Assembly: GCF_000829825.1 (NCBI RefSeq)
Contig: NZ_JXSL01000020.1
Span: 310,001-374,000 of the forward strand
DNA from: Paramagnetospirillum magnetotacticum MS-1
GTDB taxonomy: Bacteria; Pseudomonadota; Alphaproteobacteria; Rhodospirillales; Magnetospirillaceae
Direction of reading: 5' to 3'
DNA length: 64,000 bases
Within the stretch, counting starts at the first letter, position 1. Each line of letters begins with the position of its first letter. Below the pieces are notes generated by a model, which saw nothing but the letters and a program-made list of their open reading frames with translations, was not told where the DNA came from and made no database searches. This document shows positions 1 to 64,000 of the stretch, one piece after another. The position numbers and the translations under genes are program-made.

Positions 1-230
1 GCGCGGTCTCGCCGCTGCGGGTCAGCTATTCCATGGAGAACTGCCTGCACGAGGGCGATTGCCGCAAGGTCTGCCTGGTGCCCCATGTACTGGACTGCAC
101 CAAGAAGACCTATGCCGACGACATCAAGGTGGCCATCGGCTCCGACTGCACCCGCTGCGGGCTGTGCATCGACGCCTGCCCGACGGGATCGCTGAAATAC
201 GAGGTCAAGGGTCTGAATAGGCTGCTATAG
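1..230 (+). CDS. nosH: NapH/NosH-type polyferredoxin, C-terminal fragment
   Basis: The gene runs off the left edge; 75 residues are visible from base 3. They contain two cysteine groups typical of the cytoplasmic ferredoxin tail of NapH/NosH/NosR-like quinol dehydrogenases: CLHEGDCRKVC (a variant first cluster) and CTRCGLCIDACP, a classical [4Fe-4S] motif. The upstream membrane part is outside the window. nosF starts 30 bases downstream in the same direction, so this is probably the membrane ferredoxin that passes quinol electrons toward nitrous-oxide reduction. Placing NosH directly before NosF resembles nos clusters of the clade II type, but NosZ is not visible. It could instead be a NosR C-terminus; the family assignment is fairly sure, the exact name less so. 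Confidence 0.7.
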   Translation, partial: AVSPLRVSYSMENCLHEGDCRKVCLVPHVLDCTKKTYADDIKVAIGSDCTRCGLCIDACPTGSLKYEVKGLNRLL

Positions 231-260
231 GCTGCGAGGAATGGTGAGGGCCGAAACCAG

Positions 261-1106
261 ATGATCGTTTTTGAAAACGTCTCCAAGACCTTCAAGCGCC
301 ACCGGGTGCTGGACGGGGTCAGCCTGTCCATCGACAAGGGTGAGCGGGTGGCTTTGGTGGGCTCCAACGGCGCGGGCAAGACCACCCTGATCCGCTGTTT
401 GCTGGGCGAGTATCTGCACGAGGGCGTGGTTACAGTCAACGGCATGGCGCCTCGCGGCAACCGCAAGACCGTGCTGGCCCATGTGGGCTTCGTGCCCCAG
501 ATTCCGCCGCCCTTGAAGATGCCGGTGGGGGAACTGGTCAACTTCTCGGCCGCCGTCTGTGATTCCGACCCCGAGCGCATCATCAGTATGGTGCGTGAAC
601 TGGGTCTGGACTGGGACATGGTGCGCGGGCGGCCCTTCGTGAAGCTGTCGGGCGGCATGAAGCAGAAGATGCTGATCGGCATCGCGTTGGGCCGTGACGC
701 CGATCTGCTGATCATGGACGAGCCAGCCGCCAATCTGGACCCCGAGGCGCGCCACATCTTTTTCCGCCTGCTGCACGAGCGCAAGGACAACGCGGTGATG
801 CTGATCACCAGCCATCGCTTGGACGAGGTGGCGGCCCTGGTCAACCGGGTGGTGGAGATGGATCAGGGCAAGGTCGCCCTGGACGACCGCGTCGCCGATG
901 ACGTGGCCATGACGGCGCGCCTGGATTGCGTGGTGCGCCTGACCCGGGCCGAGCCCGCCTTTGCCAAGGCCATGGGCGACTGGCAATTCCGGGCCGAGGA
1001 CGAGGGCCTGTCCTGGCGGGGCGTGGTCAACGGCCCCGACCGGTTGCGGTTCTTAGGGGTGTTGGCCCGCTATGCCGGTCTGGTGGCCGGTATCGAGATG
1101 ACATAG
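261..1106 (+). CDS. nosF: Copper-processing ABC ATPase NosF
   Basis: A 281-residue ABC ATPase. Walker A (GSNGAGKTT) lies near residue 35, the signature LSGGMKQKM near 130, Walker B (LLIMDEPAANLD) near 150, and the switch histidine in TSHRLDE near 178. The sequence alone only says ABC-2-type ATPase. The NosF assignment rests on context: a ferredoxin tail upstream, NosL 11 bases downstream and an ABC-2 permease (NosY) after that. NosDFY is needed to assemble the copper-sulfur CuZ centre of nitrous-oxide reductase, with NosF energising the NosY permease at the inner membrane. The gene starts at an ATG preceded by GAGGG. NosD, normally next to nosF, is not here and may lie to the left. Confidence 0.85.
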   Translation: MIVFENVSKTFKRHRVLDGVSLSIDKGERVALVGSNGAGKTTLIRCLLGEYLHEGVVTVNGMAPRGNRKTVLAHVGFVPQIPPPLKMPVGELVNFSAAVCDSDPERIISMVRELGLDWDMVRGRPFVKLSGGMKQKMLIGIALGRDADLLIMDEPAANLDPEARHIFFRLLHERKDNAVMLITSHRLDEVAALVNRVVEMDQGKVALDDRVADDVAMTARLDCVVRLTRAEPAFAKAMGDWQFRAEDEGLSWRGVVNGPDRLRFLGVLARYAGLVAGIEMT

Positions 1107-1117
1107 GAGGCGAGATC

Positions 1118-1615
1118 ATGTGCCAGCATCACGGGCTTAACCGCCGCCGCTTCCTAGCCCTGGTGCCGGGCATGGTGGTGGCCGTCTCGGCCTGCGGCCA
1201 GTCCTCCACCGGTCCGGCCGAGATCAAGTGGGGCCGCGAGACCTGCGAATATTGCGGCATGATCATCGATGATCCCCACTTTGCCGCCCAAGTGCGGGGG
1301 CCCGACCGCAAGGTGCACAAATTCGACGATCTTGGCGATGCGGTATTGTGGATGGCCAAGCAGGGCTGGGCCGAGGATGCCGTCACCGAGTTCTGGGTGG
1401 GCGGCCTGGAAAGCGGCCAGTGGACGGATGGGCGAAAGGCGCTTTACATCGACGGACAGCACACGCCCATGGCCCATGGCTTCGGCGCCGTCATGGAAGG
1501 GCGGAGCGGTGCCTTGGACTATGCCGCCATGAAGAAGGCGGTGATGACCAAGGGCTCCACCAGCCGCTGTGAGCCGTCTGAGACTGCCCCCAACACCACG
1601 ACGCGAGACGGCTGA
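1118..1615 (+). CDS. nosL: Nitrous-oxide reductase copper chaperone lipoprotein NosL
   Basis: 165 residues. The start codon follows a strong AGGAGG site that overlaps the nosF stop. The N-terminus carries twin-arginine-like RRR followed by a hydrophobic stretch and a lipobox ending in VSAC, so an exported outer-surface lipoprotein is expected (cysteine near residue 26). The family hallmark ETCEYCGMIIDD follows near residue 45; its Cys and Met residues are the proposed Cu(I) ligands. A second conserved part (HKFDDLGD) is present. NosL delivers copper to the NosDFY/NosZ assembly pathway in the periplasm. The stop overlaps the nosY start by one base, so translation is coupled. Gene order F-L-Y differs from the common D-F-Y-L order. 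Confidence 0.92.
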   Translation: MCQHHGLNRRRFLALVPGMVVAVSACGQSSTGPAEIKWGRETCEYCGMIIDDPHFAAQVRGPDRKVHKFDDLGDAVLWMAKQGWAEDAVTEFWVGGLESGQWTDGRKALYIDGQHTPMAHGFGAVMEGRSGALDYAAMKKAVMTKGSTSRCEPSETAPNTTTRDG

Positions 1616-2442
1616 TGAACGCCCTTTACCTCACCGCCCGGCTGGACATGGCGGAGTCGCTGCGGTCGCGCTGGTTCATGTTCTACTCCATCGTCTTCGG
1701 CGGCATCGTGGTGTTGCTGTTCGTCTTTGGCCTGACCGAATCGCGCATTCTGGGATTCACGGGTCTGTCGCGGCTGCTGGTCACCTATATCCAGCTCTGC
1801 GTCGCCATTTTGCCGGTGTTCATCCTGATCACCACGGTGAGATCGGTGGCGGGCGACCGCGACGCTGGGGTGTTCGAGTACATGCTGTCCCTGCCGGTAC
1901 CGCTTCATGCCTGGTTCTGGGGCAAGATGATCGGCCGCTTTGTGGTGGTGTTCCTGCCCGTGTTCGGCGCCATGGCCGTAGCCGCGCTTTACGCCGTGCT
2001 GCGCGGTATCGGCGTGGATTGGAGCCTGTTCATCCTTTACACCGCGCTGCTGGTGGCCCTGGCCTGGGCGTTCCTCGGCATCGGCATGCTGATCTCCACC
2101 CTGGCGCGCTCACCCGACGTGGCTCAGACCGGAGCTTTTCTCACCTGGCTGGTGCTGCTGCTGTTCCTGGATCTGATCCTGCTGGGCCTGATGATCCGCG
2201 AAAGGCTGCCCTTGGAGCTGATCGTCGGCATCGCCCTGGCCAATCCGCTGCAAAGCTTCCGCACCGCCGCCATATTGCTGTTCGATCCGCAGATGGTGGT
2301 GTTGGGGCCAAGTTCTTATGTCATCCTCGACGCGCTGGGCCGCAGCGGATATCTTACATTCGCACTTGCTTATCCAGTGGCGCTGGGCACAATTTGCGCC
2401 GGGGTCGGCTATGTCCTGTTCCGGCGAGGTGACCTTCCTTGA
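1615..2442 (+). CDS. nosY: ABC-2 permease NosY
   Basis: 275 residues, strongly hydrophobic, with about six predicted membrane segments and the ABC-2 permease layout: N-terminal helix, a cytoplasmic DRDAGVFEYMLSLP coupling segment near residue 80, then paired helices. It is the membrane partner of NosF. The start ATG shares its A with the nosL stop codon, and the stop overlaps a TTG start of the next methyltransferase gene. That overlap puts the respiratory nos genes and the following quinone genes in one transcript. The NosY name is from context; the sequence alone would support only ABC-2 permease. Confidence 0.85.
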   Translation: MNALYLTARLDMAESLRSRWFMFYSIVFGGIVVLLFVFGLTESRILGFTGLSRLLVTYIQLCVAILPVFILITTVRSVAGDRDAGVFEYMLSLPVPLHAWFWGKMIGRFVVVFLPVFGAMAVAALYAVLRGIGVDWSLFILYTALLVALAWAFLGIGMLISTLARSPDVAQTGAFLTWLVLLLFLDLILLGLMIRERLPLELIVGIALANPLQSFRTAAILLFDPQMVVLGPSSYVILDALGRSGYLTFALAYPVALGTICAGVGYVLFRRGDLP

Positions 2443-3170
2443 CTTCATCCCTGTCCGGTACCTTCGGTTTCCAGTCGGTGAGCCCGGAGGAGCGTGAAAA
2501 GCGCATCCGCGCCGTATTCAACGCCGTGGCGCCGCGCTACGACCTGATGAACGACGTGATGAGCTTTGGCATCCATCGTCTGTGGAAGCGCGCCATGGTC
2601 AAGGCCGCCCGTCCAGCCTCTGGCCAGGTCCTGGTCGATCTGGCTGGCGGCACCGGCGATGTGGCCCGCCTGCTGGCCGGGCGTGATCGCCGGGTGATGG
2701 TTTGCGATCCCTCGCCGGAGATGATGGCGGTGGGAGAGGCGCGCTCTCGGGGCCTCGGCATTCAGTTCGTGGAGGGAAGCGCCGAGGCCATGCCCTTCGA
2801 GAGCAATTCGGTCGATACCCTGACCATGGCCTTTGGCCTTCGCAACGCCACCAGCCCGGAAGCCGCCCTGGCCGAGATCTTTCGGGTGTTGAAGCCGGGC
2901 GGCTGGTACGTCTGCCTGGAATTCTCCCGGCCCTGGGCGCTGATCCGCCCGTTCTACGATTTCTATTCCTTCCATGTGATTCCGCGCCTGGGCGCCTGGA
3001 TCGCGCGTGAGCCTGCGGCCTATGCCTATCTGGTGGAATCCATCCGCCGCTTCCCCGATCAGCGCCAATTGGCCGGTCTGATGGGCGATGCCGGGTTTGA
3101 GCGCATCGCTTGGCGCAATCTGTCGGCGGGCATCGCCTGCCTGCATTCGGCCGTGAAGCCCGCGTCATGA
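2439..3170 (+). CDS. ubiE: UbiE/MenG-type quinone C-methyltransferase
   Basis: 243 residues from a TTG start that overlaps the nosY stop. It matches the UbiE/MenG family along its length: the RYDLMNDVMSFGIHRLWKR block near residue 33, the SAM-binding LDLAGGTGD-like segment (VDLAGGTGD) near 68, FGLRNATS near 127, RVLKPGG near 147 and YSFHVIPRLG near 170. The enzyme methylates the ring of demethylmenaquinol and/or the benzoquinol precursor of ubiquinone. Its immediate partner is menA, starting within its stop codon, so a role in menaquinone synthesis is likely here, and a second ubiE for ubiquinone may exist elsewhere in the genome. Which quinone it serves cannot be told from sequence. Confidence 0.9.
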   Translation: MTSSLSGTFGFQSVSPEEREKRIRAVFNAVAPRYDLMNDVMSFGIHRLWKRAMVKAARPASGQVLVDLAGGTGDVARLLAGRDRRVMVCDPSPEMMAVGEARSRGLGIQFVEGSAEAMPFESNSVDTLTMAFGLRNATSPEAALAEIFRVLKPGGWYVCLEFSRPWALIRPFYDFYSFHVIPRLGAWIAREPAAYAYLVESIRRFPDQRQLAGLMGDAGFERIAWRNLSAGIACLHSAVKPAS

Positions 3171-4114
3171 AGCTTGATCCCGGTCAGGCCGAGCCGCCAT
3201 CACACGTCATCAGCGGCCCCCATGCCAGCCGGGTGGATCAGCCCCCGGACGGGTGGCGGCTGTGGTGGCTTGCCATCCGGCCCAAGACCCTGTCCATTTC
3301 GGTGGCCCCCGTCGTGGCCGGAACCGCCCTGGCCTGGGGTGACGGCCATACTCTCGACCTGCGTCCCTTCGCCGCCTCGCTACTGGGCGCCCTGGCCATC
3401 CAGGCGGGAACCAATCTCTATAACGATGTGGGCGATGCGCTGCGAGGCGGCGACCAGCCGCTGCGCCAGGGACCGCCGCGCGTCACCGCGCTTGGCTGGG
3501 CCTCGCCCGAAAGGGTCAAGCGCGCCGCCCTGGCCTGCTTCGCCCTGGCCGCCCTGGTCGGGCTTTATCTGGCCTGGCGGGGGGGCTGGCCCATCATCGC
3601 CTTAGGGCTGGCCTCGCTGGCGGCGGGCTGGGCCTATTCGGGGGGGCCAAGGCCCATCGCCTACACGCCCACCGGCGAGGCCTTCGTCATCGCCTTCTTC
3701 GGCATCGGCGCGGTGGGGGGGACCTATTACCTCCAGACGCTTCATCTGACCGGTCAGTCTATTATGGTCGGCGCGGCCCTCGGCGCCGTGGCGGCGGCGG
3801 TGCTGCTGGCCAATAACTACCGCGATATGGAGCCCGACCGTCTGGCCGGGCGCCGCACCCTGGCCATCCGTATCGGAGCCGAGGCGTCCAAGGCGGTCTA
3901 CGGCATGTTGCTGCTGTCACCCATCGCGCTGCTAGCCTCGCCCCTGGGACCGAAGGGCGGCTGGCTCTGCCTCGTGGCCTTGCCCATGGCCCTATGGCTG
4001 ATCCTGCGCTTTGCCACGCGGGCGCGGGGACCGGCTTTCAACGCCATCTTAGCCGCCACGGCGCAATTCCAACTGCTGCTGGCGGGGCTGGTTGGTCTCG
4101 GCATTTTGCTGTGA
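3167..4114 (+). CDS. menA: 1,4-dihydroxy-2-naphthoate polyprenyltransferase MenA
   Basis: 315 residues, a UbiA-superfamily membrane prenyltransferase with about eight hydrophobic segments. The two aspartate-rich motifs that bind the prenyl diphosphate and magnesium are present: NLYNDVGDALRGGD near residue 84 and NNYRDMEPD near 220. The WWLAIRPKTLSISVAP N-terminus and RQGPPRVT after the first motif are MenA-like rather than UbiA-like. It prenylates the naphthoate ring to make demethylmenaquinone, the substrate of the methyltransferase encoded just upstream (ATGA overlap). Downstream it overlaps the next gene by GTGA. A paralog acting in the futalosine pathway is an alternative. Confidence 0.85.
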   Translation: MKLDPGQAEPPSHVISGPHASRVDQPPDGWRLWWLAIRPKTLSISVAPVVAGTALAWGDGHTLDLRPFAASLLGALAIQAGTNLYNDVGDALRGGDQPLRQGPPRVTALGWASPERVKRAALACFALAALVGLYLAWRGGWPIIALGLASLAAGWAYSGGPRPIAYTPTGEAFVIAFFGIGAVGGTYYLQTLHLTGQSIMVGAALGAVAAAVLLANNYRDMEPDRLAGRRTLAIRIGAEASKAVYGMLLLSPIALLASPLGPKGGWLCLVALPMALWLILRFATRARGPAFNAILAATAQFQLLLAGLVGLGILL

Positions 4115-4971
4115 TCACCCAGGCCGCCTTGCCGCTGGCCTTGGCCTTTATCATGTTCGCCATGGGCCTGACCCTGGATGCGGGCGATTTCAGGCGGGTC
4201 TTCGCTGCCCCCAAGGCCATGGTGGTGGGATTGGCGGCCAAGCTGGTCGTGTTGCCCGTCCTGGCTCTCGCCCTGGTCCTGGTCTGGAGGCCGGAACCCG
4301 ACTTCGCCGTGGGCATGATCCTGCTGGCGGCTTGCCCGGCGGGGGTGACCTCGGCCCTGCTCACCCATCACGCGGGCGGGCGCATCGCGCTCGCCGCCAC
4401 CATCACCGCGCTCACTTCCCTGGCCGCCACACTGACGGTGCCCTTGCTGGTCAATCTGGGGCTGGGCCTGTTCGCTGGATATGACCGGTCGGTAGAGATT
4501 CCCGTGGCCAAAATGACGCTGGGTATTTTCCTGGTGGATACGGTGCCCCTGGCCCTTGGATTGGGCCTGCAGCGTTTGCGGCCGAGAGTGGCGGAGCGTC
4601 TGGGCCGCGTCGCCCGGCCAGTGGCCACCTTGCTGTTCGCCCTGATCGTGGTGGGAGCCTTCGTCAGCCAGCGTCAGTCGCTGATGGATCATGTGGGCGA
4701 TGTGGTGCCTGCCGCTTTGCTGCTCAATCTGGCCGCCATGACCGGGGCATGGGTTTTGGGCACGCTTGCCCGGCTGGATTGGGCCGACCGCATCGCCGTG
4801 GTCATGGAGAATGGGCTACAGAACGGGGCGCTGGGCATCTTCGTGGCGGTGACGCTGCTGGGCAGCCCCGCCATGATGGTGCCCAGCATCGTCTACGCCT
4901 TCGTCATGAATCTGACCGCCATCGCCTTCATCGTCGCGGTGAGGCGGCGTCGCCGGGTGGTTACCGGTTAG
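4111..4971 (+). CDS. BASS-family (bile acid:sodium symporter-like) transporter
   Basis: 286 residues, about nine hydrophobic helices and almost no soluble domain. The N-terminal FIMFAMGLTLDAGDF segment is the hallmark of the bile acid:sodium symporter (BASS/SBF) superfamily; further family-like segments are LLAACPAGVTSALLTHHAGG near residue 70 and MENGLQNGALG near 232. The GTG start overlaps the menA stop (GTGA), so it appears to be the last gene of the nos-men transcript. Substrates of bacterial members vary (organic acids, pantoate, bile acids), and none can be read from the sequence. Its 3-prime end overlaps the convergent acrylyl-CoA reductase gene by 11 bases. Confidence 0.85.
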   Translation: MITQAALPLALAFIMFAMGLTLDAGDFRRVFAAPKAMVVGLAAKLVVLPVLALALVLVWRPEPDFAVGMILLAACPAGVTSALLTHHAGGRIALAATITALTSLAATLTVPLLVNLGLGLFAGYDRSVEIPVAKMTLGIFLVDTVPLALGLGLQRLRPRVAERLGRVARPVATLLFALIVVGAFVSQRQSLMDHVGDVVPAALLLNLAAMTGAWVLGTLARLDWADRIAVVMENGLQNGALGIFVAVTLLGSPAMMVPSIVYAFVMNLTAIAFIVAVRRRRRVVTG

Positions 4972-5956
4972 GGTCGACCACCACGCGGCCCTTGATATCG
5001 CCCTTGAGGATCTTGGCGGCGGCTTCCGGCAGGTCGACAAGGCGAATTTCGGTGGTGAGCGAATCCAGCTTGTCCAGGGGCAGCAACTCGGCCAGGCGCT
5101 TCCAGGCGATCAGGCGCTGGGGCTTGGGCGCCATCACCGAATCGATGCCCAGGATGCAGGCGCCGCGCAGCAGGAAGGGCAGGACGGTAAGGTTGAACTC
5201 GATACCCCCCGCATTGCCGCAAGAGGCCACGGCGCCCCGCATGCGCAAGCTTGCCACGGTATTGGCCAGCGTCGCGCCGCCCACCGAGTCCACCGCCGCC
5301 GCCCAGCGCTCGGACAACAGGGGTTTGGCCGGGGCCAAGCCCACTTCGGCGCGGTCGATGATGGATGTGGCGCCCAGCGAGCGCAGATAGTCGCCCAGGC
5401 TGTCGCGCCCCGTCGAGGCCGCCACCCGGTAGCCCAGCTTGGACAGCAGCAGGACGGCGATGCTGCCCAGCCCGCCCGCCGCGCCGGTGACCAGCACCTC
5501 GCCTTCGTCGGAGGTGCGCAGACCGTGATCCTCGAGGGCCATCACCGCCAGCATGGCGGTGAAACCGGCGGTACCCACCGCCATGGCCTGACGGGTGGAG
5601 AGGCCATGGGGCAGGGGGACCAGCCATTCGGCCTTGACGCGGGCCTTGGCGCCATAGCCGCCCCAATGGGTCTCGCCCACCCGCCAACCCGTCAGGATCA
5701 CCTTGTCGCCCGGCTTGAACTCGGGCGAGGCGGAGGTCTCCACGGTACCGGCGAAGTCGACGCCCGGCACATGGGGGTATTTGCGCACCAGCCGCCCCAA
5801 CCCGTTGAGGATCATGCCGTCCTTGTAGTTCAGGGTGCTGTACTCGACCTTGACCAGGACCTCGCCCTCGGGCAGGTCGGATTCGGTCAGGCGGCGGATG
5901 GAGGCGGTCACCTTGCCGTCGGCCTCGTCGAGCATCAGGGCGGGAAAGTCGTGCAT
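4961..5956 (-). CDS. acuI: AcuI/YhdH-type acrylyl-CoA reductase (NADPH)
   Basis: 331 residues. A medium-chain dehydrogenase/reductase without the catalytic zinc ligands. The segment STLNYKDGM near residue 40 and PGVDFAGTVE near 65 are typical of the YhdH/AcuI branch, and the NADPH-binding loop is VTGAAGGLGSIAV near 155. Family members reduce acryloyl-CoA to propionyl-CoA, protecting cells from reactive acryloyl-CoA formed in 3-hydroxypropionate or DMSP metabolism. The start was placed at the ATG preceded by GAGGAGGCGAAG, although the frame is open 23 codons further upstream. It is convergent with the BASS gene and divergent from the DUF898 gene. Confidence 0.85.
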   Translation of the reverse strand: MHDFPALMLDEADGKVTASIRRLTESDLPEGEVLVKVEYSTLNYKDGMILNGLGRLVRKYPHVPGVDFAGTVETSASPEFKPGDKVILTGWRVGETHWGGYGAKARVKAEWLVPLPHGLSTRQAMAVGTAGFTAMLAVMALEDHGLRTSDEGEVLVTGAAGGLGSIAVLLLSKLGYRVAASTGRDSLGDYLRSLGATSIIDRAEVGLAPAKPLLSERWAAAVDSVGGATLANTVASLRMRGAVASCGNAGGIEFNLTVLPFLLRGACILGIDSVMAPKPQRLIAWKRLAELLPLDKLDSLTTEIRLVDLPEAAAKILKGDIKGRVVVDPNR

Positions 5957-6074
5957 CTTCGCCTCCTCGGGGATGGAGCATTGCGCCGCCAGTGTAGCAG
6001 CCATGGCGCCGTCTCTCATCGACAAGATTACGGCTGCCGGTTACCTTCTTGCGCGAACCGGGCGGGAGAAAGCC

Positions 6075-7151
6075 GTGAGCGATACCACAACCAGTCAGCG
6101 TCCCCTTGCCTGTGCCGGGGATATGGGAAACATGTTCAGCACATCGCTGCTCAACATGCTTCTGTCGGTTCTGACCCTGTCCATCTATCGCTTCTGGGGC
6201 AAGACCAATGTGCGCCGTCAGTTGTGGGGCGCTGTCCGCGCCTGGGGCGATCCGCTGGAATATACCGGCACCGGCAAGGAGCTGTTCATCGGCTTTTTGA
6301 TCGTGCTGTTCGCCATCTATCTGCCCCTGGTGGGCGGATTCGCCTGGGCGCAGGTGATGCTGGTCTCTGGCAATCCCTTGGGCGCATTGCTGCTGTCCGG
6401 GCTTTACCTGCTGACCGTGATGCTGGTCTCGGTGGGACTTTACCGGGCGCGGCGCTATCAGATGAGCCGCACTGTTTGGCGCGGCATCCGGGGCGGCCAG
6501 ACCGGCTCGGGCTGGAGCTATGCCCTTCGCACTCTGGTGGTGTGGATCGCCGTGCCGCTGAGTTTGGGCTGGGCCTGGCCGTGGGGCGAGATGTGGCTGG
6601 CCAATTACCGCTTCAACAACACCACGTTCGGCGACCGTCATTTCAAGTGCGACGCCACCGCCTCGGGTCTCTATGGCCGCTTTACCCTGGTGTGGTTCAG
6701 CGGACTGATCTTCGTCGTGGCGGCGGGAATCCTGGCTGTTGGGGCGGCATCCCTGGTCGAGCAGGGCGAGATGGACGAGACCACCGCGGCGGTCGCCTTC
6801 GCCCTGGTTCTGGTGCCGTTGGCGGTGCTGACCATGGCTTTGCCCTCGGCGTGGTACCGGGCGGGCTTTTACCGCAATCTGGCGGCGGGCACCGAGTTCG
6901 AGGGCAGCCGCTTTTCCGTCGATATCCGTGCCTGGGGGCTGATCGGTCTGGTCGCTGGCAATATGCTGATCTCGCTGTTCAGCTTAGGGGTCTTGCGGCC
7001 CATGGCGAGTTTGCGCACTTTCCGTTACGGCTGTTCGGTGATCGGCGTGGAGGGCGAACCCGATTTCGCCAAGGTTCTTCGGGCCGAGGATACAGGCCCC
7101 AGCACCGGCGAGGGGCTGGTGGCGGTGCTGGACGGAGCCGGAGAGTTTTGA
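6075..7151 (+). CDS. DUF898 (YjgN-like) membrane protein
   Basis: 358 residues from a GTG preceded by GGGAGAA. The sequence SIYRFWGKTNVRRQLW near residue 35 and the later NTTFGDRHF near 185 are diagnostic of DUF898/YjgN, a family of inner-membrane proteins of unknown function. Six or more hydrophobic helices are visible. The repeated GRFTLVWFSG and AWYRAGFYRNL segments suggest an internal duplication, as is usual in the family. The stop overlaps the TTG start of an M48 protease gene, so the two are translationally coupled. DUF898 and M48 proteases occur together elsewhere (family knowledge), which hints at a shared envelope task, perhaps quality control. Confidence 0.85.
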   Translation: MSDTTTSQRPLACAGDMGNMFSTSLLNMLLSVLTLSIYRFWGKTNVRRQLWGAVRAWGDPLEYTGTGKELFIGFLIVLFAIYLPLVGGFAWAQVMLVSGNPLGALLLSGLYLLTVMLVSVGLYRARRYQMSRTVWRGIRGGQTGSGWSYALRTLVVWIAVPLSLGWAWPWGEMWLANYRFNNTTFGDRHFKCDATASGLYGRFTLVWFSGLIFVVAAGILAVGAASLVEQGEMDETTAAVAFALVLVPLAVLTMALPSAWYRAGFYRNLAAGTEFEGSRFSVDIRAWGLIGLVAGNMLISLFSLGVLRPMASLRTFRYGCSVIGVEGEPDFAKVLRAEDTGPSTGEGLVAVLDGAGEF

Positions 7152-8224
7152 CCCTGTCCGAGCCCCAGCGTCCCGGACGGTTCAGCGACGGGCGCAGCGC
7201 CGCGTCGCGCAAGGTGGTGGTGCGGGTGCTGCCCTCTGGTCTGGAAATCCGGGGCGAGGACGGCTTCCTCATCGCGGTGTGGAAGACCGATGACCTGCTG
7301 GCCGATGGCGAGTGGCCGGAAAAGCGCGGCATCCGGCTGCGCTGCGCCTCCGAACCCGATGCCAGATTGGCGGTCGAGGATGCCTTCGTCATCCGCGAAA
7401 CTCTGCCCAAACCACCCCTCCGCCGCAAAAGCCGTCACACCGGTCTGGTCCTGGCCTGTCTGCTGGGCGCAGCGGTGCTGGTGGGGCTGATGGTTGGGCT
7501 GGCGCCGGTCTCCAAGCTGCTGGCTCATCTGGTTCCGGCAGGCCTCGAGCGGCAATGGGGCCAATCCATCGCCACCGGATTGGAAGGGCAGATGAAGCCC
7601 TGCGAGGGCCGCGACGGGCTGCGGGTTCTGGACGCACTGGCCCAAAGGCTGGCCGAGCCGCTGCCCGCCGACCGGCGCGGCGTGCGCGTTCATGTTCTGA
7701 AGTCCAAGGACGTCAACGCCCTGGCGCTTCCCGGTGGCGAGATCATTTTGTTCTCCGGCCTGATCAGCAAGGCCGAGGGGCCCGATGAACTGGCCGGGGT
7801 TCTGGCCCATGAACTGACCCATATCGGCGAACGCCATGTGAGCGCCGCCATGATCCGCGCGCTCGGCGTCGGTCTCTTCGCCACCATGATCACCGGCGAT
7901 GCTTCGGGACTGGTGGCCAGCGGCCTGGGCGCCGCCCTGGCCGGGGCCTATACCCGCGAAGATGAGAGCGCCGCCGATATGGGCGCGCTCGATTTGCTGG
8001 AGGCGGCGGGAATCGGCTCGGACGGCCTGGCCCTGTTCTTCCGCCGCCTCGCCACCATGGAGGAGCGCCAGGGCCAGATGCTGGCCTGGCTAGGCACCCA
8101 TCCCGATTCCGCCAGCCGAGCGGCGGCTGTCGAGGCCCGGCGATTGCCCGCGCCCCGTCTGCCTGCCCTCTCCGATGCCGATTGGCAGGCGGTGAAAAAG
8201 GTCTGTTCCAAAAAATCGCCATGA
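7148..8224 (+). CDS. M48-family zinc metallopeptidase, membrane-anchored
   Basis: 358 residues from a TTG that overlaps the preceding stop. An N-terminal soluble part of about 95 residues precedes one hydrophobic helix (LVLACLLGAAVLVGLMVGLA). The peptidase domain holds the HELTHIGERH zinc motif near residue 220 and the third ligand in ESAADMGALDLL near 275, as expected for M48 (HtpX/BepA/Oma1-like) enzymes. NALALPGGEIILFSGL before the zinc motif is a classic M48 segment. The domain probably faces the periplasm. The soluble N-terminal part before the helix is less usual and may be a cytoplasmic sensing or adaptor part. Its partner is the DUF898 protein. Confidence 0.88.
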   Translation: MTLSEPQRPGRFSDGRSAASRKVVVRVLPSGLEIRGEDGFLIAVWKTDDLLADGEWPEKRGIRLRCASEPDARLAVEDAFVIRETLPKPPLRRKSRHTGLVLACLLGAAVLVGLMVGLAPVSKLLAHLVPAGLERQWGQSIATGLEGQMKPCEGRDGLRVLDALAQRLAEPLPADRRGVRVHVLKSKDVNALALPGGEIILFSGLISKAEGPDELAGVLAHELTHIGERHVSAAMIRALGVGLFATMITGDASGLVASGLGAALAGAYTREDESAADMGALDLLEAAGIGSDGLALFFRRLATMEERQGQMLAWLGTHPDSASRAAAVEARRLPAPRLPALSDADWQAVKKVCSKKSP

Positions 8225-8289
8225 TCCCCATGTAACTTCCGACGCCTGGGCGACGAAGTCGGGCGTATGGGACCAGTGGAGAGACGACG

Positions 8290-9216
8290 ATGCTGATCAG
8301 GGCCGGAAGCTTCATCCGCGAATCCGAGGTGACCGATAAGGCACTGTGGCTGGATCGTCGGCGCTTCCTGGCGCTGGGGGCAGCGGGCGCCCTGGCGCTG
8401 TCCGGCCTTCCGGCCGAGGCGGGACTGTCCACCATCAAGGGACCGTTCTCCACCGACGAGCCGCTGACGCCGCGCAAGGACGTCACCACCTACAACAACT
8501 TCTACGAATTGGGCGTGGACAAATCCGACCCCGCCCAACTGGCGCCCAGCTATTTCACCAAGACCAAGCCGTGGAGCGTCGCCATCGACGGCGAATGCGC
8601 CAAGCCGGGTACGGTGGGCTATGAGGACCTGATCAAACCCCACAAGTTGGAAGACCGCATCTACCGCCTGCGCTGCGTCGAGGCGTGGTCCATGGTCATT
8701 CCCTGGGTGGGCATCCCGCTGGCCGATGTCTTGAAGCGCTTCGAGCCCAATTCGCGGGCCAAATTCGTCGAGTTCACCACGCTGCAAGACCCCGAACGCC
8801 TGCCCGGCCAGCGCCGCGCCGTCATCGACTGGCCCTATGTGGAAGGCTTGCGCATCGACGAGGCCATGCATCCGCTGACCCTGCTGGCGGTGGGCCTTTA
8901 TGGCGAGGAATTGTTGCCCCAAAGCGGCGCGCCCATCCGCCTGGTGGTTCCGTGGAAGTATGGCTTCAAATCCATCAAATCCATCGTCCGCATCCGATTC
9001 GCCGAGACGCCGTCCAAGACCGCCTGGATGAAGGCGGCGCCCCGCGAATACGGCTTTTACGCCAACGTCAATCCGGCGGTGGACCATCCGCGCTGGAGTC
9101 AGGGCTCCGAGCGGCGTATCGGCGAGTTCCGGCGCCGCGCCACTCTGCCCTTCAACGGCTATGCCGAGCAGGTGGCCGCGCTTTATACCGGCATGGATCT
9201 GGCGGCGAATTTCTGA
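8290..9216 (+). CDS. msrP: Periplasmic methionine sulfoxide reductase catalytic subunit MsrP
   Basis: 308 residues, close to the usual family length. The N-terminus has a Tat signal ([18 protein letters not shown]) after about 17 leader residues. The molybdopterin domain shows YNNFYELG near residue 73 and the metal-ligand cysteine in [10 protein letters not shown] near 130, followed by the [10 protein letters not shown] segment. MsrP repairs oxidised methionine in periplasmic proteins using a molybdenum cofactor and electrons from MsrQ, whose gene overlaps the stop by one base. An ATG preceded by GGAGAGACGACG was taken as the start. Identity is very secure. Confidence 0.95.
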
Positions 9217-9872
9217 TGGACAAGCTGCTGCGTAAAGCCTGGGTGAAGCCTGTCTTGTTCGCGCTGTGCCTGATCCCACTGGGCCTGCTGGTCTGGCGTG
9301 GCTTGAGCGGTGGGCTGGGCGCCAATCCCATCGAGGCCTGCAACCGCTTTCTTGGTGACTGGGCTTTACGCTTTCTGCTGATCGCCCTGGCGGTGACGCC
9401 GTTGCGGCAGTTGACGGGCTGGAGCGGTTTGGCCCGCTGGCGGCGCATGCTGGGCCTGTTCGCCTTCGCCTATGTGGTGCTGCATTTCAGCTCCTATGTG
9501 GGCCTCGACCAGTTCTTCGACTGGTCTGCCATCGGGCGCGAGATCGTCAAGCGGCGCTATATCACGCTGGGCATGCTGGCGGTGCTGCTGCTGATCCCCC
9601 TGGCGGTGACCTCCACCAATGCCATGGTCAAGCGATTGGGGGCTAAGCGCTGGCAGGCCCTGCACCGGTTGGTCTATGTGATCGCGCCCTTGGGCGTGGC
9701 CCATCACTGGCTGATGGTCAAAAAGGACATCACCGAGCCCGCCATCCACGCCGCCATTCTGGCCTTGCTTCTCGGCTGGCGCCTGGTCGCGCGCCTACGG
9801 CATAATGGGATCGGATCCACCGCCAAGGCCCCAGCATGTTCCGCGCCGCAATCTTCCTCGCCATCGCTTTAA
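9216..9872 (+). CDS. msrQ: Heme-binding membrane subunit MsrQ
   Basis: 218 residues, a ferric-reductase-like membrane cytochrome with about six helices. The sequence LRFLLIALAVTPLRQLTGW near residue 48, RRMLGLFAFAYVVLH near 70 and LHRLVYVIAPLGVAHHW near 150 are MsrQ hallmarks, with the heme-ligand histidines in the last two segments. MsrQ takes electrons from the quinone pool or from a flavin reductase and passes them to MsrP. The start codon overlaps the msrP stop (TGATGG), so the two are co-translated. The 3-prime end overlaps the next small gene by 37 bases. Confidence 0.95.
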   Translation: MDKLLRKAWVKPVLFALCLIPLGLLVWRGLSGGLGANPIEACNRFLGDWALRFLLIALAVTPLRQLTGWSGLARWRRMLGLFAFAYVVLHFSSYVGLDQFFDWSAIGREIVKRRYITLGMLAVLLLIPLAVTSTNAMVKRLGAKRWQALHRLVYVIAPLGVAHHWLMVKKDITEPAIHAAILALLLGWRLVARLRHNGIGSTAKAPACSAPQSSSPSL

Positions 9873-10303
9873 GCCCTGCCGCCGCCTGGGCGGCGGCCGC
9901 ACCCAAGAAGTGCTTCTCCCTGCCCGAGATCAAGGCGGAGCAGGAGGTGCGCCAGGGCATCTTTCTGCGCGAGGCGGCGGGGCGCTGCAACGACCGGCTA
10001 TTGCCCGGCGCCAAGGATCGCTGGCAGAAGATCGAGGCGGCCAACGGCACCAAGTTCCGCTCTTCCGTGGACAAGCGCCACAAGGCCTGGGAGCGGGAAT
10101 TTCCCGACGACTGGAAGTACAAGATCAACTATGCCGACGGTCGCCTGGTCACCTACGCCCGCAACATCCCCGTGACCGAGGGCTTCTGCGACAATATCGA
10201 CGAAATCCTCCAGACCATCGAAAAGCGTGGCTTCGCCGCCTTCTCCAAACTGTCCAAGACCGTGCGCAATCAGGTCATCGACGATTACAAGGTCTGTCAG
10301 TAG
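9836..10303 (+). CDS. Secreted protein of unknown function
   Basis: 155 residues. A Sec signal peptide (about 20 residues, ending in AWA-AAA) is clear; the mature part is charged, with lysine- and aspartate-rich helical stretches and four cysteines (KKCFSL, AGRCNDR, EGFCDNI, and the KVCQ C-terminus), which could form two disulfides. No family was recognised. It starts inside the end of msrQ, so it is co-transcribed with msrPQ, but the link to methionine repair is only contextual. No terminator with a T-run on this strand was seen after it; the following hairpin serves the gene on the other strand. Confidence 0.75.
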   Translation: MFRAAIFLAIALSPAAAWAAAAPKKCFSLPEIKAEQEVRQGIFLREAAGRCNDRLLPGAKDRWQKIEAANGTKFRSSVDKRHKAWEREFPDDWKYKINYADGRLVTYARNIPVTEGFCDNIDEILQTIEKRGFAAFSKLSKTVRNQVIDDYKVCQ

Positions 10304-10312
10304 GGTGGGACG

Positions 10313-10346
10313 AAAAGCAAAACGCCCCGGCCACAGGGGCCAGGGC
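10313..10346 (-). terminator. Rho-independent terminator of the lipoprotein gene
   Basis: On the minus strand, a 9-bp stem (GCCCTGGCC / GGCCGGGGC, one G-U pair) with a 5-base loop is followed by GTTTTGCTTTT. It lies 12 bases after the stop of the minus-strand lipoprotein gene. Its core is almost identical to the terminator at 11567-11589. Confidence 0.75.
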
Positions 10347-10357
10347 GCGGCGTTCGG

Positions 10358-11467
10358 CTACTTGATGTTGTTGTTGAACTCATAGCGGAAGGTTCGTGTT
10401 CCCGTAAATTCCCCCTTGGGAACCGGAATGGGGCTGGCCGCCTGGATAGCTTGGCGGGCATTGGCGGCCAGCGCGCGGTAGTCGGGATCCTGGTCCAATT
10501 CGCTTGTGTGGGCATCTTCCTTCAGATCGACCACATAACCGTCATTGTTCAAAGTGACCAACATGGCCAGGGAAACCAAGCGCGGACGGCGGTCGATGAC
10601 TGCGGGCCAGCGGAAATTTTTCCCAATCCGATCCTTCAGGATCATGGAGAGATCGTTCCCCATATATTGCGGTATGTCGCTTCCGCCGACGCTGAACTTG
10701 ATCTTGCGTCCCTGGTTGTCGAGGCCGGAGCCGGTCGAGCCCTTGCCGTCGGCATTGGCGGTATAGGTTCCAGCGGCAGTGAGGCCGTTAGTGCAGGACA
10801 ATGACCAATCGCCCGTAGGAGTCTTGCCAGCGAATCCGGTGCACCCACCTTGGCCATTGGGAAGGGTCACGGCGATGTTGGTGCTCTCCAGACTGTAGGT
10901 GACGGTGCCAGCCAACAATCCCAGGTGGCCCTCCCATTCAAAGGCCAGGGGACGGACAAACTGCCCGGCCGGAGGCATCTGGGCGGCGCGGCCGCGTGCC
11001 GCGTTGAAATTGGCGGCGATGGCCTGGAACATTCGCTGGTAGATGCCGACGGCGATCTTTTGATCCACTTCACCCGCATCGTAGAGATCCGTCAGACGCT
11101 CGTAACTGCTTCCGGCGTTTTGGATAACACTCATGCGGCTATCAACGACAACGGCTGACGCGGTTTGTGTCGGGGTGATGTTGATGATGTAAGAAACCGG
11201 GTAGCGGAATCCGTTAATCTCATTGGCCTTAACGACAACTTTGTTCGCGTCGGCGGATAGGATCTCGTGAACCCGGGTGGGCTTCTCCTTCGCCTGCTGT
11301 TCAGACAATATGAGCGTTCGAAACGAATTGGCGAAGAACAGCGCAACATCCGCCGTCTTGGCGTCGGGGATTTCCACCATGGGATAGCGGTGGGGCGGGG
11401 TGGGGGCGGTGCTGCAACCGGTGACAAGAAACAACAGGCCGAACACGGCCAGGAAACGTCCCAACAT
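10358..11467 (-). CDS. Lipoprotein of unknown function
   Basis: 369 residues. The start was placed at the ATG preceded by GGAGGGAAGAG; it gives a short hydrophobic signal with a lipobox ending LVTGC near residue 18. The mature protein begins with a Ser/Thr/Pro linker. The central part contains a glycine-rich segment with an intradomain cysteine pair (GGCTGF and SLSCTNG), perhaps a small beta-sandwich, and the C-terminal third resembles a periplasmic alpha/beta region with PAVIDRRPRLVSLAML. No family was recognised. It stands alone between two terminators, so it is probably a monocistronic envelope lipoprotein. Confidence 0.75.
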   Translation of the reverse strand: MLGRFLAVFGLLFLVTGCSTAPTPPHRYPMVEIPDAKTADVALFFANSFRTLILSEQQAKEKPTRVHEILSADANKVVVKANEINGFRYPVSYIINITPTQTASAVVVDSRMSVIQNAGSSYERLTDLYDAGEVDQKIAVGIYQRMFQAIAANFNAARGRAAQMPPAGQFVRPLAFEWEGHLGLLAGTVTYSLESTNIAVTLPNGQGGCTGFAGKTPTGDWSLSCTNGLTAAGTYTANADGKGSTGSGLDNQGRKIKFSVGGSDIPQYMGNDLSMILKDRIGKNFRWPAVIDRRPRLVSLAMLVTLNNDGYVVDLKEDAHTSELDQDPDYRALAANARQAIQAASPIPVPKGEFTGTRTFRYEFNNNIK

Positions 11468-11556
11468 CTCTTCCCTCCAATCAAAGGCGCACTCCACTAT
11501 TGGGCGATGCTACCAAGGGGTGGTGGTGCCGTCGAGGTGACCGAAAGTCAGGGGGC

Positions 11557-11589
11557 AAACGAAAACGCCCCGGCCACAGGGGCCGGGGC
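11557..11589 (-). terminator. Rho-independent terminator of the 78-residue protein gene
   Basis: Perfect 9-bp stem GCCCCGGCC / GGCCGGGGC around a 5-base loop, followed on the minus strand by GTTTTCGTTT. It lies about 25 bases after the stop of the small membrane protein gene. The same core sequence occurs at the terminator near 10324. Confidence 0.75.
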
Positions 11590-11614
11590 GCTTCGAAGTC
11601 CGTATCGAACCAGA

Positions 11615-11851
11615 TCAGCTCTGCGAGGAGCCGCCGGTCGAGGCCAGATACATCACGATGCTGGTGAACACGGCGGTCAGCGCCAGACCCAGATAGACCG
11701 TGATGCCCAGCGGGCTGTGGGCCGGGCTGGGATCGGCGACGCCGCCGAACAAGGCGCCGAGAACGGGCACGGCCAGATACAGAGCGATAACCGTAACACC
11801 GGCAACGGTAAGACCCAGAACCTTCGGAAGGACGCCCATAACACGCTCCAT
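11615..11851 (-). CDS. Small two-helix membrane protein of unknown function
   Basis: 78 residues. Two hydrophobic segments (about residues 8-37 and 48-70) flank a short loop rich in Pro, Ser and His (DPSPAHSPLG), and the tail is STGGSSQS. No family was recognised. Support for being real comes from a dedicated downstream hairpin terminator, host-like codon use and a frame uninterrupted by rare codons. It stands alone. The 222 bases between it and glgB contain a 7-bp inverted repeat (ATCGGCC / GGCCGAT, 11894-11913) just upstream of the start, which could be an operator. Confidence 0.65.
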   Translation of the reverse strand: MERVMGVLPKVLGLTVAGVTVIALYLAVPVLGALFGGVADPSPAHSPLGITVYLGLALTAVFTSIVMYLASTGGSSQS

Positions 11852-12073
11852 GAATTTGCAGTGCCGCCCCCGACGGGCCGCACGAATTGTCTAATCGGCC
11901 CAGACAGGCCGATCCCCTCAAGGATGATCTACTACCAGATTTAGGGGCTTTGCGGAAGGTCCAATCAAAGCAACCGGAAAACAGGGGCGGAAAAGCTCGG
12001 TTGTGAAATCGCCCTTTGTCTTTCCGGCCAAAGGCGGTGACACTTACGGCCTTCGACCGGCAGGAGGGAACTG

Positions 12074-14266
12074 ATGCCCGAAGCGGCAAAATTGATCCGG
12101 TCCAGCGATGCCGATGCCATCGCGCGGGGACGTCACGGCGACCCTTTCGCGGTCCTGGGGCCTCATGGGGTCAAGGGCGGCACGGTAATTCGCACGTTCC
12201 AGCCCCAGGCTCAAAGCGTCTTTGTATTGGCTGCCAACGGCGAGACCGAGATGACCCGCGTCCATCCCGACGGGCTGTTCGCCGTCAAGGTGAAGGGCTC
12301 GCCCGCCTACCGGCTGCGGGTGAACCGCCATGACGGCGGCACCGAGGACTTGGACGATCCCTACCGCTTTCCGCCGGTTCTGGGTGACCTTGACGTGCAT
12401 CTTCTGGCCGAGGGCACCCATCTGCGCACCTTCGAGAAACTGGGCGCCCAGGTCCGCACCGTGGACGGAGTGGGGGGTGTTGAATTCGCCCTTTGGGCGC
12501 CCAATGCGTCCCGCGTCTCGGTGGTCGGCGATTTCAACGGCTGGGACGGGCGGCGCCATCCCATGCGTCTTCGCCACCAAGCGGGGGTGTGGGAGATCTT
12601 CATCCCCGGCTTGGGGCAGGGGTGTATCTACAAATACGAGATCGTGGCCTCCGACGGACGGTTGCTGCCCTTGAAGGCCGACCCCTACGGCCATTTCGCC
12701 GAAGTGCCGCCCAAGACCGCCTCGGTGGTGTGGGAACTGGGCCGCCGCGACTGGGCCGACGATGATTGGATGGCGGCGCAAAAGGCGCGCAACGACCGCC
12801 ACGCCCCGGTCAGCATCTACGAGGTGCATCTGGGCTCGTGGCGGCGCGTGCCCGAGGATTCCAACCGGCCGCTCTCCTATCTTGAGATGGCCGACCAACT
12901 GGGCGATTACGTGGCCGATCTGGGCTTTACCCATGTGGAGTTCCTGCCCGTTCACGAACATCCCTTCGGCGGGTCCTGGGGCTATCAGCCGGTGGGGCTG
13001 TTCGCGCCCACCTCGCGCTATGGCACGCCCGACGAGTTCCGCACCCTGGTGGAGCGTCTGCACCTAAAGGGCATCGGGGTGATCATCGACTGGGTGGCCG
13101 GGCACTTCCCCAACGACCCGCACGGCCTGCACCAGTTCGACGGGACCCATCTTTACGAGCACGAGGATCCGCGCTTAGGCATCCACAAGGACTGGAACAC
13201 GCTGATCTATAATTACGGCCGCGGCGAAGTTGTGAACTATCTCTACGCCAACGCGCTGTACTGGATGGAGCAGTACCATGTGGACGGCCTTCGGGTGGAT
13301 GCGGTGGCCTCCATGCTGTACCTGGATTACTCGCGCGAGCCGGGCGAGTGGATCGCCAACCGCCATGGCGGCAACGAGAACCTCGAAGCCATCGAGTTCC
13401 TGCGCCGCATGAACATGCTGGTCTATGCCGAACATCCCGGCGCCATGACCATCGCCGAGGAATCCACAGCCTGGCCCATGGTGTCGCGGCCTGTCCATCT
13501 GGGCGGGCTGGGCTTTGGCTACAAGTGGAACATGGGCTGGATGCACGACACGCTGCGCTATTTTGCCAAGGACCCCATCCACCGCCGCTATCACCACGAC
13601 AGCCTGACCTTTGCCCAGCTTTATGCCTATCACGAGAACTTCGTTCTGCCGCTCAGTCACGACGAAGTGGTGCACGGCAAGGGCTCCATCTTCGGCCGCA
13701 TGCCGGGCGATCCCTGGCAGCGTTTTGCGAATCTGAGGGCGTACTACGCCTTCATGTGGACCCAGCCGGGCAAGAAGTTGCTATTCATGGGCTCCGAATT
13801 CGCCCAGGAGCGGGAATGGAATGAGGATGCCAGCCTGGACTGGCACCTATTGGCCGACGGGCGCAATGAAGGTGTGCGGCGGCTCATCCGCGACCTCAAC
13901 CGCCTCTACCGCACCGAGCCCGCACTGCACCAGTTGGACAACGAGCAGGCGGGCTTCGCCTGGATCGACTGTCTCGACCGCGACAATTCGGTGCTGACCT
14001 GGCTGCGCAAAGGCTTCGACCCCAGCGATTTCCTGGTGGTGGCGGGCAATTACACCCCCATGGTGCGCGAGTCCTACCGAATCGGCGTGCCCGAGCCCGG
14101 CTGGTACCGCGAATTGCTCAACACCGATTCCGAATGGTATGGCGGCGCCAACATCCATAACGGCGGCGGCGTCCAGTCCGAGGAGGTGCCGTGGCACGGC
14201 CATGGCTGGTCCATCTGTCTTCGCCTTCCGCCTCTCGCCACCTGTGTGTTCAAGCGGGAGCGGTAA
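12074..14266 (+). CDS. glgB: 1,4-alpha-glucan branching enzyme GlgB
   Basis: 730 residues, the usual full length, with the N-terminal carbohydrate-binding modules and a GH13 barrel. Seen motifs: [18 protein letters not shown] near residue 290, [15 protein letters not shown] near 405 (the nucleophile is the Asp after RV), the general acid in IAEEST near 460 and [12 protein letters not shown] near 528. GlgB transfers short chains to make the alpha-1,6 branches of glycogen. A strong AGGAGGG lies upstream of the ATG. It heads a four-gene glycogen cluster; glgA and glgC are not in the window. Confidence 0.97.
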
Positions 14267-14305
14267 TGCGGTACAAACGAAGGGCAATATCCGTTTGAGG
14301 ACCGC

Positions 14306-16497
<2,192 letters not shown>

Positions 16498-16501
<4 letters not shown>

Positions 16502-18687
16502 GCGGAACCGACGCTCTGGACCGTTTGGCGCGTCTGGCGGGGATCGAAGACGGCTGGTGGGACTTCTTCGGCGAGTGGCGGGTGGTCCCGCCCGAGACCA
16601 AGCGGGTTTTCCTGGGCGCCATGGGTCTGCCCGCCGACAGTGACGAGCAGGTCTGGGCCAGCCTCAAGGATCTGGAAAGCCGGTCCTGGCGCCGGGCTCT
16701 CGAGCCGGTGATGCTGGCCGAGGAACACGGGACTCCGCCCTCCATCGCCATTACCCTCCCCGCCGAGGCCGACGAGGCCGTGCATTCCTGGGTGCTGGAG
16801 GAGGAACTGGGCATCCGCCATCAGGGCAGCTTCCGTCCCGGTGAACTGCGCTGGAGCGAGGAGTATCAGCTCGACGGTCATCTGATCCACCGGCATTGGC
16901 TGGATCTGCCCGCGCTTCCGCCCTGCGGCTATCATCGCCTTATCCTGTCGGGTCCCAAGGGCGTCCTGGGCGAGATGGCGATGATCGTCACCCCGCCCAG
17001 CGCCTTCGTGCCCGAGCAGGTGGAAAGCGGGGCGGGGGCCTGGGGCATCGCCACCCAGATCTATTCCCTGCGCTCCGAGCGCGACTGGGGGGTGGGCACC
17101 TACGGCAATCTGGGTGATCTGGCGGAAGGCGCGGCCAAGTTGGGCGCCGCCTGCGTGGGCATCAATCCGCTGCACGCCCTGTTTCCCGCCGATCCCGAGC
17201 GCTTCAGCCCCTATTCGCCGTCTTCGCGGCGTTTCCTCAACATCGCCTATATCGATGTGGAGGCCATCCCTGAATTCCAAGACTGCCTGGAAGCCCGGCG
17301 CATGTTCGCCTCGCCCGGTTATCAGGCGACCCTGGCGCGGCTGCGCGGCTATGCGCTGATCGAATATCCTGACGTCATGCGCCTGTCGCGGCCCATGCTG
17401 GAGGTGCTGTACCGCTGGTTCCGCCGCACCTCTATGGGAGACGATAATCCGCGCGGCCAGGCGTTCCGCACCTTTCAGGCCGAGCAGGGCGTGTCGGGGC
17501 AGCGCTTTGCGGTGTTCGAGGCGCTGCACGACCAATTCACCCGCGACGGCACGCCTTATTGGCGGCACTGGCCGGAGCAATACCGCCGCCCCGATTCCGC
17601 CGCATTGGCCGATTTCGTCCTGGAACATGTGGAGACGGTGGAGTTCTTCCAGTGGCTTCAGTTCATCGCCGACGAGCAATTGGCCGAGGCCCAAGCCAGG
17701 GGCAAGGCGGCGGGCGCCGCCATCGGCCTGTATCGTGATCTGGCTGTCGGCATTGCTGGCGACGGAGCCGAGGCTTGGGCGCAGCAGGATTCCCTGGCGC
17801 TGGGCGTTTCGGTGGGCGCGCCGCCGGACCCGCTGGCGTTGAAGGGCCAGGATTGGGGGCTGGTGCCCTTCAATCCCATCACGCTGCGCGAGAACTTCTA
17901 CGCCCCCTTCATCGAGGTGATGGCCGCCAATATGCGCCATGCCGGGGCGCTGCGCCTGGACCACGCCATGAGTCTGGCCCGGCTGTATTGGGTGCCGCCC
18001 GGCCAGCCCGCCGACCAGGGCGCCTATGTGCGCTATCCCGCCGAGGATCTGTTCCGGCTGGTGGCGCTGGAAAGCCGCCGCAACCGCTGCCTGGTGATCG
18101 GCGAGGATCTGGGCACCGTGCCCGAGGGCTTCCGCGAACGCATGGACCGCATGGGCATCTTCGCCTATCGCGTCATGGTGTTCGAGAAGACCAAGGACGG
18201 GGCCTTCCGCGCGCCGGAAGACTTCGACACCCAGGCCCTGGCCATCGCCGCCACCCATGATCTGCCCAGTTTGCGCGGCTGGTGGGCGGCCAAGGATATC
18301 GACCGGCGCGAAAAGCTGGATCTCTACCCCCGTGAGGGGCAGGCGGCGGAAGAGCGCGCCGCACGCGCCGCCGATCGCGCCGCCATGGTTGCGGCCTTGG
18401 CGGGCCAGGGTCTGCTGGCGGTCGATTTCCCGGTGGGGCCCGCCCTGTCCGATGATCAGGCGGTGGCCCTGTCGGCGGCGGTTCACGCCACTCTCGGCCG
18501 CTCGGCGTCGAAGCTGATGATGGTGCAGATGGAAGATGTGCTGGGCCAGGAGATTCAGATGAACCTGCCCGGCACCACCACCCAGCACCCCAATTGGCGT
18601 TTGCGCTACAAAGCCGAGACCGCCGCTATCCTGGCTGACGCTCGGATTGTGTCGACGGCGGAGGGGCTGAAGGCTGGGGGGCGGTGA
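16498..18687 (+). CDS. malQ: 4-alpha-glucanotransferase (amylomaltase) MalQ
   Basis: 729 residues. GH77 signatures are present: PYSPSSRRFLNIAYIDVEA near residue 240, the nucleophile in LRLDHAMSL near 485, and CLVIGEDLGTVPEGFRERM near 532 with the acid/base Glu. An N-terminal extension of about 170 residues before the barrel is like that of long bacterial MalQ forms and may bind glucan. The enzyme rearranges maltodextrins so that short products of GlgX and GlgP can be re-elongated. Its start overlaps glgX. Confidence 0.95.
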
Positions 18688-18767
18688 GGCTTGAGACATA
18701 AGATTCACGGAGATTGCCCCTTCCCCTGGTATGACCGGCCTTGCCCACGCCGCTGTTTCATGGCGGA

Positions 18768-21257
18768 ATGGCGGTGGATGGAACAGGCGGGAAACCCGGT
18801 ATGAAAAAGGCGAAGCCTCCGGTGGTGAGGTTGCTGAGCGATGATGTGGCAAGCATCAAGGAAGCCATCGGCAGCCATCTGCTCTACACGGTGGGCAAGG
18901 AACCGATCAACGCCACGGCGCGCGACTGGTTCATGGCCGCTGCCCATACGGTGCGTGATCGGGTCACCGAACACTGGATGCCGACTCTCAACCGCTATTA
19001 CCGCGAGGATTCCAAACGGGTCTATTACCTGTCCATGGAGTTCCTGATCGGCCGCACCCTGGTCAACAGTCTGATCAATCTGGGGCTCTATGACACGGTG
19101 CGTCAGGCCATTTCCGAACTGGGCCAGGATTTCGACGAAGTGGCGGCCTGGGAAGTGGAAGCGGCGCTGGGCAATGGCGGTCTGGGCCGCCTTGCCGCCT
19201 GCCTGCTGGATTCCATGGCGACCATCGGCGTGCCCGGCTTTGGTTACGGCATCCGCTATGATTACGGCATGTTCACCCAGCATGTGGATAACGGCTGGCA
19301 GGTGGAAAGCCCGGAAAACTGGCTGCGCTATGGCAATCCCTGGGAGTTCCCGCGTCCGGGCGTGATCTTCCCCGTGCGTTTCGGTGGGCGCGTCATTCAT
19401 TTCCGCGATGTCTTGGGCCATACCCGGTCGCAATGGGTGGATGCCGAGGAAGTGATGGCCATGGCCTTCGACGTTCCGGTTCCCGGCTATGGCGGCAAGG
19501 TGGTCAACAATCTGCGCCTGTGGTCGGCCAAGTCGACCCGCGAATTCGACCTGAAATACTTCAACGCCGGCAATTACATCGAGGCCGTTCGCGACAAGAA
19601 TGAATCCGAGACCCTGTCCAAGGTGCTTTACCCCTCGGACATGACCGACCGGGGCAAGGAACTGCGCTTCAAGCAGGAATATTTCTTTGTCGCCGCCTCC
19701 ATCCAGGACATCCTGGCCCGCTTCAGGAAAAGCCATTCCGACTGGAACCGGCTGCCCGACAAGGTGGCCATCCAGCTCAACGATACCCACCCCGCCCTGG
19801 TGGTGGCCGAACTGATGCGGGTCCTGGTGGACGAGCATCAGATCGAGTGGTCCCAGGCCTGGGATCTGGTGCGGGGCTGCTGTGCCTATACCAACCACAC
19901 CTTGCTGCCCGAGGCGCTGGAAACCTGGTCCATCGACCTGTTTGAGCGGGTATTGCCGCGCCATCTGGAAATCGTCTTCGCGCTCAATCACGAATTCCTG
20001 CAAGGCGTCCGCTATCGCCATCCGGGCGATTCCGAACTGCTGCGCCGTGTCTCGCTGATCGCCGAAGGCGACGAACGCCGGGTGCGCATGGGCCATCTGG
20101 CGGTGATCGGCAGCCACAAGGTCAACGGCGTCGCGGCCATTCATACCGGCCTGATGAAAAGCACCATCTTTTCCGACTTCGAGCATTTGAGCCCCGGCAA
20201 GATCACCAACAAGACCAACGGCGTGACGCCGAGGCGTTGGCTGCTGGCGGCCAATCCGGCCTTGGCCGCGCTGATCACTTCCCAGATCGGCGACGGCTGG
20301 ATCACCGATCTCGACAAGCTGCACAGGCTGGAGCCCCTGGCCGACGACCCCGCCTTCCGCAAGCAGTTTGCCGCCGTGAAGCGGGGCAACAAGGAGCGCC
20401 TGGCCGTCATGCTGTCTCAGCGCCTCGGCGTCGAGGTGGACGTGGACTCCCTCTTCGACGTTCAGGTCAAGCGTATCCACGAATACAAACGCCAGCTTCT
20501 GAACGTGCTGCACGTCATCACCCGCTATGGCCGCATCCGTTCCAATCCGCTGATCCACCCGGTGCCGCGCACCGTGATCATCGGCGGCAAGGCGGCGCCC
20601 GGCTATCACATCGCCAAGCTGATCATCAAGCTGGTCAACGATGTGGCCGAGGTGATCAACAACGATCCCCTGGTGGGCGGCAAGCTGAAGCTGATCTTCA
20701 TCCCCAATTACAATGTCTCGACCGCCGAACTGGTCATGCCCGCAGCCGATCTGTCCGAACAGATTTCCACGGCGGGAACCGAGGCCTCGGGCACCGGCAA
20801 CATGAAGATGAGCATGAACGGGGCCCTGACCATCGGCACCTGGGACGGCGCCAATGTGGAAATCTGCGAAGAGGTGGGCGAGGAAAACATGTTCCTGTTC
20901 GGTCTCTCTGCACAGGATGTGGCGCGCCGCCGCGTGGATGGCTACGACGCCCGTGCCGCGGTGAAGGCCGATCCCGACCTGTCCTGGGCGCTGGAGATGA
21001 TCGGCACCGGATTCTTCTCGTCCGACCAGCCCGATCGCTATCAGCAATTGGTGGATATCCTGACCACCGGCGGCGACCACTATCTGCTGTCGGCTGACTT
21101 CCCGCTTTACATGGCGGCGCAAGAGCGGGTGGATCAGACCTATCGCGATCCCGAGGACTGGACGCGCAAGGCCATCCTCAATGTGGCGCGCATGGGAAAA
21201 TTCTCGTCCGACCGCACGGTGGCCGAGTATGCCAGGGAAATCTGGGGGGCGTTGTAG
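18768..21257 (+). CDS. glgP: Glycogen/maltodextrin phosphorylase GlgP
   Basis: About 829 residues, full length. The pyridoxal-phosphate lysine lies in EASGTGNMKMSMNGA near residue 675, and other phosphorylase blocks are GNGGLGRLAACLLDS near 140, QLNDTHPAL near 338 and VKRIHEYKRQLLN near 565. The enzyme releases glucose-1-phosphate from chain ends. The start is uncertain: a TTG at 18741 and ATGs at 18768 and 18801 are all in frame, and the last has no clear ribosome site; 18768 is preceded by GGCGGA. It ends the glgB-glgX-malQ-glgP set, 80 bases after malQ. Confidence 0.96.
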   Translation: MAVDGTGGKPGMKKAKPPVVRLLSDDVASIKEAIGSHLLYTVGKEPINATARDWFMAAAHTVRDRVTEHWMPTLNRYYREDSKRVYYLSMEFLIGRTLVNSLINLGLYDTVRQAISELGQDFDEVAAWEVEAALGNGGLGRLAACLLDSMATIGVPGFGYGIRYDYGMFTQHVDNGWQVESPENWLRYGNPWEFPRPGVIFPVRFGGRVIHFRDVLGHTRSQWVDAEEVMAMAFDVPVPGYGGKVVNNLRLWSAKSTREFDLKYFNAGNYIEAVRDKNESETLSKVLYPSDMTDRGKELRFKQEYFFVAASIQDILARFRKSHSDWNRLPDKVAIQLNDTHPALVVAELMRVLVDEHQIEWSQAWDLVRGCCAYTNHTLLPEALETWSIDLFERVLPRHLEIVFALNHEFLQGVRYRHPGDSELLRRVSLIAEGDERRVRMGHLAVIGSHKVNGVAAIHTGLMKSTIFSDFEHLSPGKITNKTNGVTPRRWLLAANPALAALITSQIGDGWITDLDKLHRLEPLADDPAFRKQFAAVKRGNKERLAVMLSQRLGVEVDVDSLFDVQVKRIHEYKRQLLNVLHVITRYGRIRSNPLIHPVPRTVIIGGKAAPGYHIAKLIIKLVNDVAEVINNDPLVGGKLKLIFIPNYNVSTAELVMPAADLSEQISTAGTEASGTGNMKMSMNGALTIGTWDGANVEICEEVGEENMFLFGLSAQDVARRRVDGYDARAAVKADPDLSWALEMIGTGFFSSDQPDRYQQLVDILTTGGDHYLLSADFPLYMAAQERVDQTYRDPEDWTRKAILNVARMGKFSSDRTVAEYAREIWGAL

Positions 21258-21368
21258 GCGTCTGGACCTGGGATGCGGCCGCGACGGCCGCGCTTCCACC
21301 GGCCGTTTCTCATCCCGGAGCGCGGGCGTCTTGCCCGCCTACCGGACAATGTCATCCGATGACGGGGA

Positions 21369-22964
21369 TCAGCGGACGGTCCAGAAGGACGAATTGTCGG
21401 CGGGTTGCTGGGTGGCGACCAGATCGCGGACCCGTTCCATGACCGCGGCATTGGTCGCCTGATCCCTGGGAGCGGCCTGCTCCTTGGAGGGCATCGGAGC
21501 GGCCGCGGTAACCGTCGGGGCCGGTTTGGCGGCCTGCGGAGCGGTCTTGGCTATCTGGGGCTTGGGCGCCTGATCCCTGGGATAGGTGTATTCGACGGAT
21601 TTGAGCGGCGTGACGTCCAGCGAAACGGCGGGCTTGGCACGGCTGAGATTGTCCACTTCCAGGCGGCCCATGGCGGCCAGCAATTCGTAGGACGACTGAT
21701 ACATGTCGTAATAGGCGCCGGTATAGTTGATCCGGGCGTCGTTGATGCGGGTTGCTTCGTCCAGCACCTCGGTGACGGTGGCCTTGCCAGCGTCGAGCTT
21801 CTTCTTGGTGGCTTCCCACACTTCCTCGGCCAGGATGGCGGCATTTTCCAGCAGATCCAGGCGTTGGCGGGCAGTCTGCAACTTATGCCAAGCGGTGCGG
21901 GTCTGCTCCGCGATCTTGCGGCTGGTATGGAAACGGTTGTCCTTGCTGGCGCCATGGTCCCAGGAGGCCTGGGCGACGGTGGCGTCGGTCTTGAAGCCGG
22001 AGAACAGTTCCCAACTGGCCACCAGCATCAGCGACCAGTCGCGGCGCACGCCGACCGTGGCGTTCTTGCCATGCTCGTAATCGGCCTTGCCCACCAGATC
22101 GAGGGTCGGATAGTAGCCAGCCTCGGCGATATTGCGCTTGTCGCCCGAAAGGTCGATGGCGCCGGTGGCCGATTCCAGGGACGGGTTGTCCTTCTCGGAG
22201 GCTTCCAGCGATTGGTCCAGGGTCTCAGGGATCAGATCCAAGGGCAGCGGCGGATCGGACAGGGAGGCCACATCGGGGGCATGGCCGAAGACCTGGGTGT
22301 ATTTGGCGACGGCGGCGTGGAACTGGCCCTCGTAATTGACGCGGCGTTCCTTGGCCACCTGCAGGCGCTGTTTGGCCTGCAACACGTCGGTGGCGATGCC
22401 CGAGCCCTTGCGGACGCGCTCGTCCTCCAGATTCTCCTGCTCGGCGATCTTGCGCTCGTTCTCGCGCGACAGCGCCACCAGCTTGGTGGTGCGCATGATG
22501 TCGAGATAGGCGATGGCGCCTTCCAGCAAGGTGGCCTGGCGGGTGGCGCGCAGATCGGATTCGGAAATGCGCCGGGAGGTCTTGGCCGAGTCCACCGTGG
22601 AATCAGTGGCGAAACCGTCGAAAATCTTCTGGGTGACGGTCAGGCCGCCAGTATTGCGCTTGTCCATAAAGGGCTTGGCCTGGGTGGCCCGCCGGTCGGG
22701 GCTGTCGATATATTCGTGGCCCTGGTCGCCGGTCAGCTTGACCGTTGGCATATAGCCGGCACGGGCGCTACGAATGCCCTCATCGGCGGAACTGATGCCC
22801 TTCAGCTTTGCCTGAATTTGGGGATGGCTGGCGACAAGGTCGCGCATCTCGTCTTCTAGCGTGCCAGCCACAGCAGGCGCCCAGCACGCAGCCACACAGG
22901 CTGCGACCATGGCCCAGTGCTTAGGCTTGTGGTCCAGGATGCTTGAAATCCCCAAGATATGCAC
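21369..22964 (-). CDS. TolC-family outer-membrane channel (type I secretion/efflux)
   Basis: 531 residues with an N-terminal signal sequence ending near the AVAG-TLEDEM junction. Two repeated halves of long heptad-type helices (around residues 100-230 and 300-420) match the TolC/AggA fold; characteristic segments are ARAGYMPTVKLTGDQGHEY near 68 and AGKATVTEVLDEATRINDARINY near 398. A Pro/Ala-rich tail of about 100 residues at the C-terminus, rich in Lys and Pro, is an extra. It stands alone, divergent from the TPR gene; no ABC or RND partner gene is nearby, so the exported substrate is unknown. Confidence 0.88.
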   Translation of the reverse strand: MHILGISSILDHKPKHWAMVAACVAACWAPAVAGTLEDEMRDLVASHPQIQAKLKGISSADEGIRSARAGYMPTVKLTGDQGHEYIDSPDRRATQAKPFMDKRNTGGLTVTQKIFDGFATDSTVDSAKTSRRISESDLRATRQATLLEGAIAYLDIMRTTKLVALSRENERKIAEQENLEDERVRKGSGIATDVLQAKQRLQVAKERRVNYEGQFHAAVAKYTQVFGHAPDVASLSDPPLPLDLIPETLDQSLEASEKDNPSLESATGAIDLSGDKRNIAEAGYYPTLDLVGKADYEHGKNATVGVRRDWSLMLVASWELFSGFKTDATVAQASWDHGASKDNRFHTSRKIAEQTRTAWHKLQTARQRLDLLENAAILAEEVWEATKKKLDAGKATVTEVLDEATRINDARINYTGAYYDMYQSSYELLAAMGRLEVDNLSRAKPAVSLDVTPLKSVEYTYPRDQAPKPQIAKTAPQAAKPAPTVTAAAPMPSKEQAAPRDQATNAAVMERVRDLVATQQPADNSSFWTVR

Positions 22965-23051
22965 GCAGCTAGCCCCTAATGTACGGCTCTGATATACACC
23001 GGATCATCGGGTTTGTGAATCGGCTAAAGCGTTAAGGTCTATCTATTTTGG

Positions 23052-24797
23052 GTGAGTGACATGTCGGGGATGGATGTCGAGGACGAACGCTTTTTGACCC
23101 GCCTGGCCGAGCGTATGCCCGGCGACGCCGAAGTCCTGGCGCGCCTCGCCGTGATGCGGGTGCGCCTCGGCGCCCTGGACGGGGCGAAGGCCGTCGCCGA
23201 ACGGGCCGTTGAACTGGCGCCGGGCCTGGCCGAAGCCCATGCGGCCCTCGGTCTGGTGCTGAGCAAGACCAGGCAGTTTCCCGAAGCCCGTGCCAGCCTG
23301 GAGCGTGCCGTCAAGCTGAACCCTGGATTGGGAATGGCCTGGATGCATCTGGGCGAGGTCCTGTCGGTCCTGCCCGATCAGGCTCAGGCGGCGGTGGATG
23401 CCCTGCGCCGCGCTTCGGGCCTGATGCCGCGCGATCCCCGTCCCCTCAACGCCCTGGCCGGGGCGCTGATGGGGTATCAGCGCTATGACGACGCCATCGG
23501 CGCCTATCGCGCCGCCACGGCCCTGGCGAGCGAGCCCAATCTTGCCGATATGCTGAACAATATGGGGGTGGCGCTGGAACGTCTGGAAAGGCGTGACGAG
23601 GCGGTTCCCGTGATCCGCGCCGCATCGCTCATCCGTCCGGATTCTGCGGCCATTCAAGACAATCTGGGCAATGCCCTGCTCGGCACCGCGCGGGCCGAGG
23701 AGGCGGAGGCCTGCCACAGGCGGGCCCTGGCCCTGGGTGCCAAAGGAGCCGAAACCTGGAGCAATCTGGGCAATGCCCTGCATCGCCAGGGACGGCTGGA
23801 CGAAGCCGATGCCGCCTATCGCCGCGCCATCCAGATCAATCCCGAAGGCCCAAAGTTTCATACCAATCTCGCCCTCAATCTTCTGCTTTCTGGACGGATG
23901 GAGGAGGGGTGGCGGGAATACGAATGGCGTTGGCGCGGCCATCCCAACCTGCCGCCCTATCTGAGCGACCGCGTGTGGACAGGCGAAGCCTTGCCGCCCG
24001 ATCTGCCAGCGGGCGGAACCCTCTTGCTGCAGGCCGAGCAGGGCTATGGCGATACCCTTCAGTTCGTTCGCTATGTGCCGATGCTGAAGGAACGCGGCGT
24101 CAGCCGAGTGGTGCTGGCCTGCCAGCCGGAACTGATCCGTCTGATGGAGACCGCGCCGGGTCTGGACGAGGTGGTGGGAGAGACCGGGCCTCTGCCGCCC
24201 TTCGACAAGGCCCTGACCTTGCTGTCGCTGCCGGGGGTTCTGGCCGGTCATGCGGCCCCTGCCGGGATTCCTTATCTCTCGGTCCCCAAGGGCGTGCGCA
24301 TGGCCCTGCCCGTCGCCCCGGCCGGGACGCTGAAGGTCGGCCTGGCCTGGGCAGGACGGCCCACCCATGGCGATGACTGGAACCGCTCCATCCCCGCCGG
24401 GATGCTCGATCCCATTCTCGATGTTTCCGGGGTGAGCTTCTATTCGCTGCAACGCGGCGCCGTGGCGCCCCGGCTGGGACGCCCGCCCGCGGAGCGGCTG
24501 GTGGAGGCCGCCGATCTCTGCGCCGATTTCTGCGATACCGCCGCCATGCTGAGCGGCTTGGACCTGATCATCTCCGTCGATACCGCCGTGGTCCATCTGG
24601 CCGGTGCGCTGGGCAAGCCCGTATGGCTGCTGCTGCCCAGTGTGCCGGATTTCCGGTGGCGCATGGAGGGCGATACCTCCGAGTGGTATCCCGCCTTCCG
24701 CCTGTTCCGGCGCAAGCCCCAAGGGGGGTGGGATGCGCCCATCGCCCGTGTGGCTCAGAGCCTGCGCGCCCTGGTGGCGCAATCCGCATCCCCCTGA
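23052..24797 (+). CDS. TPR protein with glycosyltransferase-9-like C-terminal domain
   Basis: 581 residues from a GTG. The N-terminal half contains about eight tetratricopeptide units (for example AEAHAALGLVLSKTRQFPEA, LGMAWMHLGEVLSVLP, AETWSNLGNALHRQGRLDEA). The C-terminal half, from about residue 320, has the GT-B/GT9 look of heptosyltransferase-like domains: LLLQAEQGYGDTLQFVRY, LKVGLAWAGRPTHGDD and IISVDTAVVHLAGALGKPVW. Such fusions are common in alphaproteobacteria, in flagellin or surface glycan modification, but no specific substrate is known. It is divergent from the TolC gene, with 87 bases between the two starts. Confidence 0.85.
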   Translation: MSDMSGMDVEDERFLTRLAERMPGDAEVLARLAVMRVRLGALDGAKAVAERAVELAPGLAEAHAALGLVLSKTRQFPEARASLERAVKLNPGLGMAWMHLGEVLSVLPDQAQAAVDALRRASGLMPRDPRPLNALAGALMGYQRYDDAIGAYRAATALASEPNLADMLNNMGVALERLERRDEAVPVIRAASLIRPDSAAIQDNLGNALLGTARAEEAEACHRRALALGAKGAETWSNLGNALHRQGRLDEADAAYRRAIQINPEGPKFHTNLALNLLLSGRMEEGWREYEWRWRGHPNLPPYLSDRVWTGEALPPDLPAGGTLLLQAEQGYGDTLQFVRYVPMLKERGVSRVVLACQPELIRLMETAPGLDEVVGETGPLPPFDKALTLLSLPGVLAGHAAPAGIPYLSVPKGVRMALPVAPAGTLKVGLAWAGRPTHGDDWNRSIPAGMLDPILDVSGVSFYSLQRGAVAPRLGRPPAERLVEAADLCADFCDTAAMLSGLDLIISVDTAVVHLAGALGKPVWLLLPSVPDFRWRMEGDTSEWYPAFRLFRRKPQGGWDAPIARVAQSLRALVAQSASP

Positions 24798-24965
24798 TCC
24801 AGGGGCGTCCGTCCAAAGCCCCCGTGTCTTCGGCATTGCTGCGTATTTAGCGCGTAAAGTCCTTGATGTATACAATCTCAGAATGCAATCTGTCCTTACG
24901 CATCCGCTGCGTTGATTATTGCCGCTGACTAAGGCGCGTAATGCGTGTTTTGCGTGAGGGCCGGA

Positions 24966-25646
24966 TTGAGCACGACTGGGACGAATCGGGCGCGCAGACC
25001 CAAGGATCCGACGGAATTATCCGCGGCGGAATGGGTCCGGCAGCAATTGATCGACGACATCGTGGCCGGGCGGCTGCGTCCCGGCGAGAAGCTGTGCGAA
25101 GTGAAGATCGCGACACGGCTGGGCTGTTCGCGCACCCCGGTGCGGGAGGCCTTTCGCCATCTGGGCGCCATGGGCCTGGCCATTTTCGAGAAGAACCGTG
25201 GAGGCAATGTGGTGCGGCTTGAACGCGCCATGATGCTGGAACTCTTCGAAGCCCTGGCGGAAATCGCCGCCGCCTGTGCCGGGCTCAGCGCATCGCGTCC
25301 GGATAGCCTGCGCAAGATCTGGGTCGATCATGACTGGCGGCGCAATGTGGCCGCGCCCGCTGGCACCGGAGGGGAACAAGACCTTTTCACGGTTCTGTTC
25401 GACCAATGCGGCAATCGCCTTCTGGCTGAGACGGGCCGGGCCATCCGCTGCCGCCTGCTGCCCTATTGGCGGATGCTGGGCGCCTCCGCCGACCAATGGC
25501 CCGGTTTCGGCGAACGGGGGCAGGACGAGGCGGTCCGGGCCATGGGCGCGGGCGACGGCCGCTCTGCCCGGCGTTTGATGCGGGCCTTCGTGCTGATGGC
25601 CCGCGATCAGGCGGTGAGAGGGTTGCCTCAGGCCGTTCTGCCCTGA
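24966..25646 (+). CDS. GntR-family transcriptional regulator (FCD-type)
   Basis: About 226 residues. The winged helix is clear: QQLIDDIVAGRLRPGEKL, then CSRTPVREAFRHL in the recognition helix and FEKNRGGNVVRL in the wing, near residues 20-85. The C-terminal helical part is FCD-like, with few of the usual metal-binding histidines visible, so the effector is unknown. The start is uncertain; a TTG preceded by GAGGG is used here, while an in-frame GTG lies at 24945. It points toward the aldehyde-oxidoreductase operon on the other strand and is only 24 bases from its end, so it might regulate that operon, but nothing in the sequence proves it. Confidence 0.8.
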   Translation: MSTTGTNRARRPKDPTELSAAEWVRQQLIDDIVAGRLRPGEKLCEVKIATRLGCSRTPVREAFRHLGAMGLAIFEKNRGGNVVRLERAMMLELFEALAEIAAACAGLSASRPDSLRKIWVDHDWRRNVAAPAGTGGEQDLFTVLFDQCGNRLLAETGRAIRCRLLPYWRMLGASADQWPGFGERGQDEAVRAMGAGDGRSARRLMRAFVLMARDQAVRGLPQAVLP

Positions 25647-25670
25647 TTCCATGGCCCTGACGGGCCGGGC

Positions 25671-25943
25671 TTATCCGCCGCCCCGCTGAAAGGCCCGGTC
25701 CCAATGGGCCAGAAACGCCGCGCCGTCGCCTTCGCCGAAGGTGAAGGCGATGCGCAGACGGGGCAGGCTCAGCAGGCGCGAGAGGGAGAGCGGCGGCAGT
25801 TCCTCCACCGTGATGGTGATGGCGCCGACCTCCAGGCAATGCCCGTCGATCCAGCGATAGTCGAACCCGCGCAAGGCCAGGGGAATATGGCGTCTGAACT
25901 CCTCCAGACCCATGGAGGAGATGCGTTCGGCCCGAATGCTCAT
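25671..25943 (-). CDS. Unknown 90-residue protein ending the AOR operon
   Basis: 90 residues; the start ATG overlaps the stop of the MoaD-like gene (ATGA), so it belongs to the aldehyde-oxidoreductase operon. The sequence is mixed alpha/beta with no membrane segment: SSMGLEEFRRHIPLALRG at the start, a central DGHCLEVGAITITVEELPP and a C-terminus FGEGDGAAFLAHWDRAF. No family was recognised. Its consistent placement after a MoaD-like protein makes a small cofactor-insertion or assembly factor for the tungstoenzyme a reasonable guess, no more. Confidence 0.65.
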   Translation of the reverse strand: MSIRAERISSMGLEEFRRHIPLALRGFDYRWIDGHCLEVGAITITVEELPPLSLSRLLSLPRLRIAFTFGEGDGAAFLAHWDRAFQRGGG

Positions 25944-26194
25944 CCGCCGCCGATGGGCGGCCAGATGCTGACCGTATCGCCGGGGGACAGGCGGGTGGAG
26001 GTGCGGGCATCGGGGGGCACGAACGCGCCGTTGAGCAGCACCAGATGGCAATCCTTGTCCGACAGGCCAAAGTGGGCGATCAGGGCGCCGATATCACTCT
26101 CCTCGGCCATGTCCACCTCGGTGGCATTGGCCACGGAACCGGGCGGCAGATGACGGCCCAGTAGGGCGAACAGTTTCAGCGTCACCTTGGCCAA
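25940..26194 (-). CDS. MoaD/ThiS-like ubiquitin-fold protein
   Basis: 84 residues with the beta-grasp pattern of MoaD: an N-terminal KVTLKLFALLGRHLP strand, a central VLLNGAFVPPDARTSTRLSPGD segment and the C-terminal diglycine (PIGGG) that is thiocarboxylated in family members. In molybdopterin synthesis MoaD donates sulfur; here its placement in an aldehyde-oxidoreductase operon suggests a dedicated version for the tungsten-pterin cofactor. Aromatoleum-type AOR operons also carry a MoaD-like gene (family knowledge). It starts two bases after the second FAD gene ends. Confidence 0.85.
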   Translation of the reverse strand: MAKVTLKLFALLGRHLPPGSVANATEVDMAEESDIGALIAHFGLSDKDCHLVLLNGAFVPPDARTSTRLSPGDTVSIWPPIGGG

Positions 26195-26197
26195 ACC

Positions 26198-27448
26198 CTA
26201 GACTCCCTGCGCACAGGCCACATAGGCCTCGGCAAGGCGCGACGGATCTTGCGTGAGGCGCTCCAGCCACTCGCCCAGCCGCAGCTTGGTCTGGATTAGG
26301 CCGCGGATGATGCCGATCTCGTTGGTCATGCCCACCGTATTGGCTCCCACCAGACGGTCGCCCTGGAATTCCAGGCGAAGATAGCGGAAATGCTCCTCGT
26401 CTACCATGCGCACCTGTTTTCCGCCCTCCGCCCCCATCCACTGGCCGAAGGAACACGAGATCAGGCCCAGCGTCTCCAGCGTGTTCATGGACAGCGACCC
26501 GCCGAAAGGCGTCGGGTGGCCGCTCATATTCATGGCGGCGACACGCCCATGCTCGACCGCCGTGGGCTGGATGGCGTGCACTTCGGTGAGGCCGGTGCAG
26601 CAGTTGAAGCCCTGGGCCACGTCGCCTGCCGCCCAGATGCCCGGCACATTGGTGCCCAGATACTGGTCGACGATAATGCCGTCTTCGATCGCGATGCCGC
26701 TCCCTTCGAGGAAAGCGGTATTGGTCTTCACCCCGGTGCCGACGATAACCAGATCGGCCTCGGCGCTCTTGCCCGAATCCAGCGTCACCAGCAGGCCGGA
26801 GTCCCGCTGCTCGATGGCGGTGGGCCGTCCGGCGGTCAGAACCTCGACGCCCTTGGCCCGGCACCAGCGCATGATCATGCCGCCCGCCGTCTCGTCCATC
26901 ATGGAGCGCACCATGCGGCCCGAGGAACCGCAACTGACCGTCACCTTGGCGCCGCGCTGCACCAGGGATTGCAAGATGATGCAAGACACGAAGCCCGCGC
27001 CCAGCAGCAGAACCCGGCGTCCGGGCTTCAACAACGGGTCGATGCGCCGCAGATCTTCCAGGGTCCAGCACGAATGAACCCCCGGCAGATCCAGTCCGGG
27101 AACGCGCGGCCGGGCCGGTGACGAGCCGGTGGCGATCAACAGGGCGTCATAGGAAAGCGGTGCGCCGCTTTCCAGACGCACCTGACGGGCGCCGGAATCA
27201 ACCCCGGTCACCCGGTCGTGCAGCAAGGCGATGCCCAAGGCTTCGTAGTGCCCCCAATCCTTGCGCAGCCAGGTGCCGGATTCATCGATCTTGCCCGACA
27301 TGGCATAGGGGATGGCCATGCGGGAATAGGGCGGGCCGGGCTCGGCACAGACCAGGGTGATGGAGCCTTCCGCATCCTGTCGGCGCAGGGTTTCGGCGCA
27401 GACCACTCCGGCCGGACCGCCTCCGACGACGACGTAGCGACGAGCCAT
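26198..27448 (-). CDS. FAD/NAD-dependent oxidoreductase, second AOR-associated copy
   Basis: 416 residues of the pyridine-nucleotide-disulfide oxidoreductase class. The FAD-binding GGGPAGVVCAETLRR lies at the start, the NAD-binding LLGAGFVSCI near residue 148, and the FAD ribityl-binding AAGDVAQG near 275. It aligns throughout with the neighbouring 421-residue protein (for example SRMAIPYAMSGK against SRMAIPYMLVGK, and HAIQPTAVEHGR against HAIQITAAAHGR), so the pair arose by duplication. It lacks redox-active disulfide cysteines. Upstream copies feed NAD electrons to AOR; this one may be a spare or a partner of another acceptor. A GGGGG site precedes the start, and a 37-bp repeat lies just upstream. 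Confidence 0.85.
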   Translation of the reverse strand: MARRYVVVGGGPAGVVCAETLRRQDAEGSITLVCAEPGPPYSRMAIPYAMSGKIDESGTWLRKDWGHYEALGIALLHDRVTGVDSGARQVRLESGAPLSYDALLIATGSSPARPRVPGLDLPGVHSCWTLEDLRRIDPLLKPGRRVLLLGAGFVSCIILQSLVQRGAKVTVSCGSSGRMVRSMMDETAGGMIMRWCRAKGVEVLTAGRPTAIEQRDSGLLVTLDSGKSAEADLVIVGTGVKTNTAFLEGSGIAIEDGIIVDQYLGTNVPGIWAAGDVAQGFNCCTGLTEVHAIQPTAVEHGRVAAMNMSGHPTPFGGSLSMNTLETLGLISCSFGQWMGAEGGKQVRMVDEEHFRYLRLEFQGDRLVGANTVGMTNEIGIIRGLIQTKLRLGEWLERLTQDPSRLAEAYVACAQGV

Positions 27449-27466
27449 GGCGTTTCCCCCTTTCCT

Positions 27467-27503
27467 TCCGCGCCATAAGGCGCGCGGCCCCTTGGGCCTA
27501 ACC
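27467..27503. repeat. 37-bp interspersed repeat, copy 1 (inverted relative to copy 2)
   Basis: This intergenic sequence between the two FAD genes is identical over 37 bases to the reverse complement of 33359-33395. It consists of two small hairpins, GCGCC-ATAA-GGCGC and GGCCC-CTT-GGGCC. On the minus-strand operon transcript it would fold between the two genes, as REP/BIME-type elements often do. Confidence 0.8.
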
Positions 27504-27517
27504 GGCTTGCGCCGGTC

Positions 27518-28783
27518 TTAACGATGCAGCGTCTGGACGAATCCGTTCATGAAGCGGGTCGGATCGGCCATCATCTGCTCTTTGACCGCCGGACCCAGGC
27601 GGCGCTTGGACTGGATCAGGCCGCGCAGCGCGCCCACATGGTCGGTGGTGCCCACCGCCTGGGCGCCGATCACCACATCACTGGTCCCGTCGAATTCCAG
27701 GCGGAGATAGCGGAATCCCGCCTCGTCCACCAGACGGGCGCAATGGCCGCCATTGCCCTGCCAGGACCCGAAGGAGCAGGTGATCAGCCCCAGCGTGTCC
27801 AGCACATTCATGTTGAGCGAGCCGTGATAGGCCTGATCATTGCCGGTCATGTTATAGGCGGCGATGCGGCCATGGGCGGCCGCCGTGATCTGGATGGCGT
27901 GGACATGGGCCTCACCGCTCATGAAGTCGCGGCCCTGGGCCACGTCGCCAGCGGCAAAGACGTGGGGCAGACTGGTGCGCATGTGGTCGTCCACCAGAAT
28001 GCCGTTGCCCAAAGCGATGCCCGAGGCGGCCACCGCTTCGGTGTTGGAGCGAACGCCCGCCGAAACCACCACCAGATGGGCAGGCAGGGTGGCGCCGTCG
28101 GAGAGTTCGACCACTAGGCTATCGCGGGTGTCGGCGGCGCTCTCGGCCTGGGTGATGCGGCGGATGCCGGTGCCGGTCAGGACACGAACGCCCTTGGCCT
28201 CGCACCAGCGCTTGAGCATGCCGCCCGCCACCTCGTCCATCATGCGCGGCACCATGCGGTCGCCCATCTCCACCACGGTGAGGCTGACCTGACGCAGCGC
28301 CAGGGCTTCGAGCACGATGGTGCCGACGAAGCCCGCGCCCATCAGCACCACATGGGAGCCGGGAATGGCCTCCTCGGCGATCTTGCGGGCATCGGCCAGG
28401 GTCCAGCAGGTATGGACGCCGGGCAGGTCGAGGCCTTCAATGGGCGGGCGCATGGGCCGGGCGCCCAGGGCCAGAAGCAGCCGGTCATAGGCCAGGCTCT
28501 CGCCGCCATCCAGCGCGATGCGCTTGGCGGCCGGGTCCAGGCCGGTCATGCGCCTGCCGGGCATCAAGGTGATGCCGAGGCGGTCGTAATGATTGGGGCC
28601 CTTGCGCAGATAGGTGCCGTCCTCGCCCACCTTGCCGACCAGCATGTAGGGAATGGCCATGCGGGAATAGGGGGGCTCGGGCTCGTCACCCACCAGGGTG
28701 ATGGTAGCCTCGGGTTCCAGCTCGCGGATGATTTCCGCGGCCGTCACGCCCGCAGGGCCAGCTCCGACGATGAGGTGATGCAC
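27518..28783 (-). CDS. FAD/NAD subunit of the aldehyde oxidoreductase (AorC-like)
   Basis: 421 residues. FAD-binding GAGPAGVTAAEIIRE at the N-terminus, the central NAD-binding LMGAGFVGTIV near residue 145 and AAGDVAQGRDF near 272 are visible. The gene lies directly after the catalytic subunit gene, so this is likely the flavoprotein that exchanges electrons between the AOR ferredoxin chain and NAD, as in the Aromatoleum enzyme (AorABC). Its companion at 26198 is a paralog. About 60 bases separate it from the catalytic subunit gene. Confidence 0.85.
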   Translation of the reverse strand: MHHLIVGAGPAGVTAAEIIRELEPEATITLVGDEPEPPYSRMAIPYMLVGKVGEDGTYLRKGPNHYDRLGITLMPGRRMTGLDPAAKRIALDGGESLAYDRLLLALGARPMRPPIEGLDLPGVHTCWTLADARKIAEEAIPGSHVVLMGAGFVGTIVLEALALRQVSLTVVEMGDRMVPRMMDEVAGGMLKRWCEAKGVRVLTGTGIRRITQAESAADTRDSLVVELSDGATLPAHLVVVSAGVRSNTEAVAASGIALGNGILVDDHMRTSLPHVFAAGDVAQGRDFMSGEAHVHAIQITAAAHGRIAAYNMTGNDQAYHGSLNMNVLDTLGLITCSFGSWQGNGGHCARLVDEAGFRYLRLEFDGTSDVVIGAQAVGTTDHVGALRGLIQSKRRLGPAVKEQMMADPTRFMNGFVQTLHR

Positions 28784-28843
28784 CGGATCGTTCCTCTTAG
28801 AAATGAAGGAGGGGCCGCCCGTTTGGGGCGGTCCCTTTTCGCT

Positions 28844-30694
28844 TCAGGCCAGATGCAGGCGCTTCAAGGTCTCGGCGGTGGGTATGCCGTCCGTGGTCCA
28901 GCCGCGCAGCTGGTAGTATTCGGGCAGCATCTTGTCCAGACCCGAGGTCAGCCCCTTGGCCGGGCCGGTCTTGGCCGCGTCCTTCATGAGGCGTTTGGGC
29001 AAGGTGTCGTCCGCCGCCGTCATGCCTGCCGCCAGATTGAACTGGCGTTCCAGGGTCCAGATGCGCTCGCCCACTTCGAGGAGGTATTCGGGCGTCCACT
29101 CGCCCTCGCAAGCGGCGTCCAGCTGGGGCGCCAGATTCTCCAGGCTCCAGGCGAAGGTGGTGAAGATGCACACCCCCGAGGCGTCGAAAGCCGCCGTGGC
29201 GTCCTGGAAGGCCTTGACCAGACCGGCCTTGCCCTCGGTGGCCAGGGGATCGCTCTTGAAGGGGATCCCCAGAACTTCCGAGGCCACGGTATAAGAGCGC
29301 AGGTGACAGGCGCCCCGGTTGGACGTGGCATAGGTCAGGCCCATGCCTTGGATGCCGCGCGGGTCGTAAGCCGGGAATTCCTGGCCCTTGACCGACATGG
29401 ACAACTCGGGGTGGCCGTATTTGGCGGTCAAGCGCTTGGAGCCCATGCCCAGTTCCAGGCCGAAACCCTCGCCCTTGCCGGTCAGTTCCGCCATCTTCAC
29501 CAGGGCCTCGGCCGAGCCGAACTTCAGTTCGATGCCGCCGGTCTCGGCCGACGTGATGACGCCCATCTCATAGAGTTCCATGGCCGCCGCCAGGGTCGAG
29601 CCGAAGGAGATGGGATCGATGCCGTGCTCGTTGCACATGAAATTGGCGAAGGTGCAGGCCTCGAGGTCATCGACGCCGCAATCCGAGCCCAGGGCCCAGG
29701 CCGCCTCGTATTCCACGCCGCCCGAAGGTTCCTTGTACTGGGGCCGCGACGCGATGGAGAAGTGGCCAGGGTCCATGCGCGAGATGCGGCCGCAGGCGAT
29801 GGTGCAGCCGAAACAGGCGCCGTTGGTGGCCAGATTGGTCTTGCCGTCGGTGGGGCGCGGCTCGTGCATGGCCTCGGCCGAGATCTTGTGGGCGCCCTCG
29901 AACTGGACCTCCTTGAAGTTCCGGGTCGGCATGGCCCCGATCTCGTTGATGACGTTCATCAGAACCTGGGTGCCGTATTTGGGCAGTCCCTGGCCGGTGA
30001 CGGCGTTATCGGCCAAGACCTTCTTGTGCTCGATGGTGGCTGCGATGAAGCGCTCGGGGTCCTTGACCGTCACACCCCTGGTGCCGCGCACCGCGATGGC
30101 CTTGAGATTCTTGGAGCCCATCACCGCGCCCACGCCGGACCGCCCAGCGGCGCGGTGCAGATCATTGACGATGCAGGCGTAGAGCGCGCCCTTTTCCCCG
30201 GCTGCGCCGATGGTGGCGACGCGCAGCATGGGGTCCTGGTGCTTGGCCTTCAGGCCATTCTCGGTCTCCCACACCGTCTTGCCCCAGTATTCGGCGGCGT
30301 CCCTGATCTCGACGGTTTCGTTCTCGATGGACAGGTAGACGGGCTTGGGCGACTTGCCTTCGACGATGATCATGTCCCACCCGGCATTCTTCAGCTCATT
30401 GCCGAAGAAGCCCCCGGAATTGGAACAGGCGATGCAATTGGTCAGCGGCCCCTTGGTCACCACGGAATAGCGTCCACCGGTGGAGGCGGCGGTTCCGGTC
30501 AGCGGTCCGGTGGTGAAGATCATCTTGTTGGCGGGCGACAGGGCATCGACCTTGGGGTCGACTTCCTCGGCGAAATATTTGGTGGCCAAGCCGCGTTGCC
30601 CCAGATACTGCCGCGCCCAGTCGCGGTTCAGGTCCTCGGTCTTGACGGTGCCCGTGGTGAGATCGATGCGGAGAAACTTGCCAGTCCAGCTCAT
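28844..30694 (-). CDS. Aldehyde:ferredoxin oxidoreductase, tungsten catalytic subunit
   Basis: 616 residues, the normal AOR length. The N-terminal domain begins MSWTGKFLRIDLTTG and has KMIFTTGPLTGT near residue 57. The [4Fe-4S] ligands are seen as ACFGCTIACG near 293 (CxxCxxxC) and a distal cysteine in SGVCIFTTF near 500. Other family blocks are GRSGVGAVMGSKNLKAI near 183, HGIDPISFGS near 356 and LGSDCGVDDLEAC near 335. AOR enzymes oxidise aldehydes to acids, or the reverse, at a tungsten bis-pterin centre. Substrate range cannot be read. It is the second gene of the operon, 16 bases after the ferredoxin gene. Confidence 0.93.
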   Translation of the reverse strand: MSWTGKFLRIDLTTGTVKTEDLNRDWARQYLGQRGLATKYFAEEVDPKVDALSPANKMIFTTGPLTGTAASTGGRYSVVTKGPLTNCIACSNSGGFFGNELKNAGWDMIIVEGKSPKPVYLSIENETVEIRDAAEYWGKTVWETENGLKAKHQDPMLRVATIGAAGEKGALYACIVNDLHRAAGRSGVGAVMGSKNLKAIAVRGTRGVTVKDPERFIAATIEHKKVLADNAVTGQGLPKYGTQVLMNVINEIGAMPTRNFKEVQFEGAHKISAEAMHEPRPTDGKTNLATNGACFGCTIACGRISRMDPGHFSIASRPQYKEPSGGVEYEAAWALGSDCGVDDLEACTFANFMCNEHGIDPISFGSTLAAAMELYEMGVITSAETGGIELKFGSAEALVKMAELTGKGEGFGLELGMGSKRLTAKYGHPELSMSVKGQEFPAYDPRGIQGMGLTYATSNRGACHLRSYTVASEVLGIPFKSDPLATEGKAGLVKAFQDATAAFDASGVCIFTTFAWSLENLAPQLDAACEGEWTPEYLLEVGERIWTLERQFNLAAGMTAADDTLPKRLMKDAAKTGPAKGLTSGLDKMLPEYYQLRGWTTDGIPTAETLKRLHLA

Positions 30695-30710
30695 GACGTG
30701 GCCCCTTCAA

Positions 30711-31190
30711 TCAAGCGTGGGTGTGCGACTGGGTATCGGTCTTGACCGCCCATTGCCGCATCTTGTCGTAGCCGGTCTGTTCGGCATCCACATAGGTGAT
30801 CGCCCCGGTGGGGCAGGCCTTGGCGCAGGCGGGATCGCCGCCGCACAGGTCGCACTTGGCCACCTTGCCGCTGTCGGCCACGTAATTGATGGTGCCGAAG
30901 GGGCATGCGATGGTGCAGACCTTGCAGCCCACGCAGATATTGTCGTTCACCACCTTGGCCTTGGTGCCGCCGTCGATCTTGATGGCGTCCACCGGACAGG
31001 CCTGCAGGCACCAGGCCTGGGCGCATTGGGTGCAGGTATAGGGGACGAAGCGGGCCTCGGAATGGATGTCGAAGACGCGGATGCGTGACTTGGACGGATT
31101 GAAGCTTTTGTCCTTCTCGAACGAACACGCCATCTCGCACTGGCGGCAGCCGGTGCACTTGGCGGGCTGAATCAGCAATGATTTCTGCAT
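30711..31190 (-). CDS. Four-cluster ferredoxin subunit of AOR
   Basis: 159 residues with four CxxCxxC-type cluster motifs: CTGCRQCEMACSF near residue 12, CTQCAQAWCLQACP near 54, CVGCKVCTIACP near 82 and CDLCGGDPACAKACP near 108. This HycB/DmsB-like layout is that of the small electron-transfer subunit of AOR and of molybdo-oxidoreductases. It passes electrons between the tungsten subunit and the FAD protein. The ATG chosen starts the conserved MQKSLLIQPAKC sequence and is preceded by a GGGGAG element. It is the first gene of the operon. Confidence 0.9.
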   Translation of the reverse strand: MQKSLLIQPAKCTGCRQCEMACSFEKDKSFNPSKSRIRVFDIHSEARFVPYTCTQCAQAWCLQACPVDAIKIDGGTKAKVVNDNICVGCKVCTIACPFGTINYVADSGKVAKCDLCGGDPACAKACPTGAITYVDAEQTGYDKMRQWAVKTDTQSHTHA

Positions 31191-31373
31191 CCCAGGACTC
31201 CCCTCCGGGGCGCGCCCCGGTCGGAGCGCGCGGTAGGATTGGGGCAGGCCGACGATCCCTGGCAAGCGCATGCCGCCGAGCCTGGGTGCCCCTGCCGTTT
31301 CCCATTATTTACAACCGGAGATAACTTATCACATGGGGCGTGCGAGGGGTATTGACGAAAGGTATAACGCGGC

Positions 31374-31405
31374 TTTTACGGAAGCTTCAGGGAGGTTCCG
31401 TAAAA
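31374..31405. promoter_or_regulatory. Perfect 10-bp inverted repeat upstream of the AOR operon
   Basis: TTTTACGGAA (31374-31383) is followed after 12 bases by its exact complement TTCCGTAAAA (31396-31405). Outer ends are AT-rich and there is no T-run in either direction, so it is better read as an operator than as a terminator. It lies about 185 bases upstream of the ferredoxin start codon. Which regulator binds is unknown. Confidence 0.5.
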
Positions 31406-31433
31406 AACGCGCAAATTAACATATTAGCGCGTT
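31401..31433 (-). terminator. Possible terminator of the chemoreceptor gene
   Basis: On the minus strand, AACGCGC and GCGCGTT (perfect 7-bp stem, 14-base loop) are followed directly by TTTT. It comes about 50 bases after the chemoreceptor stop. A second, stronger stem without T-run (GGCGCCGC / GCGGCGCC, 31446-31471) sits closer to the stop. The long loop lowers confidence. Confidence 0.4.
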
Positions 31434-31484
31434 GCGTGTATCTGGGGCGCCGCACGGCCTTTGGCGGCGCCTCTTCCGCGATGG

Positions 31485-33170
31485 TCAGGCCGCCTTGATG
31501 GCGGCCAGGAAGCCAGAGACTTCCGAAGCCAGTTGCTCGGATTGCTGCGACAGTTCGTCGGCGGTGCCCAACAACTGATGCGCCGCGCTGCCAGTGGTGG
31601 CCGCCCCCTGGTTGACCAGGGTGATGGAGGAGGTGACCTCGCGGGTTCCGCTTGAGGCTTCCTGGACATTGCGGGCGATCTCGGCGGTGGCGGCGGTCTG
31701 CTCTTCCACCGCCGAGGCGATGGCCGCGGCGCTTTCCGAAATGCTGGAAATGGTGTGGCCGATGCCGCCGATGGCGCTGACGGCATCGCGGGTCACGGCC
31801 TGGACCGAGTTGATCTGGATGACGATGTCTTCCGTCGCCCGCGCCGTCTGGGTGGCCAGATGCTTCACCTCGTTGGCGACCACGGCGAAGCCTTTTCCGG
31901 CCTCACCGGCCCTGGCCGCCTCGATGGTGGCGTTCAAGGCCAGAAGATTGGTCTGGGCGGCGATGTCGTTGATCAGGGTCACCACCTGACCGATGCGGCT
32001 GGTGGCTTCGGACAGGGACAAGACGATGTCGTTGACCCGCTCGGCCTCCTCGGAGGCCCGGTGCGAGATTTCGCTGGAATTGGCGACCTGGCGGGCGATC
32101 TCGTGTTCCGAGGCGGCCAGTTGCTCGGCTGCGGCGGCCACGGTCTCCACATTGACCGAGGCCTGCTCGGCGGCGGCGGCCACCACAGTGGACTGGCGCG
32201 ACGTGTCCTCGGCCACCGAGGTCATGGACTGGGCGGAATCGCGCAGATGATGGGCCGAATCCGTGACGCCCTTCAGCACCGCGAAGACGCTGGCGTTGAA
32301 GTCGGCGGTCAGGCGCTCGATGGATTCCTGGCGGCGGTTGCGGGCCGCCTGCTCGGCGGCCTGGGCCGCTTCGAGACGGTGGCGGGCCTGGCCGTTCCCC
32401 TTGAAGATTTCCAACGCCCGAATCATCTCGCCGATCTCGTCCTTGCGCTCGGTATGGGGAATCTCCACTTCGAGATTGCCGTCGGCCAGATCGCGCATGG
32501 CGGAGATGCTGCGCTTGAGCGGCGCAGCCAGGTTGCGCTTGGCGATGGTCCAGCTGACCAGGATGGTGAGCGCGCCCACCACAACGGTAACCCCCACCAT
32601 CAACTGCAGCGTCCGTTCGGCGGCGGTCAGGAAATCGGCCTTCTTGATTCCCACATACAGCACGCCGATGACATTGCCCGCGCTGTCCAAGATGGGGTCG
32701 TAGGCGGTCATATAGGGCTCGCCCAGGATTTCCACCTCGCCACGGAAGGGCGCCTTGCGGGTGAAGACCGACTCATAGGCGGCGGTCTTGGCCAATTGGG
32801 TGCCCACCGCCCGGTTGCCATCGGGCTTGATCACATTGGTGGTGACGCGGGTATCGCCCATGAAGACCGTGGCCGAGCCGCCGACCAGAGCCTTGACCTT
32901 GTCCACCACCTCGAAATTGCCGTTCAGCACGTGGTCGCCCGCCAGGATCTTGCCATCGGCCACGGTGAAAACCGTTCCCTTGGACTTCAGAACGTCCCAG
33001 GCCACTTTCATATTGGTCTCGACCCGCTCGCGCGCGGTGTCGGCGGCGCTGGCGTGCAGCAGCGACCGGCTAAGCAGGGTGACGCTCAGGCCCAGCAGAA
33101 GAACGCCCGACACGGCCAGGGCCATGATTTTGGGGACGATTCCCAGAGTAGCGATACGGTGGCCGAACAT
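31485..33170 (-). CDS. Methyl-accepting chemotaxis protein with single Cache sensor
   Basis: 561 residues. Layout: first transmembrane helix at about residues 13-35, a periplasmic Cache-type sensor ([55 protein letters not shown]) to about 190, a second helix, HAMP ([18 protein letters not shown]) and a coiled-coil signalling domain whose hairpin tip contains [24 protein letters not shown]. The Cache fold binds small ligands, often organic acids or amines; the ligand is not deducible. Start chosen at the ATG after GGGGGGATCACC. No CheW-binding or methylation-specific pentapeptide was identified at the C-terminus. It is monocistronic. Confidence 0.92.
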
Positions 33171-33283
33171 GGTGATCCCCCCCAAATTAGTTGTTGTCCG
33201 CAACACTACGTATAAGTATCACGATGGTGCACTGCAACGCTAGTCAATGAAATGCGACCCTGTGTTGCAAAATGTGATGCAAA

Positions 33284-33316
33284 GTAGAAAAAGGCCCGCA
33301 GACATGTGCGGGCCTT
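33284..33316 (-). terminator. Rho-independent terminator of the glucan synthase gene
   Basis: Perfect 10-bp stem AAGGCCCGCA / TGCGGGCCTT, 6-base loop, followed on the minus strand by TTTCTAC, giving a run of five T bases with the stem end. It lies about 220 bases past the stop of the GH17-GT2 gene; the intervening DNA holds three further strong palindromes and the 37-bp repeat. Confidence 0.7.
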
Positions 33317-33325
33317 GATCTGATG

Positions 33326-33360
33326 CCACGGCTCGATGAGCTTGACTCATTGAGCCGTGG
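33326..33360. repeat. Long inverted repeat (15-bp arms)
   Basis: CCACGGCTCGATGAG pairs with CTCATTGAGCCGTGG with one mismatch that can form a G-U pair, around a 5-base loop. It is adjacent to the terminator and to the 37-bp repeat. The function is unknown. Confidence 0.6.
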
Positions 33361-33395
33361 TTAGGCCCAAGGGGCCGCGCGCCTTATGGCGCGGA
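33359..33395. repeat. 37-bp interspersed repeat, copy 2
   Basis: Exact reverse complement of 27467-27503. Here it lies in noncoding DNA between the chemoreceptor and glucan-synthase genes, in the opposite orientation. See the finding on this pair. Confidence 0.8.
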
Positions 33396-33435
33396 GGCCA
33401 AGCGACCCGGAGGGCGCGCTGAGGCAGATTGAGGG

Positions 33436-33463
33436 GCTCATTGATCGGTTCCGATCAATGAGC
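33436..33463. repeat. Perfect 13-bp inverted repeat
   Basis: GCTCATTGATCGG and CCGATCAATGAGC are exact complements around a two-base centre (TT). A near-perfect palindrome of this length could form a cruciform or be a protein-binding site; as RNA it would need a larger loop. Third of four structured elements between the two neighbouring genes. Confidence 0.6.
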
Positions 33464-33491
33464 GTCGGTATGACGGCGGAGTTTGGGAATG

Positions 33492-33529
33492 CCAGATCCC
33501 GATGATCGCAACCGATCATCGGGATCTGG
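33492..33529. repeat. Perfect 17-bp inverted repeat next to the glucan synthase stop
   Basis: CCAGATCCCGATGATCG and CGATCATCGGGATCTGG are exact complements around CAAC. It ends nine bases before the stop codon of the minus-strand GH17-GT2 gene. No T-run follows on the minus strand, so it is not a standard terminator; it might protect the 3-prime end of the transcript. Confidence 0.6.
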
Positions 33530-33537
33530 AAAAAGCG

Positions 33538-36195
33538 CTATTCCGCAGCTTCCGGCTTGGCGTTGCTGTGGCTGTGTTCGGGCTGAACGGGGCCGTCCGA
33601 CGGCATGACGCTGATCAGCGAAGCCACCAGCGCCGCCAGGAAGGGCATGGCCTGAACCACCAGGGTCAGCGACCAGATACGCACATCCGGATCGGTGAAG
33701 TTGTTCCTGGGGATCAGCACGGCAATGGCTGCGATATAGTGGAGCAGGGCCAGGGTGGCCTCCTCCGAGGCCATCAGGAAGCCCTGGGTGAAGGCCGCCT
33801 TGTTGGCCATCTTGGGCGTGCGCATGAAGGGCGTGGACTTGGTGAAGATGCCCTGCCACATGGCCCAGGCGATGGAATAGGTCAACCCCATTCCGGCGAT
33901 GGCCGCCAGGGACCGGCGCTTCAATCCGCAATCCACCCGCGTTGTGTAGAGGAAGAAGTGGTGGAAAATCTTCGCCACGAACACGCCCACGGTGGGCAGG
34001 GTGAAGAAGGGCAGGGGCGTGCTGAAATATCGGGGCGCCACGATCATGCCCAGCGACCAGGCCAGGGAGGCCGCGGCGAACAGCAGATAGAAGGCGTCGG
34101 CGAACCAGGGCAGCCAGCCCGCCACGAAGTGATACTTCTGGCCCGTGGTCAGGCCGGTCTCCTTGAAGGGGATCAGCGAGCGCCAGTGAGCCTTGAGGAT
34201 CTGCACCGCGCCATAGGCCCAGCGGAAGCGCTGCTTCTTGTAGGCCATGAAGGAATCAGGGACCAGTCCGTGGCCCAGGCGGTCCTGGACATAGACCGAC
34301 TGATAGCCCGCCTTCATCATGCGCAGGCCCAGTTCGGCGTCCTCGACGATGCACCATTCGCCCCAGCGTCCGGCGTCTTCCAGGGTCTTCTTGCGCACCA
34401 TGGTCATGGTGCCGTGCTGGATGATGGCGTCGGCCTCGTTGCGGAACACCATGCCGATGTCGAAGAACCCGGCATATTCCCAGTTGATCATTTCCTTGAA
34501 CAGGTCGTGTTCCCATTCACGGTGATCCTGGGGGGCCTGGACGTGGCCCACCTTGGGATTCTCGAAATAGGGGACCAAGCCGCGCAGCCAGTTCTTGTCC
34601 ACGATATAGTCGGAATCCACCACGCCGATGATCTCGGCGTCCGGGTCGGTGACGGTCAGTCCGAAATTCAGCGCGCCCGCCTTGGCGCCCGGCCAGGGGG
34701 CGAGGTGATAGAACTTCACGCGTTCGCCCAGGGACTCGCAATATTCCTTCACCGGCTCCCAGACCTTGGGATCCTTGGTGTTGTTGTCGAGAACGATGAT
34801 CTCGAAATCGGGATAATCCAGCGCCATAAGGGAATCGATGGTCAGCTTCACCATGGCCGGAGGCTCGTTATAGCACGGCAGGTGGATGGAGACCTTGGGG
34901 AAGCGCTTGATCTGATCGGGGGGCAGTGCCGCGAAACGCCGCTTGAACTTGCTGGCCCAGGTCAGCTCGGTGACCTCGATACCCGCGATCAGCACCACCA
35001 CCAGCAAGAGCAACTGGGCGGGCAGCATGAGTCCCAGCATCAGCCCCGTACCGGGCGACACGTCGCGGATGACCGGCGTGGACATGGTCCAGATCAGCAG
35101 CGTGGAGGCGAACTGCACCAGCAGGGCGAAGAAGATCTTGCCCGGCAGGCGCAGCGTCTTCCACTTGCCCAGGAACCACACCACGGGCAGCAGGGCGATC
35201 AGGGTGGCGGTGATGGCCTGGGTCGGCCATTCCTCGAATTCCAGAACCGGGCCGATCCAGCTGAACTTGGGCTGGCGCTCGACGGTGTAGATGCCCCAAT
35301 GCTTTTCCGACGCGGTGTTGTCCAGGTTCACTTTCCACGGCTGGTCGAAGGCTTCGACGATGTTGTAGTCGAGCTTCTCCTCGTGGGCCCAGTTGACGAA
35401 GTTGCGCAAGAACATGGCCTGATTGACCAGGGACGGCTCGGAAACGCCGTAATTGCGCCCCGCCGACGGCCAGCCAACTTCACCGATGAAGATGGGCTTT
35501 TCGGGATAGGCGGCCTTCACGTCCCTGACCATGCGCTTGGTGAAGTCCAGCGCGTCGTCGATGCGCACGCCGCCCGGTTCCCAGAAGGGCAGGGTGTGGA
35601 TGGTGATGAAATCCACCTCGCGGGTCAGTTCGGGATAATCCAGCCAGATGGCCCAGGCCTCGGCGGTGCTGATCTTGACCCGGTCGGGGAGCGCGGCGCG
35701 CACCCGGCGCAGATAGCGGATCATCTGATCGGGCGACAGGCGGTGCAGGGTCAGATTTTCGTTGCCGACGATCACCCGGTCCACATTGGGATTGTCGCGC
35801 GCGATGCGGATGATGTTGGCGATTTCCACCTCGTTGCGGCCCAGGCGTTCGTCCAGCCAGGCACCGGGCAGGGCCTTCAACCCATATTTGGCGGCCAGTT
35901 CCGGGACCTGATCCAGGCCTTCCAGGGTGGAATAGGTACGGACCTGATGAACCTTGCCAGCCAGCATGGCCAGATCCTCGTCCATCTCGGCTCTGGTCGG
36001 CAGCAGCCACTCGTCCATATAAGGCAGCTTGCGCACGATGGTGGGGTCGTCATCGGCGCGCCCCGGACTGAACGAGACGGAATTGAGGGTGCCAGCCCAA
36101 GGCAGGGCGGCGTTCTGCGGGCGGTTCATCACCGCCCAGAAGCCGATATTGCCCAGAACGATCAGAAGCAGAACCACGAAGCCGGAAAGACGCAT
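33538..36195 (-). CDS. GH17-GT2 fusion, probable beta-1,3-glucan synthase/transglucosylase
   Basis: About 885 residues. After a transmembrane helix (FVVLLLIVLGNIGFW) comes a GH17-type domain with the acid/base Glu in VIVGNENL near residue 165 and the nucleophile in IFIGEVGWPS near 240. Two to three helices follow, then a processive GT2 domain with VSIHLPCYNEP near 443, the DSD metal site, IVEDAELG and QRFRW, and five or so helices at the end. This fusion is that of NdvC-type cyclic or branched beta-glucan synthases and related beta-1,3-glucan enzymes in alphaproteobacteria; the glucan product is inferred. The start is uncertain: an in-frame GTG lies 28 codons further upstream at 36279. Confidence 0.85.
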   Translation of the reverse strand: MRLSGFVVLLLIVLGNIGFWAVMNRPQNAALPWAGTLNSVSFSPGRADDDPTIVRKLPYMDEWLLPTRAEMDEDLAMLAGKVHQVRTYSTLEGLDQVPELAAKYGLKALPGAWLDERLGRNEVEIANIIRIARDNPNVDRVIVGNENLTLHRLSPDQMIRYLRRVRAALPDRVKISTAEAWAIWLDYPELTREVDFITIHTLPFWEPGGVRIDDALDFTKRMVRDVKAAYPEKPIFIGEVGWPSAGRNYGVSEPSLVNQAMFLRNFVNWAHEEKLDYNIVEAFDQPWKVNLDNTASEKHWGIYTVERQPKFSWIGPVLEFEEWPTQAITATLIALLPVVWFLGKWKTLRLPGKIFFALLVQFASTLLIWTMSTPVIRDVSPGTGLMLGLMLPAQLLLLVVVLIAGIEVTELTWASKFKRRFAALPPDQIKRFPKVSIHLPCYNEPPAMVKLTIDSLMALDYPDFEIIVLDNNTKDPKVWEPVKEYCESLGERVKFYHLAPWPGAKAGALNFGLTVTDPDAEIIGVVDSDYIVDKNWLRGLVPYFENPKVGHVQAPQDHREWEHDLFKEMINWEYAGFFDIGMVFRNEADAIIQHGTMTMVRKKTLEDAGRWGEWCIVEDAELGLRMMKAGYQSVYVQDRLGHGLVPDSFMAYKKQRFRWAYGAVQILKAHWRSLIPFKETGLTTGQKYHFVAGWLPWFADAFYLLFAAASLAWSLGMIVAPRYFSTPLPFFTLPTVGVFVAKIFHHFFLYTTRVDCGLKRRSLAAIAGMGLTYSIAWAMWQGIFTKSTPFMRTPKMANKAAFTQGFLMASEEATLALLHYIAAIAVLIPRNNFTDPDVRIWSLTLVVQAMPFLAALVASLISVMPSDGPVQPEHSHSNAKPEAAE

Positions 36196-36472
36196 GATGC
36201 GCGAGGTACCCGTAACGAGTTGCAGGGAGCGGCTAACCGTCGAAGCCTGCCCTCCCTCACGACGCAACCCATCGCCCACGCGGGAGCGTCAGGGGTGAGC
36301 GGGTGAGGTGGAGCGGTGGCGGCGGATGCCGTTTGAATCCCTTGAATACTACCTGGATTATTACCCAGAGGCCGCACTCTGTCCATGGGGGTGACGGAGG
36401 CGAAAATCTCAAGCGTGCCTTGCGTCCCGGCCATGCCGCCCCGGAGTGACGGGGCGGCATGGTCCGCTGGCG

Positions 36473-37786
36473 TCATGCGCGGCCGAACACCCGCTTGAAA
36501 ATGGTGTCCACATGCTTGGTGTGGTAGCCGAGATCGAACAGCTCTTCCAAGGTACGCGCGGGGATCTTGGCAGCCACTTCCGCGTCGGCCTTGAGCAGGT
36601 CGAGGAAGTTGGCCGATTCCAGCCACACCTTCATGGCGTTGCGCTGCACCGCCTTGTAGGAATCCTCGCGGCTCATTCCCGCCTGGGTCAGCGCCAGCAG
36701 GACGCGCTGGGAGAAGACCAGGCCGCCCAGCTGATTGAGGTTCCGGGAGACGGCCTCGGGATAGACCACCAGCTTTTCCACCACGCCAGCCAGACGGTTC
36801 AGGGCGAAGTCCAAGGTGACGGTGGCGTCGGGGCCGATCATGCGCTCCACCGAGGAGTGGGAGATGTCGCGCTCGTGCCACAGCGCCACGTTCTCCAGGG
36901 CCGGGATCACCATGCCGCGCACGATACGGGCCAGACCGGTGAGGTTCTCGGTCAGAACCGGGTTGCGCTTGTGGGGCATGGCCGAACTGCCCTTCTGGCC
37001 GGGCGAGAAATATTCCTCGGCCTCGCGGACTTCGGTGCGCTGCAGGTGGCGGATCTCCATGGCCAGATGCTCGACCGAACTGGCGATGACGCCCAGCGTG
37101 GCGAAGAACTGGGCGTGGCGGTCGCGCGGGATCACCTGGGTGGAGACCGGCTCGGGCTTGAGGCCCAGCTTGGCGGCCACATGCTCCTCGACGCGCGGAT
37201 CGATATTGGCGAAAGTGCCGACCGCGCCCGAGATGGCGCAGGTGGCGATGTCTTCGCGCGCCGACTTCAGGCGGCGGCGGTTGCGCTGGAACTCGGCATG
37301 GAAGGTGGCGAATTTCAGGCCCATGGTCACCGGCTCGGCATGAATGCCGTGAGAGCGTCCCATGCAGACCATGTCCTTCAACTCGAAGGCCCGCTTTTCC
37401 AAAGCGGTCAGCACCCGGTCCAGATCGGCCAGCAGAATGTCGGCGGCCTGGGTCAGCTGCACATTGAGGCAGGTGTCGAGCACGTCGGACGAGGTCATGC
37501 CCTGATGCACGAAGCGGGATTCCGGACCGATATGCTCGGCCAGTTCGGTGAGGAAGGCGATGACGTCGTGCTTGGTCTCGGCCTCGATCTCGTCGATGCG
37601 CGCCGACCGGGCCGGGGTATAGGGAATATCGCCCTTGGCCCAGATGATGCGGGCGGATTCCTTGGGGATCACCCCGATCTCGGCCAGGGCGTCACAGGCA
37701 TGGGCCTCGATCTCGAACCAGATGCGGAAGCGGTTTTCCGGCTCCCAGATCTTGGTCATCTCAGCGCGGGAATAGCGGGGGATCAT
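36473..37786 (-). CDS. purB: Adenylosuccinate lyase PurB
   Basis: 437 residues, the typical bacterial short form. The signature GSSAMPHKRNP near residue 263 contains the flexible catalytic loop; HEVAHD-like features are seen as SHGIHAEPVTMGLKF near 143 and TSSDVLDTC near 96. PurB makes fumarate from adenylosuccinate and from SAICAR in purine synthesis. The gene starts at an ATG preceded by a GGAGG-containing leader. The 277 bases between it and the GH17-GT2 start hold no gene that I can see. Confidence 0.96.
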   Translation of the reverse strand: MIPRYSRAEMTKIWEPENRFRIWFEIEAHACDALAEIGVIPKESARIIWAKGDIPYTPARSARIDEIEAETKHDVIAFLTELAEHIGPESRFVHQGMTSSDVLDTCLNVQLTQAADILLADLDRVLTALEKRAFELKDMVCMGRSHGIHAEPVTMGLKFATFHAEFQRNRRRLKSAREDIATCAISGAVGTFANIDPRVEEHVAAKLGLKPEPVSTQVIPRDRHAQFFATLGVIASSVEHLAMEIRHLQRTEVREAEEYFSPGQKGSSAMPHKRNPVLTENLTGLARIVRGMVIPALENVALWHERDISHSSVERMIGPDATVTLDFALNRLAGVVEKLVVYPEAVSRNLNQLGGLVFSQRVLLALTQAGMSREDSYKAVQRNAMKVWLESANFLDLLKADAEVAAKIPARTLEELFDLGYHTKHVDTIFKRVFGRA

Positions 37787-37844
37787 GGCGGCCTAGCCTC
37801 CTTAACAACGCAAGGAGGCGGAGATAGCACGAAGAGGCTTCAGA

Positions 37845-38330
37845 TTAAAGGCCGCGGATGCGGCCGTAATGGACGAAGTCGGTCCAGGTGCGTTCCAGGC
37901 GCTGCATGGTCTCCAGCGTGGTGTCCAACTGGGCGGCGGTCTTTTCGTCACCGCCCAGCACGCCGGACAGGTCGTCCTGCAGCTTGCGGATGGAATTGCA
38001 CAGATTGAGGCCCTTGTCGGTCAGCTTGAGACGGACCGAGCGGCGGTCATGGGTGGAACGCTCCTGCATCAAGTAACCGCATTCGGTCAGCGCCTTGATG
38101 TTGTAGGAAGCGTTGGAGCCCTGATAATAGCCGCGGTCCTTGAGGTCGCGAATGACGACCTCGTTAGCTCCGATATTGTAGAGAAGCAAGGCCTGGACGG
38201 CATTGATGTCTTCGATGTTGAGGCGGCGCAACTCCGTGCGCAAGACATCGAGGAAATGTCTGTGCAGGCGCTCGATCAAGCGAATTATGTCGAAGTATGG
38301 CTGGCTCACGGGGGCGGAGTATAGGGGCAT
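37845..38330 (-). CDS. MarR-family regulator, LdtR-like
   Basis: 161 residues. A winged-helix fold with a dimerisation helix at the start (YFDIIRLIERLHRHFLDVL), a recognition helix (GYYQGSNASYNIKAL) and a wing (ERSTHDRRSVRLKLT). The sequence is that of the LdtR subgroup in alphaproteobacteria, whose best studied members control cell-wall L,D-transpeptidase and stress genes. It is divergent from the ParA-like gene, with 96 bases between the starts, so autoregulation and regulation of the ParA-like gene are plausible. Start chosen at the first ATG that begins the conserved N-terminal block. Confidence 0.85.
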   Translation of the reverse strand: MPLYSAPVSQPYFDIIRLIERLHRHFLDVLRTELRRLNIEDINAVQALLLYNIGANEVVIRDLKDRGYYQGSNASYNIKALTECGYLMQERSTHDRRSVRLKLTDKGLNLCNSIRKLQDDLSGVLGGDEKTAAQLDTTLETMQRLERTWTDFVHYGRIRGL

Positions 38331-38426
38331 TCCTTTGCCTCGACAACAACCTATTACAGGGGCAAGGTTGCGGCGGGACGCCTGGGGCGGGTATTGTCCC
38401 TTGTGAATTTTTCTGGAGGATCGAAG

Positions 38427-39461
38427 GTGAGCGCCAAGCCGAAAATCGTGGTGGTGTTCAACCAGAAGGGCGGAATCGGCAAGACCACCACCAGCGTCAA
38501 TCTGGCGGTCTGTCTGGCCGAACTGGGGCGCAAGGTCGTTCTTATCGACCTGGATGCCCAAAGCAACGCCTCGACCAGTGTCGGTTTGACCTCTCCGGCG
38601 GCGACGGGGGCCTATCAGCTGCTGCGCGGCGAGGTGGATGTGGCCCATGCCTCGCGCGCCACGCCCTACCCCAATCTGCGTCTGGTGGCGGGGTCCGACG
38701 ATCTGTCCTGGGCCGATGTGGAAATCGCCGTCAAGCCCGAGCCGCAATACGTGCTGGAACTCGCTCTGGAAACCACGCCCGCCGATGTGGATGTGGTGGT
38801 GGTCGATTGTCCGCCCGCCTTCGGCATTTTGTCGGTCAACGCGGCGGTGGCCGCCGATGTGGTGATCCTGCCGGTGGTTCCGGCTCCGCTGGCGCTGGAC
38901 GGTCTGCACAAAGCGTGGTGGAACATCCAGCGGGTGCGCACCCACTTCAACCGCGATCTTGATTCCATGGGCATCCTGTTCACCATGACCGAGGACAGCG
39001 ACGTCATGCACCGCATCTCTGATTCGGTGTCCGCGTCGTTCGGCGGAAGGGTGCTTCCCGTCCGGGTACCGCGCGACATGAAGGTGGTGGAGGCGGCGGC
39101 CCGCGACCTGCCCCTGGTGGTTCTCGATCCGGAAAGCCCGGCGGCCAAGGCCTACAGCCTTCTGGCGGATTTCGTCGATTCTCATATGTTGGAGCCGCAT
39201 GCGGCCTATGTCGCCAATGCCGCCAAAGCGGGGCAGATCGCGGCCGAGGACGAGGAGGAACTCCCCCCCATCCGGCAGTCTCCTCCCATGGAGCCGGGCC
39301 CGGCTCCCGGTCCCAACTGGGACGAGCAACTGGCCGAGACGGTGGACGTCATTCCCGAAGTGTCCGACCTGCGCTGGAAGATCGGCGTGGCCGTCATGCT
39401 GATTCTGCTGGGCGGCTGCGTCGGTTACGCTTTCGGCCGCTGGATGTACATGCCTGTGTGA
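38427..39461 (+). CDS. ParA/MinD-like ATPase with a C-terminal transmembrane tail
   Basis: 344 residues from a GTG preceded by GGAGGA. The deviant Walker A motif is FNQKGGIGKTTTSVNLA near residue 10; the switch I LIDLDAQSNAS near 40 and the VVVDCPPAFG Walker B near 125 are as in ParA. The ATPase ends near residue 250, then comes an acidic, Pro-rich linker (EDEEELPPIRQSPP) and a final hydrophobic helix VAVMLILLGGCVGYAFG before a basic end. ParA proteins normally lack a membrane anchor. No ParB gene is next to it. It could position a membrane or envelope complex rather than DNA. Confidence 0.82.
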   Translation: MSAKPKIVVVFNQKGGIGKTTTSVNLAVCLAELGRKVVLIDLDAQSNASTSVGLTSPAATGAYQLLRGEVDVAHASRATPYPNLRLVAGSDDLSWADVEIAVKPEPQYVLELALETTPADVDVVVVDCPPAFGILSVNAAVAADVVILPVVPAPLALDGLHKAWWNIQRVRTHFNRDLDSMGILFTMTEDSDVMHRISDSVSASFGGRVLPVRVPRDMKVVEAAARDLPLVVLDPESPAAKAYSLLADFVDSHMLEPHAAYVANAAKAGQIAAEDEEELPPIRQSPPMEPGPAPGPNWDEQLAETVDVIPEVSDLRWKIGVAVMLILLGGCVGYAFGRWMYMPV

Positions 39462-39470
39462 CCAAGCCGG

Positions 39471-40835
39471 TCAGGCGATGATGCGCGAGGTGGGCAGCAG
39501 CACCGTGATGCGGGTGCCCTGGCCCGGCGCGCTGTCCAGGGACACGGTTCCGCCATGGGCCTCGACGAAATGGCGCACGATGGCCAGCCCCAGGCCGGAG
39601 CCCTGATGGCGGCGCGACAGCGACGAATCCGCCTGATAGAAGGCCTGCCAGATTTTGGCGTGATGCTCCGGCGCGATGCCGATGCCGGTGTCGCTCACCA
39701 CAAGGGCCAGCCCATCGGGCACTAGGGTGGCACAGATGCCGACCTTGCCGCCCGTCGGGGTGAATTTCAAGGCATTGCCCGCCAGATTGAGCAGGATCTG
39801 GCGGATGCGGCGCGGGTCCAGGCGCATGCGCGGCAGTCCAGGGGCGATCACCACCGTGAAATCCACGCCGCTGACCACGGATTTGTGCTCCAGAAGGCGT
39901 GCGGCGGCGCGGACCAGTTCGGTGGGGTCGCAGTCTTCCTCGTCCAGTTCGGTGCGCCCGGCCTCGATGCGCGAGACGTCAAGAATGTCTTCGATGAGGG
40001 CGCGCAGATGCTGGCCCGCCGAGTGGATGAGCTCCATGTATTCGACGCAGCGTTCCAGGCTGGCGGGGCCCGCGGCCCCGGCCAGGATGGCCTCGGAAAA
40101 GCCGATCACCGCATTGAGCGGGGTGCGCAATTCGTGGCTCATGGTAGCCAGGAACTGAGACTTGGCCCGGTTGGCGGCCTCGGCCTCCTGCTTGGCGGAG
40201 ACCAGGGCGGCTTCGGCCCGCTTGCGCTGGGTGATGTCACGGCCCTCGGGTACCAGGAACTGGATATTGCCGTCGCGGTCAGGGACGGGCTTGACCGAAA
40301 AATCCACATAGGCGATGCCGCCATGGGCATCAATATGGGTGGTTTCGAACCGCACGAACTCGCCCGCCGAGGCGCGGGTGATGCCGTCCTTCAGCATGGC
40401 GCGTTCCTTGGGGGAGTGTTCCCACCAGGGCGTTTCCGCGAAATGGACGCCCAGGATCGGCTCGATGCTTTCGAGGCCGATGAAGGACAAGGCGGTGCGG
40501 TTGGCGTCGAGCAGCCGCCCGTCGGGGGACAAGAGGCCGATGAATTCGAACGTGTTCTCGATGATGGCCCGCATTTCCAGATTGACCCGCAAGCTGTCGC
40601 GCAGGCGGGCCTCGGCCTCGGGTGCCAGCTCAACCAGAATCTGGTTGCCGGGAAGGGGGGTGTGGCAGGAATCGGGGCCGTCCACCCAGCCCGGCCGGGT
40701 GCCGATCAGCCGGGGCTCCGCCATGCCCAAGGCCCGGCACAATGTCTCGCCCACATGGCAAAGCATGCCGTCGGGCCCGAGAACCGCCAGGGCGCGGGGC
40801 GAATTGGCGAAACTGCTGCGCGGGCTGTGCTGCAA
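39471..40835 (-). CDS. PAS-domain hybrid-free sensor histidine kinase
   Basis: 454 residues with no transmembrane segment. A PAS fold covers about residues 90-205 (IENTFEFIGLLSPDGRLLDANRTALSF is its start, and IQFLVPEGRDITQRKRAE its end, a PAS-PAC junction). A coiled segment leads to the HisKA H-box SHELRTPLNAVIGF near 235, and the ATPase has NALKFTPTGGKV, DTGIGIAPEH and GSGLGLAI. No receiver domain is fused and no response regulator gene is adjacent, so it is an orphan cytoplasmic kinase. The N-terminal 80 residues are of unknown type. Confidence 0.9.
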   Translation of the reverse strand: MQHSPRSSFANSPRALAVLGPDGMLCHVGETLCRALGMAEPRLIGTRPGWVDGPDSCHTPLPGNQILVELAPEAEARLRDSLRVNLEMRAIIENTFEFIGLLSPDGRLLDANRTALSFIGLESIEPILGVHFAETPWWEHSPKERAMLKDGITRASAGEFVRFETTHIDAHGGIAYVDFSVKPVPDRDGNIQFLVPEGRDITQRKRAEAALVSAKQEAEAANRAKSQFLATMSHELRTPLNAVIGFSEAILAGAAGPASLERCVEYMELIHSAGQHLRALIEDILDVSRIEAGRTELDEEDCDPTELVRAAARLLEHKSVVSGVDFTVVIAPGLPRMRLDPRRIRQILLNLAGNALKFTPTGGKVGICATLVPDGLALVVSDTGIGIAPEHHAKIWQAFYQADSSLSRRHQGSGLGLAIVRHFVEAHGGTVSLDSAPGQGTRITVLLPTSRIIA

Positions 40836-40924
40836 AATCAGGGGTCCCTATATGGCAACCCCCGATTATCGCATGGGGCGAAATCTTCGCCAAAGTGAAT
40901 AAGGTATTATTTGGGCCTGGGTGA

Positions 40925-42271
40925 TCAGCGGCGCGGGCGGGGCGGAGGCAGGCGTTCGACCACATCGCCCCACAGGTCGTAATCCTCCGCCGCCTCCACC
41001 TCGACGATCACCAGATCGCCGGGTTCCAGATCGGTCTCGCCATTCATGAAGACGGCACCGTCCACTTCGGGGCTGTCGGCCTTGGAACGGCCGATGGCGC
41101 CTTCCTCGTCCACTTCGTCGATGATGACCTCGACGCGGGTGCCTTCCTTGGCCGCGCCGCGTTCATCGGCGATCTGGCGGGCGGCCTCCATGAAGCGCTG
41201 GTGACGCTCTTCCTTGACGTCCTCATCCACCTGATCGGCGAAGGCGTTGGACGGCGCGCCCTTGACGTCTTCGTATTTGAAACAGCCGACCCGGTCCAAC
41301 TGGGCCTCGTCCATCCACTCAAGCAGCGACTCGAAGTCATCATCGGTCTCGCCGGGGAAGCCGACGATGAAGGTGGAGCGCAATGTCAGATCGGGGCAGG
41401 TCTCGCGCCACGAACGGATGCGGCCCAGCACCTTCTCCTGGTTGGCCGGGCGGCGCATGGCCTTGAGCACATTGGGGCTGGCATGCTGGAAGGGGATGTC
41501 CAGATAGGGAAGGATCTTGCCCTCGGCCATCAGGGGGATGATCTCGTCCACATGGGGATAGGGATAGACGTAGTGCATGCGAATCCAGATGCCCAATTCG
41601 CCGAGCGCCCGGGCCAGATCGGTGAGATGGGCCCTGACCGGCCTGCCGCGCCAGGAGCTTTCGGCATGGCGCAGGTCCAGGCCATAGGCGCTGGTGTCTT
41701 GGGAAATGACCAGCAGTTCGCGCACGCCCGATTCGGCCAGACGCTCGGCCTCGCCCAGCACGTCGGCGGCGCTGCGGCTGACCAGGGGGCCCCGGATATC
41801 GGGGATGATGCAAAACGAGCAGCTGTTGTTGCAGCCCTCGGAAATCTTCAGGTAGGCGTAGTGGTGCGGCGTCAGGTGCAGGCCTTCGGGGGGCACCAGG
41901 GACAGCTTGGGATCGTGCAGCGGCGGGATGGCGGCATGCACCGCCTCGACCACCGCCTGATACTGGTGCGGGCCGCTGACCGCCAGCACCGAGGGATGGG
42001 CGCCGCGAATGGCCTTCTCGTCGCCGCCCATGCAGCCGGTGACGATGACCTTGCCGTTCTCGGCCAGGGCCTCGCCGATGGCCTCAAGCGACTCGGCGCG
42101 GGCGGAATCGAGGAAGCCGCAGGTATTGACGATGACCACATCGGCACCGTCGTAAGAGCCGGAGATGTCATAGCCCTCGGCCCGGAGCTTGGTCAGGATG
42201 CGTTCGGAATCCACCAAAGCCTTGGAACAGCCGAGGCTGACGATACCGACCTTGGGTTGGGTCAAAGACAT
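40925..42271 (-). CDS. rimO: Ribosomal protein S12 methylthiotransferase RimO
   Basis: 448 residues. The N-terminal UPF0004 domain begins [16 protein letters not shown] with its first cluster cysteine; further cysteines are in NTCGFLDSA and GCMGG. The radical-SAM CxxxCxxC motif is [17 protein letters not shown] near residue 140, and the C-terminal TRAM domain ends the protein. RimO adds a methylthio group to Asp88 of S12. The start and length fit the family. It is divergent from the tungstate transporter genes. Confidence 0.95.
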
Positions 42272-42444
42272 GAGGATAACCGCGCTTGCTGCCAGGAATG
42301 GCGGTGACTTAGCGGATATCGGTGGCGAAAAGCAAGCTTTGCGCCGGAGGCCGTTTGGCGTGAACCCTTACGACCTTTGTCTAAAACATCCTTTCCTTAA
42401 CATCGATGTGTAAAGAATGCACAATGGGACAGGAAAGGCGCGAA

Positions 42445-43149
42445 ATGTCCGATCTGTCCCAGGCCCTCTCTCTGGCCCTCGACCTTGTGGTTCGTCTTGA
42501 TCCGCAGATGCTGGGCATCGTGCGGCTGTCGGTGCTGGTCTCGGGCTCGGCGGTGCTGTTGGCCGGTCTGATCGGCCTGCCGCTGGGGGCCTTGCTGGCC
42601 CTGGTCGGCTTTCCGGGGCGCGGCGCTCTGGTGGTGATTCTCAACGCCTTCATGGGCCTGCCGCCAGTGGTGATCGGACTGGGCGTCTATCTGCTTTTGT
42701 CGCGGGCGGGACCGCTGGGCGAGGCCGGGCTTTTGTTCACGCCCACCGCCATGGTGATCGCCCAGACTCTCCTGGTTCTGCCCATCATCGCCGCCCTGTC
42801 GCGTCAGGTGGTCGCCGATCTGTGGGAGGAATACGGCGAGCAGTTGCGCTCCCTGGACGTGTCCGGGGGCGGGCGCATGGCCACCTTGCTGTGGGATGGG
42901 CGGTTCAGCCTGGCCACGGCCATCCTGGCCGGGTTCGGCCGCGCGGCGGCCGAGGTGGGGGCGGTGATGATCGTCGGCGGCAATATCAAGGGGGTGACGC
43001 GCACCATGACCACCACCATCGCCCTGGAAACCAGCAAGGGCGATCTTCCTCTGGCCCTGGGACTGGGATTGATCCTTATCGCCCTGGTGACCTCGGTCAA
43101 TGCGGTGGTGTTCCTTCTGGGCCAGTGGGCCAGAAGGAGGACCGGATGA
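42445..43149 (+). CDS. tupB: Tungstate-type ABC importer permease (TupB-like)
   Basis: 234 residues with about five membrane helices, an ABC permease of the molybdate/tungstate type. The ATP-coupling loop lies around EYGEQLRSLDVSGGGRMATLLWDGR and the family-like GRAAAEVGAVMIVGGNIKGVTRTMTT is near residue 175. It is followed without gap by the ATPase and then by binding proteins of the TupA type. Start chosen at the ATG after AGGAAAGG; an in-frame ATG 13 codons upstream lacks a ribosome site. Substrate assignment to tungstate rests on the binding protein. Confidence 0.88.
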   Translation: MSDLSQALSLALDLVVRLDPQMLGIVRLSVLVSGSAVLLAGLIGLPLGALLALVGFPGRGALVVILNAFMGLPPVVIGLGVYLLLSRAGPLGEAGLLFTPTAMVIAQTLLVLPIIAALSRQVVADLWEEYGEQLRSLDVSGGGRMATLLWDGRFSLATAILAGFGRAAAEVGAVMIVGGNIKGVTRTMTTTIALETSKGDLPLALGLGLILIALVTSVNAVVFLLGQWARRRTG

Positions 43150-43874
43150 GGGCGCCCGACACCATTTTGCCCCTGGACCTGGACCGGGTCGGTTTTGCCG
43201 TGGGCGAGCGGAGCCTGCTGGACGGCATCAGCTTGCGTCTGGAAGCGGGGCTGCGCACGGTGATCCTCGGCCCCAACGGCGCGGGCAAGAGCCTGCTGCT
43301 GCGTCTGTGCCACGGCCTGCTGGAGCCCAGCATTGGCCGGGTAAAATGGGTGGGCGCGGAGGAGGGCGAAAAGGTGCGCCGCCGTCAGGCCATGGTGTTT
43401 CAGCGTCCGGTCCTGCTGCGCCGTTCCGCCCTGGCCAATATCCGCTACGTCCTGGCGCTGCGCGGCGTGCCCTGGCACAAGCGCGGCGCCCAGGCCATGG
43501 AGGCGCTGGAACGCTTCGGACTGGGCAGTCTGGCCCTGCGCCCGGCCCGCGTCCTGTCGGGCGGCGAGCAGCAGCGTCTGGCCCTGGCGCGGGCCTGGGC
43601 GTCCCGGCCCGATATTTTGTTCCTGGACGAGCCCACCTCGTCGCTGGACCCGGCGGCGGCCCTGTCGGTGGAGATGGCCGTGCGGGAGTTCCATGCCTCG
43701 GGTACCAAGATCGTCATGACCACCCACGATCTGGGTCAAGCCCGCCGTCTGGCCGACGAGGTGGTGTTCCTGTTCCAAGGCCGTCTGGTGGAGCATGCCC
43801 CGGCGGCGGAATTCTTCAAGGAGCCGCGATCGGCTCAGGCACGGGCCTTTCTGGCTGGCGAACTGGTGTATTGA
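43146..43874 (+). CDS. tupC: Tungstate-type ABC importer ATPase (TupC-like)
   Basis: 242 residues, starting within the permease stop (ATGA). Walker A GPNGAGKSLLLRL near residue 44, signature LSGGEQQRLALARA near 139, Walker B ILFLDEPTSSLDP near 160 and the TTHDLGQ switch follow the usual order. No regulatory domain is attached, in contrast to ModC, which fits the Tup and not the Mod class. It powers uptake through the TupB-like permease. Confidence 0.9.
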   Translation: MRAPDTILPLDLDRVGFAVGERSLLDGISLRLEAGLRTVILGPNGAGKSLLLRLCHGLLEPSIGRVKWVGAEEGEKVRRRQAMVFQRPVLLRRSALANIRYVLALRGVPWHKRGAQAMEALERFGLGSLALRPARVLSGGEQQRLALARAWASRPDILFLDEPTSSLDPAAALSVEMAVREFHASGTKIVMTTHDLGQARRLADEVVFLFQGRLVEHAPAAEFFKEPRSAQARAFLAGELVY

Positions 43875-43888
43875 GGAGGGCTTTTATC

Positions 43889-44698
43889 ATGAAACGTCTG
43901 CTGCTTGCCGTCTTGGCTTTGGTGTCGACGGCTGTTTCGCCCGTGGGAGCCGAGGAGCGCTTCATTACGCTGGCGTCCACCACATCCACCGAACAGTCGG
44001 GGCTGTTCGGCCATCTGCTGCCGCTGTTCAAGGCCGAGACCGGCATCGAGGTGCGGGTGGTGGCGGTGGGCACCGGGCAGGCGCTGAAACTGGGCGAGCG
44101 CGGCGACGCCGACGCCCTGCTGGTCCATGACCGGGCGGGCGAGGACAAATTCGTGGCCGAGGGCTTTGGGCTCGATCGCCGCGACGTCATGTACAACGAC
44201 TTCGTGCTGGTGGGGCCGGCCGCTGATCCGGCCGGGATCAAAGGCGGCAAGGACGCCGCCGCCGCCTTCGCCAAGATCGCCGCTGCCTCCGCGCCCTTCG
44301 CGTCGCGCGGTGACGATTCCGGCACCCATCGCAGCGAGCTTCGCCTGTGGAAGAAGGCCAGCGTGGATGTGAAGACGGGCGGCGGATGGTACCGCGAACT
44401 GGGCGCCGGGATGGGGCCGACGCTCAACACGGCGGCTGGCATGAACGCCTACGCCCTGGCCGATCGCGGCACCTGGGCCAGCTTCAAGAACCGCCAGTCC
44501 CTGGAGGTCCTGGTGGAAGGCGACCGCGCCCTGTTCAATCCCTACGGCTCGATCCTGGTCAATCCCGAAAAGCATAAGGGCGTCAAGGCCGACGACGCCA
44601 AGGTCTGGCATCTGTGGCTGACCGGCCCCAAGGGCCAGGCGGCCATCGCCGGGTTCAAGATCGGCGGCGAGCAACTCTTCTTCGGCGATGCCAAGTAG
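43889..44698 (+). CDS. tupA: Tungstate-binding periplasmic protein TupA
   Basis: 269 residues with a Sec signal peptide ending near the VGAE-ERF junction. After cleavage the sequence begins ITLASTTSTEQSGLFGHLLPLF, containing the TTST oxyanion-binding motif conserved in TupA proteins. A second ligand region is SRGDDSGTHRSELRLW near residue 130. TupA proteins bind tungstate (and molybdate more weakly) for the TupBC importer. It is the third gene of the operon, about 15 bases after the ATPase, and precedes a paralog. Confidence 0.9.
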   Translation: MKRLLLAVLALVSTAVSPVGAEERFITLASTTSTEQSGLFGHLLPLFKAETGIEVRVVAVGTGQALKLGERGDADALLVHDRAGEDKFVAEGFGLDRRDVMYNDFVLVGPAADPAGIKGGKDAAAAFAKIAAASAPFASRGDDSGTHRSELRLWKKASVDVKTGGGWYRELGAGMGPTLNTAAGMNAYALADRGTWASFKNRQSLEVLVEGDRALFNPYGSILVNPEKHKGVKADDAKVWHLWLTGPKGQAAIAGFKIGGEQLFFGDAK

Positions 44699-44712
44699 CG
44701 GGGGATAAGCTC

Positions 44713-45564
44713 ATGAACCGCAGAGCCTTTCTCGGCGGCGCGCTGGGGACGGTCGGTGCCGCCTCCATCGCCCTGGCGGCCGAGCCGTCGGAAGTGGTGC
44801 TGCTGGCCAGTACCATCGGCCCCATCGACGCGGGCATCGTGCCCGCCCTGGCCAATGCCTTCCATGCCCGCACCGGCGTTGTGGTGCGCTTTGTCGGGGC
44901 GGGGACGGGCGCCACCCTGGAGATGTCCAAGCGGGGCGAGTTCGATCTGGTCATGGTCCATGCCCTGTCCCTGGAAAAGAAGTTCCTGGCCGAGGGCTTT
45001 GGGCTCGATCGCCGCGACGTCATGTATAACGACTTCGTTCTTCTGGGCCCCGCCGCCGACCCTGCCGGAATCAAGGGGATGGACGACCCCAAGGCGGCGC
45101 TGCGGCGTATTGCCGGGGCCCAGGCCCGTTTCGTGACCAGGGGCGACAATTCCGGCACCCATGTGGCGGAAAAGGCCCTGTGGGACAAGGCCGGGATCTC
45201 GCCCCAGGGCGGCTGGTACGAGGTGTTCGAAAAGGGTTCCAGCGGCAATGGGCCCACTCTTCGCCATGCCGATGAGCGCGGCGCTTATGTGATGATGGAC
45301 CGGGCCACCTGGGTGGTTCTCAAGGCGAAGCTGTCCCTGGCCTTGCTGGTGGAGGGCCATCCCGACCTGTTCAACTTCATTTCGATCATCCGCATCAATC
45401 CCGAGCGCTTCGCCAAGGCCAATGCCGCTGGAGCCCAGCGCTTCGCCGACTGGCTGGTGAGCGACGAGGCGCAAGGACTGATCGCCGGATTTGGGCAGGC
45501 CGAATACGGAACGCCGCTGTTCTTCGCCAATGCGGGGCCCAAGGTCAGGCCGCCGGGGCTGTGA
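44713..45564 (+). CDS. Second TupA-like binding protein, divergent ligand motif
   Basis: 283 residues with a signal peptide (twin-arginine-like NRRAFLGGALG start, then a hydrophobic run). It shares with TupA the AEGFGLDRRDVMYNDFVL and RGDNSGTH blocks, but the TTST site is replaced by LASTIGPIDAG. Its substrate may therefore differ from that of the first protein, or it may be a scavenger with other affinity. A 52-base block in this gene (44987-45038) differs from the matching block in TupA (44154-44205) at one base, which suggests recent duplication or gene conversion. It follows tupA by 14 bases. Confidence 0.85.
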   Translation: MNRRAFLGGALGTVGAASIALAAEPSEVVLLASTIGPIDAGIVPALANAFHARTGVVVRFVGAGTGATLEMSKRGEFDLVMVHALSLEKKFLAEGFGLDRRDVMYNDFVLLGPAADPAGIKGMDDPKAALRRIAGAQARFVTRGDNSGTHVAEKALWDKAGISPQGGWYEVFEKGSSGNGPTLRHADERGAYVMMDRATWVVLKAKLSLALLVEGHPDLFNFISIIRINPERFAKANAAGAQRFADWLVSDEAQGLIAGFGQAEYGTPLFFANAGPKVRPPGL

Positions 45565-45575
45565 TCCGGTAAAAC

Positions 45576-45617
45576 AAAAAGGGCGGTATCCCCGTGGCTG
45601 GCCGGGGATGCCGCCCT
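45576..45617 (-). terminator. Rho-independent terminator of the 64-residue ORF
   Basis: On the minus strand a 14-bp stem (AGGGCGGCATCCCC / GGGGATACCGCCCT, one G-U pair, loop of ten bases) is followed by TTTTTGTTTT. It follows the stop of the small minus-strand ORF by about 15 bases, which supports that ORF as a real transcript. Confidence 0.8.
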
Positions 45618-45632
45618 CTCGGCTCCAGCGTT

Positions 45633-45827
45633 CTACTGGATGCGTTTCAGCAAAACACGGATGTTGGGATGATGGTCGAAGGGGTCGCTGTACCAGGCGA
45701 CGTCCTTGATCCTGTACCACTTTCCGCTTCGCGTTCTGAGGGCCTTGCCGATGATCGGGCAGATGTCTGCGTCGAAACAACGGTTGATTTCGCTCTTATC
45801 GAATGACTCTTGGATGACGTAGCGCAT
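45633..45827 (-). CDS. Small protein of unknown function
   Basis: 64 residues: a charged, soluble protein with KSEINRCFDADICPIIGKALR in the middle, one pair of cysteines and a C-terminal half rich in aromatic and basic residues. No family was recognised. It is backed by a strong minus-strand terminator just after its stop. Upstream lies an AT-rich region with two palindromes, which probably holds its promoter and that of the DUF1465 gene. Codon use is more neutral than that of the surrounding genes. Confidence 0.6.
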   Translation of the reverse strand: MRYVIQESFDKSEINRCFDADICPIIGKALRTRSGKWYRIKDVAWYSDPFDHHPNIRVLLKRIQ

Positions 45828-45919
45828 GATGACCAGCCATGTATCAAGTTAATAACTGGCATTATCCTATGATCATATTTCAATAATAACCGTGAACTTC
45901 TTCACATATAAAATTTTAC

Positions 45920-45942
45920 GTAAATTTATCCTATAAATTTAC
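45920..45942. promoter_or_regulatory. AT-rich perfect palindrome (operator candidate)
   Basis: GTAAATTTAT and ATAAATTTAC are exact complements around CCT. In a region of GC well under the genome average this is a likely protein-binding site. It lies between divergent genes (a small minus-strand ORF and DUF1465), and a second palindrome follows 18 bases later. Confidence 0.45.
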
Positions 45943-45959
45943 AGAGATAATGGGTGTTA

Positions 45960-45975
45960 ACCATATGTATATGGT
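45960..45975. promoter_or_regulatory. Second AT-rich palindrome
   Basis: ACCATAT-GT-ATATGGT, perfect 7-bp arms. Together with the palindrome at 45920 it makes the intergenic region look like a multi-site regulatory region. No function is known. Confidence 0.4.
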
Positions 45976-46118
45976 GGGAATCTTGTGTGACGGAAAGTAA
46001 TTTCGGCAAGGCAACGGTTGAAGTCGGAGCAGGGAAGTGTCACCTTAGTATGCGTGGGCCGGGTTCGCTGGGTGCCGTCATTGTCGCGGCAGGCGAAGAT
46101 CGGTTCGGAGAAAAGCGC

Positions 46119-46520
46119 ATGTCCCAGCCCGCTTTTTTTCGCAGGACCTATGACGAGACCATGACCCTGATGGTCGAGGCCCGCAATTACCTTACCTATT
46201 CCGAACGTCGTGAACGCGACCGCCTGGGCGGCATGATCGGTTTGCGCATGAGCTGCGAGGCCATGCGGGTGACCTCGCGCCTGACCCAGGTCATGGCCTG
46301 GCTGATGCTTCAGCGCGCCGTGCAGGAGGGTGAGATCGAGGTCGAAGACGCCCTGCGCGACGAATGCCGCCTGTCAGGGACGGAAGTATGTCTGGACGAA
46401 ACCTTCAGCGGCGACGAGACTCTGCCCAATCATTTGCGCAGTCTGATGGACCGGTCCTTCCGCCTTTATGTCAGGGTGGCCCGGCTCGAAGAGATGCTGG
46501 TCCAGCGGGTCCTGCACTGA
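46119..46520 (+). CDS. DUF1465 family protein
   Basis: 133 residues. FFRRTYDETMTLMVEARNYL at the start and MRVTSRLTQVMAWLMLQRAVQEGEI in the centre match the DUF1465 family of alphaproteobacteria, whose function is not established. The protein is soluble and mainly alpha-helical. The start was placed at the ATG that begins the conserved block; an in-frame GTG at 45987 would add about 44 residues that do not look family-like. It is followed after 29 bases by the cyclase gene. Confidence 0.75.
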   Translation: MSQPAFFRRTYDETMTLMVEARNYLTYSERRERDRLGGMIGLRMSCEAMRVTSRLTQVMAWLMLQRAVQEGEIEVEDALRDECRLSGTEVCLDETFSGDETLPNHLRSLMDRSFRLYVRVARLEEMLVQRVLH

Positions 46521-46549
46521 CCCCGCGCTAATCTGGGGTTTTGAGCGGC

Positions 46550-48205
46550 ATGGTAGCGTTGGGGATTCGCGCCGATCTGCGTCTGGCCGGGGCGTTGGTT
46601 CTTCTGGCCTTCGTCATCTGTCATCTGGTCAACCACATGCTGGTCCTGGTGTCCCTGGACGCCGCCATGGCCGGTCACGAGGTGCTGATGGAGCCCTGGG
46701 AAAGCGCCATCGGTTCCGGCCTGCTGCTGACCGCGGGGTTGACCCACTACGCCAACGCCTTGTGGGCCGTGTATGAGCGCCGCACATTGCGCATGGGCGG
46801 GGCCGAGATGTGGCAATTGGCCCTGGGACTGACCATCCCTTTTCTGATGGTGGTGCATCTTTCGGGCACCAAGCTGGGCGAGGAGGTCCTGGGCCTGGAT
46901 CCCAGCTACCCATCCGTCCTGCTCAGCCAGTGGGTGGTGAGTCCCTGGAAAGGGGCAATCCAGGGCATCCTGGTCCTGGTGGTTTGGGGGCATGCCTGTT
47001 CCGGGCTGCATCTGCGCTATTCGGGCCGTGACGGCTATGAGCGGGCCAAGCCCTGGCTTCTGGCCCTGGCCGTGGCCGTTCCCACCCTCTCCCTGGCTGG
47101 CTGGATTTCCGGCGGCACCTCCGTCATTCGCTCGGCGGCCGACCCCGCCTGGACGGCAAAAGTCCTGGCCGAGGCGCATATGGGCCCGACGACGCCCTAT
47201 GACACGCTTCGCCTGATCCTCATGGGGGTAGGGCTGCATCTTCTTCTGATCATCACGCCGTTCACGGGCCGGTTGCTGCGCCGTCTGGGGGGCGGCAAGC
47301 GGCCGCAGCTCACCCATTCCAGCGGGCGCGTCATCCGCATGATGCCGGGCTCCACCGTGCTGGAGGCACTGCAGGATCACGCCATCGCCCATGCTTCGGC
47401 CTGCGGCGGCAAGGGGCGATGCACCACCTGCCGGGTCCGGGTGCGTGCCGGACACGAGTTCCTGCCGGTTCCCGAGTCTCTTGAAGCGACCGCCCTGGGG
47501 CGCATCGAGGCGCCACCCGAGGTCCGTCTGGCCTGTCAGCTGCGCCCCGACCATGACCTGGCCATTCTGCCTTTGCTGCCGTCTGACGCCGTTGCCGCCG
47601 ATGGGCGTCTGCATGGCGGCCTGGACGGGCGCGAACGCCATGTGGTGGTGGTATTCATCGATCTGCGCGGCTCGACCACGCTGGGCGAGGCCAAGATGCC
47701 CTATGACATGCTGTTCATCCTGCACCGGTTTTTCCAGCAGATGACCAGGGCCCTGGCGGCGACCGGCGGGCACTATTCCAATTTCACCGGCGACGGCCTC
47801 ATGGCCCTTTACGGGTTGAAGGGCAATGACCCGGCCAAGGCGGTGGCGGCGGCCATGGAGGGCGCCCGCGAGATGGTCACCGGGCTGGACAAGCTCAACG
47901 CTGAACTGGCCATGGAGCTGGATCTGCCGCTGCGCATGGGAATCGGCATCCATTACGGCCAAGCCATCGTGGGCACCATGGGCCCGCCAGGCGCGCAGAT
48001 CGTCAGCGCCATCGGCGACACGGTCAACACCGCCGCCCGGCTGGAAGGCCTGACCAAGGACCATGATTGCCTTCTGGTCCTGTCTGCGGCGGCGGCCCAA
48101 GCGGGGGGATTGAGCTTTCCCGACGCGCCGCGGCATCAGGTGGCGGTCAAGGGCCGGGTGGAGGCGGTGGAGTTTTATGCGTTCCCGGAGATTCCGGGGC
48201 GCTGA
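46550..48205 (+). CDS. Membrane cytochrome-like / [2Fe-2S] / class III cyclase fusion
   Basis: 551 residues. Five or six hydrophobic helices with several membrane histidines (VICHLVNHML, GLTHYANALW, MVVHLSG, WGHACSGLHLRY) resemble succinate-dehydrogenase-type cytochrome anchors. From about residue 260 a plant-type ferredoxin follows, with ACGGKGRCTTCRVRV and a fourth cysteine in LACQL. The last third is a class III nucleotide cyclase with FIDLRGSTTLGE, FTGDGLMALYG and IGDTVNTAARLE (metal Asp pair and transition-state Asn/Arg). The layout suggests a redox- or heme-sensing cyclase at the membrane. Start chosen at the ATG after TCTGGGG; a TTG lies three codons earlier. Confidence 0.88.
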   Translation: MVALGIRADLRLAGALVLLAFVICHLVNHMLVLVSLDAAMAGHEVLMEPWESAIGSGLLLTAGLTHYANALWAVYERRTLRMGGAEMWQLALGLTIPFLMVVHLSGTKLGEEVLGLDPSYPSVLLSQWVVSPWKGAIQGILVLVVWGHACSGLHLRYSGRDGYERAKPWLLALAVAVPTLSLAGWISGGTSVIRSAADPAWTAKVLAEAHMGPTTPYDTLRLILMGVGLHLLLIITPFTGRLLRRLGGGKRPQLTHSSGRVIRMMPGSTVLEALQDHAIAHASACGGKGRCTTCRVRVRAGHEFLPVPESLEATALGRIEAPPEVRLACQLRPDHDLAILPLLPSDAVAADGRLHGGLDGRERHVVVVFIDLRGSTTLGEAKMPYDMLFILHRFFQQMTRALAATGGHYSNFTGDGLMALYGLKGNDPAKAVAAAMEGAREMVTGLDKLNAELAMELDLPLRMGIGIHYGQAIVGTMGPPGAQIVSAIGDTVNTAARLEGLTKDHDCLLVLSAAAAQAGGLSFPDAPRHQVAVKGRVEAVEFYAFPEIPGR

Positions 48206-48210
48206 CGTTT

Positions 48211-48243
48211 AGAGCGTGATGCCCAAAATGTGCATCACGCTCT
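48211..48243 (+). terminator. Inverted repeat after the cyclase gene
   Basis: AGAGCGTGATGC and GCATCACGCTCT, 12-bp perfect arms around a 9-base loop, six bases after the cyclase stop. The following CTCAGTTTATT is only weakly T-rich, so terminator activity is plausible but not certain. Confidence 0.5.
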
Positions 48244-48344
48244 CTCAGTTTATTCGTTGCCCCTCGCCGGGCGCGCGCCTCCGCGCTTGGCCGCGCCCTC
48301 AATGGGCGCAGAAGCACCGCGCCTCATATTTGAGGCTCGATGCT

Positions 48345-50108
48345 CTAGCGCCAGACCACTTCCCAAAGCTGGAACTTGTCGCGGAAGCCTTTGAGCGCGT
48401 GCATGCCACCGTCCTGGAAGACCCCTACGCCTGCGGAGAGGTCCTTCACCGACTGGGTGCACAGGGTCTGGTCCGAATCAGTGGCGGCGCAGACGCGAGC
48501 CGCCAACTGGACGGTGGAGCCGAACAGGTCGTCCTCTTCCTGAATGGGCTCGCCCGCATTGAGCCCGATGCGCAGATGCAGCGGCAGATTGGGCTGCTTC
48601 TCGTTATGGGCGGTGACCTGGCGCTGAATCTGGATCGTGGCCTCCACCGCATTGGCGGCCGAGGCGAAGGAGGCCATGATGCCGTCGCCCGTATGCTTGA
48701 CCTCGCGCCCGGCGAATTGGGTGAGAGCGGTGCGCACGATGGCGTTGTGCTTGCGCACGATCTCCTGGGCGGCCTGATCGCCGCGCGCCTGGGTCAGATC
48801 GGTGGAGCCCACCATATCGGTGAACATCACGGTCATGAGCGAGGACTGCTTCTTGACCGTGGCGGGCTTGTTCCAGTCCTTCAGCGAGGTCTGGAGCTTG
48901 ATCATGGGCGTGCCCTCGTCGCCCTCCACCCAGGATTCCATGGCGGATTTGCCCGCCTCGAACATGCCGGAATAGCGCTGTTCACCCATATATTCGGGGA
49001 TCTTGTCGTAGAAGGCGGCGGCCTGATCGCCCGGCGTGCCCAGCTTCTCGATGATGGTCTTCAGCAATTTGCGCTGTCCGCCGGAATCCAGCTTCTGGGC
49101 CCGCGCGATGGACTGGACCGCGCCGGCCATGAACAGGTTGAGTCCGAATGTGGTGTATTTGTCCGTGCTGGGCGCCACCTGACGCACGATCTGCATGGAT
49201 TTGTCCACGAAGCGGTCGGTCACCTTCCTGGTGGATTCGAAGGCCGGAGTCGAGGGAATGGCATCCACGGCCGCCGCCGCCGCCGAAGGCTCTTCCGCCG
49301 GGGTGGGGGGCGGCGGAGCCTCTTCGGGCTGCGGGGGAGGTTCTGGCTCGGGATCGGGCTCGGGATCGTCGCCCCAGCTTTCGGGAATCATCTCGGACTC
49401 GGCCTTCCTGGCCAGCTTGTTCAGCGACTTCTTCACCGCTTCCGAGGGTTGTGGCCGTGGCGCGGCTCCAGCTGCGGCGGCAGACCTGAACTGGAGGTTG
49501 GCGTTGCGCGGCATGAAGCGCAGCCCCAGCGGCACGGCGGTCATCAGGAAGACCAGGCCGAAGACGATGATCAGCATCTGGCCGTATTCATCGGGGGTAA
49601 TGCGGAAACCGAAATCATAGAGGAAGACGATGATCGACGGGACCAGACGCAGGACCCCCAATCCCACGCCCGCCGCCACCAGCAAGATGACGGTCAACCG
49701 CAGAACCGCCGCCCCCGCGCCGATACTGGGGCCACCGCTCCGCGCCCTCGCGGGCGCCGCCGCCTTCTTGGCCCCGGAATTCTTGGCGCCGCCCTTGCCC
49801 GAATCCTTGTCCTTGCCGTTTCCCTTGCCGCCACCGCCACCGCCACCGCCACCGCCACCGCCACCACCGCCGCTGGCGACGCTTTTCTTGGCCTGGATGT
49901 TGTGGCCGGACAGATAGACCTCGACCTCGTCGAAGACGTTGGTATCGGTGTTGTAGGTTTCGCGCAGGACCTTGGTGCGCACGCCAAGGGTGGTCTCCAA
50001 CTCCTTGGCCTCGCGGACAGCCTCGTCACGCTCCAGCCGCGGGAAGCGTGCGTGCAGCATCCACCCCCGGCCTTCCATGACGTAAACTTCAAAATGAACG
50101 ATGATCAT
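48345..50108 (-). CDS. Class III adenylate/guanylate cyclase with glycine-repeat linker
   Basis: 587 residues. The N-terminal 60 residues form a small soluble domain (HFEVYVMEGRGWML). Then come a run of 15 glycines, a Lys/Ala linker and two hydrophobic helices (near residues 140 and 190), a Pro/Glu-rich stretch (about 235-280), a helical domain and a cyclase domain with MFTDMVGSTDLTQ, KHTGDGIMASF and LFGSTVQLAARV. In the last motif the usual Asn is Gln, so activity or specificity may be altered. It faces the redox cyclase gene tail to tail. An upstream ATG ten codons earlier is possible. Confidence 0.85.
   Translation of the reverse strand: MIIVHFEVYVMEGRGWMLHARFPRLERDEAVREAKELETTLGVRTKVLRETYNTDTNVFDEVEVYLSGHNIQAKKSVASGGGGGGGGGGGGGGGKGNGKDKDSGKGGAKNSGAKKAAAPARARSGGPSIGAGAAVLRLTVILLVAAGVGLGVLRLVPSIIVFLYDFGFRITPDEYGQMLIIVFGLVFLMTAVPLGLRFMPRNANLQFRSAAAAGAAPRPQPSEAVKKSLNKLARKAESEMIPESWGDDPEPDPEPEPPPQPEEAPPPPTPAEEPSAAAAAVDAIPSTPAFESTRKVTDRFVDKSMQIVRQVAPSTDKYTTFGLNLFMAGAVQSIARAQKLDSGGQRKLLKTIIEKLGTPGDQAAAFYDKIPEYMGEQRYSGMFEAGKSAMESWVEGDEGTPMIKLQTSLKDWNKPATVKKQSSLMTVMFTDMVGSTDLTQARGDQAAQEIVRKHNAIVRTALTQFAGREVKHTGDGIMASFASAANAVEATIQIQRQVTAHNEKQPNLPLHLRIGLNAGEPIQEEDDLFGSTVQLAARVCAATDSDQTLCTQSVKDLSAGVGVFQDGGMHALKGFRDKFQLWEVVWR
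49827..49871. repeat. Trinucleotide repeat coding for 15 glycines
   Basis: Alternating GGT/GGC codons (read on the minus strand) give 15 consecutive glycines within the cyclase gene. Such repeats can change copy number without shifting the frame and may vary between strains. Confidence 0.85.
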
Positions 50109-50173
50109 AATCGTGCTGTTAACCTGTTGATATACCAAGGGTATTTTTTAGGTTAAGGCACTGTGTGACTACC

Positions 50174-50205
50174 GTGTGCCGCCGTTTGGCACACTTTTGG
50201 CACAC
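50174..50205. repeat. GTGTGCC / GGCACAC repeats at the integrase gene end
   Basis: GTGTGCC (50174-50180) is the exact complement of GGCACAC (50188-50194), and GGCACAC recurs at 50199-50205. They lie directly beyond the integrase stop, where core or arm-type integrase sites and an attachment site are often found. No second copy that would mark the other end was identified in the window. Confidence 0.45.
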
Positions 50206-50206
50206 A

Positions 50207-50986
50207 TCACGAGGAGATTGCAACCACCCTGGGCTTACCTTCCAGGGCGTTCATAGCTACTGCCAGGTCATCAACAGCTAGGTGGGCATAGCGCATCGTC
50301 ATTGTGATGTTAGCGTGTCCCATCCACTCCTTCACCCTTCGAAGATCTACACCACGTTGAACCAAGCGTGAAGCACAAGTGTGCCTCAGTGCATACGGTA
50401 CGAAGTGTGGGTCGTCAGCGAAGCCAAGGAGGTTCCTGGCGCGTCCCCAGCTGAGAACGAACGATTTGTAATTGATACCGCTGAAGGGCTTTTCCCAACC
50501 TTCACTCTCTCCATAGGCCAGGGCATCCTTTGCCTTGGAGGTCAGCGGTATGGTTCTGGGTACGTCTGTCTTGGTCTTCCAGAAGGTAACCTTCCCGTTG
50601 ACCACATCACGCCATTCGATTGCTAAGGCTTCTCCAGGGCGGCAGCCGGTGTACAGGAGGAACTGTATGTAAGCCACCAGATCGTCACGTCCCCAACGGG
50701 AGAACAGGGTAAGGAGCGATGCTTCCTCAGCGTCTGTGATGAAGCGAATGCGTCCTTGCCCTTCCTTCTGTCGAGGGATGCTAGGTGCCTTCTGAAGATA
50801 CTCGCACTTAACGGCGTGATTAAGTAGAACAGATAACGCTGAGAGCTTACGATTGATCGTGCTGTTTGCGTTACCCTTCTTTTTTAGGACATCAACCCAC
50901 TTCTGAACAGAAGCAGTGTCGATTGATGATAGTAGGCTTGCCCTTCCGAAGTAGTCCAAGGCTTCATTGATATGTGACTTGTTCAT
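50207..50986 (-). CDS. int: Tyrosine recombinase (phage integrase), shortened
   Basis: 259 residues. The core-binding part (STINRKLSALSVLLNHAV) and the catalytic domain are present: the first Arg in TGCRPGEALAIEW, the Lys hairpin WKTKTDVPRTIPL, LRHTCASRLVQRG with the second Arg, GHANITMTMRYAHL with the box His and nucleophilic Tyr. The usual His before LRHT is Tyr (PYALRHT). No N-terminal arm-binding domain is present, so the protein is shorter than normal phage integrases (about 340-400). Base composition is clearly more AT-rich than flanking genes. It lies just downstream of an RNA-polymerase fragment. It may no longer be fully active. Confidence 0.85.
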   Translation of the reverse strand: MNKSHINEALDYFGRASLLSSIDTASVQKWVDVLKKKGNANSTINRKLSALSVLLNHAVKCEYLQKAPSIPRQKEGQGRIRFITDAEEASLLTLFSRWGRDDLVAYIQFLLYTGCRPGEALAIEWRDVVNGKVTFWKTKTDVPRTIPLTSKAKDALAYGESEGWEKPFSGINYKSFVLSWGRARNLLGFADDPHFVPYALRHTCASRLVQRGVDLRRVKEWMGHANITMTMRYAHLAVDDLAVAMNALEGKPRVVAISS

Positions 50987-51018
50987 CACTTCGTTGGCTG
51001 GTCGTACCTACACGCTTG

Positions 51019-51561
51019 TTAACGCGCCAGGGAGTTTCCTGTATCCCACTGGCTCCAATCAATCTGGAGATCATTGAACTTACGTTGCACATGCTCTTTA
51101 CGTTTATGGCGGGGCAGCTCTCGTGTCTCAAAGTCTGACCACATCTTACGAGCAAGGTTCCTCCAGTTTGCATGGAAGTACCGAATACGTAACTCATCGT
51201 GGATCAAGCCTGCACCGTAAATAGCAAGACCAACAAAGGTACAAGGCTTGCCTTGGTACAGGGTAGGGACCTTATTGAAGATAGCCTTAAGGAATAGGAA
51301 GGCGGCTACCTCAGGCTCTAGCTCAGAGAGTGCTACGGCTGAACAGCTTCTTTTTCCAATCTTCCCACTAAGAGCATATCTTGTGAACTCAGAGATAGCT
51401 TTAGCATATGGTACTAGATACCCTTTGGTTAATTGAACCATAGGTAATGTACTAGATAGATCACCTCTTTGGTTAGCCTTATCGTTAGCTCTATATAACC
51501 TAGAGACACCTAAGCCTCGCATCTGTTCCTCTAGGTATCTCTGTTCTCTCACCAGATCCAT
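51019..51561 (-). CDS. Phage T7-type RNA polymerase, N-terminal domain only
   Basis: 180 residues that read like the N-terminal domain of single-subunit phage RNA polymerases: LVREQRYLEEQMRGLG at the start (T7 has LAREQLALE), GKRSCSAVALSELEPEVAAFLFLKAIF (T7 GKRPTAFQFLQEIKPEAVAYITIK), GLAIYGAGLIHDELRIRYF (T7 AIGRAIEDEARFGRI) and a final helix. Order and spacing match the T7 protein to about its residue 200; the polymerase core (T7 is 883 residues) is absent. AT-richer codon use, and the integrase 30 bases downstream, point to a degraded T7-like prophage. From sequence memory only; no search was possible. Confidence 0.65.
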   Translation of the reverse strand: MDLVREQRYLEEQMRGLGVSRLYRANDKANQRGDLSSTLPMVQLTKGYLVPYAKAISEFTRYALSGKIGKRSCSAVALSELEPEVAAFLFLKAIFNKVPTLYQGKPCTFVGLAIYGAGLIHDELRIRYFHANWRNLARKMWSDFETRELPRHKRKEHVQRKFNDLQIDWSQWDTGNSLAR

Positions 51562-51658
51562 GATGTCACCTCCTTAGTCGCTACGGGGTGTGGAGTAGTG
51601 CACCATAACTGTGCCTACGATTGCCAATCATTTCCGCTACCGTAAGCGTCCCTAGAAA

Positions 51659-51696
51659 CAAAAAACCCAAGCTAGGAGCGGCCTCCAGCCTGGGTT
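51659..51696 (-). terminator. Hairpin terminator upstream of the RNA-polymerase fragment
   Basis: On the minus strand ACCCAGGCT / AGCTTGGGT (one G-U pair, 13-base loop) is followed by TTTTTTG. Its orientation would end a transcript coming from the right, but no gene is seen there before rpmE, so it may be a phage terminator left in the island or end rpmE transcripts. Confidence 0.6.
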
Positions 51697-51955
51697 TAGG
51701 GTATGTTTTACGCTTCAGTAAGGGAATCAGATATGAACGATGATCATGTCCGCCCAATCACCGTTTGGCTTCGAAAACAAATCGGCAGGGGGAGTATGGC
51801 AGCCCCCTTATTAAAAAATTGCTCTACCTGCTGGATGGCAAGAAGTCCACAGCAAACACTTTCGGCCAGCGAAAACGCTGGCCGATCATGCAGTCTGATA
51901 ATTTAGCGCAGGAGGATGCCGAGGGACGAAACTAACCCGGCATCCCCAATCCCAC
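51697..51955. other. Gene-poor stretch with two or three hairpins
   Basis: No convincing gene is seen between 51562 and 51955. Besides the terminator at 51659 it holds a perfect 9-bp hairpin CGGCCAGCG-AAAA-CGCTGGCCG (51863-51884), and GGATGCCG / CGGCATCC (51914-51945) just after the rpmE stop. The latter may end rpmE transcripts, although it has no T-run. Confidence 0.5.
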
Positions 51956-52189
51956 TTAGGAATTGTCGGACTTGATGCCGAAACCGTCGAAGCGCTTCTT
52001 GAACTTGGCAAGCTGACCGGCCGTATCGACCATACGGTGCACGCCGGTCCAGGCCGGGTGCGACTTGGGGTCGATGTCCAGGCGCAGGGTGTCGCCAGCC
52101 TTACCCAGGGTGGACCGGGTCTTGTACTCGGTGCCGTCCGTCATCACCACGTTGATCTCGTGGTAGTCGGGATGAATGTTGTCCTTCAT
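51956..52189 (-). CDS. rpmE: 50S ribosomal protein L31
   Basis: 77 residues starting [19 protein letters not shown], with the family segments [24 protein letters not shown] and FKKRFDGFG. There are no cysteines, so this is the zinc-independent type. It is a small host gene at the right boundary of the AT-rich island, on the minus strand. Confidence 0.96.
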
Positions 52190-52312
52190 AGCCTGAAGCT
52201 CCGCAAATCGAAGGCGCGTATATAGCCAAAACCAGGGCGCTGCGCAAGCGGTCCTTCACCCCGGCGTCGAATTCGGGTTAGCATCCCCTCCCCCGATCGG
52301 AGGAGAAGCCCC

Positions 52313-52618
52313 ATGAGTCTCGATGAAAGCCGTTTTGCCAGTCTTGCCGATCCCCTGCTGGAAAGGATCGGAGATGCCGTCGAGGATGCCATGGACGATG
52401 CCGACGCCGAATTGCATGCGGGCATCCTCACCCTGACCCTGCCGGGGATCGGCCAGTATGTCATCAACAAGCATTCGCCCAACCGCGAGATTTGGGTCTC
52501 GTCGCCCAAGAGCGGCGCCCATCATTTCGGCTGGAACGGGGAACAGTGGATTTCGACCCGCAACGCCCAACTGGAACTGTTGGGGATGTTGCGGGCCGAG
52601 ATCGGCGTGGCGGTTTAG
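52313..52618 (+). CDS. cyaY: Bacterial frataxin CyaY
   Basis: 101 residues. The acidic helix [14 protein letters not shown] and the beta-sheet signature [19 protein letters not shown] with [12 protein letters not shown] are those of the frataxin family. CyaY modulates iron-sulfur assembly by the IscS/IscU pair; the isc operon is about 4 kb downstream. It overlaps the convergent tyrS gene by four bases. A GGAGGAGAAGCC ribosome site precedes the ATG. Confidence 0.93.
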
Positions 52619-53862
52619 ACCGCCTTCACCAGAATATGGCGCTTCTTGCCAGCGGTGAGCTTGACGGCGCCGTCCTTGAGGTCGGCCGAGCCCACGGGCC
52701 GGGCCTCGTCCACCGCCTGATCATTGACCTTGCCGCCGCCGCCCTTCAACAGGCGCCGGGCCTCGCCATTGGAGGCGGCCAGACCGGCGCGCACGAAGAG
52801 GGCGAAGGCGGGGATGCCCGCCGCCAGTTCGGCGGCCGGAATTTCGATGGTGGGCAGGTCGGTGGCGGCCATGCCCTCCTCGAAGGTCTTGCGGGCCGTT
52901 TCGGCGGCCTGGATCGCGGCGGCTTCGCCGTGGCATAGACGGGTAACCTCATTGGCCAGGATCTTCTTGGCCTCGTTGATCTCGGCGCCTTCCAGCTTTT
53001 CCAGCCGGGCGATCTCGTCCAAGGGCAGTTCGGTATAGAGCTTGAGGAAGCGGCCCACATCGGCATCCTCGGTATTGCGCCAGTACTGCCAGAACTCCCA
53101 GGCGCTCAGCATGTCGTCGTTCAGCCAGACGGCGCCGTTGACGGTCTTGCCCATCTTGGCGCCCGATGAGGTGGTCAGCAGCGGGCTGGTCAAGCCGAAC
53201 AGTTCGGCCTGATCGGCGCGGCGGCCCAGTTCAACGCCGTTGATGATATTGCCCCACTGATCCGAGCCGCCCATTTGCAGGATGCATTTGTTGCGGCGGT
53301 AGAGTTCGACGAAGTCGTAACCCTGAAGCAGCATGTAGTTGAATTCGAGGAAGGTCAGCGGCTGTTCGCGCTCGAGCCGCAGCTTGACCGAATCGAAGGT
53401 CAGCATGCGGTTGATGGTGAAGTGGTGGCCGTAATCGCGCAGGAAATCGATGTAGTTCAGCTTGTCCAGCCAATCGGCGTTGTTGACCATCAGGGCGTCC
53501 GTCTGGCCGTCGCCGAAGGTCAGGTATTTGGTGAACACCGTCTTGATGCCCGCCATGTTGGTGGCGATGACCTCGTCGGTCAGCATCTTGCGCGATTCGT
53601 CCTTGCCGGTGGGGTCGCCGATACGGGTGGTGCCGCCGCCCATCAGCACGATGGGCTTGTGGCCGGTCTTTTGCCACCAGCGCAGCAGCATGATCTGCAT
53701 CAGCCCGCCCACATGCAAGGAGGTGGCGGTGCAGTCGAAGCCGATATAGGCGGCCTGGCACCCCTCGGTCAGGCGCTTGTCCAGCGCCTCCAGGTCGGTA
53801 CACTGGTGCATGTAGCCGCGCTCGGTGACGATGCGCAGGAAATCGGACTTGAGACTGGTCAT
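52615..53862 (-). CDS. tyrS: Tyrosyl-tRNA synthetase TyrS
   Basis: 415 residues. The class I HIGH-like motif is [16 protein letters not shown] near residue 46, and the KMSKS-like motif is [12 protein letters not shown] near 233. A C-terminal S4 RNA-binding domain ([22 protein letters not shown]) is present. Start chosen at the ATG that begins [11 protein letters not shown]. It is convergent with cyaY and divergent from anmK. Confidence 0.96.
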
Positions 53863-53939
53863 GGGGCGCCCGTTCGGCTTGCTGGGAAGAGGCCGCTCGT
53901 TTATCACAAATGGGTGAATGCCACAATCGGGGGGACGCA

Positions 53940-55007
53940 ATGCTGGCGCTGGGGCTGATGAGCGGGACGTCGCTGGATGGCGTGGATATCGCCCTGGTCG
54001 ATACCGATGGCGAGACTGTGGCCAGTTTTGGGCCTGCCGCGACCGTTCCCTATAGCGCGGAGCAGAGGCTCGCCCTGATGGAGATCTTAGGGGGGAAGGG
54101 GGCGGTGGAGCAGGTGGAGCGGGACTTCACCTTGTTCCATGCCCAGGTGGTCCGCGACTTTCTGGCCGAACACGGGATCGATGCGGCCAAGGTGGGGGTG
54201 GCGGGCTTTCACGGCCACACCATTTTGCACGCCCCCGCCGAACGACGCACCTGGCAGATCGGCGACGGCGCCTTGCTGGCCTCTGAGATCGGCATTGCCG
54301 TCGTCAACGACTTCCGTTCGGCCGATGTGGCGGCGGGCGGGCAGGGCGCGCCGCTGGTTCCCGTCTATCACCGGGCATTGGCCGCGCGCCTGGAAGGGCC
54401 GCTGGCCATCCTCAATCTGGGTGGTGTTGGCAATGTGACCTGGATTTCCGAGGACGGTTCCCTGCTGGCCTTCGACACCGGGCCGGGCAACGCGCTTCTC
54501 GATGATTGGGCCATGGCCCATACCGGCCGTCCGGTGGATGTGGACGGAGCACTGTCCGCCGCGGGCCGGGTGCGGCGCGACGCGGTGGAGGCCTTCCTGC
54601 ACCACACCTATTTCGACCGCCAGCCGCCCAAATCTGTGGATCGCGACGAGTTTCACGCCCTGGCCTGGGAACTGGTCAAGGGATGCTCGGCCGAGGATGG
54701 GGCGGCGACGCTGACCGCTTTTACCGCCGCTTCGGTGGCCCTGGCCGCCTACAGCTTTCCCCGCCCGGTGAAGCGCTGGCTGGTGACCGGGGGCGGGCGG
54801 CGCAATCCCGAGATGATGAGCGCCCTTTCCCGTGGCCTGTCGGCCCCGGTGGAGCCGGTGGAGGCGGTGGGCTGGAACGGCGACGCCCTGGAGGCCCAGG
54901 CCTTCGCCTTTCTGGCGGTGCGCTCCCTGGCCGGGCTGATGCTGACCTATCCCGAGACTACCGGCGTGTCCTCGCCCCAGACCGGGGGCCGCCGCCATGT
55001 TCCCTGA
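53940..55007 (+). CDS. anmK: Anhydro-N-acetylmuramic acid kinase AnmK
   Basis: 355 residues. ASKHA fold: the phosphate loop [20 protein letters not shown] at the start, [11 protein letters not shown] near residue 88, [12 protein letters not shown] near 158 and [12 protein letters not shown] near 178. AnmK phosphorylates and opens 1,6-anhydro-N-acetylmuramic acid in peptidoglycan recycling. It starts at an ATG preceded by GGGGGGACGCA. It is 77 bases from tyrS, in the opposite direction, the pairing common in alphaproteobacteria. Confidence 0.94.
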
Positions 55008-55020
55008 CAGGAGAACCGCC

Positions 55021-55344
55021 ATGCGTTCCATCCTCGCCGCCCTGTGCCTGGTTCTGGCGGCGGGCCCGGCCCTGGCCGATCAGGTCAGCGCCCTGGCCGC
55101 AGTGCGCGCCCAGCCCAAGGTGCTGGACGCCTCCATCGACGACCGCGGCAATCTTTATGTGGTGGTCAAGAACGAGACCACCATCGCCTGGGAGGCCTAT
55201 GGGGCGGGGATGTGCCGTCTGGTGCGGCCCCATCAGGCCCGCGTCTTCCAGGCCCATGTCATCGACATGACCTCGGTGGGCAAGGGCGCCAAGCCCCCCC
55301 AGTGGAAGCGTCTGGCCCAGGTCAACTGCGCCGCCATCAACTGA
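55021..55344 (+). CDS. Small secreted protein of unknown function
   Basis: 107 residues with a clear Sec signal (MRSILAALCLVLAAGPALA) and a compact mature domain containing VVVKNETTIAWEAYG and two cysteines (GMCRLV and QVNCAAIN), probably a disulfide. No family was recognised. Start chosen at the ATG after CAGGAGAACCGCC; it is 13 bases after the anmK stop, so co-transcription is likely. A terminator serving the opposite strand follows. Confidence 0.75.
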   Translation: MRSILAALCLVLAAGPALADQVSALAAVRAQPKVLDASIDDRGNLYVVVKNETTIAWEAYGAGMCRLVRPHQARVFQAHVIDMTSVGKGAKPPQWKRLAQVNCAAIN

Positions 55345-55352
55345 GTTTAACG

Positions 55353-55375
55353 AAAAACCCCCGCTTTCACGGGGG
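55353..55375 (-). terminator. Terminator of the alpha/beta hydrolase gene
   Basis: On the minus strand CCCCCG-TGAAAG-CGGGGG is followed by TTTTTCG. It lies eight bases beyond the hydrolase stop codon. Confidence 0.8.
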
Positions 55376-55382
55376 CTGTTCC

Positions 55383-56078
55383 TTAACTGAGGGCGACGGC
55401 CAGTTCCGGTTCGGGCGCTGGCGGCGGGGCCGGAGCGCGGGCGACGATGGATTCGCCCAGATAGGAATCCACCAGGCCGTCCAGGGCATCCAGATGGGTG
55501 CCAAAGAAGTGGTTGGCGCCTTCGATGGTCTCGTAGCGGACCTTGATGTTGCGCTGGGTGGCCAGCTTGGCCGCCAGCTTGGCCACGGTCGGCTCGGGCA
55601 CCAGATCGTCGTTGGTGCCGTGGACGATCAGGCCCGATGACGGGCAGGGCGCCAGGAACGAGAAGTCGAAGACATTGGCGGGCGGGGCCACCGAGACGAA
55701 ACCATCGATCTCGGGGCGGCGCATCAGCAATTGCATGCCGATCCAGGCGCCGAACGAGAAGCCGCCCACCCAGCAGGCCGAGGCGTTGGCGTTGAAAGAC
55801 TGCATCCAGTCCAGCGCGGAAGCCGCGTCGGACAGTTCGCCCTGGCCGTTGTCGAACTTGCCCTGGCTGCGTCCCACCCCGCGGAAATTGAAGCGCAGCG
55901 TGGAAAAGCCGCGCCGCACGAAGGCATGATACAGGGCGTAGACCACCTTGTTGTTCATGGTCCCGCCGTGCTGCGGATGGGGATGAAGCAGAAGGGCCAG
56001 CGGGGCGTTTGGCGACTTGCCGTGATGGTAGCGGCCTTCAAGGCGGCCGTCGGGTCCATTGAAAATCACTTCAGGCAT
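55383..56078 (-). CDS. Alpha/beta hydrolase (serine hydrolase-like)
   Basis: 231 residues. The sequence has the alpha/beta-hydrolase oxyanion part LLLHPHPQHGGTMNNKVVY, the arginine-rich FNFRGVGRSQG, a nucleophile elbow GFSFGAWIG (Ser near residue 110), an Asp in HGTNDDLVPE and a catalytic His in GANHFFGTH. It belongs to the YcjY/DUF1749-like cytosolic hydrolase group often found in alphaproteobacteria. Substrate is unknown. Start chosen at the ATG beginning MPEVIFNG. It is divergent from the isc operon. Confidence 0.85.
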   Translation of the reverse strand: MPEVIFNGPDGRLEGRYHHGKSPNAPLALLLHPHPQHGGTMNNKVVYALYHAFVRRGFSTLRFNFRGVGRSQGKFDNGQGELSDAASALDWMQSFNANASACWVGGFSFGAWIGMQLLMRRPEIDGFVSVAPPANVFDFSFLAPCPSSGLIVHGTNDDLVPEPTVAKLAAKLATQRNIKVRYETIEGANHFFGTHLDALDGLVDSYLGESIVARAPAPPPAPEPELAVALS

Positions 56079-56162
56079 GGCTTGCGTACAGTCTCCCTTG
56101 CCCGGCACCCGCTCAAACCTGAGTGGTGGTGTCGGGGAAAATACAACGACAAATTGGATTTT

Positions 56163-56184
56163 GGCCGGTCAATCTTGACTGGCC
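56163..56184. promoter_or_regulatory. Inverted repeat overlapping the isc promoter
   Basis: GGCCGGTCAA-TC-TTGACTGGCC, 10-bp arms with one mismatch, overlapping the -35 element. A repressor, possibly IscR itself, could act here; the sequence does not match known IscR boxes closely enough to decide. Confidence 0.45.
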
Positions 56185-56203
56185 TTGTCGGGCATCTTAT
56201 ATT
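56175..56203 (+). promoter_or_regulatory. Sigma-70-type promoter of the cysE-isc operon
   Basis: TTGACT and TATATT are separated by exactly 17 bases, close to the consensus, and lie about 86 bases upstream of the cysE start. It is the best promoter match seen in the window and would drive cysE-iscR and the rest of the isc operon. Confidence 0.65.
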
Positions 56204-56288
56204 CACCTTCACTATGACAGCGCCCGCAAGGGCGGCCCCCTGGCGGCCGTAGAAGGCCGTCGCGACGCACTTTAGCATATTGCGAGCT

Positions 56289-57071
56289 ATGATTTTCAAG
56301 AGCCTTCGAGAAGATATTGCGTCCATTCGACGACGCGACCCCGCCGCCCATTCATGGCTGGAAGTGGTCCTGTGCTATCCGGGACTGCACGCGCTGATGT
56401 TTCACCGCCTGTCCAACTGGTGCTGGAACCGGGGAATGAGGGTGCTGGGACGCTTCATCTCCCATGTGGGGAAGATCCTCACCGGCATCGAGATCCATCC
56501 GGCGGCGCAGCTGGGGCCGCGCTTCTTCATCGATCACGGCACGGGCGTGGTGATCGGCGAGACTGCGGTGATCGGGGCCGATGTGACGCTGTATCACGGT
56601 GTGACCCTGGGCGGCACATCGCTGCACAAGGGCAAGCGCCACCCCACCTTGGAAGATGGGGTGATCGTCGGCTCGGGCGCCCAGGTTCTGGGCCCCATCA
56701 CGGTGGGCAAGGGCGCGCGCATCGGCGCCAATGCCGTTGTGCTGACCGATGTTCCGCCAGGCGTGACCATGGTGGGCATTCCCGCCCGCATGGTGATGCG
56801 GCGCCAGGACGCCGATTTTTGCGCCTATGGCCTGCCGGTGGAGGATCTGCCCGACCCGGTGGCCCGCGCCATCGACAGCGTGCGTTCGCAGGTATCGACC
56901 TTGATGGAGCGGATCAAGGAACTGGAGACCGAGCTGCATGGCCATCCTACTCAGGCCTGCGCGCGGCTTTCCCAGCCGGATGCGGCTGATCCGGGCATTC
57001 ATGTGGAAGCAGTAAGCAACCCGGCCGTCGGGACAAGTGGCCGGACTTTGGAACGGGAGAGCATATCGTGA
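56289..57071 (+). CDS. cysE: Serine O-acetyltransferase CysE
   Basis: 260 residues. The left-handed beta-helix hexapeptides ([61 protein letters not shown]) and the catalytic DHG and HGV histidines are clear, with a C-terminal coiled-coil-like tail ([14 protein letters not shown]). CysE makes O-acetylserine for cysteine synthesis and so feeds the desulfurases downstream. It begins the isc operon; a GTGA overlap connects it to iscR. Start at MIFKSL, with a weak ribosome site. Confidence 0.95.
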
Positions 57072-57541
57072 AACTCAGCACCAAGGGACGCTATGCCGTG
57101 ATGGCCATGGTCGATCTGGCCAGCCATTCCGAGGGAAGCCCGGTGGCTTTGGCCGACATCGCCGAGCGCCAGGAGATTTCGCTGTCCTATCTCGAGCAGC
57201 TGTTCGGCAAGCTTCGAAAGGGCGGGCTGGTGAAAAGCGTGCGCGGGCCGGGTGGCGGCTATCTATTGTCGCGAATCCCACAACAGACGCGCATATCCGA
57301 CATTATCCTGGCGGTGGACGAGCCGATCCAGACAACCCGCTGTTCGCCGGGCTCGCCCGCGGGCTGTCACAACAACAAGGGCCGCTGTCTCACCCACGAT
57401 CTGTGGGAAGAGCTGGGCAACCAGATCTATCTCTATCTCAGCTCGGTGTCCCTGGCCGATGTATGCGAGCGCCGCCTGCTGGGCAGTTCGGGCATGTTCC
57501 ATGGAACCGCTGCGCCGACCGGCGCCGTGGCGGCCCAATAG
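57068..57541 (+). CDS. iscR: Iron-sulfur cluster regulator IscR
   Basis: 157 residues from a GTG within the cysE stop. The Rrf2 winged helix starts [17 protein letters not shown], has [21 protein letters not shown] as recognition helix and [12 protein letters not shown] as wing; the cluster-ligand cysteines lie in [25 protein letters not shown] (three Cys near residues 93, 101 and 107). IscR senses the cell's Fe-S status through a [2Fe-2S] cluster and represses the isc genes. It is in its own target operon, so feedback is expected. Confidence 0.95.
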
Positions 57542-57583
57542 GGCCGGTTCTGCGCGCCAGACAGTACGGAAAGGAAGGGTAAA

Positions 57584-58717
57584 GTGACCAGGGCCGTCTA
57601 CCTCGATTACAATTCCGGCGCCCCCGTGCGCCCCGAGGTGGCGGCCGCCATGGTGGAATCCCTGGCCGAGCCCGGCAATCCGTCCTCGGTCCACGCTTTT
57701 GGCCGCGCGGCCCGCGCCAGGGTCGAGGCGGCGCGGCGGCAATTGGCCGGGCTGGTGGGCGCCGATCCCGCCGGGATCGTCTTCACCTCGGGCGGGACCG
57801 AGGCCAATGCCCTGGCCCTCCGGGGATGTGGGCGCTCGCGTCTCCTGGTCTCGGCCATCGAACACCCGTCCATCCTGGATGCGGCCGCCGAGGCCGAACG
57901 GATCCCCGTTACAAAGGATGGGATCGTCGATTTCGGCGCCCTGGAGGCCTTGCTTCGCGCCAGTACGCGTCCGGCTGTGGTCTCCCTTATGCTGGCCAAT
58001 AACGAGACCGGCATCGTCCAGCCGGTGGCCGAAGCGGCCCGCGTCATTCATGCGCATGGCGCATGGCTTCATTGCGATGCCGCCCAGGCTGTGGGGCGTA
58101 TTCCCGTCTCCTTGAGCGAATTGGGGGCGGATATCCTCACCATTTCCGGCCACAAGATGGGTGGGCCAGCCGGGGCGGGGGCTTTGATTCTGGCCGAATC
58201 CGGTCGGACACTGGCACCGATCTTGCTGGGAGGAGGCCAGGAACGCCGTCGCCGGGCCGGGACCGAGAACGTGGCCGGGATTGTCGGGCTTGGAATGGCC
58301 GCCCAATTGGCGGGGGATGATTTGGCGGGTATCGACACCACATCTGGTGTACGTGCCCTGCGCGACCGGTTGGAGCAAGACGCCCTGCGCCTGGTTCCTG
58401 ACGCGACGGTGATCGGGGGCGGCATGCCCCGCCTGCCCAATACCTCCTGCCTGGTTCTGCCGGGGGTGGAGGGACGGACCCAGGTGATGGCGCTGGATCT
58501 GGCCGGAGTGGCCGTCAGCGCCGGTGCGGCCTGCTCCTCGGGCAAGGTGGCTCCCAGCCATGTGCTGGCGGCCATGGGCCTGGAGGAGCGGATCAAGGGA
58601 TCGGCCATCCGGGTCAGCCTGGGCTGGTCCTCGAGGATGGAGGATGTGGATGCGTTCCTTGCCGCCTGGGCCGGTCTGGCCCGGCACAAGGGACTGAAGG
58701 TTTCGGAGGCGGCCTGA
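57584..58717 (+). CDS. NifS-like cysteine desulfurase, second copy in the isc operon
   Basis: 377 residues, a class V PLP enzyme starting TRAVYLDYNSGAPVRPEV. The PLP lysine lies in TISGHKMGGPAG near residue 190 and the catalytic loop is SAGAACSSGKVAPSHVL near 310, containing the persulfide cysteine. The sequence is NifS-like rather than IscS-like and clearly different from the following IscS. Such an extra desulfurase between iscR and iscS occurs in related alphaproteobacteria. It may supply sulfur for another acceptor. GTG start after GGAAGGG. Confidence 0.9.
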   Translation: MTRAVYLDYNSGAPVRPEVAAAMVESLAEPGNPSSVHAFGRAARARVEAARRQLAGLVGADPAGIVFTSGGTEANALALRGCGRSRLLVSAIEHPSILDAAAEAERIPVTKDGIVDFGALEALLRASTRPAVVSLMLANNETGIVQPVAEAARVIHAHGAWLHCDAAQAVGRIPVSLSELGADILTISGHKMGGPAGAGALILAESGRTLAPILLGGGQERRRRAGTENVAGIVGLGMAAQLAGDDLAGIDTTSGVRALRDRLEQDALRLVPDATVIGGGMPRLPNTSCLVLPGVEGRTQVMALDLAGVAVSAGAACSSGKVAPSHVLAAMGLEERIKGSAIRVSLGWSSRMEDVDAFLAAWAGLARHKGLKVSEAA

Positions 58718-58762
58718 CGCGCCGTCTGATCAAAAACGACAAAAGGTAAGGGATCTTCGCAA

Positions 58763-60019
58763 ATGACAGCTCTCGGCAAGACGACCCGCCCCATCCTGCC
58801 CCGCGCTCCGGGGGCGCCGGTCTACCTGGACTATCAGGCGACGACGCCTTGTGATCCCCGCGTGGTCGAGGCCATGCTGCCCTGGTTCACCGAAAAGTTC
58901 GGCAATCCCCATTCGCGCAATCACCGCTATGGCTGGGAAGCCGAGGAAGCGGTGGAAAAGGCCCGCGAACAGGTGGCCGACATCATCGGCGCCGATGCCA
59001 AGGAGGTGATCTTCACCTCGGGCGCCACCGAGTCCAACAATCTGGCCATCAAGGGCGTCGCCCACTTCTACAAGGAAAAGAAGAACCATATCGTCACCGT
59101 GGTGACCGAGCACAAATGCGTTCTCGACACCTGCCGCTACCTGGAACAGGAAGGCTTTTCGGTGACCTATCTTCCCGTGAAGACCGACGGGTTGATCGAT
59201 ATGGCGGAGCTGGAGGCGGCTATTACCGACCAGACGGTCATCGTCTCGGTCATGGCGGTCAACAACGAGATCGGCGTGATCCAGCCTCTGGCCGAGATCG
59301 GCGCGCTGTGCCGCAAGAAGGGTGCCTTCTTTCATACCGACTGTGCCCAAGCGGTGGGCAAGATCCCGCTCGACGTCAATGCCATGAATATCGACCTGAT
59401 GAGCATTTCGGGTCACAAGCTTTATGGCCCCAAGGGCATCGGCGCCCTTTACGTCCGCCGCCGCCCGCGCGTGCGTCTGGTGCCGCTGATCACCGGCGGC
59501 GGTCAGGAGCGCGGCATGCGTTCGGGCACGCTGTCCACCCCGCTCTGTGTCGGCTTCGGCGAGGCCTGCGCCATCGCCAAGGCCGAAATGGGGGCCGAGA
59601 ACGAGCGCCTGATGGGCCTGCGCAACCGCCTGTTGGGAGGCCTGAAGCAGCGTCTGCCGGAAATCTACGTCAATGGCGACCTGGATCATCGCATCCCCGG
59701 CAATCTCAACATCTCGTTTGCCTTCGTCGAGGGCGAGGGGCTGATGATGGGCGTCAAGGATCTGGCGGTGTCGTCGGGTTCGGCCTGTACCTCGGCCTCG
59801 CTGGAACCGTCCTATGTGCTGCGCGCGCTGGGCGTCGACGTGGAGATGGCCCATACCTCGCTCCGCTTCGGATTGGGGCGCTTTACCACTGACGAGGATA
59901 TCGACTTCGCCATCGACCATATCGTCGAGGCGGTCGAGCATCTGCGCGCCATGAGCCCCCTGTGGGACATGCATCTGGAAGGCGTCGATCTCAAGTCCAT
60001 CGAATGGGCCGAGCATTGA
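58763..60019 (+). CDS. iscS: Cysteine desulfurase IscS
   Basis: 418 residues. [20 protein letters not shown] near the start, [16 protein letters not shown] near residue 192, the PLP lysine in [16 protein letters not shown] near 215 and the active loop [21 protein letters not shown] near 338. IscS removes sulfur from cysteine and hands it to IscU. The catalytic Cys and full length indicate an active enzyme. The N-terminus is about 20 residues longer than in E. coli IscS. Confidence 0.96.
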
Positions 60020-60099
60020 GGAAATAGATGGGCAAATCGGTACCGAAATGCCTTAGAATGATTCCGAGCTAAGGCTCGGGCGGATATCTGGAGGACGTT

Positions 60100-60480
60100 A
60101 TGGCTTACAGCGACAAGGTTATCGACCACTACGAGCATCCCCGCAATGTGGGCGCTCTGGACAAGGACGATTCCGCGGTCGGCACCGGTCTGGTGGGCGC
60201 GCCTGCCTGCGGCGACGTGATGAAGCTGCAGATCAAGGTCAGCGCCGAGGGCATCATCGAGGACGCCAAGTTCAAGACGTTTGGTTGCGGCTCGGCCATC
60301 GCCTCCAGCTCTTTGGTGACCGAATGGGTCAAGGGCAAGACCCTGGACGAGGCGGCCAGCATCAAGAACACCGATATCGCTCAGGAACTGGCTTTGCCGC
60401 CGGTCAAGATCCATTGTTCGGTTCTGGCCGAGGATGCTATCAAGGCCGCCATCGCCGACTATAAGAAGAAGTCCGGCTGA
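60100..60480 (+). CDS. iscU: Iron-sulfur cluster scaffold IscU
   Basis: 126 residues. The three ligand cysteines are in GAPACGDVMKLQIK, FKTFGCGSAIASSSL and KIHCSVLAEDAI. The LPPVKIHC segment contains the LPPVK motif recognised by HscA. It assembles [2Fe-2S] clusters. RBS GGAGGACGTT precedes the ATG. Confidence 0.97.
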   Translation: MAYSDKVIDHYEHPRNVGALDKDDSAVGTGLVGAPACGDVMKLQIKVSAEGIIEDAKFKTFGCGSAIASSSLVTEWVKGKTLDEAASIKNTDIAQELALPPVKIHCSVLAEDAIKAAIADYKKKSG

Positions 60481-60516
60481 TCGGCCGCTTGGGTTAGACG
60501 AGAGAAGGGGAAGACC

Positions 60517-60852
60517 ATGGCACCTGCACCCATGACCATCACCGACGCCGCCGCCGAGCGGGTCAAGGTTCTGCTGGAAAAGCGCGGCAAGCCCAGCGTG
60601 GGCATCCGTATCGGCGTGCGCTCCAAGGGCTGTTCGGGCATGTCCTATACCCTGGAATATGCCGACGAGAAGACCCAGTTCGACGAGATCCTGGAAGACA
60701 AGGGCGTCACCGTCCTGATCGATCCCAAGGCGACCATGTTCATCCTGGGAACCGAGATGGATTTCGTCGAGGACAAGATGCAGTCGGGCTTCGTCTTCAA
60801 GAATCCCAATGAAAAAGGCCGGTGCGGCTGCGGCGAATCCTTCCACGTCTGA
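60517..60852 (+). CDS. iscA: A-type Fe-S carrier IscA
   Basis: 111 residues with the three ligand cysteines in SKGCSGMSYTLEY and GRCGCGESF. It belongs to the IscA/SufA/ErpA family; operon position favours IscA. It delivers clusters to apo-proteins. Start at the ATG after AGAGAAGGGGAAGACC. Confidence 0.93.
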   Translation: MAPAPMTITDAAAERVKVLLEKRGKPSVGIRIGVRSKGCSGMSYTLEYADEKTQFDEILEDKGVTVLIDPKATMFILGTEMDFVEDKMQSGFVFKNPNEKGRCGCGESFHV

Positions 60853-60892
60853 GCCCAGGTCACCCGAGACATAAAAGGAACCGGAGAGGACG

Positions 60893-61516
60893 ATGAACGC
60901 CCCCGCCGCCCCCCAGATCGTTTCCTGTTGGTCCTGCAAGGGGCCGGTGGCGACGCGCGCCCTGTTCTGTTCGGTGTGCGGCGCCGTGCAGGGGCCGGGC
61001 ACCATCGACCACTTCTCGCGTCTCGGCATCGCGCCCTCCTTCGATCTGGATCTGGACGCCTTGCAGCGCCAGTATTTCGGCTTCCAGAAGCGGCTGCATC
61101 CCGACCGTTTCGCTTCCAAATCGCCCAAGGAGCGGGCGCTGTCTCAGTCCCAGGCGACGGCGCTCAACGAGGCCTACGAGACCCTGAAGGACCCCTTGAA
61201 GCGCGCCGCCTATCTGCTGAACCATCTGGGCCATCCGGTGGACCTCACTGCCTGCGGCACCATCAATGACCGTGAACTGCTGATGGAACAGATGGAAAAG
61301 CGCGAAGCCCTGGCCGAGGCCTCCTCGCCCGAGCAGATCGCCAAGCTGGCCATGCAGGCGGAATCCGAGGTGATCGCCTGTCAGTGCCACATCTCGGCGG
61401 CCATCAACGCCGACCATCTGGAAGAGGCGGGGCATCTGACCATCCGCCTGAAATATCTCGCCAAGCTGGCCGAAGAGGCCCGCGCCAAGAAAACCCGTGC
61501 CCTAAGGTTGCCCTAA
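60893..61516 (+). CDS. hscB: Fe-S co-chaperone HscB with N-terminal zinc finger
   Basis: 207 residues. The first 40 residues hold a pair of CxxC motifs (CWSCKGPVATRALFCSVCGAV) likely to bind zinc, as in mitochondrial-type HscB but not in E. coli. The J-domain follows with KRLHPDRFA (HPD near residue 77), and then the HscB C-terminal helical domain that binds IscU. It stimulates HscA and brings IscU to it. The gene is three bases from hscA. Confidence 0.93.
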   Translation: MNAPAAPQIVSCWSCKGPVATRALFCSVCGAVQGPGTIDHFSRLGIAPSFDLDLDALQRQYFGFQKRLHPDRFASKSPKERALSQSQATALNEAYETLKDPLKRAAYLLNHLGHPVDLTACGTINDRELLMEQMEKREALAEASSPEQIAKLAMQAESEVIACQCHISAAINADHLEEAGHLTIRLKYLAKLAEEARAKKTRALRLP

Positions 61517-61518
61517 GC

Positions 61519-63411
61519 ATGCTTCTGCAGCTCCATGAACCCGGCGAGAGCCCGGCGCCTCACGAATCCGAACGCGGTCTGGCGGTCGGCATCGACCTGG
61601 GAACCACCAATTCGGTGGTGGCCCTGGCCAGGGATGGCGAGACCGAGGTCCTGCGCGATGCCGAGGGCAAGGGGCTGATCCCGTCTGTGGTCTATTACGC
61701 CGATGACGGCGAGATCGTCGTGGGCTCGGATGCGCGGCGCATGATCCTGGAATCCCCCGACCATGTGGTCAGTTCGGTCAAGCGCCTGATGGGCCGCGGC
61801 ACCGAGGATCTGAAGACCCTGGCCGGGACGCTGCCCTATACCCTGGACGTGGCCGCCGATGGCGGCATGGTGCGCCTCAAGGTGGCGGGAAAGACGCTCA
61901 CCCCGGTGGAGGTCTCCGCCGACATTCTGCGCGCCGTCAAGGCCCGCGCCGAGGAGGCCCAGGGCAAGAGTGTTGACCGCGCCGTGGTCACCGTTCCCGC
62001 CTATTTCGACGACGCCGCCCGCACCGCCACCAAGGACGCCGCCCGTCTGGCCGGTCTGGAAGTGCTGCGCCTGGTCAACGAGCCCACGGCCGCCGCCCTG
62101 GCCTATGGCTTGGACAATGCCGCGGAGGGACTCTACGCCGTCTATGATCTGGGCGGGGGCACCTTCGACATCTCCATCCTGCGCATGGAAAAGGGCGTCT
62201 TTCAGGTCAAGTCCACCGGCGGCGACGCCGCTCTGGGCGGCGACGACATCGACCACGCCATCGCCGAGCGCTTCCTGGCCGAACGCCATGGCGAGCATGG
62301 CGCCGAGACTATCACGGCGGGCGAGGCCAAGCAGGCCCTGGCCGCCGCCCGCGTGGCCAAGGAATGCCTGTCGGGGCGCGCCTCCGGCGATTGGATGATC
62401 GAGGTGGACGGCAAGCCGTCCCGCCACTCCATGACCCGTGACGCGTTGGAAGCCCTGGCCGCTCCCTGGGTGGACAAGACCATGTCCATCTGCCGCTCGG
62501 TGATCGAGGATGCGGGCATCGAAGTCGCCGAGATTCAGGGCGTGGTGCTGGTGGGCGGCTCGACCCGCATGCCCCTGGTGCGCCGCAAGGTGGCCGAACT
62601 GTTCGGCCGCGAGCCCCTGGCCGACATCAACCCCGACGAAGTGGTGGCCGTGGGCGCCGCGCTCCAGGCCGAGGCCCTGACCATCGGGTCCGACACCCTG
62701 CTGCTGGACGTCACACCGCTGTCGCTGGGTATCGAGACCATGGGCGGCATCGTGGAAAAGGTCATTCCGCGCAATACCCCCATCCCCGTGGCCATGGCCC
62801 AGGAATTCACCACCTATCAGGACGGCCAGACCGCCATGGCCATCCATGTGCTTCAGGGCGAGCGCGAGATGGTGGACCAGAATCGCTCCCTGGCCCGTTT
62901 CGTTCTGCGCGGCATTCCCAATATGGCCGCCGGTGCGGCCCGCATCCGCGTCACCTTCACGGTGGATGCCGACGGGTTGCTGACCGTCTCGGCCAGCGAG
63001 GCGACCACGGGCGTGGAGCAGCAAGTGGCGGTCAAGCCGTCCTATGGCCTGACCGAGGACGAAATGGCCAATATGCTGCGCGATTCCCTGGTCAACGCCA
63101 AGGATGACATGGAATCGCGCCTGTTCGCCGAGACTGCCGTCGAGGCCCGCCGCTCTGTGCTGGCGGTGCAGGCGGCCTTGGGTGCCGATTCTGACCTCTT
63201 GTCTGAAACCGAGCGACAGGATATCGATGCAGCTATCGCCGGTGTGGATGCTGCCATCGCCTCCGGCGACCGCGACGCCGTGACGGCCGCGTCGGAAGGC
63301 CTGGAGGCCGCCACCAAGACTTTCGCCGAACGGCGGATGGACCGTGGCATCCGCGCCGCCCTGGCTGGCATGGCGGTGGATAAGCTCGATGACGCCCTTA
63401 GCGGCGATTAG
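61519..63411 (+). CDS. hscA: Fe-S-specific Hsp70 chaperone HscA
   Basis: 630 residues. Hsp70 signatures: [14 protein letters not shown] near residue 26, [12 protein letters not shown] near 212 and [17 protein letters not shown] near 343. The substrate domain has the family-specific [17 protein letters not shown]. HscA binds the LPPVK motif of IscU and promotes cluster transfer. Host-like codon use and no break in the frame. Confidence 0.95.
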
Positions 63412-63428
63412 ATAGGGAAAGCCGGTTC

Positions 63429-63767
63429 ATGCCCAAGATGACGTTCATCGCCCCCGATGGAACCCGCCAGGAAGTCGACGCCCCCGAGGGATTGTCGGTG
63501 CTGGAAGTGGCGCACCACGCCAAGATCGAGTTGGAAGGCGCCTGCGAGGGCTCGCTGGCCTGTTCCACCTGCCATATCGTGGTGGCCAAGGAATGGTACG
63601 ACAAGCTGTCGCCCGCCACCGAGGACGAGGAAGACATGCTGGATCTGGCCTTCGGCCTGACCGCCACTTCCCGGCTGGGCTGTCAGATCATCATGAGCAA
63701 GGAGTTGGACGGCCTGGTGGTCACCCTGCCTGCCGCCACCCGCAACATGATGGTCGACAAGAAGTAG
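63429..63767 (+). CDS. fdx: [2Fe-2S] ferredoxin Fdx (isc type)
   Basis: 112 residues. Cluster motif [16 protein letters not shown], with the fourth ligand in RLGCQIIMS, and an adrenodoxin-like sequence. It supplies electrons for cluster assembly on IscU. It follows hscA directly. Confidence 0.96.
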
Positions 63768-63780
63768 GGAACGGCCGGCG

Positions 63781-63975
63781 ATGAAGTGGACCGATACCCT
63801 CGACATCGCCATCGCCCTGGAAGAAGCGCATCCTGACGCCGATAACGTCAATTTGCGCTTCACCGACCTGCATCACTGGGTCTGCGCCTTGCCCGGCTTC
63901 GCCGACGATCCTGCCAAGTCCAACGAGAAAATTCTCGAAGCCATTCAGATGGCCTGGATCGACGAGCGGGATTAG
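63781..63975 (+). CDS. iscX: Isc-associated small protein IscX
   Basis: 64 residues starting MKWTDTLDIAIALEEAHP, with VNLRFTDLHHWVCALPGF and a final EAIQMAWIDERD; these are IscX (YfhJ) features. IscX binds iron and IscS and modulates desulfurase activity. It closes the isc operon near the window end. Confidence 0.95.
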   Translation: MKWTDTLDIAIALEEAHPDADNVNLRFTDLHHWVCALPGFADDPAKSNEKILEAIQMAWIDERD

Positions 63976-64000
63976 CGCAGACTTCCCTCCATGAATCCCT

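Follow-up and report, generated by a model that had tools for sequence, protein, structure and literature searches.

A probable deletion remnant of a temperate T7-like phage at the start of a cyclase gene in Paramagnetospirillum magnetotacticum MS-1

Genes and attachment cores at the locus

We analyzed a 64,000-nucleotide stretch of the P. magnetotacticum MS-1 genome (contig NZ_JXSL01000020.1, positions 310,001 to 374,000; hereafter, the window), whose own numbering is used below. A relic of 1,654 bp lies there on the minus strand (50094-51747, between two attachment cores), slightly exceeding the extent first reported for it. It is flanked on one side by host rpmE, coding for ribosomal protein L31 (51956..52189, minus strand; PF01197, 3.3e-25), and on the other by a host gene for a 587-aa protein with an adenylate/guanylate cyclase catalytic domain (48345..50108, minus strand; PF00211, 1.8e-12, residues 420-574). 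An earlier note on this DNA had described a tyrosine integrase and a 180-aa ORF in an AT-richer stretch; both ORFs were found in the places given, and the G+C content does change from ~0.65 to 0.46.

The 180-aa ORF (51019-51561, minus strand) matched PHROG 414 (RNA polymerase; profile positions 2-172 of 816, E = 8e-17) and, by tblastn, the polymerase of Roseobacter phage CRP-118 (35% identity over 97% of the query, E = 6e-29). At E ≤ 1, tblastn matches were present in 156 phage records, 78 of which covered at least 80% of the query. No Pfam family was detected for the product at E ≤ 1 and none in NCBIfam at 0.01, and PDB chains of T7-type RNA polymerases matched weakly in a single-sequence search (E = 0.19-0.69, query residues 3-96 to ~32-124). 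When viral contigs were scanned with the 180-aa product, a single relative was retrieved, a partial metagenomic phage contig of 10.8 kb (L036), with 83-84% amino acid identity. L036 contains an intact 821-aa gene for a single-subunit T7-type RNA polymerase, whose codons 1-173 correspond to an N-terminal piece in the relic (51042..51561, minus strand; 80.5% nucleotide and 84% amino acid identity over 173 codons); the ORF continues past this piece to 51019 in a shifted frame. Because the piece is 84% identical to an intact polymerase, we regard its identity as settled, and the ORF starts, as had been proposed, as the N terminus of a T7-type RNA polymerase, of which it represents about one fifth.

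The second ORF (50207-50989, minus strand) is 260 aa long counted from its GTG start, rather than the 259 aa first given, and matches Pfam Phage_integrase (PF00589, 1.9e-22) and PHROG 1 (9e-56). Its similarity to L036 defines an integrase piece at 50207..51003 (minus strand; 82% nucleotide and 86% amino acid identity over 258 codons), equivalent to residues ~85-348 of a 348-aa tyrosine recombinase. The catalytic-domain match is thus kept and ~84 N-terminal residues are gone, which bears out the earlier remark that the integrase is truncated. An integrase scan of viral contigs returned L036 together with five relatives at 36-37% identity (L037-L041).

At the integrase-side attachment junction (50094..50108, minus strand) lies a 15-bp core, ATGATCATCGTTCAT, which doubles as codons 1-5 (MIIVH) of the cyclase gene downstream. 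A second exact copy forms the polymerase-side junction (51733..51747, minus strand). Apart from a CCGCCA repeat tract, the core is the sole exact direct repeat of at least 13 bases in 49801-52200; the tract (49828-49865) is within the cyclase gene and encodes a glycine-rich stretch. Between the polymerase-side core and the polymerase start, a terminator-like hairpin with a T-run (51663..51697, minus strand) is conserved in L036; the fold of 51640-51710 has an energy of -28 kcal/mol (z = -3.36), and the output of the pattern scan has no entry for the hairpin. A tRNA gene was considered as the attachment site and rejected, as ARAGORN calls no tRNA in the window and none in the 10.8-kb part of L036.

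Free relatives, empty sites and gene order

L036 encodes, in order, a 115-aa regulator (PHROG 9665), the 348-aa integrase, ATGATCATCGTTCAT at 4303, a hairpin with a T-run, and the polymerase. The free relative therefore has an exact core (4303-4317) in its integrase/polymerase interval, and the spacing, taken as coordinate differences, is nearly that of the relic: 102 versus 99 here from integrase end to core, and 171 versus 172 from core to polymerase start. Beyond the polymerase, L036 contains genes for a gp2.5-like SSB, an endonuclease and a primase/helicase (PHROG 112, 945 and 239). These T7-type replication genes are absent from the relic (deleted), and we therefore claim descent from the T7-like (Autographiviridae) lineage, not complete membership. 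A pattern search for the attP region of L036 among viral contigs recovered no contig other than L036 itself.

Loci without the insertion were collected by an rpmE search of 40 genomes, P. magnetotacticum MS-1 included; 38 matched, and 30 loci were retrieved. All 16 other genomes of the genus that were examined lack the insertion, rpmE being followed directly by the cyclase gene. The gap between the two genes is 145-223 bp in these genomes and 207-223 bp in six of them (L004-L009), to be compared with 208 bp from rpmE to the core here. Seven of the 16 (L004-L009 and L014) have the 15-bp core unchanged, the other nine have it with one to three differing bases, and the cyclase translations start with MIIVH in every case.

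Across 317 genomes of the order, the L036 polymerase (E ≤ 1e-20) had matches in two, this genome and G031, which belongs to another genus of the same family; the L036 integrase (E ≤ 1e-50) likewise matched these two. The polymerase match of G031 sits in a single uninterrupted frame, 889 codons long. In that genome, the T7-type polymerase is on contig C38 (L042), followed by ORFs that by eye resemble SSB, primase/helicase and DNA polymerase genes, and a related integrase is on contig C25 (L113); possibly this is an intact prophage split across contigs.

In the free-phage order, the integrase is upstream of the polymerase: CRP-118, CRP-403 and CRP-804 have the same regulator, integrase, polymerase succession as L036. 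Among 49 viral-contig loci (L052-L100), 28 include 1.5 kb or more of sequence upstream of the polymerase, and an integrase is found there on the same strand in 24 (two of them by weak matches, E 1e-9 to 1e-12), with no integrase match in the other four; three of the 21 loci with less than 1.5 kb still show one. Because attP lies between integrase and polymerase, the two genes would be at opposite ends of an integrated phage. The relic has this permuted order, polymerase and then integrase. The adjacency that the earlier note had compared with that of temperate relatives reflects the integrated arrangement and not that of the free phage.

A scan of genome contigs for related polymerases gave nothing with a single-protein query and five loci (L047-L051) with an alignment query. 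Four of these polymerases (L047-L050) are 46-49% identical; the record titles read Rhizobiales bacterium, Aminobacter, Maritalea and Cohaesibacteraceae, all four of which we take to belong to the Rhizobiales. No integrase match was found in these four loci, whose sequence ahead of the polymerase reaches up to 10 kb. Three of them have the polymerase beside host-like genes and the integrase on the same strand and contig, with 40.9-41.4 kb from polymerase start to integrase end; in the fourth genome (G319), the polymerase and the best integrase match are on different contigs. The fifth locus (L051, 31% identity) has the free-phage order, with an integrase ending ~3.3 kb ahead of the polymerase.

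The relic is very probably what deletions have left of a temperate T7-like phage that integrated at the cyclase start. The phage would have entered by site-specific recombination, carried out by its tyrosine recombinase, between attP in the integrase/polymerase interval and a chromosomal attB formed by codons 1-5 of the cyclase gene; at least two later deletions would then have removed nearly the whole interior. The earlier note had proposed a T7-like prophage lost except for two genes. The cores, the empty sites and the intact relative support the prophage, but neither gene is whole and a third scrap lies between them.

One could suppose instead that the short element results from assembly collapse of an intact prophage, the genome being a draft of 36 contigs. 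The element is, however, inside a 541,957-bp contig, and the assembly has a single polymerase match (E ≤ 1e-20) and a single integrase match (E ≤ 1e-50), which are the relic pieces themselves. Moreover, the L036 primase had just two weak matches in the host genome (26% and 28%), and the CRP-118 terminase had none in a search run without a positive control. We consider such an artefact extremely improbable. Outside the window, on contig C30 of the same genome, an ORF (L117, 8704-10335) resembles the head-to-tail joining (portal-like) protein of CRP-118 (22%, E = 8.6e-12); we assume, without proof, that it belongs to another element, possibly another phage remnant.

Deletion junctions and the polymerase fragment

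Aligned with L036, the relic resolves into three pieces (51561-51042, 51043-51010 and 51003-50207), plus six bases outside them. The middle piece is a 34-bp scrap of the polymerase gene (51010..51043, minus strand) that matches L036 5363-5396 at 32/34 positions (blastn, E = 2e-09); it corresponds to codons ~292-303 of the relative, in a frame different from that of the 180-aa ORF. The 29-base gap between the two ORFs is largely made up of this further polymerase sequence.

Judged from these junctions, the interior was evidently lost through at least two deletions. One would have removed ~355 bp within the polymerase gene, out of frame; the other would have fused codon ~303 of the polymerase gene with codon ~85 of the integrase gene. 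If the phage was ~41 kb long, ~39 kb would have been lost; this length is scaled on distant relatives (CRP-118, 41,088 bp; the three Rhizobiales prophages, 40.9-41.4 kb) because L036 is a partial contig of 10.8 kb. With both end genes truncated and the structural-gene interior missing, the relic does not have the make-up of a functional temperate prophage, and it is presumably inert in phage terms, as it would have no working polymerase and only an integrase devoid of its N-terminal part.

The earlier note had found it remarkable that a fragment should keep an intact 180-aa frame, and had suggested, as one option, that the promoter-recognition domain was retained for a purpose, such as binding phage RNAP partners or acting as a decoy against related phages. 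Indeed, the 173-codon frame is open, L036 shares the AGGAGGTGA ahead of the start of that frame, and comparison with L036 gives a dN/dS of 0.10, all of which could be expected of a working protein. The end of the frame, however, arises by chance: since the first junction, at codon 173, shifts the frame, the ORF meets a stop after a few codons foreign to the polymerase reading frame. With the borders that we assume for the N-terminal domain of the polymerase, only about half of it presumably remains, which also counts against a working protein. The dN/dS check proposed in that note was run pairwise against L036 and showed no sign of selection peculiar to the fragment, as the truncated integrase, whose frame is open as well, gave a like value (0.08-0.10). 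Nor was a similar fragment found in the genomes searched: no second copy was detected in the 317 genomes of the order (own included, E ≤ 1e-20) or in 60 genomes at E ≤ 0.001, searches that strongly diverged copies could escape, and the lone other match, that of G031, has its long open frame. Retention of the fragment as a working protein, such as a decoy or binding partner against related phages, is therefore very unlikely. We return to the deletion remnant as the preferred reading. As dN/dS is ~0.1 in both pieces, most of their divergence seems to predate the deletions and to have accumulated while both still functioned in a phage; the deletions seem to be recent events, and some constraint may still act on either piece.

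The cyclase start as attachment site

Integration at codons 1-5 of the cyclase gene keeps its start codon, and the DNA directly upstream is now all phage. The native upstream region of the gene is 1.6 kb away, where it runs into a 6-codon ORF and then the terminator-like hairpin. As judged from this layout, the one likely effect of the relic would be on cyclase expression. It could accordingly be argued that the relic has been kept since it resets that expression, phage DNA having replaced the native promoter and leader, and both the exact match of the core to codons 1-5 and the course of the native upstream region into the hairpin fit such a role. Yet a scan of 50000-52300 detected no sigma-70-type promoter (1.7 expected by chance), a result that proves little in such a host. 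A replacement promoter inside the relic was rejected as a candidate on the same scan. Furthermore, the relic is present in one of the 17 genus genomes examined, and we therefore see no sign of selection. Retention for such a reset is unlikely, and an ordinary deletion remnant is the reading that we carry into the comparisons below.

T7-like phages were long held to be strictly lytic, and T7-like prophages are not new, since such elements have been reported in 78 Pseudomonas genomes, according to excerpts of the LUZ100 study (PMC10134795). The same excerpts describe LUZ100 as having a MarR-like regulator, then an integrase immediately followed by a terminator, and the polymerase; the terminator is a point of likeness to the hairpin found here between core and polymerase. 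They also cite Pasto and HTVC019P as integrating, and state that stable LUZ100 lysogens were not obtained (PMC10134795). Pasto, HTVC019P, LUZ100 and the CRP phages are temperate phages, whereas the present element is a relic whose attachment site is the start codon of a protein gene; in the excerpts, LUZ100 and the Pelagibacter phages have tRNA-Leu beside the integrase. In cyanophages P-SSP7 and S-TIP37, attP is downstream of the integrase, as here, and S-TIP37 integration requires both integrase and attP; their attP matches tRNA-Leu and, as far as the excerpts go, no stable lysogens were found, in contrast to the persisting integration that the relic implies (PMC8776855).

Three of the Rhizobiales prophages illustrate the tRNA-Leu type of site (L047, L048 and L050, with L108, L107 and L109). 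In each, a host tRNA-Leu(TAG) is split in its anticodon region at a 12-14-bp core: neither half is called alone, joining the flanks gives a tRNA-Leu(TAG) call, and the prophage has a complete tRNA-Leu(TAG) of its own between its integrase and the core. This count of 3/3 leaves aside L049, with its polymerase and integrase on separate contigs. A repeat search beyond 1.5 kb yielded the cores of L048 and L050 (none was found within 1.5 kb), and that of L047 was found by eye and then checked. By sequence, these are apparent cases of tRNA-dependent lysogeny in T7-like phages. Mycobacteriophages Fionnbharth and Gaia, in which such lysogeny is described, likewise have a short core, a split host tRNA and a prophage tRNA with the same anticodon; L036 differs in that its sequenced part has no tRNA gene and integration at its core preserves the start codon of a protein-coding gene (excerpts of PMC10865867). 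The main text of that article contains none of the terms T7-like, Rhizobi and podovir.

The insertion point is thus unusual and the relic itself ordinary. A limited literature search returned no report of a start-codon attB in T7-like phages, which does not prove its absence from print; one match, going by its excerpt, concerned a repeat over the start codon of an integrase, not attB. A tentative and rather doubtful reading is that a temperate T7-like lineage left the tRNA-Leu site and took the first five cyclase codons as attB, carrying them in its attP, with lysogeny swapping the promoter and leader of the gene. Lysogeny would then operate a switch of cyclic-nucleotide signalling that leaves the protein intact, and deletion would have locked the switch in this strain. 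The start-codon attachment site thereby poses a testable question on phage control of a signalling gene. At the level of sequence, the two junctions, the unoccupied site and the core of the free phage, all of which were found, are evidence for the lasting integration of a T7-like phage into a chromosome of this genus. Since the layout of integrase, attP and polymerase predicts which pieces a simple internal deletion would leave, a polymerase N terminus followed by an integrase can serve as a search signature for other relics.

Two viral contigs carry tRNA-Leu genes in the corresponding interval. In L073 (5590-5850), an integrase is followed by a complete tRNA-Leu(TAG), a sequence like the tRNA core, GATTTAGGTTCT, and the polymerase, the layout predicted for attP. 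In L098, a tRNA-Leu(TAA) lies at 2878-2964, between integrase and polymerase.
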